Of a stretch of 37,817 nt of DNA, positions 1 to 37,817 are shown in pieces. The position numbers were made by a program, and so were the translations under genes. This DNA is from a virus, in IMG/VR virus record IMGVR_UViG_3300033153_013473, positions 1-37,817 of that record; one strand, written 5' to 3'. Below the pieces are notes generated by a model. That model made no database searches, was not told the DNA's origin, and saw nothing but the letters and a program-made list of their open reading frames with translations. The stretch's first letter is position 1. Every line of letters starts with the position of its first letter.

Positions 1-114
1 CCTGGAAGACTTTCCGGAGGCCGTTTACCCCGTGCGATGCCTGGAGGGCATCGCCAACCGCTGCGCGGGGCAGCTCTACCAGGGCAAGAGCACGTACATC
101 GAGTGGACGGCACG
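1..114. repeat. Terminal direct repeat, copy 1 (circular overlap)
   Basis: Bases 1-114 are identical to 37704-37817. The repeat lies inside the large terminase gene, and the reading frame entering from the right end continues exactly into the left end. This is what an assembly overlap of a circular or circularly permuted molecule looks like, so the unique length is 37,703 bp. Confidence 0.95.
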
Positions 115-1648
115 CGAGATCGTATTTGCCACGATCCCCGGCGCCCGGGCGGGCGGAGCCATCATCAGAGTTGCGGGGATCACGGGCGGAATCCGGGGAA
201 TGAAGCATAAGCGTGCCGACGGACACGCTGCTCGCCCCGATCTGGTCGTTCTGGACGATCCGCAGACCGACCAGTCCGCCCGCAGCCTTTCACAATCCGC
301 AATGCGCGAAAGCGTGCTGGCCGGTGCGGTCCTCGGCCTGGCCGGACCGCGAAAGAAGATATCGGGCATCATGCCCTGTACCGTGATTCGCCCCGGCGAC
401 ATGGCCGATCGCATTCTGGACAGGGATAAGCACCCCGAATGGCAGGGCGAGCGGATGAAGATGATGTATTCCTTGCCGAAGAATGAAAAGCTGTGGGCCA
501 GGTATGCAGAGATCCGCGCGGACAGCTTGAGAATGGGCAGGGGCGGGAAAGAGGCGACTGAATTCTATCGTCAGCACCGCGAACAGATGGACAAGGGCGC
601 GGTTGTCGCATGGCCGGAGCGGCACAACAAGGATGAGCTATCGGGCATCCAGCACGCCATGAACCTGAAGATGCGCGACGAGGCCGCATTCTGGGCCGAA
701 TACCAGAACGAGCCGCTGCCCGAACAGGAACAGCGGGATCGGCTCGATCCTGATGTCGTTGCGGCCAAGACCAACGGACGGCCCCGCAAGCAGGTACCGG
801 CATCTTGCGATCTTCTGACCGCCTTCGTGGATGTGCAGGAGAGGCTGCTCTTCTACGTGGTGGCGGCCTGGGAGTCGAACTTCACGGGCTACGTCGTGGA
901 TTACGGCACCTACCCGGACCAGGGGCGAGCGCGGTTTACCAGCCGGGATGCTCAGCGCACCTTGCGCCGCGCTCACCGGGGAACGGGCGTGGAGGGAGCG
1001 ATATATGCAGGCCTGGAAGTGCTGATAAAGGGCCTCGCCGGGACCGAATGGCCACGAGAGGATGGGACTGTCATGCGCATCGGGCTCTGCCTGGTGGATC
1101 AGGGCTGGAAGACCGATGTGGTGCACCAGTTCTGCCGGCAGAGCGAACATGCCGCGATACTGATGCCGGCGCGGGGACATGGTGTGACCGCTTCGCAGAA
1201 ACCGATCAACGAATACGATCGCAAGCGTGGCGACAGGATCGGTCACCACTGGTGGATTCCCTCCGTCACGAAGAAGCGAACGCTGCGGCATGTCGAGGTT
1301 GACACGAACTACTGGAAAAGCTTTGTGGAGGAGCGTTTTCGCACGGCGATCGGCGATCCAGGGTGCCTGTCCCTTTTCGGCAGGAAAGCCGACCTGCATC
1401 GCTTGTTTGCAGAGCACATAACGGCCGAATATCGGGTGACGACATCGGGGCGGGGCCGAACCGTGGACGAGTGGAAGCTCCCGCCGAACCAGCCCGATAA
1501 TCACTGGTTTGACTGCCTGGTCGGCTGCGCGGCGGCAGCGTCCATGCGCGGCATCGCACTGACGACCATGATCGGGGGCAGGTCGCAAGAGGCGGTTCGG
1601 AAACCCCTCAAGTTGTCGGAACTTCAGCGGCGGAAGTGGGGGCGATGA
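1..1648 (+). CDS. terL: Terminase large subunit, 3' part (continues from 37084-37817)
   Basis: This is the C-terminal 538+ residues of a lambda gpA-like large terminase, the ATP-driven motor that cuts phage DNA and pumps it into the prohead. Joined across the circular junction the whole protein is 755 residues (start 37084, stop 1648). This part carries a Walker B-like LVVLDD stretch (about residues 288-293 of the joined protein), followed by the nuclease region with acidic residues in AFVDVQ and DCLVGCAAAASMRG near the end. The Walker A motif is in the other piece. The stop overlaps the next start (ATGA at 1645-1648), so the zinc-ribbon gene is translationally coupled. The gene is broken only by the window ends. 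Confidence 0.93.
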   Translation, partial: LEDFPEAVYPVRCLEGIANRCAGQLYQGKSTYIEWTAREIVFATIPGARAGGAIIRVAGITGGIRGMKHKRADGHAARPDLVVLDDPQTDQSARSLSQSAMRESVLAGAVLGLAGPRKKISGIMPCTVIRPGDMADRILDRDKHPEWQGERMKMMYSLPKNEKLWARYAEIRADSLRMGRGGKEATEFYRQHREQMDKGAVVAWPERHNKDELSGIQHAMNLKMRDEAAFWAEYQNEPLPEQEQRDRLDPDVVAAKTNGRPRKQVPASCDLLTAFVDVQERLLFYVVAAWESNFTGYVVDYGTYPDQGRARFTSRDAQRTLRRAHRGTGVEGAIYAGLEVLIKGLAGTEWPREDGTVMRIGLCLVDQGWKTDVVHQFCRQSEHAAILMPARGHGVTASQKPINEYDRKRGDRIGHHWWIPSVTKKRTLRHVEVDTNYWKSFVEERFRTAIGDPGCLSLFGRKADLHRLFAEHITAEYRVTTSGRGRTVDEWKLPPNQPDNHWFDCLVGCAAAASMRGIALTTMIGGRSQEAVRKPLKLSELQRRKWGR

Positions 1649-1836
1649 GATTGTCTCAGCTACAAAAAGGCGATGAGGAACGGGGCATCTGCTGCCCGAG
1701 GTGCGGCTGCCGACACGTGCCGGTGCTGTACACGCGGCCGAGCATTCTGGGCAAGATCATGCGGCGCCGGGAATGCCGAAACTGCGGGCACAGGTTCACA
1801 ACATTTGAAAAAGCATCGGAGAAAATTGCGGGCTGA
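1645..1836 (+). CDS. NrdR-like zinc-ribbon DNA-binding protein
   Basis: A 63-residue protein made of a single zinc ribbon: CPRC at 17-20, an Arg-rich strand RRREC, RNC to Cys47, then RFTTFE. That last motif and the Cys spacing match the N-terminal zinc ribbon of the ribonucleotide reductase repressor NrdR, but the ATP-cone domain is absent. The start was taken at ATG 1645, overlapping the terL stop; a GTG at 1636 is possible. Stand-alone zinc ribbons in phages (for example P2 Ogr, a different family) act as transcription regulators. Two 16-bp palindromes resembling paired NrdR boxes lie 44 bp downstream, so autoregulation or control of the head operon is inferred. The fold is clear; the role is inference. 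Confidence 0.8.
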   Translation: MRLSQLQKGDEERGICCPRCGCRHVPVLYTRPSILGKIMRRRECRNCGHRFTTFEKASEKIAG

Positions 1837-1879
1837 AACGGCTACTCCGCCCCGCGAAGCCCGCCAAGAAGGGGCCAAA

Positions 1880-1925
1880 GTTACATATATGTAACAAAAA
1901 ACGACCAAAATTACATATCTGTAAC
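1880..1925. promoter_or_regulatory. Paired 16-bp palindromes, NrdR-box-like operators
   Basis: GTTACATATATGTAAC (1880-1895) is a perfect palindrome. ATTACATATCTGTAAC (1910-1925) is a near copy. Each sits in a 21-bp direct repeat beginning CCAAA, and the copies are 30 bp apart (about three helical turns). Known NrdR boxes are 16-bp palindromes with an ATATAT centre, arranged in pairs about three turns apart. The pair lies just downstream of an NrdR-like zinc-ribbon gene and 8 bp upstream of a candidate -35 box. Confidence 0.65.
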
Positions 1926-1933
1926 TGAAGGGG

Positions 1934-1962
1934 TTGCAACAGAACGCAAGTCCGCGCACAAT
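1934..1962 (+). promoter_or_regulatory. Candidate sigma70 promoter for the head operon leader
   Basis: TTGCAA (1934-1939), a 17-bp spacer and CACAAT (1957-1962) give four of six matches in each box. The same GGGTTGCAA -35 context with a 17-bp spacer occurs in the better promoter at 33300-33328. Transcription would start near 1969 and run into the leader hairpin and the portal-capsid genes. Confidence 0.4.
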
Positions 1963-2029
1963 GGAGATAGACAATAGGGCGACGGTGATGCCGAGTGATC
2001 TCCGGCAGATCGTGGAGCCAGGAAGAGTC

Positions 2030-2070
2030 GGGCCGTGTGGGGCCACACACTCACGCGGCCCTTTCTTTTT
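2030..2070 (+). terminator. Intrinsic terminator-like hairpin in the head operon leader
   Basis: GGGCCGTGTG (2030-2039) can pair with CACGCGGCCC (2052-2061), ten pairs with one U-G, and is followed by TTTCTTTTT (2062-2070). It lies between the palindrome pair/promoter and the first head gene. It would either end the terminase/zinc-ribbon transcript or attenuate a leader RNA of about 100 nt. The rest of the 269-bp gap 1837-2105 holds no credible gene. Confidence 0.6.
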
Positions 2071-2105
2071 GGCTTCGTGCTACAAGGCAAAGTAGAGGGA
2101 AGGCA

Positions 2106-2303
2106 ATGCCGGACGAAGTTCAGACGGCGATAGAGGAGGGCGCGCAGAAGCCCAAGCGGATGCGAGGCGACGAGGGCGAGGTCGAGCAGCATTCGCTCAA
2201 AGATCTGATCGAGGCGGATCGGTATCTCTCCAGCAAGGCCGCGGTCGCCAAGCAGCACCGAGGCCTCCGCTGGAACGTGCTCAAGCATCCTGGAGCGGCC
2301 TGA
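2106..2303 (+). CDS. Small conserved head protein between terminase and portal (gpW position)
   Basis: A 65-residue charged protein whose C-terminal half, QHSLKDLIEADRYLSSKAAV then RGLRWNVLKHPGAA, is typical of a short protein found between large terminase and portal in gpA-type phages. By size and position it corresponds to lambda gpW, a head-completion protein that caps the portal, but I cannot show homology. The start at 2106 has a GAGGGA ribosome site, and the TGATG overlap couples it to the portal gene. Upstream codons in the same frame run through the terminator hairpin and are not part of the gene. Confidence 0.7.
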   Translation: MPDEVQTAIEEGAQKPKRMRGDEGEVEQHSLKDLIEADRYLSSKAAVAKQHRGLRWNVLKHPGAA

Positions 2304-3778
2304 TGGCTCTATTCGGCTGGTTGCGGCGGTCAAAACAGAAACCACGCCAGACCCTGCGGGAACGCCAGGCGGCTCTGCCGCTGAAGCGCTTGCGGCTGCG
2401 GGCAACTTATGACGCGGCCCAATCCACGACCCAGACCAGCCGTCACTGGGCGGCGGCCGACGCGCTGAGCGCGGACCGTGCAAATAGTTACAGCGTTCGC
2501 AAGACGCTGCGGCAACGGGCCCGTTATGAGGTCGCCAACAATTCCTATGCGCGTGGCATCCTGGAGACCTATGTGAATGATGTCGTCGGGACAGGTCCCC
2601 GCCTTCAGGTGCTCACAGACGACGAGGAGTTGAACGATGCCGTCGAGGCGGCCTGGAGGGAATGGAGCCTGGCCGTGAGCCTGGCCCGAAAACTTCGCAC
2701 GCTCCACCGGGCGCGCGTCTGCGACGGCGAGGGATTCGCCCACATGCGAACAAATCCGAAAATTGACTGCCCCGTCCAGCTTGACCTCGCACTGATCGAA
2801 TGTGATCGCGTCGCATCGCCACAACTCACCCTCGACGCGAAAAACGTGGACGGCGTGATTCTGGATGAGTATGGCAATGTCGAGGAATACCAGGTGCTGA
2901 AAGGCCACCCAGGGGGCGCTGACTTCTCCGTCGGCTACGAGCACGATGTCATTCCCGCCCAATACATGCTGCACTGGTTCCGGATGGACAGGCCGGAGCA
3001 ACACAGGGGCGTGCCGGAAATTATGCCGGCCCTCGAGCTTTTCGGGCAATTACGGCGATACACGCAGGCCGTCCTGAGCGCTGCCGAGACGGCGGCGGAT
3101 ATAGCCGCGATTCTCTGGACCGATGCCCCCGCCGATGGCGAGGCGGAAGTCGTTGAGCCGCTCGATGCGATTGAGCTTCAGCGTAACATGATGCTCTCCA
3201 TGCCGGCCGGCTGGCGCATGGATCAGATGAAAACCGAACATCCGCCGACAACCTATCCTGATTTCAAGCAAGAGGTTCTCAAAGAGATTGCCCGCTGCGT
3301 GGCCATGCCCTACAACCTGGCCGCCGGAGACAGCAGTAAATCCAACTTCGCGTCCGGGCGCCTCGATCACCAGGGCTACCAGAGGATGATATCCGTCACG
3401 CAGTTCGACATGGGGCAGGAAATTGTTAATGCGATCTTGACGGAATGGCTCGCCGAAGCGCGAATGGCTTACGGATTTGATCTGCCGGCGAGCTTTGAAC
3501 ACGTCTGGTTCTGGGACGGCCCGAACTACGCGATCAATCCGCTGCAGGAGGCGAAGGCTCAAGCGACGCGCTTGAAGAATCACACTACGACGTTCGCGCA
3601 TGAGTACGCTCGCCAGGGGCGGGACTGGCAAAAGGAGTTCCGGCAGTGCGCCAGGGAGCTTCGCGAGATGCAGAAACTTGGGCTGCCACAGCCGGAGCCC
3701 GAAAAGGGTGTCGCGGCAGAAGCCAGTGATGCCATTGAAGAATTGATGCAGGAGGTGGAGGATGCCTTATCCAAGTGA
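2303..3778 (+). CDS. Portal protein, lambda gpB family
   Basis: A 491-residue portal protein. Twelve copies would form the ring at one capsid vertex through which terminase pumps DNA and to which the tail attaches. Lambda-type features are visible: a basic N-terminus, the NNSYARGILETYVNDVVG segment near residue 80, RVCDGEGFAHM, the FRMDRPEQHRGVPEI segment near residue 230, and NLAAGDSSKSNFASGR in the crown/stem region. The length is usual for the family. The start overlaps the preceding stop (TGATG) and the 3' end overlaps the protease-capsid gene by 17 bp, the standard head-operon order. Confidence 0.92.
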   Translation: MALFGWLRRSKQKPRQTLRERQAALPLKRLRLRATYDAAQSTTQTSRHWAAADALSADRANSYSVRKTLRQRARYEVANNSYARGILETYVNDVVGTGPRLQVLTDDEELNDAVEAAWREWSLAVSLARKLRTLHRARVCDGEGFAHMRTNPKIDCPVQLDLALIECDRVASPQLTLDAKNVDGVILDEYGNVEEYQVLKGHPGGADFSVGYEHDVIPAQYMLHWFRMDRPEQHRGVPEIMPALELFGQLRRYTQAVLSAAETAADIAAILWTDAPADGEAEVVEPLDAIELQRNMMLSMPAGWRMDQMKTEHPPTTYPDFKQEVLKEIARCVAMPYNLAAGDSSKSNFASGRLDHQGYQRMISVTQFDMGQEIVNAILTEWLAEARMAYGFDLPASFEHVWFWDGPNYAINPLQEAKAQATRLKNHTTTFAHEYARQGRDWQKEFRQCARELREMQKLGLPQPEPEKGVAAEASDAIEELMQEVEDALSK

Positions 3779-6452
3779 ACATTCAGCTCGTTTGAGAGAT
3801 CCGGATCGCTACGAGAAGTTCCGCCGCCAGAACGACAAGTTTGGTTCCGGAATACACGCCATCTGGGGCATCACCGCGGAGGGGAAGGCGGAGCTTCAGG
3901 CCATCCGGTTTGATGCGAGCACGTTTACGGCGGCCGACGCGAAGAAGTGGCTGAAGGAGCACGGTTACAAGCCGATCCGCTTCGAGCCTGCCAGCGATAA
4001 GAAAGCTCAAGCTCGGGGAAGCACAAAATACGAGTGCGAATGTCTTGACTGCGGCGGCCGTCTGAGAAGCGAGCAGCACTGCCGGGACATCAGGTGTCCC
4101 CAATGCGGCGGAGAGATGCGCCGCGTGGAACGGCCCGGCCCAGGGCAGCGAACGCCGGCCGATGGGTCCGGGAACAACGGCCTGGAGGCGGCCTTTTCGC
4201 ACAATTCCAGCACCGATGAGGATGAGCCGGACTGGGCCTCGGTGGACAAGACGAAACTTCCGCGGGCCGCTTTCGCCTGGCAGGGCGAGCCTGGCAAGAA
4301 ATCCACGTGGGGCTATGCGCATCACTGGGTGAAAGGGGGGAAGTCCCTCGACGAGAACGGCATCTACGAGGATGGCGTTCTTCTGCTCCACCGGCAGGGC
4401 CTGGGTGTGGCCTATGCCGCCGCAATGGGCGCACGGACCGGCAAGAAGGCGGCAAATGTCGTGATTGACCACCTGGAGAGGCATCGCAAGGACATCGGCA
4501 CGGGGGAAAAGGTAGCGCAATCCGGCGTGCAGCTCGAGCTGGAGGCCGCTGGAAGGGTCAGGGTCCACGGCGTGGCATACAGCGGCGGCAAGATGAAGCT
4601 GTCCGGCTGGCGATACCCGGTCGTTGTTGACCTGGCCGGTCTGGAGATACCGGAGAAAGTCCCGCTGTTGACAAATCATGAGAATCGCCCCGGTGCGCGC
4701 ATCGGCCTGGTCAGCGCGCACGTCGAGGGAGACAGGCTCCTGTTAGAGGGCGAGGTGCTCTCGAGCAGCGAGGTTGCGCAGGGTGTGCTTGAGCAGGCCC
4801 GTGCGGGTGGCGACTGGCAGCTCTCAATCGGCGCCGAGGTGGAAGAGAGCGAGCTGGTTCGGGGCAAACGGGAGGTGAACGGGCAGGAGCAAACTGGACC
4901 GTTCTATTGTGTGACGAAAGCAATATTGCGGGAAGTTTCTGTGTTACCGGTAGGAGCCGATCATTCCAGCAAGTTGCAGGTGGCGGCTCGATTCGTTTTG
5001 GAAGGAGGGAATCAGATGGAGTTTGAAAAATGGCTTGAAGCAAAGGGCCTCGATGTGGCAGCGATGTCGGAGGACAAGATCGCTGAGCTGAAGGCTCAGT
5101 GGAAGGCGGAGATGAAGGCCAAAGAGCCGGATCCCCGCCCGGAGGCTGGAGATCTCGAGGCGGCTGCCGTGGCCGACCTCCGCAAGGCCTCAGCGGAAGA
5201 GTCGAAAAGGATCGCCAGGGTGCGCCAACTGTGCGCCGGAAAGCATCCGGACATCGAGGCGAAGGCCATCGAGGAGGGATGGGACGAGACGAAGGTTGAG
5301 CTGGAGGTCCTGCGGGCCAACCGGCCGAAGGGACTCTACGTGCAGTCGGGGACTCGTGACGCGACCCCGAAGATCCTGGAGGCTGCCATTCGGCTGGGAG
5401 GCGTTGAAAAAAGCGAGGTCGTCGAGGAGGTGTACGATGAGGACATCCTGGAGCGCGCTGATGCGTTTCGCGGCCTGGGCCTCAAGCGGCTGATCGCCAT
5501 TTCCTGCGAGCTGGACGGCGTGACGCCGCCCATGCCTTCGGCGGGAGACCAGGATTACCTGGAAGCCGCCTTCAGCACGACCACGCTCAGCGGCATCCTG
5601 GGGAACGTGGCAAACAAGGTGGCGCTGTCTGCGTACAAGAGCATTACGAGCGCTGCCCGGCTCGTCGCTCAGAAGCTGACGGCCAACGACTTCAAAACGC
5701 ACACCGGCTACCGGCTGACCGGTAATAGCGTTTTTGACGAGGTAGGAGAAGGAGGAGAGCTGAAGCACTTCGATCTGAATGAGCAGAGCTACAGCTTCTC
5801 GGTCGACACCTACGGGCGGATCCTTGCGTTGACGCGCCAGCAGATCATCAACGATGACCTGAACGTGTTCACGCAGATTCCCCAGATGTTCGGGCGCGGT
5901 GCGGCCTTGAAGCTGGAGAGCCTGTTCTGGACGCTGGTGCTGGCCAATACGGATAGCTTCTTCAAGAGCGGTAATGGCAACCTCATCACCGCTACCCTGG
6001 GCTCTTCCGGCCTGTCGTCCGCTGTCGCCAAGCTGATGAAGCAGACCGATTCGGATGGCAATCCGATCGTGCTGAATCCGAAGTTCCTGGTTGTGCCGCC
6101 CGAGCTGTTCGCAACGGCACAGGAGCTTTACACTTCGAAGACGGTCATTCTGGGCGGCACCACGAAGACGCCCAATGCTAACATACACCAGGGCAAGTAC
6201 CAGCCCATCCCGAGCCCGTACCTGAGCAACTCGAACTATACGGGCTACAGCACGACCGCCTGGTATCTGTTTGCCGATCCGGCAGAGGTGGCGGCATTCG
6301 GCATCGCCTACCTGCGCGGCAACGAGACGCCAACGTTCGAGCCGGCGACTCTGGCTGGCGATGTGCTCGGCAAGGGCTGGCGCGGCTACTGGGACATCGG
6401 CGTCTGCCAGATTGATCATCGGGGCGCCGTGAAGTCTACAGGTGCTGGCTAA
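3762..6452 (+). CDS. Prohead protease - scaffold - major capsid fusion protein
   Basis: An 896-residue protein with several head functions in one frame. Residues 1-80 form a small N-terminal domain. Residues 90-118 contain a zinc ribbon (Cys92/94/97, Cys107, Cys112/115). Residues 155-245 form a second conserved domain. Residues 262-412 form a Mu I-like prohead protease with candidate catalytic His306 (LTNHEN) and Ser355 (WQLSIG). Residues 419-520 are charged and helical, scaffold-like. The remainder resembles the Mu major head subunit (gpT), with the ALTRQQIINDDL motif. In Mu and lambda these are separate or nested products, so self-cleavage by the protease is expected to release the capsid protein. 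A strong internal ribosome site at 5002-5018 could also make the capsid part alone. Confidence 0.88.
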   Translation: MPYPSEHSARLRDPDRYEKFRRQNDKFGSGIHAIWGITAEGKAELQAIRFDASTFTAADAKKWLKEHGYKPIRFEPASDKKAQARGSTKYECECLDCGGRLRSEQHCRDIRCPQCGGEMRRVERPGPGQRTPADGSGNNGLEAAFSHNSSTDEDEPDWASVDKTKLPRAAFAWQGEPGKKSTWGYAHHWVKGGKSLDENGIYEDGVLLLHRQGLGVAYAAAMGARTGKKAANVVIDHLERHRKDIGTGEKVAQSGVQLELEAAGRVRVHGVAYSGGKMKLSGWRYPVVVDLAGLEIPEKVPLLTNHENRPGARIGLVSAHVEGDRLLLEGEVLSSSEVAQGVLEQARAGGDWQLSIGAEVEESELVRGKREVNGQEQTGPFYCVTKAILREVSVLPVGADHSSKLQVAARFVLEGGNQMEFEKWLEAKGLDVAAMSEDKIAELKAQWKAEMKAKEPDPRPEAGDLEAAAVADLRKASAEESKRIARVRQLCAGKHPDIEAKAIEEGWDETKVELEVLRANRPKGLYVQSGTRDATPKILEAAIRLGGVEKSEVVEEVYDEDILERADAFRGLGLKRLIAISCELDGVTPPMPSAGDQDYLEAAFSTTTLSGILGNVANKVALSAYKSITSAARLVAQKLTANDFKTHTGYRLTGNSVFDEVGEGGELKHFDLNEQSYSFSVDTYGRILALTRQQIINDDLNVFTQIPQMFGRGAALKLESLFWTLVLANTDSFFKSGNGNLITATLGSSGLSSAVAKLMKQTDSDGNPIVLNPKFLVVPPELFATAQELYTSKTVILGGTTKTPNANIHQGKYQPIPSPYLSNSNYTGYSTTAWYLFADPAEVAAFGIAYLRGNETPTFEPATLAGDVLGKGWRGYWDIGVCQIDHRGAVKSTGAG
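5002..5018 (+). promoter_or_regulatory. Internal ribosome site and in-frame ATG for scaffold-capsid product
   Basis: AAGGAGG at 5002-5008 is followed after 7 nt by ATG at 5016, codon 419 of the protease-capsid fusion and in the same frame. Initiation here would give a 478-residue scaffold-capsid protein without the protease, like the nested lambda C/Nu3 genes. It falls exactly at the domain boundary between protease and scaffold. Confidence 0.65.
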
Positions 6453-6457
6453 AATCC

Positions 6458-6486
6458 GGGGGCCAACCGGCTTGAGCCGATTGCCC
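6458..6486 (+). other. Hairpin between capsid and decoration genes
   Basis: GGGG...AACCGGCT (6458-6472) can fold on AGCCGATTGCCCC (6474-6486) with small bulges. There is no T-run after it, so it is more likely an mRNA-processing or stability hairpin than a terminator. The gap 6453-6534 otherwise holds only the AGGAGG (6521-6526) of the next gene. Confidence 0.35.
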
Positions 6487-6534
6487 CACCGCTTCGGTTC
6501 TTGATGTCTTTCAGCAAAGAAGGAGGATTTTCAG

Positions 6535-6876
6535 ATGGCCACTCCGACTGTGAAATTCGTTGCGACGGGCGACAGCGTGGATTACACGCCCGACTCGGCT
6601 GTTTCGGCGGGCGATGTTGTGGTGCAAGGAGAGCTCATCGGCGTTTCAATGCAGGATATTGCCGCCGGCGACCTCGGCGCCCTGGCGGTCAGCGGCATCT
6701 TTGATTTCCCCAAGGATACCGGCTCCGCCTCGGCGATCTCGGCGGGCGCGAAGGCGTACTGGGACGAGGAGAACGAGCAGGCGACTGCCACCGCCGATTC
6801 GAACGTCTACCTCGGAAAGGCGATCGCGGCTGCCGCTGCATCTGATTCCACCGTTCGTGTGCGCATGAGTCAGTGA
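6535..6876 (+). CDS. Capsid decoration / head-fibre protein, DUF2190 type
   Basis: A 113-residue protein with the repeated small beta pattern of the DUF2190 family: TGDSVDYTPDSAVSAGDVVV, GELIGVSMQDIAAG and GIFDFPK. Members sit next to major capsid genes and are thought to decorate the capsid surface or act as head fibres. The start is supported by AGGAGG at 6521-6526. Being directly behind the capsid gene and ahead of the glycosyltransferase pair makes it one possible acceptor of glycosylation, which is inference. Confidence 0.8.
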   Translation: MATPTVKFVATGDSVDYTPDSAVSAGDVVVQGELIGVSMQDIAAGDLGALAVSGIFDFPKDTGSASAISAGAKAYWDEENEQATATADSNVYLGKAIAAAAASDSTVRVRMSQ

Positions 6877-6966
6877 GGTATCTTCACCTCCCGGCTGAGA
6901 GCGCAGCATGGGTCGGTGGGCGATGCGCCACAGGCCGGGCGCCCGCCGCTGATGTCCGGGATTCTC

Positions 6967-8265
6967 ATGGCTCGCAGTTGTGCAGACACACGGGGTCCGA
7001 TGATCGAGGCGATTAAACGCCTCGATCCTGGTCCCAGGCCACAGATAGTGGATGCTGGGATGGGCGCGGGCTGTCTCGGCGAGGAGATCCGCAGGGTGTT
7101 CCCCGGTGCCGAGCTGACGGGTGTTGATTGCTGGCTGCGCTACCTGGTTGATCCGGCCTGCCGAAATACCGAGGGATGGCCCTCTCTATCGCTCTATGAT
7201 TCGCTGATCGGCGGGGCGGAAGGTGACTTGCTGCATTTCCTCTGGCGCGCGCCCAACGGCAGCTATGACTTGGTGGTCCTGGGCGATGTCCTTGAGCACC
7301 TTCGGCCGGAGACCGCCCTGGAGGTCCTGACTCGTGCACGAAACGTGGCGCGGCTCGGCGTTGTCGTCAACACGCCCATTTCGGAATTTCCCCAGGGGAT
7401 AATGTGGGACAATGCGAACGAGATTCACCAATTCTGGTGGCCACGCGAGAAATGGGAATCGCTGGGCGGCGAATACGTCGGCGGAAGCGACCGTGTGGGC
7501 TGCTTCCTGTTTCGGGCAGCCCCGCAAACGAAGCCCCGGCTTTCGGTCGTAATCCCTGCTTTCAACCGTCGCGCTTACATGGACCTTTGCATTCGCTCGC
7601 TGCTGCGAACGGTGGCACCTCCGTATCGGTTTGAGATCATCGTGGTGGACGACGGCAGCCTCGACGGGACGGATGAATACGTGCGGCGTGAGTTCGGATG
7701 GCAAAACCTCCGCTGCATCCGGCGCACCAAGAACATCGGCAAACCGAACTGCCCCGGTCTGGCGCGCAATGTAGGCCTGCGGGCAGCGCGTGGCCGTTGG
7801 GTCGCCTTCGTGGACTCGGATGTGCTCCATTGTCACGACATCATTGCCGCCACGCTCGATCAGGTGCAGGAAGCAGGACTCTGGCGTGCCTGGGGCACGT
7901 GGATAATGGAGCGCGACCACGACAACGCCACTACTGTAGGGTTCGAGGGCGGGCGGGATTGCGAGCTTCCGGGCCTGATGTGGTGGTGTGCAGAGCGAGA
8001 GCTCCTGATCAAAATCGGCGGGTTCGACGAGCGGTTCACGGATTACGGTGCCGAAGATTTCGATATCTGGGCGCGGCTGCTCCGATGCAACCTCGAAAAA
8101 AGATACATAAAGGGCCAGTTTGCGGTAGGACTCTACGCCTCGCGCGGGTTGCAATCTACGGGCGGTGTCATCAGCCGCGAGCAGAATATCGCTCAACACA
8201 AGCTCTGGCGTGAGGATCAAACGATTGTTCGCAACAAGGACATCGCATGGGGAGAACCCTGGTGA
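6967..8265 (+). CDS. Methyltransferase - family 2 glycosyltransferase fusion
   Basis: A two-domain enzyme, 432 residues from ATG 6967 (ATG 6952 and GTG 6916 are in frame; none has a clear ribosome site). The first part is a SAM-dependent methyltransferase fold: motif I IVDAGMGAGCLGEEIRR, acidic strand-2 end TGVDC, and YDLVVLGDVLEHL. The second part is a GT-A glycosyltransferase of family 2: RLSVVIPAFNRRAYM, IIVVDDGSLDGTDEY, a DSD metal site in WVAFVDSDVL, and GGFDERFTDYGAEDFDIW with the likely catalytic acid. It overlaps the next glycosyltransferase by 19 bp and interrupts the normal head operon order. It probably builds a methylated or elongated glycan on a virion protein or the host surface; the substrate is unknown. 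Confidence 0.85.
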   Translation: MARSCADTRGPMIEAIKRLDPGPRPQIVDAGMGAGCLGEEIRRVFPGAELTGVDCWLRYLVDPACRNTEGWPSLSLYDSLIGGAEGDLLHFLWRAPNGSYDLVVLGDVLEHLRPETALEVLTRARNVARLGVVVNTPISEFPQGIMWDNANEIHQFWWPREKWESLGGEYVGGSDRVGCFLFRAAPQTKPRLSVVIPAFNRRAYMDLCIRSLLRTVAPPYRFEIIVVDDGSLDGTDEYVRREFGWQNLRCIRRTKNIGKPNCPGLARNVGLRAARGRWVAFVDSDVLHCHDIIAATLDQVQEAGLWRAWGTWIMERDHDNATTVGFEGGRDCELPGLMWWCAERELLIKIGGFDERFTDYGAEDFDIWARLLRCNLEKRYIKGQFAVGLYASRGLQSTGGVISREQNIAQHKLWREDQTIVRNKDIAWGEPW

Positions 8266-9914
8266 TACCTAAGCTGATCCATTTCGTCTGGACCGGCCTG
8301 CCTGGACAGCCGGCCCCTCCAATGCCGGGGTGGGCGCAGGCGAACATCGAGGCCTTTCGTGGACTGAATCTCGAATATGACGTGCAAGTCCACGGTGAAG
8401 AGGCGCTGCTGCCGAAGTATCGCGAGCTCTACGGTGCCGCGAGCTCATTTGCCCACACATCGGACCTGCTCCGATACAGCGTCCTTCAGCGCTATGGCGG
8501 CTGGTACTTCGACGTAGACGTATTTCCCTTGCGCCCTGTGCGTGACATCGAATCCGCGTATGCGCTTGACGGTAAGCGGCTTTTTATCACAGAGCAGCAC
8601 GGACAGAAGAACAAGGCTTTGACGCACAACGGGGCCATTCTCGCAGCAGGCGCCGAGTGCGTGACATGGCCCGCGATAGACGAGAGGCTCATGCGGTTGC
8701 GTTCTCCGCTCGGAAGGATCGACACGGGTCCCGGCCTTTTGACGGCCCTCTACAAGGAGCATTCCCGTCTCTTTGAGGTCGGAGCCTGGCCCTGGTTCTA
8801 TCCGGCGAAGATCGGGCAGGCAACGCGACTATATGATCTGGTTCGCGAGCGCGGTCCTCACAAGGCGCGGCACATCGCCCCCACTGGGGGGCAACTCCCT
8901 TTCGTGATGCACCTCTGGGCCAACGAGAAACAAGAACTGCCCCGACATCGCTTGTCGGAAGGGATGGCCACGTATGTGCGGAATACGAAGGCAAGGGGGC
9001 GGATGAAGGGGCTGCAAGTCTGCCTGACCCCGAATGCTTTTCAATGGAACAAGAGCAAGGTCTGCGCGGAGCCGTTCCACGCGATAGCCGAGGGGCTCGC
9101 CAAAATCGGTTGTGACGTGGACGTACACGACTGCGAGAAGGTGACCGATTTGCAGTTCTACGATCTGGTCGTCATCTGGAATGGGCGCCGTGGTCACCAT
9201 AAGCGTGTTGCCGACCTCGCTCGCAAACATTGCATCCCGGCTCTCTACCTTGAGCTGGGCTTCTTCAGCAGGAACACCTACTGGCAAGCTGACACAAAGG
9301 GCATTCTGCACTGGGCTTCCTGGGTGAATGACCTCATGAAGTCAGTACCACCCGAAGGCGAGAAACGCTTCCGGGCCGTCTGGCCGCGTCGCTTGCGGGG
9401 ATTCCATGGGCGTAAAGGTCGTGATGTGCTTGTCCTGGGCCAGGTTGCAGGCGACTCTCAGATGGACGAGAGCGAGATCAAGCTTTCAACGCCGCTGGAG
9501 AAGATAGTGGCGCGATCCCTGCCCGACGGCGTTGAGGCCGTATTTCGACCCCATCCGAAGGCGCAGGTGAAGCGAGTGGCTTACCTGCCACGGTCGGACG
9601 CAGAAACGCTGGAACAGGCCGTTGAGCAGGCGCAGTTCGCGGTGACCATCAACAGCAACGCAGGCAACGAGTGCCTGGCGATGGGCTGCCCCGTGCTTTG
9701 CTTCGGGCCGGCGCTCTATGCAAAGGCAGGTGTGGCAAAGCAGACGACAGTCGCCGGATTTCGGCAGGCCCTCCAGGAGATGCTCGATGGCTGGCATCCG
9801 GAGGCCGAAGACGTGCGCAATTACCTCTACTGGCTGGCTTGCCGCCAGTGGAATCAGGATGAGTTCCGGGAAGGCACGGTGTTGCGCGAGCTGATTCGAA
9901 AGGCAATGACATGA
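8247..9914 (+). CDS. Bifunctional glycosyltransferase: GT32-like plus KpsC/S-like domain
   Basis: A 555-residue protein. Residues 1-240 have the Gly_transf_sug/GT32 signature: IPKLIHFVWTG at the N-terminus and SDLLRYSVLQRYGGWYFDVD with its DXD metal site. Residues about 255-555 resemble capsule polysaccharide/Kdo transferase domains, with RPHPKAQ and SNAGNECLAMGCPVLCFG near the end. Both halves are sugar transferases in known families. The ATG overlaps the end of the preceding methyltransferase-glycosyltransferase gene, and its stop overlaps the following connector gene (ATGA), so the pair is embedded in the morphogenesis operon. Expected products are a chain of two or more sugars; the target is inference only. 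Confidence 0.85.
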   Translation: MGRTLVIPKLIHFVWTGLPGQPAPPMPGWAQANIEAFRGLNLEYDVQVHGEEALLPKYRELYGAASSFAHTSDLLRYSVLQRYGGWYFDVDVFPLRPVRDIESAYALDGKRLFITEQHGQKNKALTHNGAILAAGAECVTWPAIDERLMRLRSPLGRIDTGPGLLTALYKEHSRLFEVGAWPWFYPAKIGQATRLYDLVRERGPHKARHIAPTGGQLPFVMHLWANEKQELPRHRLSEGMATYVRNTKARGRMKGLQVCLTPNAFQWNKSKVCAEPFHAIAEGLAKIGCDVDVHDCEKVTDLQFYDLVVIWNGRRGHHKRVADLARKHCIPALYLELGFFSRNTYWQADTKGILHWASWVNDLMKSVPPEGEKRFRAVWPRRLRGFHGRKGRDVLVLGQVAGDSQMDESEIKLSTPLEKIVARSLPDGVEAVFRPHPKAQVKRVAYLPRSDAETLEQAVEQAQFAVTINSNAGNECLAMGCPVLCFGPALYAKAGVAKQTTVAGFRQALQEMLDGWHPEAEDVRNYLYWLACRQWNQDEFREGTVLRELIRKAMT

Positions 9915-10294
9915 CGGACATGCTACAAGAGGGCATGGCCTGGCTGGCCGCGCAGCGCAAGGCACACATGAGCAAGACCGTGACCTATAAGCGCGGCGAT
10001 TCTTCGGTGCAGATCGCGGCCACACCCGGCAGCACCGTTGCGCGGCTCCCGGACGCTTACGGCATGGAGATTCGCGTTGTCATGCGCGATTACCTGATCA
10101 CGGCGGCGGACCTGGTGCTGGATGGCCAGGCGGTGGAGCCGGAGCCGGGCGACCAGGTCGAGGAGATCATCGGCAGCAAGACGTATGTGCACGAGGTTAC
10201 GAGCCCGGGCGCCGACGAGCCTTGCTGGCGATACTCCGATCCGTACCACAATACGATTCGAGTTCATACGAAGCATGTTGAGACAGTGACATGA
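9911..10294 (+). CDS. Head-tail connector protein (putative)
   Basis: A 127-residue protein beginning MTDMLQEGMAWLAAQRKAHM and containing a beta-rich half with RDYLITAADLVLDGQAVEPE, GDQVEEIIGSKTYVHEV and PCWRYSDPYHNTIRVHTK. This pattern is typical of short conserved phage proteins between capsid and tail genes that resemble lambda FII-type head-tail joiners. The ATGA overlap with the upstream glycosyltransferase shows co-translation. The assignment rests mostly on position. Confidence 0.6.
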   Translation: MTDMLQEGMAWLAAQRKAHMSKTVTYKRGDSSVQIAATPGSTVARLPDAYGMEIRVVMRDYLITAADLVLDGQAVEPEPGDQVEEIIGSKTYVHEVTSPGADEPCWRYSDPYHNTIRVHTKHVETVT

Positions 10295-10467
10295 ACAAGC
10301 AAACGACAAGGCTCTACGCTGCCGCAATCGAGTGCATCGGGATCATGGTCACCAGCGTCGGCATTGGCTGCGAGCTATCCATCGGCGGCGACATTCACCT
10401 GGTGGTGATCACGGTCGGCAGCTGCCTGATCTCGGCTGGCGGTTTGCTCTGGGCGAAAGCAAGGTAA
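10291..10467 (+). CDS. Small two-helix membrane protein
   Basis: A 58-residue protein starting at ATG 10291, overlapping the previous stop (ATGA). It has two hydrophobic stretches, about residues 8-27 and 34-55, separated by a short polar turn, and ends in KAR. Its place in the connector block is odd for a membrane protein. It could be a holin-like or exclusion protein, but nothing specific is recognisable. Confidence 0.6.
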   Translation: MNKQTTRLYAAAIECIGIMVTSVGIGCELSIGGDIHLVVITVGSCLISAGGLLWAKAR

Positions 10468-10474
10468 CCCGGAT

Positions 10475-10903
10475 ATGGCGACTATCGTTGACATAGCGGA
10501 TGCCGTTGTGGATGAGCTCAACGGCGGCACGTTCAGCCAGGCGTTTACGGCTGAGCGCAGCTATCTGCCCCGTTTTGAGCTGCCCGATATGGCTACGCTC
10601 CACGTCACTGTCATCCCGAAATCAATGGAGATCAGCCAGGCAGGCGGCACGCGGGCGAAGGAGCAGTACGATTACCGCGTGGACGTGGCCGTCCAGAAGC
10701 GGGAAGCCGAATTGGATGAACTGGATGCGCTCATGAGCCTGGTCGAGGAGATCGCCGATTACCTGACCGGCCGTGCGCTGGACACGACTCCCGTGGCAAG
10801 CTGGATTGGGACGGAGAACAGCCCCATATACGCGCCGGAGCATATGGGCGAGTTCCGACAGTTCACGAGCGTAATCACCGTTACCTATCGGTGCTGGAGA
10901 TAG
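10475..10903 (+). CDS. Tail terminator / tail completion-like protein
   Basis: A 142-residue protein: helical start MATIVDIADAVVDELNGG, then a beta-rich body (FTAERSYLPRFELPDM, YDYRVDVAVQKR) and a helix DALMSLVEEIADYLTG. The layout and the gene order (after the connector, before a gp10-like protein and the tail tube) match the small alpha/beta tail terminator proteins of siphophages that cap the tail at the neck. Family membership is inferred. Confidence 0.6.
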   Translation: MATIVDIADAVVDELNGGTFSQAFTAERSYLPRFELPDMATLHVTVIPKSMEISQAGGTRAKEQYDYRVDVAVQKREAELDELDALMSLVEEIADYLTGRALDTTPVASWIGTENSPIYAPEHMGEFRQFTSVITVTYRCWR

Positions 10904-10905
10904 CG

Positions 10906-11355
10906 ATGGCAGGCGGAATGTTTGGCATGAGTCTGAGGACGGCAAAAGCCGGCTTTTTCGACCGCCAGAAGGTCATGCGCGCGGTTGAAAAGGCCAGGCG
11001 ACGCGTGCTCAACCACTTCGGCGGATGGGTTCGAACGACGGCCCGCAGGTCAATCCGCAGGCGCAAGGGCTACGCGGCGCCCGGGGAGTCCCCCCATTCG
11101 CACGTCGGGCTGCTGAAGGATTTCATTTTCTATGCTTACGACTTCCGGCAGAGCTCGGTTGTAATTGGCCCGGCGTTGCTTCACCGCCGGACCGGGTACG
11201 GGACGATCACGGTCCCGGAGGTCCTGGAATATGGCGCGGCAGTGCGGCGGAAGGGCAAACGCTGTCTCTACGAGCCGAGGCCCTACATGGGGCCGGCATT
11301 CGAGAAAGCGCAGGAGAAACTGCTGCCGGACATCTGGAGGGATTCTGTCAAATAG
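10906..11355 (+). CDS. HK97 gp10-like neck / tail completion protein
   Basis: A 149-residue basic protein starting at ATG 10906 (GTG 10891 is in frame and overlaps the upstream gene). It has an Arg-rich helix KVMRAVEKARRRVLNHFGGW, the VIGPALLHRRTGYGTITVPEVLEYG segment and a C-terminal RPYMGPAFEKAQEKL, which are typical of the gp10-like phage morphogenesis family acting at the head-tail junction. It lies between the tail terminator and tail tube genes. Confidence 0.7.
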   Translation: MAGGMFGMSLRTAKAGFFDRQKVMRAVEKARRRVLNHFGGWVRTTARRSIRRRKGYAAPGESPHSHVGLLKDFIFYAYDFRQSSVVIGPALLHRRTGYGTITVPEVLEYGAAVRRKGKRCLYEPRPYMGPAFEKAQEKLLPDIWRDSVK

Positions 11356-11367
11356 GAGGAGAAAAGG

Positions 11368-11820
11368 ATGCCGAAACTGGGAAAGGACTGCAAGTTTTAT
11401 TACTCGAGCACAGCGCTTGATGGCAGTGCCAACACCCCCGCGACCGTGGAATGGAATGAGATCGACAACGTGCGCGATCTCACGCTGAATCTCGAAAAGG
11501 GCGAGGCCGATGTCTCCACGCGCGCGGGCGGCTGGAAGCTGACCTTGCCCGCGCTGAAGGACGGGAGCCTCGAGTTCGAGATGATGTGGGATACCAGTGA
11601 TGCCGCATTCACGGCGCTTCAAGAGGCGTGGAACAACGGCACCGAGATCGCGCTGGCGGCGATGGATGGCGACATCGAAAGTGCCGGGTCCGAGGGCCTG
11701 GCCAGCAACTTCAGCGTGATGAGCTTCAATCGCTCGGAGCCACTGGAAGAGGGCGTTACCGTCAGCGTGACCGTGAAGCCCTCCAGCCATCCGGAATGGT
11801 ATACCGTGAGCGGCTCGTAA
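11368..11820 (+). CDS. Major tail tube protein (putative)
   Basis: A 150-residue protein with the features of siphophage tail tube proteins: small, beta-rich, acidic, with KFYYSSTALDG, EWNEIDNVRDLTLNLEKGEADVSTR, AGGWKLTLPALKDGSLEFEM and a final VSVTVKPSSHPEW. The tail chaperone pair follows and the tape measure lies further downstream, the standard order. AGGAGG precedes the start. Confidence 0.8.
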   Translation: MPKLGKDCKFYYSSTALDGSANTPATVEWNEIDNVRDLTLNLEKGEADVSTRAGGWKLTLPALKDGSLEFEMMWDTSDAAFTALQEAWNNGTEIALAAMDGDIESAGSEGLASNFSVMSFNRSEPLEEGVTVSVTVKPSSHPEWYTVSGS

Positions 11821-11837
11821 GAGGCCCGCGCCGCTCA

Positions 11838-11932
11838 AGTACTACTCTGCGAAGTGCCTACTCCGCCGAAGTGACCTTTGGCTACGAAGGCCGGAAGTGA
11901 CTTCGCTACGAAGCACGAGGCGAAGCACGAGC
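11838..11932. repeat. Dispersed hairpin repeat cluster (CTACTCTGCGAAG type)
   Basis: The 126-bp gap after the tail tube gene contains TACTACTCTGCGAAG (11840-11854), GAAG-TGA-CTTC (about 11894-11904) and two tandem copies of CGAAGCACGAGG (11909-11932). The same words recur near 12655, 22889, 23181, 27989 and 29251, mostly at gene ends. They behave like a small REP/MITE-like repeat. Confidence 0.7.
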
Positions 11933-11946
11933 TATGGAGGAGTTAG

Positions 11947-12426
11947 ATGGCTGCATTTACGGATGCTGAGAATCGCACCTGGGTTGTGCAGATCAACGTA
12001 GACGTCATCAAGCGCGTTCGGGCCCTCCTGGACGTAGACCTGCTCGATACGGTCAATGGCCGCCTTTTCGAGCAGCTCGCCGGCGATCCCGTTCTGCTCT
12101 GCGATGTGCTCTACGCGGTGTGCAAGCCACAGGCAGACGAGCACGGCGTGTCCGACGAGGAGTTCGGGAGGGCGATGGTCGGCGATGTGATCGAGCAGGC
12201 GACCGAGGCGCTTCTGGAGGAGCTGGCAAATTTTTTCCCGAGCCGGACGGGCCAGATTCTGAGGCAGGCGCTTCAGAAGATGAAGCATCTCCAGGAGATG
12301 GTACTGGACGCCGCCAGGGCCCGTCTGGAGGGCGGGGAGATCGAAGAGAGGCTCCGGGCCGAGATGCGATCTGGAAGCTTATCTACCAGCTCGCGGCAAT
12401 CGCAGGAGTCGAGCCGGGACGACTGA
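11947..12426 (+). CDS. Tail assembly chaperone (gpG-like, zero frame)
   Basis: A 159-residue acidic, helical protein between tail tube and tape measure, the fixed position of tail assembly chaperones that coat the tape measure during tail building. It ends in a Ser-rich tail (SLSTSSRQSQESSRDD) that overlaps the next reading frame. An in-phase slippery run A AAT TTT TTC at 12228-12237 could send some ribosomes into the -1 frame. AGGAG precedes ATG 11947. Confidence 0.75.
   Translation: MAAFTDAENRTWVVQINVDVIKRVRALLDVDLLDTVNGRLFEQLAGDPVLLCDVLYAVCKPQADEHGVSDEEFGRAMVGDVIEQATEALLEELANFFPSRTGQILRQALQKMKHLQEMVLDAARARLEGGEIEERLRAEMRSGSLSTSSRQSQESSRDD
12228..12237 (+). promoter_or_regulatory. Candidate -1 ribosomal frameshift site
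   Basis: The sequence AAATTTTTTC contains two overlapping heptamers in the correct phase of the upstream gene, A AAT TTT and T TTT TTC. Both fit the X XXY YYZ rule. Slippage here joins the tail chaperone to the -1 frame ending at 12653. Coding character seems to change frame only near 12360, so the exact site is not certain. Confidence 0.5.
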
Positions 12427-12653
12427 CGCTCCGCGAGCTGGTCTGGATGGCGGAGGCCAGGGGCCGGGATGCCTGGCAGCATACGAGCTGCATCCTGGCG
12501 CTGATTGCAAACGTGAACCGGGACCCGAAAAAGACGAGGGCGTTCAGGCCGGACGATTTCAACCCGTTTTCGGGCAGGCGGCGCGGCGTGCCGCTCAGGG
12601 CGGATAACCTGCGGGTTCTGAAGGACCTGTTTACGAAAAGGGGCAGGAAATGA
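12237..12653 (+). CDS. Tail assembly chaperone extension (gpGT-like, -1 frame)
   Basis: This open frame lies -1 relative to the upstream chaperone and has no good start of its own near its conserved part. That part, from about 12363, reads AIWKLIYQLAAIAGVEPGR then TLRELVWMAEARGRDAW and ends with DPKKTRAFRPDDFNPF. Such TLRELxWMAE proteins commonly follow gpG-like genes. Slipping at 12237 would give a 235-residue fusion. Between 12237 and 12360 the frame encodes a low-complexity linker, so a slip closer to 12360, or another start mechanism, remains possible. Confidence 0.65.
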   Translation, partial: PEPDGPDSEAGASEDEASPGDGTGRRQGPSGGRGDRREAPGRDAIWKLIYQLAAIAGVEPGRLTLRELVWMAEARGRDAWQHTSCILALIANVNRDPKKTRAFRPDDFNPFSGRRRGVPLRADNLRVLKDLFTKRGRK

Positions 12654-12850
12654 GGACTACTACTCTGGGAAGCAAGAGTATCCGGCTTTTGCTGCTTGCT
12701 ATGATGCTCTCGTGCCTGGCTGCCTGCACGACGGTGCACGTGCCGCGCTACACGCACGAAAGGGTGATGGCGTTCGGCAGGGGCGATGCAGCCATACGAG
12801 AAACCTTCGTGGAGCATACGGACGAGAAGCCGGCCGACTGGCCGTGGTAA
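12650..12850 (+). CDS. Small lipoprotein
   Basis: A 66-residue protein with a type II signal peptide: basic start, hydrophobic SIRLLLLAMMLSCLAA and lipobox LAAC at about residue 26, then a polar tail. It should be exported and lipid-anchored. The start overlaps the previous stop (ATGA). The 5' end contains a diverged copy of the dispersed CTACTCTG-GAAG repeat. Small lipoproteins next to membrane proteins in phages can be o-spanins, but no spanin motif is recognised. Confidence 0.65.
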   Translation: MRTTTLGSKSIRLLLLAMMLSCLAACTTVHVPRYTHERVMAFGRGDAAIRETFVEHTDEKPADWPW

Positions 12851-12855
12851 CAGAC

Positions 12856-12992
12856 GCACCGCAGAGACACAGAGACACAGAGGAAGACAAGCCCATGGGC
12901 GAAAGACAGCAAAACGAGCGAACGCCATATGGTTCTTTCCCCGGATCCTATTCTGTCGTTCTCCTTGCCCTCTGTGCCTCTGTGGTGAACTT
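12856..12992. repeat. Inverted-repeat element (CACAGAGRCACAGAG type)
   Basis: The left arm CACCGCAGAGACACAGAG (from 12858) faces a right arm whose reverse complement is CACCACAGAGGCACAGAG (about 12967-12986), with two mismatches over 18 bp. About 85 bp lie between them. This sequence type is widespread as an intergenic repeat in environmental bacterial genomes. Single copies occur at 29407-29423 and, degenerate, at 13604-13619. The right arm is inside the next coding region. Confidence 0.65.
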
Positions 12993-13260
12993 CTGCAGTG
13001 GTTGTGGTGGCTTGCCCGACCAGCACGGCTCCTCCATTGGCGATGTGGCGGGGGACGTGAGCCAGCAGATAGAGCAGGTGAGCGGCCTGGAGCCAGCAAC
13101 GATAGCGAAGCTGGCTGTCTGCGGCGGCGCCTGGATCATCGGGCTGGCGCTGATCGGCTGGCTGCTTCCGAACCCCAGGAGCTGGTGGCTCAGGGGGCTC
13201 TTCATCGGGCTGATATTGTTTTCATTTGTCGGTGTACCATTCATTTTGCTCGGAGGATAG
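12895..13260 (+). CDS. Exported/membrane protein with C-terminal hairpin of two TM helices
   Basis: A 121-residue protein from ATG 12895. A hydrophobic stretch near residues 20-36 (SVVLLALCASVVNFCSGCGG) could be a signal or lipoprotein signal. A soluble stretch follows (GDVAGDVSQQIEQVSGLEP). Two TM helices lie at about 66-86 and 95-116. The first 30 or so codons lie within the CACAGAGG-type inverted repeat, so the repeat seems to supply the ribosome site and signal-like region. It belongs to a run of small membrane proteins that could form a lysis module; the function is unproven. Confidence 0.6.
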   Translation: MGERQQNERTPYGSFPGSYSVVLLALCASVVNFCSGCGGLPDQHGSSIGDVAGDVSQQIEQVSGLEPATIAKLAVCGGAWIIGLALIGWLLPNPRSWWLRGLFIGLILFSFVGVPFILLGG

Positions 13261-13264
13261 AACC

Positions 13265-13366
13265 ATGGGTTGGGGAATTGTGATCGGCATTCTGCTGGGC
13301 ATAGCGATCTCCGGCGGGATCCTGCTCGGCATCTACAAGCTCAAGCAGCATGGCGGCTCCATATGA
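13265..13366 (+). CDS. Very small single-helix membrane protein
   Basis: A 33-residue protein, MGWGIVIGILLGIAISGGIL followed by LGIYKLKQHGGSI, with one TM helix and a short basic tail. GGAGG at about 13253 gives a good ribosome site 8 nt from the ATG. Its placement behind the two-TM protein and lipoprotein supports a membrane cassette. Confidence 0.6.
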   Translation: MGWGIVIGILLGIAISGGILLGIYKLKQHGGSI

Positions 13367-13499
13367 GAGCACTGGCCGGCTGCGCCGGACCGAACGGGCG
13401 AGGCGATCCGGTGAACTCGAACGAGGCGAGCATAGAAATCTCGGCGGCCCCGATGCCGCCGAGTGGTTTGAGGATTTCGGTTACATAGGAGCCTCCTAA
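13350..13499 (+). CDS. Small hypothetical protein
   Basis: A 49-residue frame overlapping the end of the small membrane gene by 17 bp and ending one base before the next start. It is Arg/Glu-rich and ends GPDAAEWFEDFGYIGAS. The alternative frame from ATG 13363 reads less like a protein. No function is recognised. Confidence 0.5.
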   Translation: MAAPYESTGRLRRTERARRSGELERGEHRNLGGPDAAEWFEDFGYIGAS

Positions 13500-14879
13500 G
13501 TGTACTACTACCTGGGCCCATGGCGATGGGTTGAGGATGAGGGCGGCTGTTGGGCCGCGCCAGAGGGAACTGTCGGCCTGGTAGACTTGCGCCCTTACGG
13601 CGGCACCACGGAGCCACAGGGATTCTTTGCCACGGATCGTAAACTTGGCAGCGACTATGATTTGGTGGGTACAGAACTTGATGGTATTCTATCCGCTGCT
13701 CAAAAAGGGGCTTGGAAGACGCTTCTACACCTGGATAGTTTATCCGCCAACAACGTGCTGGATGCCTTGTGGGAGGTTCTCACATTTCGAGCTGACCCTG
13801 AAGGCAACCTGCGGGCGAAGCCTCTGATTCCCACTGTGCGCGGTGACCTCGAACTCTGGCTTGGCGGCCATTCACTGGTGAGATCATGGCGCTTCCAAGG
13901 CCAATCCGATCCTGCGTGGCCGAACATTCAGAAAGTTATCCAGAATGACTATCGGCGCATCCGTGAGTTCGCTTTATCCGAAGCGGCGGCGTTGCGAGCA
14001 ATTCCAACAAACCCGAAAGAGCTTGCTGGCAAAGCTAATCGTCTGCGGTGGAGCCGGATTTACAGGTCTGCCCGGCGTAAGGGTATCACTTTTGACAAAG
14101 CCCGTGAGGCGGTAGCAGATTACCAGGAGAAACTCCACCGGCGTGTGCTTGGTGGCTTGGAACGGAAATATCGCACCATTGCAGGGCGAGAGTTTATACC
14201 TGACGATTTGCCAGATGAAGAATCAACACGGCCTGAGACGACTATCACTGAATCTTTCAATAAAGAGGATAGTGGCACACTCGGCCCAGACCTTACCTGG
14301 ACTGAGTATTGTCCCTCGGACAGTACCTGGCGCGTTTTGGACAATCAAGCAAATTACCACGAGGGTCCAAGCCATGACGCATGTTACGGCACAGCACGTG
14401 CCGAAAATGACCTAAGCAGTAATGATCATTACAGCGAACTTAGTGCTATCGTAGTTCAGTCTGGAAACAGCTACCAGCCAGGAGCAATTGGCCCAGCAGT
14501 CCGCTTCGACAGTTCAATAGAAACGTGTTACATTGGCAGGTTGTGGCAACATGACAATGATAGTGAACGATTCAAACAAATATACAAGCTCATATCTGGA
14601 GCATATACTCAGTTAGCGAGCTCGGATTATACTTTTAATCTGCCTCATACTCTGAGAACGCAAATTGATGGCACTACACTCAAATTGTTTATAGATACAG
14701 CAGAAGAAATCTCGCTGACAGATACTGCGATTTCTGGAGGCGTTCGTACAGGTATACATGGACGCGAGCACGGCTGGAGCACAGGCCCACGTGGCGATGA
14801 CTTCGAGGCAGCCGATTTGGAGATAGGCCTTTCGATTCCGGTTGCGATGCAGCATTACAGAAATTTGAGGATGGCATGA
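13500..14879 (+). CDS. Virion tail protein with lectin-like C-terminal region
   Basis: A 459-residue protein starting at GTG 13500 with AGGAGCC just upstream. The N-terminus MYYYLGPWRWVEDEGGCWA and GTVGLVDLRP is a conserved opening seen in tail proteins of environmental phages. Residues 160-240 are basic and helical. From about residue 255 (ITESFNKEDSGTLGPDLTWT) to the end it looks like a beta-sandwich of the concanavalin/LamG type, with a fold-typical LYPPHTLR-like stretch, FNLPHTLRTQIDGTTLKLFID. A role in binding a surface glycan is likely. The DNA is more AT-rich between about 14200 and 14880 than its neighbours, suggesting domain exchange. Confidence 0.65.
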   Translation: MYYYLGPWRWVEDEGGCWAAPEGTVGLVDLRPYGGTTEPQGFFATDRKLGSDYDLVGTELDGILSAAQKGAWKTLLHLDSLSANNVLDALWEVLTFRADPEGNLRAKPLIPTVRGDLELWLGGHSLVRSWRFQGQSDPAWPNIQKVIQNDYRRIREFALSEAAALRAIPTNPKELAGKANRLRWSRIYRSARRKGITFDKAREAVADYQEKLHRRVLGGLERKYRTIAGREFIPDDLPDEESTRPETTITESFNKEDSGTLGPDLTWTEYCPSDSTWRVLDNQANYHEGPSHDACYGTARAENDLSSNDHYSELSAIVVQSGNSYQPGAIGPAVRFDSSIETCYIGRLWQHDNDSERFKQIYKLISGAYTQLASSDYTFNLPHTLRTQIDGTTLKLFIDTAEEISLTDTAISGGVRTGIHGREHGWSTGPRGDDFEAADLEIGLSIPVAMQHYRNLRMA

Positions 14880-14880
14880 A

Positions 14881-16323
14881 ATGCAGCTACTAAAGCAATC
14901 CACGGCGGTGACGGTCAAGATAGGGCCGTTCCTGGATTCAACGGACGGCGATACTGCGGAGACGGGGCTGACGATTGCCCAGGCGGACGTGCTGCTCTCG
15001 AAGAACGGCGGGGCGTTTGCTCAGAAGAACGAGGCGACAAGCTGCACACACGATACGGGCGGAATGTACGGTTGCCCGCTGGACGCTACCGACACGGGCA
15101 CGCTCGGCAGGCTGCAATTATTTGTGCATGAATCCGGGGCACTGCCGGTCTGGCATGATTTCATGGTTGTGACGGCCAACGTTTACGATTCGCTGTGCTC
15201 GACCGACAAACTCGAAGTGGACGTAACGCAGCTTGGCGGTGTGGCGCAGAGCGCCACTGACCTCAAGGACTTTGCGGACGAAGGCTACGATCCGAGCACG
15301 AACAAAGTCGAGGCCGTCAAGCTCGTGGACACGACGACGACGAACAGCGATATGCGCGGGACGGACAATGCGGCGCTCGCGTCAACGGCTCTGTCAAATG
15401 CCACCTGGACGGACGCGCGAGCGGGCTACCTGGACAACCTCAACCTTGGTGGCCTGGCGGCATCTCAAGCGGATGTTCAGGGAATTACGCAGGCCAGCCG
15501 CGTACGCGTTTGCCCGCCGCCGCTCATGGAACGCCCCGATAGCGGGAGCACGAGCTTCCGAATCTGGATCTATCACTACAACGAGCAGCATCAGGCTGAG
15601 GACCTGGATTCCAATCCGACTGTCAGTGCGGAGAACAATGAGGGCACCAGCCGTAGCGGGAACCTGGGCACCGTCACCAAGCCAGGCGGTACGACAGGGC
15701 AGTATTACGTGGATTATACCGTGGCCAGTTCTCACGCCATAGAGGGCCTGGTTTTCAAGGTCGCCGCCACGGAAGATGGCGTCACCACGAATTACGTGGC
15801 GTCCAGCATCGTCGTGGACACCACCGCAGTGGACTTCACCGCAGCCGACCGCACCAAGCTCGAAGCCGTCTATAACAAGCTGCCGAGTGCGACTTACCTG
15901 GTAGGCACCGCGCAGGCAGATGGCTCAGGCTACAGCACGCACAGCGCCGCCGACGTATGGACGGTGGGCACGCGTGCGCTTACGGACAAGGCAGGCTTCA
16001 GCCTTGCAGACGGCTCGATTACGGCGAGCACGTTCGATGAGAGCACTGCATTCCCGATCAAGAGCGCAGACAGCGGAGCAACGCAGATAGCGCGTGTGGG
16101 TGCAGACAGTGATACGCTGGAAACTCTGAGCGACCAGATTGATGCCATAGTGGACCGGCTTGACGGGGACTGGATTACCGACATCAACCAGACGCCCTGG
16201 CAGGTGAAACTCACGAAGAAGGGCGTTCCCGGCACTGTCTACGTTACAAAGAATGCAACCCAACCGGACGGCAGCAATGTGACGTCCGAGAACCATATCG
16301 TGGGCAATCTGAAGGAGGCATGA
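14881..16323 (+). CDS. Tail fibre / tail tip structural protein
   Basis: A 480-residue acidic, Thr/Ser/Ala-rich protein. It opens with QLLKQSTAVTVKIGPFLDST and ETGLTIAQADVLLSKNGGAF, a recurrent N-terminal module of phage structural proteins. It then has short repeats (NAALASTALSNATWTDARAG), a beta-rich middle and a C-terminal segment WQVKLTKKGVPGTVYVTKNA. Composition and position fit a fibre or tip protein. Receptor binding is inference. Confidence 0.65.
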   Translation: MQLLKQSTAVTVKIGPFLDSTDGDTAETGLTIAQADVLLSKNGGAFAQKNEATSCTHDTGGMYGCPLDATDTGTLGRLQLFVHESGALPVWHDFMVVTANVYDSLCSTDKLEVDVTQLGGVAQSATDLKDFADEGYDPSTNKVEAVKLVDTTTTNSDMRGTDNAALASTALSNATWTDARAGYLDNLNLGGLAASQADVQGITQASRVRVCPPPLMERPDSGSTSFRIWIYHYNEQHQAEDLDSNPTVSAENNEGTSRSGNLGTVTKPGGTTGQYYVDYTVASSHAIEGLVFKVAATEDGVTTNYVASSIVVDTTAVDFTAADRTKLEAVYNKLPSATYLVGTAQADGSGYSTHSAADVWTVGTRALTDKAGFSLADGSITASTFDESTAFPIKSADSGATQIARVGADSDTLETLSDQIDAIVDRLDGDWITDINQTPWQVKLTKKGVPGTVYVTKNATQPDGSNVTSENHIVGNLKEA

Positions 16324-16327
16324 CACC

Positions 16328-16516
16328 ATGCCATTCGGCGCACCGGTATTGAGGGGCTTCAGCCCAAGCACGGCAGGCTGCGATTATCCTGCCGAGGAGG
16401 ACGTGGAGGCTGGCGTCGTCTACGGCAATGAGGCGTACACCGGCAAATTCGTCGGCGCGGCGCATTACGTAAGTGTGGATGTCTCCCCTCCTGCCGTTGC
16501 AGTGGAGGTTGACTGA
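16328..16516 (+). CDS. Small structural protein with PAEEDV-GVVYG motif
   Basis: A 62-residue protein containing YPAEEDVEAGVVYGNEAYTG, a short motif common at the ends of phage structural and fibre proteins. GGAGG lies upstream (about 16315). Probably a small virion component or a detached fibre segment. Confidence 0.6.
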   Translation: MPFGAPVLRGFSPSTAGCDYPAEEDVEAGVVYGNEAYTGKFVGAAHYVSVDVSPPAVAVEVD

Positions 16517-16517
16517 A

Positions 16518-16886
16518 ATGGAGAACTACGGCGAAATCGTGCGCGGATCCCGATGGCCGGCGGGCGACGATAGTCTGACTGTCACGCTTACAAAATCGAG
16601 CGGATGGCCCGCTGGGGCCGCATCGTGGACCTGGAAACTCTTGCTCTCACAGAATCGCTCTGGGGGCAGCCCCGACCTGGAATTGACGGCTGCCAGCGCA
16701 ACAATAAGCGGAACCAGCCTCACGCTCGTATTCCACGCGACCGATGAGCAAACAGCAACGCTGACGGGGAGCGGTAAAACACGGTGCTGGGTTGATTTGC
16801 AGAGCGACAATGCAGGTGATATCGGAGTTTGGCCAGCGGCTGCTGGCTACGTGATCGTGCGTGATGCAGTGGGAGAGGGCGCCTGA
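16518..16886 (+). CDS. Hypothetical structural protein (beta-rich)
   Basis: A 122-residue protein from ATG 16518, two bases past the previous stop. It is beta-rich with Ser/Thr/Trp (SSGWPAGAASWTWKLLLSQN, LTLVFHATDEQTATL) and ends in a strand VIVRDAVGEGA. It resembles the immunoglobulin-like small proteins of tails. Its stop overlaps the next start (TGATG). Confidence 0.55.
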   Translation: MENYGEIVRGSRWPAGDDSLTVTLTKSSGWPAGAASWTWKLLLSQNRSGGSPDLELTAASATISGTSLTLVFHATDEQTATLTGSGKTRCWVDLQSDNAGDIGVWPAAAGYVIVRDAVGEGA

Positions 16887-17056
16887 TGACAAAAGAATCA
16901 TACAGGCCGATTGAAAAGGGGTTGAAGGGCACCGATAACTGCCCCGTCTGCGGCCGGGCGATGCAGAAGGTGAAGGCCATGCGGCTGGGCATTCCGGTCA
17001 TGATCCTGGCCTGCCAGCAGGATGATCATCATGTCATCGTAACACTGAGGAGGTAA
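16886..17056 (+). CDS. Small zinc-binding protein
   Basis: A 56-residue protein with CPVCGR at about 24-29, a later Cys in ACQQDDHH and a basic end. The Cys and His pair could complete one zinc site. It sits directly before the tape measure gene. No known role. Confidence 0.55.
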   Translation: MTKESYRPIEKGLKGTDNCPVCGRAMQKVKAMRLGIPVMILACQQDDHHVIVTLRR

Positions 17057-17060
17057 TCCG

Positions 17061-19595
17061 ATGCCTTCACAGCGCGGCATCAAGGCCGGCAGGGCCTACG
17101 TGGAGCTCTTTGCCGACGACAGCCGCCTCGTGCGCGGCCTGCGTCGTGCCCAGTACAAGCTCCGCGCCTTTGGCACTGCCGTGCGCGGCATTGGCCTTCG
17201 GATGATGGGACTGGGGGTTGCAATGGGCGTCCCCTTGGTTCTGGCTGGAAAACAAGCCATGGAGTTCGGAAAGCAAATGGCTTTTGTAGCTACGATGCTG
17301 GATGAACCAAGGAAACATATGCAAGCGTTTCGGCAAGGGCTTCTTGAAATGAGTGTTGCATTTGGAGAATCCACTGAAACCCTGGCACGCGGGCTTTATG
17401 ACATTCTCTCTGCTTCGATTGCCCCTTCAAAAGCTCTTTATGTCCTGGAAATATCTGCGAAGGCCGCGCGGGCTGGATTGACTGATACGGCCGTTGCGGC
17501 GGATGCAATAACGACTATCCTCAACAGCTATGGCATGTCCGCCGATCGCGCTGGTGATGTATCTGATGCGCTCTTTCAGATAGTTCGACGCGGCAAAACA
17601 ACTTTCGCCGAACTTGCTCCGCAGATCGGCATGGTAGCCTCGACGGCCGCAACTGCCAGTGTAAGCGTAGATGAACTCGGTGCGATGATTTCTACCCTCA
17701 CCCGTAATGGCCTCCGCACTGAGAATGCCATCACCGCCATCAACCGTGTAATTGCCACATTCCTAAAGCCGTCTGATGAGGCGGCCAAGTATGCAGATTC
17801 CCTCGGTTTTGCAATGTCCACAGCTACGCTGCAAGCCGAAGGCTTGCTGGGCGTATTTCAGCGCATCAGTTCGTTGAGGCCTGAAGACATAGCCATTCTT
17901 TTTCCCAACATTCGGGCGTTACGTGGTGTGCTGCCGGCACTCAAGAACATGGAAGGAGCCCTTAAAGATCTGAACTTGATGCAGCAGAAAACCGGGGCAA
18001 CGCAGGAGGCCTTCTCGAAGATAACTGAAAGCTTTGCCTTCAAATGGGATCAGGTCAAGCAATCAATTCTGAGCGCAGCTATAGCTATAGGCGAACCATT
18101 GTTAAATGCTCTCACTCCTGTAGCGAAGTGGTGCACAAAAGTCGCAGCGGCCATCCGGGCCTGGGCATCAGAAAACAAACAAATCGCTATAACGATTGCT
18201 AAAGTTGTGGGAATTATAGGTGGAGGCGGCGGTCTTCTCATTCTGATTAGTTCCCTGGTGGGCGTCCTGGCCGCATTGCTTTCGCCGATGTCGGTGCTGA
18301 TCGGTGCCGGGGCCCTTCTAGCGGGGGTCTTGGGTTATCTCGGTCTCAAAAATACATTACTGGCTGATTCAATGAAGTATAGCGAAAAAGAAATCAAGGA
18401 TTCTGCCGAGGAAGCCGATAAGCTCATCGGCCGGTACGAAGAGCTCGCGGTCAAGACCAACAAGACTGCCGCCGAGGAACTTGAACTCCACAATATAACA
18501 GAACGTCTTAAAAAGCTGTTTCCAGAATATGCGGCTATCATCGATGGCACCGCCGGTTCGCTGAAGCACCTTCGTAAGGAAACCAAGCTACTTGGGCAGG
18601 CTGGCAAGGAATTGGCCTTGCGCAAACAGAGAGAAAACCTGAGTGCATTGCAAGATCAGCGCCGTAGAGCGTTGGAAAGAAAGGCATTGCTTGAGGAAAC
18701 ATTGAGGCCTGAGCCGGGATATGTCGAGTGGACGCCAGAGCAAGTCAGAAAGATTGAACTCGATCTGCTAAAAGTTCGGGCCCGAATCGAGGAATTAACT
18801 GGGAAGATCATACATTCAAAAACCTCCATCCGTGATCTGCGAATAGAGCTTGGTTTGCTTTCTAAAAGCCAACTGGGCCTACCTCAAGCAAAGCCTGGAG
18901 AAGGTCCGCGCGGCGAAACAAAGCCACCGCCAGCGGTGGATGTTCCGGGAGCCAAGAGTGATTTCGACGCTCTACAGGACATCGCAGATGATTGGGCTTA
19001 TAGGACTCAGCAGTTACGCATTCAGTTAATGAATGACAAATATCAGCGCGAAATCGCTCTTATCAACTCAACATACAACAAGCAGATCAGGGCACTTGAG
19101 AAGGCTGGCGCTTCGGAGCGTATGATCAACCAGGCGAATTATGCACGTTGGCTTGAGATTGAAGGTAAGAAAAGAGATTGGGCAGAGCAGGCCGCTGAGG
19201 AGCGCCGCTCTCGCCAGAAGCAGATCGCTGAGGAGAATGAGAGTTGGGACAGTCGAATCGCGAGGGAACGCATCAGACTGAACTACGATGGTTTTGAGGA
19301 ACAAAAACGCCTCCTCGCGCTTGAACGTGACGAAGCCATAAAGCGGGCAAAGGAGATAGGGGCGAGTGTGGCAAAAATCAAGACATTTTTTCAGTTGAGA
19401 TTCAAATTGCTTCAACAAGGCTTTAAGGCTCCAGAAATGGCAGCCTCTATTGTCGGCACATTCAGCGCGGCGGCTCTTGGGGGTCTTGGGATGGGACCCG
19501 ATACCCAACAAATGATTGGCCATCTGGCCCGCATTGAGGAGTACGAGCGAGAGACGGCCAAGCACATAAAAGACGTATCGAGGTTTGCCGGATAA
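17061..19595 (+). CDS. Tail tape measure protein
   Basis: An 844-residue protein that sets tail length and is threaded through the tail tube. Visible features are a basic N-terminal helix region (VELFADDSRLVRGLRRAQYK), the conserved TP901-like helical block to about residue 330 (IAPSKALYVLEISAKAARAG, FAELAPQIGMVASTAATASV), a hydrophobic glycine-rich segment at residues 373-430, then long charged coiled coils with many Lys/Arg/Glu to the end. At about 0.15 nm per residue the tail would be near 125 nm. AGGAGG precedes the start. Confidence 0.9.
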   Translation: MPSQRGIKAGRAYVELFADDSRLVRGLRRAQYKLRAFGTAVRGIGLRMMGLGVAMGVPLVLAGKQAMEFGKQMAFVATMLDEPRKHMQAFRQGLLEMSVAFGESTETLARGLYDILSASIAPSKALYVLEISAKAARAGLTDTAVAADAITTILNSYGMSADRAGDVSDALFQIVRRGKTTFAELAPQIGMVASTAATASVSVDELGAMISTLTRNGLRTENAITAINRVIATFLKPSDEAAKYADSLGFAMSTATLQAEGLLGVFQRISSLRPEDIAILFPNIRALRGVLPALKNMEGALKDLNLMQQKTGATQEAFSKITESFAFKWDQVKQSILSAAIAIGEPLLNALTPVAKWCTKVAAAIRAWASENKQIAITIAKVVGIIGGGGGLLILISSLVGVLAALLSPMSVLIGAGALLAGVLGYLGLKNTLLADSMKYSEKEIKDSAEEADKLIGRYEELAVKTNKTAAEELELHNITERLKKLFPEYAAIIDGTAGSLKHLRKETKLLGQAGKELALRKQRENLSALQDQRRRALERKALLEETLRPEPGYVEWTPEQVRKIELDLLKVRARIEELTGKIIHSKTSIRDLRIELGLLSKSQLGLPQAKPGEGPRGETKPPPAVDVPGAKSDFDALQDIADDWAYRTQQLRIQLMNDKYQREIALINSTYNKQIRALEKAGASERMINQANYARWLEIEGKKRDWAEQAAEERRSRQKQIAEENESWDSRIARERIRLNYDGFEEQKRLLALERDEAIKRAKEIGASVAKIKTFFQLRFKLLQQGFKAPEMAASIVGTFSAAALGGLGMGPDTQQMIGHLARIEEYERETAKHIKDVSRFAG

Positions 19596-20413
19596 TGGCA
19601 ATCACCGTTACAGAAAAACATGATAGCCGCGAGGTCGAGACGGGCGATAACCCTTCCGCCCTGCTGCGTTATGTGATCAAAGGCACTGCCGACGACGGGG
19701 AGGCCAAGACTGCGTTGGGCAACGAGGCCCCGGCCATGTATGACAGCCTGGTGCGCACTGGCCGGGAGGTGCGGCCCGTATTTGTGGATGTGAACAATCC
19801 TGACATCTCGATATGGGACGGCACCGTGCGGTACGGCCTGGTGACCCGGCCCCAGACCGGCGAATCGGTGTTCGAGTTCGACACCGGCGGTGGCAGCCAG
19901 CACATAACGCAGAGCCGGGACACTGTCGGGATATATGCCGCGCCGGGCTATACAGCTCCGAACTTCCAGGGTGCAATTGCGGTCAGTGGCCACACCGTGC
20001 AGGGCGTGGACATCACCGTGCCGGTCTACAACTGGGGCGAGCAGCATTACCTGGATGATTCGTACGTGACGGAGACCTATAAGCACACCCTGGCCGGCCT
20101 GACGGGCATGGTCAATAATGCCGCATTCAGGGGCTTCGAGCGCGGCGAGGTGCTCTTCCTGGGCGCGCGGGGCTCGAAGCGCGGCGAGGGTGACTGGGAG
20201 ATCTCATTCCGGTTTGCCGCCAGTCCGAACAGGAGTGGGATTACCATTGGCCCGATCACCGGTATCATCAAGGGCGGCTGGGAATATCTCTGGGTGCGTT
20301 ACACGGGCGGAGAAGATGAGGATGCAAAGGAGCTCGTGCAAAGACCTGTGGCTGTGTATGTGGAGAAGGTCTATGAGTACGGAGATTTCTCGCAGCTCGG
20401 TATAGGCACATGA
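19595..20413 (+). CDS. Distal tail protein (putative)
   Basis: A 272-residue beta-rich protein directly after the tape measure, start overlapping its stop (ATGATAA context). Landmarks are GDNPSALLRYVIKGTADDGE, HTVQGVDITVPVYNWGEQHY and FRGFERGEVLFLGARGSKR. The position matches distal tail or baseplate hub proteins of siphophages, which open the tail tip. No specific family can be proved from sequence alone. Confidence 0.55.
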   Translation: MAITVTEKHDSREVETGDNPSALLRYVIKGTADDGEAKTALGNEAPAMYDSLVRTGREVRPVFVDVNNPDISIWDGTVRYGLVTRPQTGESVFEFDTGGGSQHITQSRDTVGIYAAPGYTAPNFQGAIAVSGHTVQGVDITVPVYNWGEQHYLDDSYVTETYKHTLAGLTGMVNNAAFRGFERGEVLFLGARGSKRGEGDWEISFRFAASPNRSGITIGPITGIIKGGWEYLWVRYTGGEDEDAKELVQRPVAVYVEKVYEYGDFSQLGIGT

Positions 20414-21291
20414 GCGGTGATGCACTGAAAAAGGTTAAAGCAGGCGATCCGCTCCGGATTCCGGCCGAGGCCTACAATCGCTTCGTAGATGCTGCACGAG
20501 CGTACCAGGAGAGCAGCATAAGATTCGGCAAAGGCAGGACGTCCGCTGGCCTCAATGCAAATGTGGTGCAGGCCTACAACGCCAGTGGCCAGGACGTGCC
20601 GTGGTATGCGCCTGTCAGTGTCTTAGGAACCACAGAGGGTGGCCACCTTCAGTTCGGGAAGCCCGACGATGATTATCCCTTGTACGGCATCGCCATAGAG
20701 CCAATACCGGCAGACAGATTTGGGCTGATCGCCGTGGCGGGTGGCGTTTACAACCTGCGGGTCAATGGCAGCGTGTCCTACGGCGACCATTTGAGGCCAA
20801 CGCAGGGCCAGTGGTATGCCGAGGTGGACAATACCGGTCCGTTACGAGCTTTGAGTTCCCCCGACACTGACGGGCGTTGCCAGGTCGTGTTTACCTCGGA
20901 GCCATGTGAAAAGGTCAAGGTTTCCAGCAACGACACCGCGGCCGATTATCTGTTGGCCAAACTGGCTGCGGGAACAAATATTGAGCTGACAGAGCTGGAT
21001 GATGGCAACGATGAGGACGCGCAGGTGGCGCACGCGCAGCCGACGGATCCTGACTCGCCTGCCAACAGCGTGGGCACGACGGCAGAGACGGAGGCGGCCC
21101 AGACGGACTCGTGGACAGTCGAGGATGGCACGCTGGGACTGACAGCTCTCACGCGGATGGCTTACAACCATGCAGGCGACGAGACCCTCTATGGCTATTA
21201 TCGAACGTTCAAGTTCGATGCCCAGGGGCACCTCACGAGCGTGAGCACCGAGACCAGGGTAACGATTGACGTGCCGGAGGCGTGCTCTTGA
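20410..21291 (+). CDS. Tail tip-associated structural protein
   Basis: A 293-residue acidic protein with an N-terminal signature KVKAGDPLRIPAEAYNRFVDAARA that often begins phage tail-tip proteins. A compact beta region with ASGQDVPWYAPVSVLGTTEG follows, and then a Thr/Asp-rich C-terminal half. ATGA overlap with the preceding gene. The function is probably structural. Confidence 0.55.
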   Translation: MSGDALKKVKAGDPLRIPAEAYNRFVDAARAYQESSIRFGKGRTSAGLNANVVQAYNASGQDVPWYAPVSVLGTTEGGHLQFGKPDDDYPLYGIAIEPIPADRFGLIAVAGGVYNLRVNGSVSYGDHLRPTQGQWYAEVDNTGPLRALSSPDTDGRCQVVFTSEPCEKVKVSSNDTAADYLLAKLAAGTNIELTELDDGNDEDAQVAHAQPTDPDSPANSVGTTAETEAAQTDSWTVEDGTLGLTALTRMAYNHAGDETLYGYYRTFKFDAQGHLTSVSTETRVTIDVPEACS

Positions 21292-21292
21292 C

Positions 21293-21685
21293 ATGGCGCA
21301 CCTTAAGAAATCGTCAGCAAGCGGGCATCTGCTCAAGAGCGCGGACGGCCACCTCGTAAACGATTGCGGCTGTCCGGCCACGGTCTATGCGGTCGTCAAT
21401 GTCGTATGTGAGGGCACGTGTGATGGCACCTGGCAGTGGGATTACTCGTCGGGCAACGAGTGGACGCTCAGCACGGACGGCGATATTGTGGAGGGATGCA
21501 CGGGCGGCTGCTCAATCACTTACACCGGCACCGCATGGACCCTGTGTGTTGGCGCGTGTCCGGAATCGGGTCCGGATGTTCAGTACGAGAAACCGGGGGT
21601 TGTAGAAGACTGCCCGACCGGCACATATACTAGCACGGATGATTCATGCTGCACGAATCCGCCCGATATAACCGTCTACAGTTAG
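21293..21685 (+). CDS. Cysteine-rich hypothetical structural protein
   Basis: A 130-residue protein from ATG 21293 (an upstream GTG in frame overlaps the previous gene). It contains eleven or more cysteines spaced through a Gly/Thr/Trp-rich body (CEGTCDGTWQWDYSSGNEWT, CCTNPPDITVYS), suggesting a disulphide-stabilised extracellular or virion-surface domain. Confidence 0.55.
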   Translation: MAHLKKSSASGHLLKSADGHLVNDCGCPATVYAVVNVVCEGTCDGTWQWDYSSGNEWTLSTDGDIVEGCTGGCSITYTGTAWTLCVGACPESGPDVQYEKPGVVEDCPTGTYTSTDDSCCTNPPDITVYS

Positions 21686-21699
21686 GAGCGAGATAGGTC

Positions 21700-22107
21700 A
21701 TGAGCGGCACTAAACTCGTCAGAATCCGATGTTGTCACACCTGCCCGCATCGCATCACACATCATGCGGACGTGGCGCGCTGGCCGTTTTGCATCTTCAG
21801 GGGCTACGAGAACAGGATCGAGCTGAACGATTCCTATATGGAGGGCCCGGATGAGAATTGCCCCGCAGGCTTCTGGACGGACCTGCCTGCCGTGGACTTG
21901 GATGCGGAGCGGGAACGGGCGCGGAAAAGGGCGATTGAGAGTGAAGTCCGAAGGCTCGGGCCGATTGTAGAGGCGCTTGCAGAGACCATGACAACTGCTG
22001 AGCTGATCCGTCGCCTGGAAGGCATCGTGGCCATAGGTCTGATGAGACCGGAATCGGCCACCGAGATTGTCCTGAACGCGGAGCGGAGACGTGGCGAGGC
22101 GAGATAG
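21700..22107 (+). CDS. Cysteine-containing hypothetical protein
   Basis: A 135-residue protein. The N-terminal half holds CCHTCPHRITHHADVARWPF, a later FCIF and a final Cys before AGFWTDLPAVD, a possible zinc site. The C-terminal half is helical and charged. Similar Cys/His words occur in small phage accessory proteins. Unknown function. Confidence 0.55.
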   Translation: MSGTKLVRIRCCHTCPHRITHHADVARWPFCIFRGYENRIELNDSYMEGPDENCPAGFWTDLPAVDLDAERERARKRAIESEVRRLGPIVEALAETMTTAELIRRLEGIVAIGLMRPESATEIVLNAERRRGEAR

Positions 22108-22279
22108 CCTGCTTGCGCTTTTCCAGGAAGCGGAAAGGCATGGCGGCCGAGCAGAAAAGCGATGTCGCTGGGCTGAACCGCGTGGCTGCTGTCGGGTTTA
22201 CTGCACCAGAGAAAAGGTTCTGGTCAGCCGGCGGATGTGCAACGAGGAGATGTGCAGGTTCTACGAAGCACGGCGTTAA
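22091..22279 (+). CDS. Small cysteine-rich protein
   Basis: A 62-residue protein starting at GTG 22091 with GCGGAGAC upstream, overlapping the previous gene by 17 bp. Six cysteines lie in CRWAEPRGCCRVYCTREK and RRMCNEEMCRFYE, again a probable metal site. Paralogy to its Cys-rich neighbour is possible. Confidence 0.5.
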   Translation: MARRDSLLALFQEAERHGGRAEKRCRWAEPRGCCRVYCTREKVLVSRRMCNEEMCRFYEARR

Positions 22280-22294
22280 ATGGAGGAAAAGACG

Positions 22295-22789
22295 ATGGCA
22301 TTCGTAATCGAGGAAGACGGGCAATTTCGGGGAACCGTGCGTTTCCTTGATGCCAGGCTACAGGCGGGCGCGATAAGCGATGACGAGGTAGACGCCGGGG
22401 CGGACATTGCCGCGTCCAAGCTCGAGCATCAGCATCGGCAGGTCTGTGCGCAGGAAAGCGGCACTACCGCCAGCGGAGAGACCAAAGTCGTGCACGTTGT
22501 TCATGGCACGAGCGGGACATTGAAGGCGTTCAAGGCCGGCTGTGTTAGCCCTTGCACCGGCGACGCAACGATCACCGTGGACCTCCTGAAAAATGGCTCA
22601 TCAGTCTTGCAGTCTGCCATTACGCTGGATAACAGCCAATCCGCATACGAGCTGGAGAGCGCGGTCATCAGCAGCACGTCTGTGGCCGCCGACGACGTCC
22701 TGGAAGTCGAAGTCGCTGTGAACGCGGGCACCGGCTCGCTGGGGAAGGGCGTATTCGCGTACCTCGACCTCTATGAAGACGCGGTCTGA
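22295..22789 (+). CDS. Putative fibre or decoration protein
   Basis: A 164-residue protein from ATG 22295; the in-frame ATG 22280 lies on top of the GGAGG that serves the second ATG. It has FLDARLQAGAISDDEVDAGA and a beta-sandwich-like C-terminus (TLKAFKAGCVSPCTGDATIT, FAYLDLYEDAV). Proteins of this form close the structural block in many phages. Last gene of the late region with clear virion character. Confidence 0.6.
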   Translation: MAFVIEEDGQFRGTVRFLDARLQAGAISDDEVDAGADIAASKLEHQHRQVCAQESGTTASGETKVVHVVHGTSGTLKAFKAGCVSPCTGDATITVDLLKNGSSVLQSAITLDNSQSAYELESAVISSTSVAADDVLEVEVAVNAGTGSLGKGVFAYLDLYEDAV

Positions 22790-22877
22790 TCGCCGCTCCG
22801 GAGTGCCGCTTCGTGGTCCGCATCGCCACAGCGGACAGCGAGGTTCCTTCGTCTCCTACTCTCGTCGCGGAGGTAAG

Positions 22878-23162
22878 ATGATGGCCAATACTGCTCTGCG
22901 AAGCACGAGTCGCCAGCAGATTGTTCTGGAAATGCGCATCCGTCGAGTCGGGCTTTTCCGGCTTGCCTGTCATTATGCGCCCGGCCTTCGCCGCCTCTCT
23001 CCCTGCCTGGCGCGGCTGCTGTTCCAGGTTACGGTCGGATTCCTTCGTTTCGAGTTCCGCAGGCCAGGCGGCGCGTGGAAGAAGATGTCGACAAAACTGG
23101 CGAAACGCGAAATGATCAGCCGCATCTATGGCGGGATGGGGTTGAACCATCGAAAGAAATGA
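22878..23162 (+). CDS. Small basic hypothetical protein
   Basis: A 94-residue strongly basic protein (MMANTALRSTSRQQIVLEM then many Arg/Lys) with GGAGG 7 nt before ATG 22878. Its first codons overlap a copy of the dispersed repeat (CTCTGCGAAGCACGAG at about 22894-22909). No function is recognised. Confidence 0.5.
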   Translation: MMANTALRSTSRQQIVLEMRIRRVGLFRLACHYAPGLRRLSPCLARLLFQVTVGFLRFEFRRPGGAWKKMSTKLAKREMISRIYGGMGLNHRKK

Positions 23163-23180
23163 TGCGCCCAGAGCACCAAA

Positions 23181-23218
23181 ACTCGTGCTACGTAGCGAAG
23201 CTACTTCGCAGAGTAGTA
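23181..23218. repeat. Dispersed hairpin repeat, inverted copy
   Basis: CTAC-GTA-GCGAAG-CTA-CTTCGC-AGA-GTAG (about 23188-23216) folds into an interrupted hairpin. It is the reverse orientation of the TACTACTCTGCGAAG repeat. It lies just behind the last late gene and is followed by CGCGCTTTT, so it may also work as a weak terminator. Confidence 0.6.
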
Positions 23219-23280
23219 CGCGCTTTTGCCTGATGCCCCGTGAAGACAATGTCGTTTTGCAAATAGAGTTCGCATTTTCC

Positions 23281-23310
23281 TTGACATTGGGGAGCAGCGC
23301 CGCATATACT
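23281..23310 (+). promoter_or_regulatory. Sigma70 promoter for the short recombinase gene
   Basis: TTGACA (23281-23286), an 18-bp spacer and TATACT (23305-23310). The -35 box is a perfect match and the -10 has five of six. It points at the recombinase gene 23446-24069, leaving a leader of about 130 nt. The -10 box lies inside the left arm of a palindrome. Confidence 0.7.
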
Positions 23311-23339
23311 ACGCATTTTAGATATTCTGCGTAGTATAT
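23304..23339. promoter_or_regulatory. Perfect 12-bp inverted repeat over the -10 box (operator or recombination core)
   Basis: ATATACTACGCA (23304-23315) and TGCGTAGTATAT (23328-23339) are perfect inverted copies separated by 12 bp. They cover the -10 box and start point of the promoter, which is the position of a repressor operator. A recombination core site for the nearby recombinase is the alternative, though a 12-bp spacer is long for that. Confidence 0.65.
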
Positions 23340-23445
23340 TGGCAGACCCAGATCATACGTAAGTTGTGGCTATGGCAGGAGTTACATCAAATATAGGGCT
23401 GCCAGGCCGCCCGAATAACAAAATGCGAACTCAAGGAAGGCAAGA

Positions 23446-24069
23446 ATGCAACGCCAAAACGGGCGCCCCAAGAAGCTGCCGGAAGTGCTCGAGCGCCACG
23501 AAGTTGCTGCGATCAAGAAACAGCCGAATTGCCGTTGCCCCACGGGGCTGCGCAATCGCGCCATCCTCGAAGTGATGCACCGCGCGGGCCTTCGCGTTTC
23601 TGAGATCATCAAGCTTCGCCGACGCGACATCAAATGGAGTATTCGCACGCTCGAAGTCCGTGGGGGGAAGGGCGGCAAGGACAGACCAGTGACAATAGAG
23701 GATGTGGCTCTTGCCTGGCTAAGGGCCTGGGACGCCCAGCGCCCGACTGGCAGTACCTTCTTCACGACCTTGGCAGGCAAGCCCCTTTCGGCCCGATACC
23801 TTCAGCAACTGGTCAAACGCCTGGCACGGAAAGCAGGCATCGAGGAGCCAGAGCGTGTGACTCCGCATGTCTTCCGCCACACATGTGCCACTGAATTGCT
23901 GCGCGAGGGGTGGGACCTTCGGGAGGTCCAGACATTTTTGGGCCACGAAAACGTCGTAACCACTCAAATTTATCTTCACGTGCGGCCCGAAGCTTTGATG
24001 GCAAAGGCCCGCAGTCGGATAAACCCGGATCCGCCCCCGGGAGTGTTAGGCCCTGCGAACACAATGTGA
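23446..24069 (+). CDS. Short tyrosine recombinase (catalytic domain only)
   Basis: A 207-residue tyrosine recombinase. The active site is complete: Arg50 (GLRVSE), Lys in GGKGGKD (75-78), His141 and Arg144 (HVFRHT), His167 (LGHEN) and nucleophile Tyr176 (QIYLHV). The N-terminal arm and most of the SAM-like core-binding domain of normal phage integrases are missing, so it has the size of FimB/FimE-like invertases. AAGGAAGG lies upstream of ATG 23446. It faces the full-length integrase across a tRNA fragment. It may act in inversion, excision or multimer resolution. Confidence 0.85.
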   Translation: MQRQNGRPKKLPEVLERHEVAAIKKQPNCRCPTGLRNRAILEVMHRAGLRVSEIIKLRRRDIKWSIRTLEVRGGKGGKDRPVTIEDVALAWLRAWDAQRPTGSTFFTTLAGKPLSARYLQQLVKRLARKAGIEEPERVTPHVFRHTCATELLREGWDLREVQTFLGHENVVTTQIYLHVRPEALMAKARSRINPDPPPGVLGPANTM

Positions 24070-24193
24070 ACACCAAAGCGGGGAACATCTCCTTACTTGC
24101 CCAAGCTCGGCCAAAGCGGAGCACGTCCACAAGCTCCTATGAAGCAAAGACTTATCTTCCAAAGGCTTTGTCCGTCCGGCCATAGGACAAGAA

Positions 24194-24244
24194 CAACTTT
24201 TCGGATCCGAAGTCCGATGCTCTTTCCAGTTGAGCTACGGGCGC
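24194..24244 (-). other. attP: 5' half of a tRNA-Arg(TCG) gene, probable attP
   Basis: On the minus strand from 24244 down, the sequence begins GCGCCCGTAGCTCAACTGG. A D-arm follows, then an anticodon arm TCGGA-CTTCGGA-TCCGA with anticodon TCG. It then runs about eight more bases and stops matching. There is no T-arm and no 3' strand to pair with GCGCCCG, so the gene is not complete. It lies 31 bp beyond the stop of the minus-strand integrase, the classic place for an attachment site. The rest of 24070-24275 shows nothing. Confidence 0.65.
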
Positions 24245-24275
24245 AGGATGGCATAAACATGCCAGCATCAACGGA

Positions 24276-25400
24276 TTACGATCGTCGTTCCATTGAGACC
24301 TCCAAGCAGCGAGCACGAATTGTGAACACATGCCCCCGGTTTTCTGCGATCCGCTCTCGGCCGCGAGGCCGCAGGTGCGCGTACCTCTCTGTCGTGGCTT
24401 GTGTGGCATGATGTGCCCAGGCGGCTATGTCCGCCAGCTGCTCCCCCATCATCATCAGCCAGGAACAGAAGGCGTGGCGGAGGCTGTGCAATGTGTAATG
24501 AAGCCCGGCAGCCTGACAGCTCGTTTGCCAGTGGACCCGCACATACTGTAGCTTCGGAGGGCGTTCCGCCCATATCCGCCTTCCGAGTTTGCTAAGTTCA
24601 GGTCCCCACAAGGGACAGCCATCTGAATAGGAAATGAACCACTCGGTCCGACGCTTGGTTTCGGGCACCAGGATCCCATCTTTCTGGAAGCAATCCGGCC
24701 GAAGCGACAAAAATGAACCCCTCCGAAGGCCCGTAAGCACGAGAAACGTCCACATGGCGGCGTCGTATCGGCAAGGGGCCTTTTCGACCAGAGCTACCAT
24801 TTGTTCAGGCGATGGAAAGTGCACCAGGGTGCGGACCTGCGTGGCACGTGGCACCAATGCTACCGGATTCTCGCTGAGATCGCCATGTCGCCTGGCCCAG
24901 GCGAGCCAGGAATGTAGATGCGCGCGATATTTGTTCTGCGTGCGGGCGGAGGCCCCGGCCGCATTGAGATGCTGGAGAAATCGCTCCACGTCGCGGCAGG
25001 CGATTTCCCGAAGTGTTTCGACACCCGCATCCGAGAGGAACCGCTCGATGCCCTGCCGCACGCCTTTGATATGTTCCGGCGTACGATTCTGTCGCTGGAG
25101 CTCCTTTAGGTAACCGCCCAGGCTCTCCATGCAGGTGACGCTGGAGGGCAGGCCGAGTTTGCGGGCCTGGATCTGCGAGCGCACGGTGCGGACGTGCTGC
25201 CGCAGGTCCTCCACGGTCAGGCCGGGGCCCACAATGGCCCAGCGGCGGATGACAGGCCCATCGCGTCCGCGCGGGCGATAGCAGAGGAAATACCGCCCGG
25301 GCTCCCCCAGTGCCGTCCAGAGGCCCCATTCGAGCTTCTTCAGGCGATGGCCTCGGTAGTGCCAGATATTTCGCCTGTTGGTTTTACCTGATTTCGGCAT
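24276..25400 (-). CDS. int: Phage integrase, tyrosine recombinase (full length)
   Basis: A 374-residue integrase from ATG 25400 (an in-frame start at 25484 would overlap the upstream gene far more). An N-terminal region with RRNIWHYRGHRLKKLEWGLW probably binds arm sites. A core-binding helix bundle follows (GGYLKELQRQNRTPEHIKGV). The catalytic domain has Arg in LTGLRRGSF, HSLRHAF, WAHHA and Tyr in TTERYAHL. It would recombine attP with a host tRNA-Arg gene. The probable attP is just downstream of its stop, and the exported protein and repressor genes are upstream on the same strand. Confidence 0.9.
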   Translation of the reverse strand: MPKSGKTNRRNIWHYRGHRLKKLEWGLWTALGEPGRYFLCYRPRGRDGPVIRRWAIVGPGLTVEDLRQHVRTVRSQIQARKLGLPSSVTCMESLGGYLKELQRQNRTPEHIKGVRQGIERFLSDAGVETLREIACRDVERFLQHLNAAGASARTQNKYRAHLHSWLAWARRHGDLSENPVALVPRATQVRTLVHFPSPEQMVALVEKAPCRYDAAMWTFLVLTGLRRGSFLSLRPDCFQKDGILVPETKRRTEWFISYSDGCPLWGPELSKLGRRIWAERPPKLQYVRVHWQTSCQAAGLHYTLHSLRHAFCSWLMMMGEQLADIAAWAHHATQATTERYAHLRPRGRERIAENRGHVFTIRARCLEVSMERRS

Positions 25401-25995
25401 CGCTAAGGTAAAGATGGAGAACCCAACAGCTCCATTTGTCATTCGGTTTCGGCTTCTGGATCCGAAAGCGCTCAATTCGGCCATGAATGTTGAATTCGTC
25501 GCCTTTATCTAATCGCATGGCTGCTGCCTGTTCGCATTGATAATAGCATCGGATTTGCCACCAAGCACCATGGCACCACCCTGCGTGTGCCACGAACGGG
25601 GAGCCTTTCTTTGAAGTGTCGACCACACTGGCAACGTATTTCCCCGCTTCATTTCCATCGGGATCGACCGCAAGTAATCTGGCCGGACCGTAGATGCAAT
25701 TCCCAACTAGCTGCTGCATTCCGGCGAGATTCGGGGGCGGTAGGTCCTTGAGGCTATAGGTTCTGGTATGACGGTTGACACGCTTGTCCACAGTATCGGA
25801 ACTTGGCTTCTGATACCGCTCTAACTCAGCTTTCAGATGCTTTACTGTCTGTTCCAATTTGCTGCTTCTCTCCTCCAATGTGGTCACTCGCGCTGTCAAC
25901 TTATCAAACTCTTCCCTGGTAACCTCCTCGACTGCGGCCCCCACCAAGAACAGCCCCAGCACGCCAATGAAGCTGACCAAGATTCCCTTTCTCAC
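25384..25995 (-). CDS. Exported or membrane-anchored coiled-coil protein in the lysogeny operon
   Basis: A 203-residue protein starting at GTG 25995 behind a strong AAGGGAGG site. Residues 1-21 (MRKGILVSFIGVLGLFLVGA) form a signal peptide or anchor. Residues 24-62 are a coiled coil. From about 80 a globular part has cysteines in GNCIYGPARL, AGWCHGAWW and CYYQC and ends WVLHLYLSDAEIR. It lies between integrase and repressor, so it is probably expressed in the lysogen. Such morons often change the cell surface or block superinfection; that role is inferred. Confidence 0.7.
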   Translation of the reverse strand: MRKGILVSFIGVLGLFLVGAAVEEVTREEFDKLTARVTTLEERSSKLEQTVKHLKAELERYQKPSSDTVDKRVNRHTRTYSLKDLPPPNLAGMQQLVGNCIYGPARLLAVDPDGNEAGKYVASVVDTSKKGSPFVAHAGWCHGAWWQIRCYYQCEQAAAMRLDKGDEFNIHGRIERFRIQKPKPNDKWSCWVLHLYLSDAEIR

Positions 25996-26025
25996 GATGC
26001 GCCTCCCTTCTGCATCCCCAAAAAC

Positions 26026-26754
26026 TTACTCGAACCAGACACCTATGACGACGTAGGCCTGCCGGATGTCTTTTTCTTTGAGAAGGACGGGCGGCTGCGG
26101 GTCCACGGGATTGATTGATTCGAGCACGATCACGCGGTCGCGCCGGAACCAGCGCTTGACGAAGGTGCGGCCGTCCGTGGTTTCGAGCGCCACGATCCGG
26201 CCATTCTCAATGGTTCTGTCCGTCAGGTCTATGAACACATGCTGGCCGTGGAAGGCCAGCGGTGCCAGGCTGTCGCCATGCACCTCAACGCAGCCGATGG
26301 GCTTCTGATGGCGAAGCCATTTGCGTTCGTGCTCGAATTCGACCAGGGTGCCCCCGCTGTCATCGGCGGCGGCGCGGCCGACAACGGGGAAGATCATGAG
26401 GGCCTGCGGCTGCCGGCCGATGTCGTATTCCGGCTCGAATTCCGCAACGGCCGGGTTGCGCGGCTCGCCGGTGAGGAGCCAGTGGCCATCGCAACCGGTT
26501 TCAGCGACGACCCTTGCGAGCACCTCGGCGCCAGGAGCGAGCTCCCCACGGAGATACCCGGCGGCACTTTGCGGACTTACTCTCATGATTTCGGCAATTT
26601 TTGCGAATTTTTTTTCTGCTGGCAAGATTTGTTGCAACCTTGCCGCCAGGGCCGTTTTGGGTGATAGGTCCTTTCTGCTCGCGGGCCTTCCAGAATCAGA
26701 ATCCTGTCGTAAGCCTCTTGACTTGTCTCCAGATATTGATTTAACATTTCTCAC
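26026..26754 (-). CDS. CI/LexA-like prophage repressor with S24 peptidase domain
   Basis: A 242-residue repressor from GTG 26754 (GGAGG nine bases upstream). Residues about 33-75 form a helix-turn-helix (FAKIAEIMRVSPQSAAGYLR). Residues 118-240 form an S24 autoprotease with Ser162 (VHGDSLAP) and Lys200 (GRTFVKRW). The likely self-cleavage region is VVGRAAADDSGG. SOS-triggered, RecA-stimulated cleavage would relieve repression and start the lytic cycle, as in the family. It is transcribed leftwards, divergent from the early genes. Confidence 0.9.
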   Translation of the reverse strand: MRNVKSISGDKSRGLRQDSDSGRPASRKDLSPKTALAARLQQILPAEKKFAKIAEIMRVSPQSAAGYLRGELAPGAEVLARVVAETGCDGHWLLTGEPRNPAVAEFEPEYDIGRQPQALMIFPVVGRAAADDSGGTLVEFEHERKWLRHQKPIGCVEVHGDSLAPLAFHGQHVFIDLTDRTIENGRIVALETTDGRTFVKRWFRRDRVIVLESINPVDPQPPVLLKEKDIRQAYVVIGVWFE

Positions 26755-26794
26755 AGTTCAAGACCTCCGCGTGCGATCCAGGGGAAGGGAGGTA

Positions 26795-26859
26795 AGGCAA
26801 GTGGGGAGGCCAAGCCTTAGACACCTCAGAGCACAGGTGGCTTCCGCGGCCACTTGCCT
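26795..26859. repeat. 10-bp inverted repeat in the immunity region
   Basis: AGGCAAGTGG (26795-26804) and CCACTTGCCT (26850-26859) are perfect inverted copies 45 bp apart, in the leader between the repressor gene and its candidate promoter. They could be operator half-sites or an RNA stem in the leader of the repressor mRNA. Confidence 0.45.
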
Positions 26860-26916
26860 GGAGCCGATCGCCGCTCGCACGCCGGCGTTCGGCTCTTCCT
26901 TTTTTGCACGGCATAT

Positions 26917-26945
26917 TTCATATGTGATGAATCCGGCGTTGTCAA
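26917..26945 (-). promoter_or_regulatory. Candidate promoter for the repressor
   Basis: On the minus strand TTGACA (26945-26940), 17 bp, then TATGAA (26922-26917), pointing at the repressor gene about 160 nt away. TTCAT-N5-ATGAA overlaps the -10 region and may be an operator. The 332-bp gap 26755-27086 is the immunity/control region; I see no gene and no convincing rightward promoter in it. Confidence 0.55.
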
Positions 26946-27086
26946 GGGCGAAATTGCAGGAAGGTGCCCCATCCGGTGGTGAATCGAAGGAGCACGGGCC
27001 CGAAAAGCAGTTTGCGGCGGGCCGGCAGAGCTCTGCGGATTCCCTGGGCGGGCGGATGGGGCTGTTATTTGAGGGAGGGCGAGCTG

Positions 27087-27368
27087 ATGGCGCATGTCTT
27101 GAAGAGCAGGAAGATTGTAAGACGCAGGCGCAGGCGGGGAGAGCTTTTTACCATGCAGGCGGCAATCCGGAATCACTGTTTGGAGTGCATGGGATGGGAG
27201 AACGGGAGCAAGGAGGTGGCGGAATGTTCGGACAGGCAATGTCACCTCTGGCCATATCGTTTCGGAGTAGCACGCCGAAAACAACAAAAAGCAACGTTTA
27301 TCGTGCAGGAGGAGCTGCAAGCTGCTCAGGAGCAGCCTGGCCATCGCTCAGCACACAATAGGGAGTAG
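27087..27368 (+). CDS. Small zinc-finger protein, early region
   Basis: A 93-residue protein from ATG 27087 with GGGAGGG upstream (a longer frame begins at 26964). After a run of arginines (KIVRRRRRRGELF) it has the conserved phage motif AIRNHCLECMGWENGSKEVA followed by ECSDRQCHLWPYRFG, a four-Cys zinc site seen in many small phage proteins of unknown function. It is the first gene rightward of the repressor and so may be a regulator of early genes. Confidence 0.7.
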   Translation: MAHVLKSRKIVRRRRRRGELFTMQAAIRNHCLECMGWENGSKEVAECSDRQCHLWPYRFGVARRKQQKATFIVQEELQAAQEQPGHRSAHNRE

Positions 27369-27378
27369 AAAGGGGTAA

Positions 27379-27597
27379 ATGGTCATTATGTCCAGGAACG
27401 AGGTCGATTTGGGCGAGGAGGATGTCAGCGTGAGCTGCGGCCTCTGCGGTGTCAGGCTGGCATCCGTGAAGGACTGGGATCAGCACGCGCGCAGCGCGGA
27501 GCACCTGGCCAACCTGGCCGAGCCGGCCAGGGTTATGGCGGCACTTGAACGGAGCCAGGGCGAAATTTGGGCGGCGCTGGAGGCTTCGAGGAACTGA
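27379..27597 (+). CDS. C2H2 (U1/matrin-type) zinc-finger protein
   Basis: A 72-residue protein with Cys-X2-Cys-X12-His-X5-His in CGLCGVRLASVKDWDQHARS and AEHL, the spacing of U1/matrin-type zinc fingers, which bind RNA or DNA. Such fingers are rare outside eukaryotes and some phages. ATG 27379 or 27388 are both possible starts. Confidence 0.65.
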   Translation: MVIMSRNEVDLGEEDVSVSCGLCGVRLASVKDWDQHARSAEHLANLAEPARVMAALERSQGEIWAALEASRN

Positions 27598-27598
27598 G

Positions 27599-28033
27599 AT
27601 GAGAAGCAGCATTATCACAAACCGGCAGGAGCTGGCGCGGCTGTTGGACTGCACGATGCGGAACTTGCCGAAGCCGGAGGATTCCCGTCCAGAGCAGGAA
27701 AAGGGATTGAGAGCGGGCGAAAACCATCGAGACACGATGAAAGTGGAATCGCAAGCCGGGCCGGGGCTTTCTCTGCCGGCTCCCCGTGGCGGGGTCGCCT
27801 ACAGCCAGGAGGAGGTGGCGGAGCTGTGCGCCGTCAGGGTCTCCACGGTGCGGGACTGGGTATCGCGCGGGCTGCGATGTGATGGGGATGTGGTCCGCCT
27901 GCAAACGCTGCGAGCACCGCGGGGGCAGGTGACGCCGGAGGCCCTCCGTGCGTTCCTGGAGCGGGTGAACGGGATAAGGGTTCACATCTACTACTCTGCG
28001 AAGCACGAGGCGAAGCAGAAGGAAAGGGGATGA
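27599..28033 (+). CDS. MerR/excisionase-like DNA-binding protein
   Basis: A 144-residue protein starting at ATG 27599. A winged-helix motif lies in the centre: YSQEEVAELCAVRVSTVRDW then VSRGL, as in helix-turn-helix domain 17/excisionase proteins. An upstream stretch (TNRQELARLLDCTMRNLPKP) looks like a decayed second helix-turn-helix. The last 15 codons (HIYYSAKHEAKQKERG) are encoded by a copy of the dispersed CTACTCTGCGAAG repeat. It may be the directionality factor for excision; that is inference. Confidence 0.6.
   Translation: MRSSIITNRQELARLLDCTMRNLPKPEDSRPEQEKGLRAGENHRDTMKVESQAGPGLSLPAPRGGVAYSQEEVAELCAVRVSTVRDWVSRGLRCDGDVVRLQTLRAPRGQVTPEALRAFLERVNGIRVHIYYSAKHEAKQKERG
27989..28015 (+). 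repeat. Dispersed repeat copy inside a gene end
   Basis: TACTACTCTGCGAAGCACGA (from 27989) followed by GGCGAAG matches the repeat words near 11840, 11909 and 29251. Here it forms the 3' end of the excisionase-like gene and reads through in frame. Confidence 0.7.
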
Positions 28034-28034
28034 G

Positions 28035-28709
28035 ATGCGTGCGAAAACGGTTATTGATCGGAAACGGGGCTGCGGCTGGCGGAAACCCGGGGGACTGTAT
28101 CTCATGGCGCCCGGGCTGATGCAGGATTGCGGGAAGCTGCCATTGGCGTTGAGCGTGTGCCCCGTATGCGGAGCGGGCATCAAGCCGGCGCGGGGTTGGA
28201 CCTGGGTCGACGGCACGCGCCTGTTCCGGGACGTCATCTGCCCGCATTCGGCGGCCTGCTTGACATGCCCCATCGAGGCAGGCCTGGGCCGGTGCGGACT
28301 GATCTGGATCGGAGAGAAGTTCTACCCGACGCCGGAGCAATGGCTGACGGAATGTGCCCGGCAGGGTGTGAGCCGGAGGATCAGCGCCGTGCCAAGAGGC
28401 TTTAAGGTGGGAAAGACCTGGGTGCTCGTGGCGCATCGGAAGGTCAGCAACTGCTGTCCTGCATGTCATGGATTGGACAGATGGGCGTGCCCGAAATGCG
28501 ATTCAACCGGCCTGGGGCCGGCCATCTTCCACGCGTTCCGGCCAACCGAGATTCAATACGTGCTCAAAGGCGATGAGGATGAGGAGCAGCTCGAGGGCAT
28601 GATTAAGCGCGGGATCACCCCGGTGCAGGTAGAGCGCGAGGCGGAGAATGGGGAACTCTTCAGGGAGAACCGGAGCGCTTTCAACTGCTCAATGGAGGCA
28701 GTGGGATGA
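28035..28709 (+). CDS. Multi-zinc-ribbon protein, conserved in phages, unknown role
   Basis: A 224-residue protein. The N-terminal RKRGCGWRKPGGLYLMAPG is a recurrent opening. It contains at least three Cys pairs or ribbons: CPVCGAGIKPARGW, CPHSAACLTCPIEAGLGRCG, and CCPACHGLDRWACPKCDSTG, the last shaped like a rubredoxin/DnaJ-type zinc site. The C-terminus is acidic. It is one of several metal-binding early proteins; binding of nucleic acid or a host factor is likely but unproven. Confidence 0.65.
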   Translation: MRAKTVIDRKRGCGWRKPGGLYLMAPGLMQDCGKLPLALSVCPVCGAGIKPARGWTWVDGTRLFRDVICPHSAACLTCPIEAGLGRCGLIWIGEKFYPTPEQWLTECARQGVSRRISAVPRGFKVGKTWVLVAHRKVSNCCPACHGLDRWACPKCDSTGLGPAIFHAFRPTEIQYVLKGDEDEEQLEGMIKRGITPVQVEREAENGELFRENRSAFNCSMEAVG

Positions 28710-28879
28710 AAACGATCGTTCGACTGGGCCTGGTGGCGATGGCGGCGGGGCTGATCATGTTCGCATTCGACATGTCGCTGGTGAAAAGCCTGGCGGCAGT
28801 GGTGGGAATGTGGTGCATGGCGGCGGCCGAGGTTCATGCCGCATTGGAGAGCGAGAGGGAAAGGGGGCGAGATAACTGA
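28706..28879 (+). CDS. Small two-TM membrane protein
   Basis: A 57-residue protein with ATGA overlaps at both ends. Hydrophobic helices lie at about residues 6-24 and 28-45, followed by a charged tail (ESERERGRDN). Unknown function. Confidence 0.6.
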   Translation: MKTIVRLGLVAMAAGLIMFAFDMSLVKSLAAVVGMWCMAAAEVHAALESERERGRDN

Positions 28880-29127
28880 TGCATACGGCCTTAAGCGTGC
28901 TGATCATCCTGGCGGTAGGCTTTCTGGCCTGGCTGCTCTTGAAAGCGATGGAGTCGGAGTTCCGGTGTCCGCATTGCCGGGGGCGATACATCGAGCCGCT
29001 TATATGGTACTGCAAACAATGCGGGACCTTCCTCGACCGCGAGAACAGGGAGATTCAGGGGACCTTTGAATACCGAGGCGAGGCGGACGGCAAACTCGAT
29101 GAGAACTCGGAGCCAGAGAACGACTGA
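28879..29127 (+). CDS. Membrane-anchored zinc-ribbon protein
   Basis: An 82-residue protein with an N-terminal TM helix (residues 4-22) and a zinc ribbon CPHCRGRYIEPLIWYCKQCG, then an acidic tail. The fold resembles short membrane-tethered zinc ribbons. The start overlaps the previous stop. Confidence 0.65.
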   Translation: MHTALSVLIILAVGFLAWLLLKAMESEFRCPHCRGRYIEPLIWYCKQCGTFLDRENREIQGTFEYRGEADGKLDENSEPEND

Positions 29128-29132
29128 GCTGC

Positions 29133-29243
29133 GGATGGCCCGCTGCGGGCGCGGCCCCTCGACACGCGCTCGATGTGCTGTTTCCCGTCACCCAAGTCTC
29201 GGTTCAGGGGTGTTCGGTGTGCGCCGAACTCAGCGGGCCATCC
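29133..29243 (+). ncRNA. Structured RNA element A (13-bp closing stem)
   Basis: GGATGGCCCGCTG (29133-29145) and CAGCGGGCCATCC (29231-29243) pair perfectly. Inside are GTTCGG...CCGAAC (29212-29229) and other short stems. ATTTTTC follows the 3' arm, so it may also terminate transcription. Element B, 82 bp downstream, shares the GATG-CCCGCTGCGGGC start and has a compensated base pair in the closing stem. There is no coding signal in 29128-29434. Confidence 0.6.
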
Positions 29244-29250
29244 ATTTTTC

Positions 29251-29290
29251 TTACTACTCTGCGAAGCGGCGCTTCGCTGCGAAGCACGAG
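29251..29290. repeat. Dispersed hairpin repeat copy
   Basis: TTACTACTCTGCGAAGCGGC leads into a perfect hairpin GCGAAGC-GGC-GCTTCGC (29261-29277) and then TGCGAAGCACGAG. It is the best-formed copy and lies between RNA elements A and B. Confidence 0.7.
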
Positions 29291-29324
29291 ACAAAGGACA
29301 CGAAGGAGCAGAGCATATTTGATG

Positions 29325-29401
29325 ATGCCCCGCTGCGGGCCGCAGATCCCCCGGGCTGTTCGATGGCAGTCGCCAGCCTTACCCACTGACCAGCGGGGCA
29401 T
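29325..29401 (+). ncRNA. Structured RNA element B (11-bp closing stem)
   Basis: ATGCCCCGCTG (29325-29335) and CAGCGGGGCAT (29391-29401) pair perfectly. GGCTG...CAGCC can form an inner stem. Compared with element A the third closing pair has changed from G-C to C-G on both arms, a compensatory change. No T-run follows; a CACGGAGGCACAGAGG repeat and the next gene begin just after. Confidence 0.55.
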
Positions 29402-29434
29402 GTAATCACCACGGAGGCACAGAGGAAGAGGAGG

Positions 29435-29827
29435 ATGAGCCGAATGAGTGAAACAGATATCAGGCAGGAAAACGCAGCGGAAGCGATTATCGCCTTTCAG
29501 GAGGCAACGCTCAGGATTCACAAAGCGTTCGGGGCGCCCGGTGATTACGGCTATGGGACGCCCAAAGGGGATGCCCTCCAGGGCCTGTATGCCGCGCTCA
29601 ACGCGGCTTCCGGTGTGGGTAAGAAGGCCCGAGCTGGGGAGCTGAAGATGTGCATGAGCACATGCCGACAGGCGTTGGCCGATCTGCGCGATGCGGCCGC
29701 AGACGCGCGTTATGTCCTCGACTGCGAGCTGAAGGGCGTGGAAATCTTCGATGAGGATCGGACGCGGGCTGATATAGTGCAAAAGTTAGACCGTGCGCTC
29801 AACCTGTTTCCAAAATGTTGCCGATGA
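29435..29827 (+). CDS. Hypothetical helical protein
   Basis: A 130-residue, mostly helical and acidic protein (AAEAIIAFQEATLRIHKAFG, LADLRDAAADARYVLDCELK). AGGAGG lies just ahead of ATG 29435, partly supplied by a CACAGAGG-type repeat. Not recognised. Confidence 0.6.
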   Translation: MSRMSETDIRQENAAEAIIAFQEATLRIHKAFGAPGDYGYGTPKGDALQGLYAALNAASGVGKKARAGELKMCMSTCRQALADLRDAAADARYVLDCELKGVEIFDEDRTRADIVQKLDRALNLFPKCCR

Positions 29828-29840
29828 CAGGAGGATACGT

Positions 29841-30287
29841 ATGGGCAGCGGGACAGCATTGCCGGAACGTATCAGGGTCTTCCGCGAGCACAGTCTGGCG
29901 GGGCCGGACTGGGAAGAAGTTCGGGTGCCGATTAAAGGGGCGCGCATGGGAGCCCGCTTCATCGCGCTACGGGAGCACGGCGTCTTTTACCTCTCCCCGG
30001 AACTTTCCCGGCTGGCAGAGCTTAACGCTGCACATGCTATAGCATGTGATATAGCAATCAATAGACGAAACAGACAGCTGGCAATGTGCGCTGCCGAGCA
30101 GAAAGCGGATGCATCCTGGAGCCTGGTAGAGGAGAAAGGCGGGCGGAAACTACATGCCCGACGGCTGGCCCGCCAGCTCGGGTTGGATGCGCCTGCGCGA
30201 TTGCCGGTGCTGCGCGTCATGCCCGGGCTCGTCATCGTGGATTACGGGAATGCTCGCACTGAGGGGAAGGAGAAAGAAAATGTCTAA
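29841..30287 (+). CDS. Hypothetical protein
   Basis: A 148-residue protein from ATG 29841 with AGGAGG 8 nt upstream. The N-terminal half is beta-rich (VRVPIKGARMGARFIALREH, GVFYLSP), the rest helical and basic. An 18-bp perfect palindrome, CACATGCTATAGCATGTG (30031-30048), lies inside the gene. No family recognised. Confidence 0.6.
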   Translation: MGSGTALPERIRVFREHSLAGPDWEEVRVPIKGARMGARFIALREHGVFYLSPELSRLAELNAAHAIACDIAINRRNRQLAMCAAEQKADASWSLVEEKGGRKLHARRLARQLGLDAPARLPVLRVMPGLVIVDYGNARTEGKEKENV

Positions 30288-30813
30288 GGGACCATATACC
30301 GTGGAGGAGCCCTTCCCTGGTGTGTGGGATATCAGCCGAGGCAATGAGTTCGTTCTCACAATCCACAACTTCAGCAAGTCGAAAGCAAAGCAGGTGTGTG
30401 AACTCCTCAACGAGGCTGACTATCGTGCCAGGGAAGAGGAACGGGCGGCAATTGGGCAAGAATGGAAGGAACCGGGCAACGAGGAAACAGCGGCGGCCAT
30501 GCAGGAGCGAAAACTGAAAATTAGCTGCGCACCAGGTTGCGAAGCGTGGAAGATTATGGTTTCAGGGCCGGACCTGGTCTACAACGCCCGTTCTCCTGGC
30601 AATCTAAGACGGCCGCTGCACGAAATAGCGAGCGATCCGCTCTGGACAGGGCGGTATGGCTACGTAGACAAAGTGGTGGGCCGCGTCGTTTGGCTAACCA
30701 CTCCGAGGGCCTGGAGCCACACACGGAGCGGCCACACCGCGGTGACGGAGCCTGTTCCCATGATCGGGGACTATACGCCAATTCTGCCCCATTATGTCGA
30801 GATGAGGAAATGA
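30280..30813 (+). CDS. Hypothetical early protein
   Basis: A 177-residue protein from ATG 30280, with AAGGAG upstream. The N-terminal WDISRGNEFVLTIHNFSKSK resembles small phage proteins that compare or bind nucleotides, but no motif is diagnostic. CAPGCEAW could bind metal. The start overlaps the previous gene and the stop overlaps the next. Confidence 0.6.
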   Translation: MSKGPYTVEEPFPGVWDISRGNEFVLTIHNFSKSKAKQVCELLNEADYRAREEERAAIGQEWKEPGNEETAAAMQERKLKISCAPGCEAWKIMVSGPDLVYNARSPGNLRRPLHEIASDPLWTGRYGYVDKVVGRVVWLTTPRAWSHTRSGHTAVTEPVPMIGDYTPILPHYVEMRK

Positions 30814-30998
30814 ACGAGCCGAAAGCTAAGCTACCGAGGCGCGTGCTTTTTTCGGGGACGGTGCCGATTGATGCGGATTCTCTCAAGCGGCGGAAGCCGA
30901 CGGTCAATCTGGACGAAAGCACCATCCTCTCGCTGCTGGAGGACATGCCGAGAAGGCGCTTACAGATTCGGAGCCAAAATGAACCGGATAAGGATTGA
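30810..30998 (+). CDS. Small hypothetical protein
   Basis: A 62-residue basic protein joined to its neighbour by ATGA (30810). It has RRVLFSGTVPIDADSLKRRK and ends in a charged tail. Not recognised. Confidence 0.55.
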   Translation: MNEPKAKLPRRVLFSGTVPIDADSLKRRKPTVNLDESTILSLLEDMPRRRLQIRSQNEPDKD

Positions 30999-31000
30999 AC

Positions 31001-31255
31001 ATGATAAAAGAAACGGAAGCTGAGCGCAGCTACAAGTACTTTAGCGTGCGGGAGCGAGTGGACGCGGCGGGAATGAAGTGGTATCGAATCCTTAACAAGC
31101 GGTCATGGCTCACCCTCGGCACGATCGAGTGGTACGAACCGTGGCGGCAGTTCTGCTTTTTTCCACAGCGATTCTCGGAGACGGTGTGGAGCGCTGACTG
31201 CCTGTCCGACCTCCAGGATGCAATAAGGTGGGCCGAGGGGCGGAGACGGAAATGA
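31001..31255 (+). CDS. Small aromatic-rich hypothetical protein
   Basis: An 84-residue protein, ATG 31001 (TTG 30995 is in frame). It has many Trp/Tyr/Phe (KYFSVRERVDAAGMKWYRIL, WYEPWRQFCFFPQRFSETVW) and ends in ALRWAEGRRRK-like basic residues. Similar phage proteins are small binding domains of unknown target. Confidence 0.6.
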   Translation: MIKETEAERSYKYFSVRERVDAAGMKWYRILNKRSWLTLGTIEWYEPWRQFCFFPQRFSETVWSADCLSDLQDAIRWAEGRRRK

Positions 31256-31458
31256 CGTTGCACGTTGACCTCAGGAGCTTCTGGGCTGGCGTCCGGGCGA
31301 TGCACTGGCCGCACCCGCACGTCAATTATGCGCTGAGGCTGCTGAGGGGCAAGTCCCGGGGCTGGTGGCTGTGCCTGTGGACACCGGTCTGGCACGAGGG
31401 TCGCGGGCTTTACATCTGCATAGGCTTGGGATTGATCGGGTTGTGGCGTGCATACTGA
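31252..31458 (+). CDS. Small membrane-associated protein
   Basis: A 68-residue protein with ATGA overlap. It is Trp-rich with a possible TM helix near the C-terminus (LYICIGLGLIGLWRAY). Unknown role. Confidence 0.5.
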   Translation: MTLHVDLRSFWAGVRAMHWPHPHVNYALRLLRGKSRGWWLCLWTPVWHEGRGLYICIGLGLIGLWRAY

Positions 31459-31801
31459 TATCATCCACGACGATTGCGGTGTTGGCACGCTGACAGATGA
31501 GCTGTTCCCGCGGCAGGCAAATGGTTGCGGCTTGAACGGGCAACGAAAGCACCTGGCAATCAGGCAGGCAGAACTTGCTCGATGTGCAATGGCTTCTTTT
31601 GTCACCTGGGCAGGTGCCGAAGGAATGCGCCAACGAAGAGAAGAAATCGCCGCCCTACCGCGCAAGTTCTGGCATGGCCGGGTTGTGTTTCGACTGCTCT
31701 GCCACAAATGTTGCAAGGAGCGCTGGGAACCGGAATTCGTCGCATGGCACCTTGTATCGTTAGATCATTATATCTGCCCCCGGTGCCTCGTTCGTGGTTG
31801 A
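31448..31801 (+). CDS. Zinc-ribbon hypothetical protein
   Basis: A 117-residue protein starting at GTG 31448 and overlapping the previous stop. A C-terminal ribbon (LLCHKCCKERW ... YICPRCLVRG) supplies four or five cysteines. Not recognised beyond that. Confidence 0.5.
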   Translation: MHTDIIHDDCGVGTLTDELFPRQANGCGLNGQRKHLAIRQAELARCAMASFVTWAGAEGMRQRREEIAALPRKFWHGRVVFRLLCHKCCKERWEPEFVAWHLVSLDHYICPRCLVRG

Positions 31802-31847
31802 AGCTGCTACGAAGAGCGGACATGTTGAAATCAAACAAGATAACGTC

Positions 31848-31918
31848 GCAGGCCCCGCTGAGGGGGTTCCGGAGGGCCTTTCTGCTCGTCGCCGCGAGCG
31901 AAGGCTGGCGGGGTCTGC
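31848..31918 (+). ncRNA. Structured RNA element C
   Basis: GCAGGCCCCGC (31848-31858) pairs with GCGGGGTCTGC (31908-31918) including one G-U. Inside, GCCTT-TCT-GCTCG (31876-31888) pairs with CGAGC-G-AAGGC (31895-31905), a strong hairpin with a small internal loop. The CCCCGCTG start echoes element B. It fills the 141-bp gap 31802-31942 ahead of a membrane protein gene. Confidence 0.5.
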
Positions 31919-31942
31919 ATCCCCATACGGGAAGGAGGAAGG

Positions 31943-32188
31943 ATGAAGGAGGAACGAAGAAGTGAAAAAGGCGGCAAAAAGCTCGAGCTCCCGGAGGTGA
32001 ATTACCGGCTGATGGCTCCGCCAGCGCACCCGGCGGAGCGCGCGATGACGCTGTCGCTGCTGCTCGGGCTAGGGCGCTTCTGCTGGTTTGTGTTGCTCCT
32101 GCCGCTAGTGATCCCGGCCGTGCTGGCGGAGATAGGGGGCGACCCTCGGATCGTCGACTGGATGAATCGGCACGGGCTGGTGCCCTGA
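31943..32188 (+). CDS. Small membrane protein
   Basis: An 81-residue protein with a charged, cytoplasmic N-terminus and one TM helix (about 40-62, LGRFCWFVLLLPLVIPAVLA), followed by a short polar end. A strong GGAAGGAGGA site precedes it. Unknown function. Confidence 0.6.
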   Translation: MKEERRSEKGGKKLELPEVNYRLMAPPAHPAERAMTLSLLLGLGRFCWFVLLLPLVIPAVLAEIGGDPRIVDWMNRHGLVP

Positions 32189-32195
32189 GGATGCG

Positions 32196-33296
32196 ATGTC
32201 ACTGGCCTTGACGAAACGCATATGGGAGCGGCGCGATCTGCGGCCTACTACGACGCTGGTGGCGCTGGCCCTGGCCGACCGCTGCGCTCAAAGGCGGGCA
32301 GAGCCTGATTGCTACCAGTGTTGGCCTGCGGTCGAGACGCTGGCGGCGCAATGCGGCGTCGGTTGTAGCACCGTTTATCGGGCTCTGCGGGACCTGCGCG
32401 ATCGCGGGCTGCTGCACGTGCTCCAGCGGGGCCCCAAGAGCAATCTCTATTGCCTGGTGCCGTTGGCCTACGGCGGCAAGGCTCCCCCGGGCGTTTGTGA
32501 GCACTGTGAGAAGGCGCCCGAAGACGCTCCATGCCGCGCAAAAGCCCTGTCAAATTGGGAGGGCTTTTGCGGGAAGGCCAAGAAAGCCCTGTCAAATCGG
32601 GAGGCGAGCCGTGTCAAATTGAGAGGGCTTTTGCCCTCGAAAGCGTCCCCAAGTCCCAAGCCATTCAAGACTTCCGACGAAGCTGCCGAAGCGCATCCGT
32701 TAAAAGAACCGGTACGTACAAAGCCTTCATTCAGTCGGGTACAGTACAGTACTCTTAAACAAGAAGTGCGAGCAAGCCCGAGAAGGAAGGAATGCTTTGA
32801 AGAAACGGCAAGAAACGGCCACGATCCGGCGGCGATCCGGGCGCGGGAGGCGCTGCGAAAGCGGGGGCACCTGGCAGTGCCGACGGGAGTCTACATGCCG
32901 GTGGCCGTACGGCGGCTGTTGGAGGGAACGAACGGGCAGATACCGCCAACGACGCGCCTGGCATTCGAGGGCCAGATGTGGGACTGCGCGGCGCAACATG
33001 GGCTGGAACCGCTCCAGCGGGCATTGCGAAAGCTCGCGGTATGCCTGCCGTCCAGCCCGGGGGCCATTGCGCGCTACTTCGAGCCCATCTTGCGAGAAAG
33101 CGTCGGAGCTTGGCGGGTTGAGAAGGCCCAGGAGGCCGAATGGGAACAGAACCGCCGCGCGACGGAGGCGCGCCAAAAGGAGCTGTGGGAGCAGAGTCCG
33201 GAGCGGCGAAAGGCGGCCGAAAGGTTTCTGCGCCGGATGCGGGAACGCCTGCATGTCGAATCTGCATCGAGTAATGATAAATCATCACTGGAGTGA
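32196..33296 (+). CDS. Replication initiator-like protein (winged helix)
   Basis: A 366-residue protein. Residues about 1-95 form a winged helix of the kind in phage O-like initiators (RPTTTLVALALADRCAQRRA, VETLAAQCGVGCSTVYRALR). A Ser/Lys/Pro-rich linker follows, then a helical C-terminal domain (AAQHGLEPLQRALRKLAVCL, FLRRMRERLHVES). The linker DNA contains three phased direct repeats and an 11-bp inverted repeat, as the lambda O gene contains the origin iterons. It would bind these and recruit host replication proteins, since no phage helicase or loader is seen. Confidence 0.75.
   Translation: MSLALTKRIWERRDLRPTTTLVALALADRCAQRRAEPDCYQCWPAVETLAAQCGVGCSTVYRALRDLRDRGLLHVLQRGPKSNLYCLVPLAYGGKAPPGVCEHCEKAPEDAPCRAKALSNWEGFCGKAKKALSNREASRVKLRGLLPSKASPSPKPFKTSDEAAEAHPLKEPVRTKPSFSRVQYSTLKQEVRASPRRKECFEETARNGHDPAAIRAREALRKRGHLAVPTGVYMPVAVRRLLEGTNGQIPPTTRLAFEGQMWDCAAQHGLEPLQRALRKLAVCLPSSPGAIARYFEPILRESVGAWRVEKAQEAEWEQNRRATEARQKELWEQSPERRKAAERFLRRMRERLHVESASSNDKSSLE
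32538..32626. other. ori: Candidate replication origin: three iterons and an inverted repeat
   Basis: Three 19-bp direct repeats with core TGTCAAATyGrGAGG lie at 32544-32562, 32586-32604 and 32608-32626, spaced 42 and 22 bp, close to whole helical turns. The first sits in GCAAAAGCCCT (32538-32548) / AGGGCTTTTGC (32560-32570), a perfect inverted repeat. The region 32700-32770 behind them is relatively AT-rich with GTACAGTACAGTAC. All lie inside the initiator gene linker. Confidence 0.65.
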
Positions 33297-33299
33297 GGG

Positions 33300-33328
33300 T
33301 TGCAATAACCTCAGGCTGAGCCTATAAT
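33300..33328 (+). promoter_or_regulatory. Sigma70 promoter of a structured small RNA
   Basis: TTGCAA (33300-33305), 17 bp, then a perfect TATAAT (33323-33328). Transcription should start at about 33334-33336, where a 9-bp closing stem of the RNA begins. The -35 region GGGTTGCAA matches the one at 1931-1939. Confidence 0.75.
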
Positions 33329-33335
33329 AGGGACA

Positions 33336-33484
33336 GTGCCTGCCTCGATTCCCCGGGGAAATCGGGCACTATGGCAGGCAGGCTGTCCGCGCTGATCACG
33401 CGGGCGTAAGGGAGTCGGATTGAACCACGGTCTGGTCGGAGTCTCGACCCGAGCAGGGCAGGCACGACCGGGCCTTTTTGTTTT
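33336..33484 (+). ncRNA. Independently transcribed structured RNA (about 145 nt)
   Basis: GTGCCTGCC (33336-33344) pairs perfectly with GGCAGGCAC (33457-33465), or alternatively with GGCAGGC (33373-33379). Inner stems are CGATTCC...GGAAATCG (33346-33366) and CTCG-ACC-CGAG (33443-33453). It begins at the start point of a strong promoter and ends in an intrinsic terminator. No open frame of note crosses it. It lies between the initiator and Gam-like genes, where lambdoid phages may also carry small RNAs (compare oop). Function unknown. Confidence 0.7.
33429..33484 (+). terminator. Intrinsic terminator of the small RNA
   Basis: GGTCTGGTCG (33429-33438) pairs with CGACCGGGCC (33465-33474), ten pairs with two U-G, followed by TTTTTGTTTT (33475-33484). 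The loop carries the CTCGACCCGAG hairpin and the 3' arm of the alternative closing stem. Confidence 0.7.
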
Positions 33485-33519
33485 GGGGATAGCAAGCCAC
33501 ATAAAAGGGGAGAGCGAAC

Positions 33520-34074
33520 ATGGACCGTGCAGGGACGGTGATCGTGGCACTCAGCAGGGTTGAACGGCTTCTGCTGCGGATCGGGCGCAAGCAGCAGGAA
33601 CTGGATGCACTCCAGGCCCAAATGGATGAGCGGATAGCGGCGGTACGAGCGGAGTATGGTGAGCGCCTCCAGGGGCGGGCGGAGACGATCACTGCGCTCG
33701 AACGGGAACTGAATGAGCTATGTGAGGCGGAGCGCGGCACTTTACTGGACGGCGATGCCCGGAGCATTGAGACGCTGTTCGGCCGGGTGGGCTGGCGGAA
33801 AGGGCGGGACAGCATAAAGCTGAGGGACGAGGTATCTGAAGACGAAGTGGCCGGAAAGCTTGCAAGGCGGGGCTACGATGCGCTGGTCAAGGTGAAGCGG
33901 ACCGTGAGCCGGTCGGCGGTGCTGGCGGCACTGAAAGCGGGACGGATCACGGAGAGAGTTTTGAGTGCAGTGGGACTGCTGCTCGAGCCGGGCGAGGACA
34001 GGTGGTACTACGAGGTGAACGCATCGGCGGTGCAGCAGTACCAGGCGGGAGACGACGACAGCAGGGGAGCCTGA
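33520..34074 (+). CDS. gam: Mu Gam-like host nuclease inhibitor
   Basis: A 184-residue protein with the Gam layout: an N-terminal basic start, a long coiled coil (GRKQQELDALQAQMDERIAA, ITALERELNELCEAERGTLL) and a C-terminal Ku-like region with FGRVGWRKGRDSIKL. Mu Gam binds DNA ends and protects them from exonucleases such as RecBCD. It is the first gene after the small RNA and uses ATAAAAGGGGAGAGC-type upstream sequence as ribosome site. Confidence 0.8.
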   Translation: MDRAGTVIVALSRVERLLLRIGRKQQELDALQAQMDERIAAVRAEYGERLQGRAETITALERELNELCEAERGTLLDGDARSIETLFGRVGWRKGRDSIKLRDEVSEDEVAGKLARRGYDALVKVKRTVSRSAVLAALKAGRITERVLSAVGLLLEPGEDRWYYEVNASAVQQYQAGDDDSRGA

Positions 34075-34442
34075 TGGGGGAGGCCGGGCCAGGCGGCGAG
34101 CCAATCATTGAATGCCCTCGGTGCGAGCGAGCGATGACGTATGAACCGCATGAAAAGCGGCGCGGGGGTCGCTATCGGTGCGAATGTGGCTATCGCTTTT
34201 GGCTGAGCACGGGAGGGGAAGGGATGTTGCTGCCGGAGTTTCGACCGCCGGAGGAGCAAGACAGGTGTCAACTGGGTCGAAAGGCGACAGGGATTCCTGC
34301 GGATATAGAGCTGAGGAAGATTGTATTCAGGCGCTGGAAGGAAGCACTCTGCGAGAGGAGCTTGGCAGTTGCCGTGCTGGAACCGTTATGCGAAATGTCT
34401 CTCGCCCCGGAAATCCTGCACGAAATTCTCAATGAGCGATGA
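34074..34442 (+). CDS. Zinc-ribbon protein
   Basis: A 122-residue protein starting in a TGATG overlap with gam. The N-terminal half has a four-Cys zinc ribbon (CPRCERAMTYEPHEKR, YRCECGYRFWLSTGG). The C-terminal half is helical. Function unknown; a role in DNA repair or recombination is suggested only by its neighbour. Confidence 0.6.
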   Translation: MGEAGPGGEPIIECPRCERAMTYEPHEKRRGGRYRCECGYRFWLSTGGEGMLLPEFRPPEEQDRCQLGRKATGIPADIELRKIVFRRWKEALCERSLAVAVLEPLCEMSLAPEILHEILNER

Positions 34443-34565
34443 TGGCCTTTCCATGGTTTGAAAAATGGGTCCTGGCTCAATAAGCAATTCTGCTGAGGGT
34501 GCCCAGAACAACCGCGGCGGCAAGCAGAGTTTGTTTGTGTGAAAAAAAATCCCGGAGGTGGACAG

Positions 34566-35912
34566 ATGAGGGCAAGATTCGATGTCGAATTGCGGAGTAT
34601 CGAGCAGATTCGGCCCTACGAGGGCAACCCCCGCCAGAACGAGGATGCGGTGGACGCCGTGGCGGCCTCGATCCGCGAATTCGGGTTTCGTCAGCCCATC
34701 GTCGTGGATGAGGAGGGCATCATTGTGGTCGGCCACACGCGGTATCGGGCCGCCCTGAAGCTCGGCCTCGATAAGGTGCCAGTGCACGTGGCTCGCGGCC
34801 TCAGCCCCGAGCAGGTCCGCGCCTACCGTCTGGCCGACAACGCGACCAGGGACCTCTCGGAGTGGGACTACGAGCTCTTGCCCATCGAGCTCGGCGCGCT
34901 CAAGGACGCTGCTTACGACCTGGAGCTTATCGGGTTCCCCGAGGATGAGTTGGCTGAGATCATGGACACCGGCGAGCTAAAGCAGGGTCTGACCGACCCG
35001 GACCAGGTGCCTGAGCCGCCGGACGAGCCGATCACACGCCCGGGCGATTTGTGCATACTGGGAGACCACAGATTGCTTTGCGGCGACGCTGGCAAGGCTG
35101 AGGACGTCGACCGCCTGCTCGGCGGCGAGACGATAGACCTCCTCAACACAGATCCGCCCTATGGGGTCTGCGTTGAGCCGCGCAGCAGCACGGCGATAGC
35201 TGCCGGGCAGAGTCATTACCCCGATTTGTCTCGCAAGATGCATCACCAGCAGATGGATATGGCTCATGGCATCACTGACCCCAAAAGGGCCAAAAAGAAG
35301 ATGCGGCCAAAGGATCGTCCCCTTGAAGGCGACTTCCTGCCGCGAGAGGAATACCGCAAGCTTCTGCGGGCATGGTTCGGGCAGGCGGCCCGGGTCCTGA
35401 AGCCAGGCGGTGCCTTTTACATTTGGGGCGGATATGAATCGGGCCCTGCGAACTACCCGCCTGCGTTTGAGGAATGTGGCTTCTATTTCAGCCAGACGAT
35501 TATCTGGGTGAAGCAGCCGGTCCTGACGCGCAAGGATTTCCTGGGTGCGCATGAGATGTGTTTCTACGGCTGGCGGCAGGGCGCAGGGCACAAATTCTAC
35601 GGCCCGAACAATGTGCGAGACGTTTGGGACGTGAAGAAGGTTTCTCAACAGAAGATGGTGCACCTCACTGAGAAGCCAGTCGAGCTGGCCGTGCGGGCCA
35701 TCCAGTGCTCGTCACAGCAGGGTGAGAACGTGCTGGACCTCTTCGGCGGGTCAGGCTCGACGCTCATCGCTTGCGAGCAGACGGGGCGGCGGTGCTACAT
35801 GATGGAGATCGACGGGCTCTATTGCGACATCATCGCCCAGAGGTGGGAGGAGTTCACGGGGCAAAAGGCGAACCTGGTTTCTGCTGAGGAGGCTGAGAAT
35901 GTTCGGAAATAG
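34566..35912 (+). CDS. ParB-like domain - DNA methyltransferase fusion
   Basis: A 448-residue protein from ATG 34566 (CCGGAGG upstream; a GTG 34539 lies on top of it). Residues 1-110 form a ParB-like domain with GHTRYRAA at 56-63. Residues 160-440 form an amino-methyltransferase with DPPYG at 196-200 (motif IV) and DLFGGSGST at 390-398 (motif I). The order IV then I marks the beta class (N6-adenine or N4-cytosine). Such fusions are common in phages and probably modify phage DNA against host restriction. No restriction enzyme partner is present. The 123-bp gap before it shows nothing else. Confidence 0.88.
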   Translation: MRARFDVELRSIEQIRPYEGNPRQNEDAVDAVAASIREFGFRQPIVVDEEGIIVVGHTRYRAALKLGLDKVPVHVARGLSPEQVRAYRLADNATRDLSEWDYELLPIELGALKDAAYDLELIGFPEDELAEIMDTGELKQGLTDPDQVPEPPDEPITRPGDLCILGDHRLLCGDAGKAEDVDRLLGGETIDLLNTDPPYGVCVEPRSSTAIAAGQSHYPDLSRKMHHQQMDMAHGITDPKRAKKKMRPKDRPLEGDFLPREEYRKLLRAWFGQAARVLKPGGAFYIWGGYESGPANYPPAFEECGFYFSQTIIWVKQPVLTRKDFLGAHEMCFYGWRQGAGHKFYGPNNVRDVWDVKKVSQQKMVHLTEKPVELAVRAIQCSSQQGENVLDLFGGSGSTLIACEQTGRRCYMMEIDGLYCDIIAQRWEEFTGQKANLVSAEEAENVRK

Positions 35913-36423
35913 CCGCTTGTTCCGCCAGGCCGGTGGATTCAGGATTTCGGTGGCAGCTGATAAGGATATTGCCGACACTTGCGATGAGCGAAGACACGGC
36001 AGCCACGCCCGCAAAGATGGCGGCCCAACGGGTCCACCTGCGATCCTTTGTCGCTTCTTCGCGAGTCAACATACGATCTTTTTCGGGGTCGCGGCGGTCT
36101 GCTTCCCTGCGCTCCAAGATCACTGCTGCGGGGAAGAACATGCCCGGAGTGTACGGGTAGAAGAAGCAATAGTCCTCGCGATCTTTCCTGACAACAGCGT
36201 CCAAGCTTTCATTTGTGTCCTTGGGAAGATTCGCCGAATCCCAAACCTTTCGGTAACAAGCCAGCGCGCAGAATTCCCCGAGCACCTTGTCGGTCTCGCC
36301 AGCAGCGATCTGGCTTCGCTGCTCTTCATTTATGAGGAGATGTGTCCGTGGGCTGCTGCATCTTTCGAGGAAATGACAGCGCAGGCAACATCGCGCTGGC
36401 AGGTTGGGCTGGTCGGAATTCAT
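35854..36423 (-). CDS. Cys-rich, single-TM protein on the minus strand (moron)
   Basis: A 189-residue protein antisense to the end of the methyltransferase gene (59 bp overlap). The N-terminus has CCLRCHFLERCSSPRTH and a later CALACYRKVWD, together a likely zinc or iron-binding cluster. The middle has YPYTPGMFFPAAVILERREA. A TM helix lies near residues 130-152 (RWAAIFAGVAAVSSLIASVG). GGAGGG precedes ATG 36423. Its reverse orientation amid + genes is typical of morons expressed in lysogeny; superinfection exclusion is one option. Confidence 0.65.
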   Translation of the reverse strand: MNSDQPNLPARCCLRCHFLERCSSPRTHLLINEEQRSQIAAGETDKVLGEFCALACYRKVWDSANLPKDTNESLDAVVRKDREDYCFFYPYTPGMFFPAAVILERREADRRDPEKDRMLTREEATKDRRWTRWAAIFAGVAAVSSLIASVGNILISCHRNPESTGLAEQAAISEHSQPPQQKPGSPFAP

Positions 36424-36458
36424 GACTCTATGTTACCCTCCAGGCGTCACAGAAGCAA

Positions 36459-36479
36459 CCCCGGCCGCGGAGGCCGGGG
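36459..36479 (-). terminator. GC-rich hairpin, possible minus-strand terminator
   Basis: CCCCGGCC (36459-36466) and GGCCGGGG (36472-36479) form a perfect 8-bp stem. On the minus strand TTGCTTCTG follows, a weak T-run. It lies between the two minus-strand genes. The gap 36424-36504 holds nothing else. Confidence 0.45.
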
Positions 36480-36504
36480 TGAAAGAGGATGGTTGATGGG
36501 GAAC

Positions 36505-36720
36505 TCAGCGTGCCAGTTCGAACTTGCCTCTGGCGGCCTTGCGGAAGCGGGCCTCATCGCCCTTCTTCTGTATCTCCCGCAGGATGGCCGCGTAGACCGT
36601 GCCCGCCAGCGTCTTGCCGTCCGCCGCTGGCGTCTTGCCTTCGGACTGGCAGTAGCCCTTCTCGAAGGCACGCGTGATGATGGGCTGAAAAGATGCTAGG
36701 AAGGATAGAAACGATGACAT
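36505..36720 (-). CDS. Small hypothetical minus-strand protein
   Basis: A 71-residue frame from ATG 36720 (ATG 36777 is in frame with GGAGG close by, but runs over the terminase small gene region). It reads [20 protein letters not shown] and [20 protein letters not shown] with good codon character, and its stop is just ahead of the GC hairpin. Not recognised. Confidence 0.45.
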
Positions 36721-36866
36721 GACCGATGTGGGAAGGCGAACGGCGGGGGCCGCGAGACCCCAAGCCACCAGAGCCATCGCCTCCGGAGGCCTTTATTCGC
36801 CGCTCGCCGCCGCGAGTCCCCTTCATTGTAAGAGAAATCGGGTGCGGGGAAAAGGACATCATCTCA

Positions 36867-37097
36867 ATGATGGCGTCGGCACCGGAAAGCCGGAGCTGCA
36901 CAACAAAGCGGCTCGACCTTACTGCCCTTTCCATTCAGGATGCAGTGCGGATCCTTGGAATATCGGGAGAGAGGATCCAAGCCGATATCGAGATGGGTTT
37001 GCCCACGAATCCGGACGGCACGATCAACCTGGTGCAATACGCCGCGTGGCTCAATCGCCTGTTGAATCAGAAAGATGCGAGCGATGCCCAGGTTTGA
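36867..37097 (+). CDS. Small terminase-like DNA-binding protein
   Basis: A 76-residue protein from ATG 36867 (a longer frame starts at 36726 but its first 47 codons are low-quality and antisense to another gene). It contains RLDLTALSIQDAVRILGISG and INLVQYAAWLNRLLNQ, a small helix-turn-helix fold. It overlaps the terL start by 14 bp, so it has the position of the small terminase subunit that recognises the packaging site. The same DG-INL-Y-AWL pattern recurs in the N-terminus of the large subunit. Confidence 0.65.
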   Translation: MMASAPESRSCTTKRLDLTALSIQDAVRILGISGERIQADIEMGLPTNPDGTINLVQYAAWLNRLLNQKDASDAQV

Positions 37098-37817
37098 TCC
37101 TCGCAAGTTACGCCCTTCTGCGCTGCTACGTCTTGTCAATTCCACTTCCCTTGGCGAAGTGCTGCGTTCGCATACTCTCTACAAGCAACGGAACCGTGCT
37201 GGTTTCCGCATCGGGGACGGACGGTATATCAACCTTCTGCGGTATGTTGCCTGGCTGTCAGAACAACGTGACGAGATGAAGAAACGCGAAGATAGCGGCT
37301 ATGGTGCCATCAAAGAGGCGGCGCGTTCGCGGAACGTCCGGCTTGCTGCCGAGGGTCGGGATATCGCGCCCATCCCGAAGATCGTGCATGCGGGCTGCCG
37401 CAGGAAGGCCCTGAAAAGCTTCCGCTATTTCTGCGAGAAGTACTTCCCGGCCACCTTCACCTTGCCCTGGTCGCCGGACCATCTCAAGGTCATTCAGCGC
37501 GTGGAACAGGCGGTACTCGAGGGCGGGCTGTTTGCGCTTGCCATGCCGCGCGGCAGCGGCAAGACCTCTATCTGCGAGGTCGCGTGTCTTTGGGCCGTCT
37601 TCACGGGAGCGCGGCAGTTCGTGTGCCTGATCGCATCCGACGAGGGGCACGCCATGACGATGCTCGAGGCGCTCAAGACGGAGCTCGAAACCAACGACCA
37701 GCTCCTGGAAGACTTTCCGGAGGCCGTTTACCCCGTGCGATGCCTGGAGGGCATCGCCAACCGCTGCGCGGGGCAGCTCTACCAGGGCAAGAGCACGTAC
37801 ATCGAGTGGACGGCACG
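37084..37817 (+). CDS. terL: Terminase large subunit, 5' part (continues at 1-1648)
   Basis: The first 244 residues of the 755-residue large terminase; the gene runs off the window end and continues at base 115 in the same frame. An N-terminal extension (ALLRLVNSTSLGEVLRSHTL, GDGRYINLLRYVAWL) resembles the small terminase-like protein upstream. Walker A is AMPRGSGKTS at residues 153-162, with the P-loop Lys160. The 14-bp overlap with the upstream gene shows coupled translation. Confidence 0.93.
   Translation, partial: MPRFDPRKLRPSALLRLVNSTSLGEVLRSHTLYKQRNRAGFRIGDGRYINLLRYVAWLSEQRDEMKKREDSGYGAIKEAARSRNVRLAAEGRDIAPIPKIVHAGCRRKALKSFRYFCEKYFPATFTLPWSPDHLKVIQRVEQAVLEGGLFALAMPRGSGKTSICEVACLWAVFTGARQFVCLIASDEGHAMTMLEALKTELETNDQLLEDFPEAVYPVRCLEGIANRCAGQLYQGKSTYIEWTA
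37704..37817. repeat. Terminal direct repeat, copy 2 (circular overlap)
   Basis: Exact copy of bases 1-114 at the right end, inside terL. It marks the point where the circular map was opened. Confidence 0.95.

Follow-up and report, generated by a model that had tools for sequence, protein, structure and literature searches.

A stand-alone NrdR-type zinc ribbon and its palindromic box as a probable switch from terminase to head operon in Planctomycetota phages

The window analyzed here is a 37.8-kb linear virus record (37,817 nucleotides), the first bases of which fall inside a GpA-type terminase gene and the phage relatives of which are Planctomycetota prophages. It encodes a small protein that consists of an NrdR-type zinc ribbon without the rest of NrdR (ZnR), and we consider it probable that this protein is a phage regulator with a box through which the terminase operon controls the head operon, most likely by turning it on. 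The genes and sites concerned follow one another from the terminase large subunit (TerL) through ZnR, two palindromes, a weak promoter and a structured leader to the gpW-position, portal and protease-capsid genes, as listed here.

1–1648 (+), TerL, GpA type (Pfam GpA_nuclease, 1.6e-25), truncated by the start of the record
1645–1836 (+), ZnR, stand-alone NrdR-type zinc ribbon of 63 residues, with a start codon overlapping the TerL stop (ATGA)
1880–1895 (no strand), ZnR box 1, GTTACATATATGTAAC, equivalent in position to the single box of relatives
1910–1925 (no strand), ZnR box 2, ATTACATATCTGTAAC, shared with relative L020 only; 14-bp spacer between the boxes
1934–1962 (+), weak sigma70-like promoter TTGCAA-N17-CACAAT, predicted from sequence, with a putative start near 1969
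1969–2072 (+), structured leader RNA with a terminator-like hairpin at 2030–2061 (structure z-score −4.6)
2106–2303 (+), gpW-position head protein of 65 residues, heading the operon presumed to be under this control, in an order conserved in relatives
2303–3778 (+), portal protein (PHROG 21 portal, E = 3.9e-66)
3762–6452 (+), protease-capsid protein (Pfam Phage_capsid_4, 4.6e-45)

Farther along the window, a weak tRNA match (24171–24244 on the minus strand; 29.9 bits against a gathering score of 29) adjoins the integrase gene and is a possible attachment site.

The protein translated from 1645–1836 (+), MRLSQLQKGDEERGICCPRCGCRHVPVLYTRPSILGKIMRRRECRNCGHRFTTFEKASEKIAG, matches Pfam Zn_ribbon_NrdR with E = 3.2e-11 (43.4 bits against a cut-off of 27.2), whereas against TIGR00244, the NrdR equivalog, it reaches 34.7 bits, far under the cut-off of 124.65. 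No ATP-cone was found in it by Pfam search, the chain stopping eight residues after TTFE. The comparison with the HMM of the NrdR zinc-ribbon family thus bears out the sequence-only reading of this DNA, which had described a 63-residue NrdR-like zinc ribbon standing alone. An AF2 model built from the single sequence (mean pLDDT 72) agrees, its top five PDB hits all being NrdR ribbons (query TM-score up to 0.63). Specificity in NrdR was assigned to D15 and R17 in the cryo-EM structure of its DNA complex (PMC9110341); the equivalent reading positions of ZnR are Y29 and R31, so that D15 of NrdR is not retained. Because the ZnR start codon lies inside the TerL stop codon, the two genes are probably co-translated. 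Within 1609–1668, the end of TerL (LKLSELQRRKWGR) and the beginning of ZnR (MRLSQLQK) have a short motif in common, which recurs in the ZnRs of L062 and L078; it is possibly a shared docking peptide or the relic of a duplication. No match to ZnR was found among 50,697 records of isolated phages, and no earlier description of such a unit was found in the part of the literature that our search covered.

The two palindromes that the same reading had placed 30 bp apart after the zinc-ribbon gene are present. Each is 16 bp long and of GTT-N10-AAC type, the 30 bp is measured centre to centre, and they are the only such sites in the 37.8 kb (four strand-matches against 0.06 expected, with 0 of 100 shuffles reaching four); they are non-random. 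The further claim that they resemble NrdR boxes did not hold, since the NrdR consensus is matched in the AT centre only, and no NrdR box with up to three mismatches was found in the window. What they do share with NrdR sites is their spacing: NrdRs bind box pairs with spacers of 14–17 bp, one ribbon per half of a 16-bp box (PMC12051234), and the window spacer of 14 bp lies inside that range. By this analogy the natural reading is a ZnR dimer on each box, even though the ATP-cone that assembles NrdR is missing; two copies would sit on one palindrome, each ribbon reading a half-site with residues 29 and 31. Two such dimers would be seated three helical turns apart in the window. The exact pair is restricted to the window and its near relative L020, box 2 is not conserved, and most relatives have a single box; the pair is a local doubling. 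When sequences upstream of gpW were read, a second ZnR box was also seen in L258 (about 20 bp from the first) and L271 (about 105 bp).

The link between ZnR and box appeared already in a first outward scan, in which viral contigs were searched with the palindrome pair alone and the protein was not used. Among 55 loci with a TTACA pair, an NrdR-type ribbon was present in L007, L020, L040 and the distant L035. In the first three the ribbon directly adjoins the pair, and both lie between the TerL and portal genes. Of these, L020 and L040 are syntenic with the window (TerL 67% identical), and L007 is a more distant phage with a different terminase. A control scan with another palindrome pair (TATCA) found an NrdR-type ribbon in none of 62 loci. 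As a separate observation, TTACA-N4-TGTAA palindromes at an exact 31-bp spacing occur inside longer repeats (AACTGTTGTATTTTACAAAAATGTAA...) in L014, L017, L018, L028, L039, L045, L048, L053, L054 and L057, and no NrdR-type ribbon was found in these ten loci.

Searching with the protein gave 80 relatives, nearly all of them ordered TerL-ZnR-(interval)-gpW-portal-capsid. A strict test for a matching pair was positive for only the window and L020 among 75 distinct loci, from which we had considered the palindromes private to the window phage. That view was overturned, since the intervals between ZnR and gpW hold a diverged 16-bp palindrome: most contain one imperfect copy, such as CAAGTTCTACATGCGTAACGAT. 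Relatives therefore keep the gene without the exact palindrome sequence, which goes against the earlier expectation of shared palindromes, but they keep a diverged version in the equivalent place, which agrees with it. A fixed GTT-N10-AAC rule finds a site in 31 of 73 intervals (4.8% of shuffles), and a weight matrix places 37 of the 73 above the 99% shuffle limit. The site lies roughly 90–130 or 200–250 bp from gpW in most loci, a distance that is also kept in many loci with 1–3 kb of other genes between site and ZnR, and a pattern search of 12 relatives' records (up to 52 kb) yielded one convincing site per phage, at the TerL-gpW junction.

Phages without ZnR were brought in through a second collection, which had the gpW protein as its seed. 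The matrix trained on the first set, which has a few contigs in common with the second, found the box in 10 of 33 loci with ZnR and 0 of 29 without, and a training-free palindrome test (arm of at least 8) was positive in 38% of ZnR loci (10% of shuffles) against 0 of 29. With all half-site variants allowed at the 99% shuffle limit, a box is present in 79 of 98 loci that have ZnR but in just 1 of 29 that lack it (p = 1.6e-14). Near relatives inflate counts of this kind, but the ZnR-less loci are spread over different regions of both the TerL tree and the portal tree. About a fifth of the ZnR loci have no detectable box.

The base sequence of the box follows the identity of the ribbon residues at the positions known from NrdR. 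Half-site bases are numbered d1–d8 outward from the dyad. Ribbons with V-x-Y-T-R have GTAAC, GGAAC, AGAAC or AGACA at d4–d8 (d6 = A), and those with T-T-[H/N]-T-E have AGCA, a TAGCA-type half. This rule was written down as a prediction before the scan with E-type ribbons, and it held, about 46 of 53 distinct new loci having TTGCTA-N4-TAGCA-like boxes near the gpW gene. Over 105 non-redundant loci (70 + 35), box type and residues separate completely, and mutual information with box type peaks at the equivalents of D15 and R17 and at their direct neighbours. A palindrome search independent of the half-site list adds two further classes: all seven Y-[LV]-K ribbons are accompanied by a TCGATCTATCGA-type box (ATCGA half), and the D and E ribbons (D/E..R) of L129 and L397 have the boxes CCCCTATATCTAGTGG and CCCCTACATGTAGTGG, with the TAGTG half known from the NrdR box. 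Counted by half-site in 129 non-redundant loci, the residue at position 15 (NrdR numbering) pairs with d6 as follows: tyrosine with A in 169 of 176, tryptophan with A in 2 of 2, asparagine with C in 18 of 18, histidine with C in 47 of 58, and aspartate or glutamate with T or G in 4 of 4. Prophage ribbons with readable boxes obey the residue rule except for one AGCA half-site in L490 (YTR), and the distant L007 is a second misfit, with aspartate at position 15 and a TTACA-type box. The H/N..E ribbons are closely related to each other, so many of the agreeing loci are not independent, and the independent changes of specificity may number only a handful.

Protein and box also move together. When box types are placed on the TerL and portal trees, several switches between them are needed, and well supported branches force at least five (TerL) and at least nine (portal) changes for the TAGCA type; these count cassette transfers, not fresh inventions of specificity. 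In TerL and gpW the DNA of the sisters L230 (YTR, TGTCTACCGGTGGACC) and L372 (HTE, TCGCCATATGTAGCAC) is about 90% identical, and over ZnR, box and promoter it cannot be aligned; L280 and L374 have leader and gpW in common but differ in ZnR and box. As judged from these comparisons, ZnR and box pass between sister phages as a single cassette, the behaviour expected of a protein with its own operator. Taken together, the co-occurrence of box and ZnR, the covariation of residue and base, and the cassette exchange make it very probable that ZnR binds these boxes, and the proposal that the ribbon uses its own operator pair fits palindromes that behave as its cognate sites in all three respects.

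The promoter that had been claimed after the palindromes is present, though weak: TTGCAA (1934–1939) and CACAAT (1957–1962) carry 8 of 12 consensus bases, a promoter scan of the window made no call at 1934–1962, and L020 retains the element as TTGCAA-N17-AATAAT. Counted from the putative start at about 1969, the boxes lie near −82 (box 1) and near −52 (box 2). Across relatives, matches to a −10/start pattern that was devised after the sequences had been seen cluster at dyad +47–49, +56–60 and +68–70 (16 of 102 positions, which take up 43 of the 47 matches), and the same pattern shows no excess in ZnR-less relatives (4 against 5.35 expected). Some relatives (L101, L132 and L066) have near-consensus promoters.

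Between promoter and gpW gene lies a leader of about 100–150 nt, found in the window (1969–2072), in L065, L077, L106, L136, L280, L282, L374, L399, L419 and L425, and in others. Its elements are a closing stem GGGCGA/TCGCCC, a hairpin whose loop reads TGATC or TAGCTA, and a second, long hairpin of terminator-like form, which in the window (2030–2061) is strong. Compensatory changes occur in 14 of 18 predicted pairs (17 sequences), and an Rfam search of the leader gave no match at the gathering threshold. The leader may attenuate transcription of the head operon or be a small RNA. Several relatives have a tRNA gene between leader and gpW gene, namely L077 (2671–2743), L414 (4546–4617), L397 (2085–2158), L074 (476–547), L376 (3552–3621; tRNA-Met CAT) and L088 (6743–6817; tRNA-Ile TAT), and type II hammerhead ribozymes were found in L374 (458–522) and L088 (886–953), both on the minus strand.

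The boxes do sit in front of the head operon, as the suggestion that ZnR controls this operon would have it. Upstream distances that differ by whole helical turns usually indicate an activator facing RNA polymerase, and since the box-promoter distances are helically phased and lie upstream, activation of the head operon is the favoured sign. ZnR, probably made along with terminase, would occupy the box just upstream of the weak promoter. Acting in class I-like fashion from around −60, −71 or −82, it would drive the structured leader and the gpW-portal-capsid operon behind it. In CRP-type class I activation, too, the site precedes the promoter at distances in helical phase; the likeness is one of site placement, a working analogy, the CRP protein being unrelated to ZnR. 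The post-hoc pattern, the near-consensus promoters and the fact that NrdR is a repressor make this sign of regulation a tentative one. That ZnR instead represses the head-operon promoter, delaying the head genes (for example, in the prophage or early in infection), is nevertheless unlikely: NrdR sharply kinks its boxes (PMC9110341) and the promoters of L101, L132 and L066 should need no activator, but the boxes lie upstream of the promoter at phased distances and not over it, the window promoter is weak, and NrdR represses as a tetramer held by the ATP-cones that ZnR lacks.

The adjoining, probably co-translated TerL and ZnR genes, the single box per phage and the resemblance of the ZnR N-terminus to the TerL tail would also suit a role in DNA packaging, with ZnR as a terminase accessory marking a cos or pac-like site beside TerL. 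We regard this as improbable, as relatives with 45–65% identical TerL have neither ZnR nor box, yet packaging would still need its site, and the box keeps its distance to the promoter-like element and the gpW gene, not to TerL. Still less credible is that the palindromes serve some other regulator with which ZnR merely travels as a neighbour; the ZnR-box link does rest on sequence comparison, but the covariation falls on the very positions with which NrdR reads DNA, and half-sites like those of NrdR accompany the D/E ribbons.

The terminase was found in 56 of 392 Planctomycetota genomes. Host NrdR has V-[IV]-D-[ST]-R in nine of nine genomes checked, keeping D15 and R17, and eight of those nine contain further, weaker phage-type matches. 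The TTACA pair was also considered as a general NrdR-type host operator and rejected, its 17 matches in genome contigs lying at assorted cellular sites with no nrd gene among the neighbours listed. That ZnR titrates or mimics host NrdR, as the sequence-only reading had offered, and so raises dNTP supply, has the homology of the ribbon in its favour but is highly implausible, because host NrdRs keep D15 while ZnR has Y29 and a different half-site, the window has no NrdR box, and the box evolves together with the phage ribbon.

The preferred reading, a ribbon-only switch acting through its own box, borrows from NrdR the zinc-ribbon fold, the CxxC...CxxC...TTxE and RRR motifs, the 16-bp palindromic box, the two positions that would read it and, in the window, a pair of boxes with a 14-bp spacer. 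It departs from NrdR in lacking the ATP-cone and nucleotide sensing, in having other, usually single, boxes, and in placing them before phage head genes, whereas NrdR boxes precede nrd genes. The late activators P2 Ogr and P4 Delta act at a palindromic site TGT-N12-ACA (PMC3931495) and are likewise small zinc-binding phage proteins with a palindromic site tied to late operons. Membership of ZnR in that family was rejected (Ogr_Delta profile E = 0.52, 10.7 against 26.3 bits), the second cysteine pair being CX2C and the arrangement CX2C...CX2C instead of CX2CX22CX4C. Sites of their kind, several TGT-N12-ACA per phage, were rejected too: the window has GTT-N10-AAC and the 12 relatives' records one convincing TerL-gpW site each, and ZnR has its gene next to this one target, whereas Ogr and Delta serve four late promoters.

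Taken as a single claim, it is about an even call that these proteins form an undescribed large family of NrdR-ribbon-only phage factors that take their specificity from the NrdR residues (residue 15 setting d6: Y/W for A, H/N for C, D/E for T or G), are exchanged with their box as a cassette, and in Planctomycetota phages switch on the head operon from upstream sites at helically phased distances. For DNA reading by NrdR itself, a single cryo-EM complex with a single box type is the main source of knowledge. The present family supplies many natural pairs of protein and box, in at least four specificities, along with sister phages in which both have been swapped, which makes the recognition code of a minimal DNA-binding module of about 45 residues directly testable. 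It would add a class of phage regulator beside Ogr and Delta and suggests a way in which one uncultured group of Planctomycetota prophages may time its head genes.

Follow-up and report, generated by a model that had tools for sequence, protein, structure and literature searches.

What fills the 223-nt gap between the replication initiator and gam genes of this virus, and does it act by itself or on the genes behind it? The window, that is, the whole stretch of DNA analysed here, is a 37.8-kb virus record (37,817 nt), which we read as a planctomycete prophage. Viral contigs supplied 330 relatives of its terminase and genome contigs 142, most of these 142 from Planctomycetota. The original prediction placed in the gap a complete small RNA gene, lying between initiator and Gam-like genes. 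Profile matches confirmed both neighbours (Table 1). The initiator stop codon lies 3 nt 5′ of a −35 box at position 33300, after which we call the element the 33300 unit. Gene order around the unit is co-directional, all on one strand, and gam is followed by a small zinc-ribbon gene and then a methylase gene.

Table 1. Positions of the features in the window and the basis of each assignment
Feature	Position	Strand	Basis
Lambda O-like replication initiator	32196..33296	+	phrog_391, E 1.5e-13
Sigma70-type promoter TTGCAA-N17-TATAAT	33300..33328	+	10/12 score
Predicted transcript, start point to end of U-run, about 150 nt	33335..33484	+	Position relative to promoter and terminator
9-bp stem, crosses terminator	33336-33344/33457-33465	+	0.2% of shuffles
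P1-like helix, 33377-33379 and 33382-33388 with 33487-33493 and 33496-33498	33377..33498	+	-17.5 kcal/mol
P2-type hairpin, 8 bp, loop CUGAUCA at 33392-33398	33384..33406	+	Family signature
Intrinsic terminator hairpin with TTTTTGTTTT	33429..33484	+	Fold computation, shuffles
Inner alternative hairpin GGUCG/CGACC	33434-33438/33445-33449	+	Alternative to the terminator hairpin
Mu Gam-like gene	33520..34074	+	Pfam PF07352, E 6.5e-24
Promoter-like TTGCAA-N17-CACAAT	1934..1962	+	Ahead of copy before gpW-like gene and portal
Family RNA copy	1976..2081	+	R1 55.3 bits, E 1.2e-11

The promoter-terminator unit ahead of gam

The promoter was found where the original prediction had placed it, with the −35 box at 33300-33305 and the −10 box at 33323-33328. 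TATAAT occurs nowhere else on the plus strand of the window. Promoters scoring at least 10/12 with a perfect −10 box are expected 0.13 times per window strand, and thus about 8e-4 times in the 223-nt gap, which puts the match beyond chance. The claim that the unit lacks coding potential also held for long frames. The RNA contains one 12-codon ORF (MAGRLSALITRA, window 33371-33409) with no clear ribosome site, which may encode a leader peptide.

The predicted terminator was likewise recovered. Its stem (33429-33438/33465-33474) has 10 bp including two G-U pairs, with a free energy of -27.5 kcal/mol, and is followed by the U-run at 33475-33484. No other site on either strand of the window is this strong; dinucleotide-shuffled windows contained 0.03 weaker terminators each, and none of 60 reached -25 kcal/mol. 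Among the features of the 33300 unit, the terminator departs most strongly from the dinucleotide shuffles, and the z-score of the overall fold is modest (-1.84). The gam ATG lies 35 nt 3′ of the U-run. This interval contains a good ribosome site (AGGGGAGAG) and, in our promoter scan, no promoter, so expression of gam must cross the terminator. The gene could be reached through it either from the 33300 promoter or from the early operon.

The 5′ arm GTGCCTGCC of the 9-bp stem has its perfect complement GGCAGGCAC at the position originally proposed. A 9-bp Watson-Crick stem appears at the 5′ end in 0.2% of dinucleotide shuffles, and anywhere in 4.1%. The claim of two exclusive folds for this arm needs correcting. 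Alternative partners do exist (GGCAGGC at 33373-33379 and at 33377-33383), but the 9-bp stem crosses the terminator helix, because its 3′ arm sits inside the terminator loop and C33465 is common to both. Probabilities computed for the full-length RNA are 0.996 for the terminator and 5.5e-6 for the 9-bp stem, and imposing the stem carries a penalty of 9 kcal/mol owing to this placement of its 3′ arm. Only in transcripts that end at about 33465-33469 does the 9-bp stem give the lowest energy, and the proposed switch could therefore act only co-transcriptionally. In the computed folds, a switch between the 9-bp stem and 33373-33379 appears possible and weakly populated. A second bistable pair sets GGUCG with CGACC against the terminator; its counterpart in the relatives described below is an alternative hairpin with covarying pairs.

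Direct relatives of the unit were sought widely. Sequence homologues were absent from phage records, 40 related viral records, and 12 host genomes, and no genuine one was present in 396 host-order genomes, where the two matches fell in an oxidoreductase gene and a tRNA flank and were set aside as chance. An exact 18-mer across the terminator was absent from the viral contigs. Of the 17 contigs with a promoter-plus-CTGATCA pattern, none had a stem longer than 2 bp. Some 75 relatives showed no comparable promoter-terminator pair within the roughly 4.5 kb that precede their methylase gene. Across 4.77 Mb of related DNA, counting both strands together, only one more terminator followed a promoter-like site, in L007 ahead of the portal gene. 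The Rfam search named as a check in the original prediction gave no family above its gathering score for the 33300 unit. We also considered and rejected 6S RNA, tRNA, tmRNA, ctRNA (E 2.4), and a retron msr-msd, no reverse transcriptase having been noticed nearby. For the neighbouring genes, no Gam and initiator relatives were found in the viral contigs, and no Gam relatives in phage records or the 396 host-order genomes; a Pfam search for Gam in 40 related records gave no match, and neither did its controls, so that it does not establish absence.

Several further elements were observed around these genes. Three iteron-like repeats (AGCCcTGTCAAATtGgGAG, window 32543-32634) lie within the O-like initiator gene, as in the lambda ori, and likely mark the replication origin, some 0.7 kb 5′ of the 33300 unit. 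A conserved non-coding element, GGTACTTCC ... CCGCGGGAACAG ... CATAGGCAGAGTTTGTTTTGCGTGTCCG (window 34484-34540), is found mostly just before the ParB-methylase gene, and its TTCCC and GGGAA are able to pair. It also occurs upstream of the methylase gene in L054, L058, L059, L060, L061, L081, L097, L104, L105, L106, and L122, and likewise in L018 and L144. Three loci compared with Rfam gave no match. The element might act as a leader, mark a packaging site, or bind a protein. Between the methylase and terminase genes, a small ORF (36505-36777, minus strand) is conserved in 100 related loci and has no Pfam or PHROGs match. Farther upstream, a strong promoter, TTGACA-N18-TATACT (11/12), precedes a tyrosine recombinase gene (23446-24069, plus strand); a second recombinase (24276-25484) is encoded on the opposite strand, with a weak Rfam tRNA match (24171-24244) between the two. 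The region 23281-25484 is a possible attachment site.

A covarying leader RNA in related prophages

A terminator scan of the relatives first revealed recurring CTGATCA-hairpin units 3′ of the terminase gene. The RNA of this family is about 106 nt long and folds into a three-way junction with four covarying helices. P1 (CGGGCGA/UCGCCCG) has its 3′ half past the U-run and can thus form only in read-through RNA. P2 is an 8-bp hairpin with a palindromic loop, usually CUGAUCA. P3 (GCCAA...GGCC...GGCC UUUUU UUGGC) is a long bistable hairpin with a U-tract; the alternative hairpin, formed by its 5′ strand and loop sequence, is 98.8% paired, and all five of its pairs covary.

The family was aligned by hand, since MAFFT placed P1 wrongly. 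The 46-member alignment, which was fitted to the model and contains a few antisense or partial matches, has 33 pairs, 92% of them standard and 28 changed on both sides. None of 500 shuffles scored as high on any measure, and slid controls collapsed. The hand alignment and RNAalifold's own prediction (21-member alignment) agree with this structure. No counterpart was found in Rfam 15 (4227 families). The paired mutations strongly support an undescribed folded RNA.

Model R1 was trained on nine sequences, all from other phages, with the window left out, and recovered further copies in viral and genome loci; model E-values given here are approximate, as the tool itself warns. The family RNA was present in 15 of the 396 host-order genomes, and a gpW-like and/or portal gene adjoins it at 17 of the 20 loci from those genomes. 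The RNA lies mostly between the terminase and portal genes. In the isolate Planctomycetales bacterium ZRK34, the locus of a related prophage (L097) showed no copy; the lysogens so far seen to carry the RNA are metagenome-assembled genomes. Three copies occur in one phage: one precedes gpW-portal, another protease-capsid, and the third a gene that we take, from sequence and position, to encode the major tail protein. Promoter-like TTGCRA boxes stand directly 5′ of many copies, and relatives show TTGCGA-N16-TACGAT. The palindromic core of the P2 loop is mostly GATC, with AGCT in three members and TGCA in one; L190 is an exception, a clear member whose loop is not palindromic, and L191 is probably a spurious match. 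The U-tract is broken in L055, L101, L136, and L139, so termination is not the function that the whole family conserves. Seven metagenome-assembled genomes (L099, L110, L128, L136, L143, L151, and L161) also carry prophages of this group, which apart from them is planctomycete; their titles name Chloroflexota, Leptolyngbya, Nevskiales, Cyanobacteria, Caulobacterales, Actinomycetes, and Pseudomonadales, which likely reflects mis-binning or mislabelling.

R1, blind to the window, recovered a copy there at 1976-2081, with P1 at 1976-1982/2075-2081, P2 at 1987-1994/2002-2009 (loop GUGAUCU), and P3 at 2017-2073. An apparent zinc-ribbon ORF (window 1649-1843, CPRCG...CRNCGHRF) lies directly 3′ of the terminase gene, and relatives such as L091 and L092 have a similar sequence in the same place. 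Elsewhere in the window, 26718-26914 contains a promoter-like TTGACT-N18-TAACAT that overlaps the start of the divergent CI/LexA-like repressor ORF (26026-26754, minus strand), followed 3′ by a leader with a hairpin and CTTCCTTTTTTGC. By its sequence, this may be a third arrangement of promoter, leader, and terminator, placed where the early operon begins.

The 33300 unit shares parts with this family. Its promoter and that at 1934 have TTGCAA and the 17-nt spacer in common. Its P2-type hairpin carries the CUGAUCA loop, and such an 8-bp hairpin occurred once in 20 Mb of random sequence; the loop searched for was fixed by the family before this rate was measured, and the p-values for the shared parts are post hoc. 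Its terminator and the GGUCG/CGACC hairpin form a bistable pair, as in P3, with a 15-nt insertion in the loop. The P1-like helix was equalled in 0.42% of shuffles (p 0.004), but it competes with the outer P2-type pairs. The loop insertion and a 5′ hairpin region are extras of the 33300 unit and are mutually complementary. Across the whole window, neither R1 (33375-33434, 14.7 bits, E 0.16) nor R2 (13.1 bits, E 0.56) gave a significant match to it. In the 223-nt gap alone, which is a legitimate search space because the gap had been named beforehand, R1 reached E 9e-4, with a fit mainly to P2. The shared parts suggest that the 33300 unit is probably a divergent relative of the family; we do not file it as a member, because the models failed to recognise it across the window.

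Cis leader or stand-alone RNA

We favour, at about even confidence, the reading that 33300-33498 comprises a promoter and a structured leader whose conditional terminator controls the gam and methylase genes. By default, polymerase would start at about 33335, make a 150-nt RNA, and halt at 33484; only read-through would allow expression of gam and of the small zinc-ribbon and methylase genes behind it. Read-through might come from a leaky terminator, or from an antitermination event that shifts the RNA to the alternative hairpin or alters the polymerase. Neither a Q-like nor an N-like gene was identified. The 33300 unit would then be a divergent early-region relative of the covarying leader that heads blocks of late genes in this family of prophages. 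We infer transcription, termination, read-through control, and the common descent of the 33300 and 1976 units from sequence. Related leaders recur ahead of several gene blocks in a single phage, which speaks for control in cis. The "complete small RNA gene" of the original prediction thus stands as a promoter-RNA-terminator unit, but a stand-alone gene appears less likely than a cis element. Of the functions suggested for it, a cis switch ahead of gam fits the position of gam and the family leaders, but the particular switch named is the weakly populated one; control of replication and an anti-host role found no support beyond position.

A stand-alone RNA would act in trans, the 150-nt terminated transcript pairing with other RNAs or binding a protein while gam is expressed by leakage. 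The complete promoter-RNA-terminator anatomy, the strong fold, and the missing ORF would suit it. We nevertheless consider it rather unlikely: the best antisense matches in the phage genome are 12 nt long, which is chance level, so that no target is convincing; no conservation as a gene was seen in the phage, viral, and host-order sequences searched; and the unit sits tightly within the gam leader, while the related elements are leaders at several places in one phage. A plain promoter-terminator cassette would merely insulate two early blocks, with neither regulated switching nor kinship to the family. Phages often put promoters and terminators at module borders, the PeSL cassettes of T4-like phages being one example, and R1 and R2 both miss the unit window-wide. 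Against such a spacer, which we judge unlikely, stand the exact CUGAUCA hairpin of 8 bp, a coincidence of about 1e-5 in 150 nt, a −35 box and spacer length shared with the 1934 copy, and a terminator that is bistable like that of the family.

The palindromic P2 loops raise two other readings. In one, the unit and the family would be self-associating leaders that couple early and late terminator read-through to transcript concentration; loops that change from one palindrome to another would let leaders of different operons pair, here by a GAUC/GAUC contact between the 33300 and 1976 units. We regard this as quite doubtful. In the other, the RNA would associate through kissing loops as a structural component of the particle or of packaging, by analogy with the phi29 packaging RNA. 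Nearly all family loops stay palindromic through change (GATC, AGCT in three, TGCA in one), and the main copy lies between terminase and portal. The copies before capsid, tail, and gam genes suit a cis role better, however, and the clear member L190 lacks a palindromic loop, which makes a structural RNA highly improbable.

Significance and comparison with known systems

Little work seems to have been done on gene control in Planctomycetota phages, and a covarying leader at several block heads offers a direct handle on their regulation, probably by antitermination; its palindromic loops suggest RNA-RNA contact, and the 33300 unit indicates that a related arrangement may also precede early genes.

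GOLLD and ROOL are prophage RNAs whose kissing loops mediate multimers (PMC12286853). Like the present element, they are structured prophage RNAs without assigned function. They differ in their much greater length, in their location near tRNA islands, and in having Rfam entries, whereas the present element matches none of 4227 Rfam families. The PeSL cassettes of T4-like phages are short repeated promoter-hairpin units between genes; the family RNA differs in its length of about 106 nt and its four covarying helices.

The late leader at lambda pR′-tR′ is a short terminated RNA (194 nt) until Q antitermination opens the operon. As proposed here, a promoter with a short terminated RNA precedes an operon; in contrast, gam and a methylase gene rather than lysis genes follow here, and one phage has several leaders. 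No Q-like gene or qut site was identified. In HK022, putL and putR are about 70 nt each, form two stem-loops, and lie near early promoters in operons with terminators (PMC9378689). Two related structured RNAs per phage are common to both systems. The put RNAs lie upstream of the terminators that they suppress without a phage protein, and have no built-in U-tract, whereas here the hairpin itself would be the terminator; compared by description only, the RNA here folds as a three-way junction, and late genes follow the clear members of the family. By analogy, the logic that we favour resembles that of lambda pR′-tR′ or HK022 put, and we claim membership in neither.
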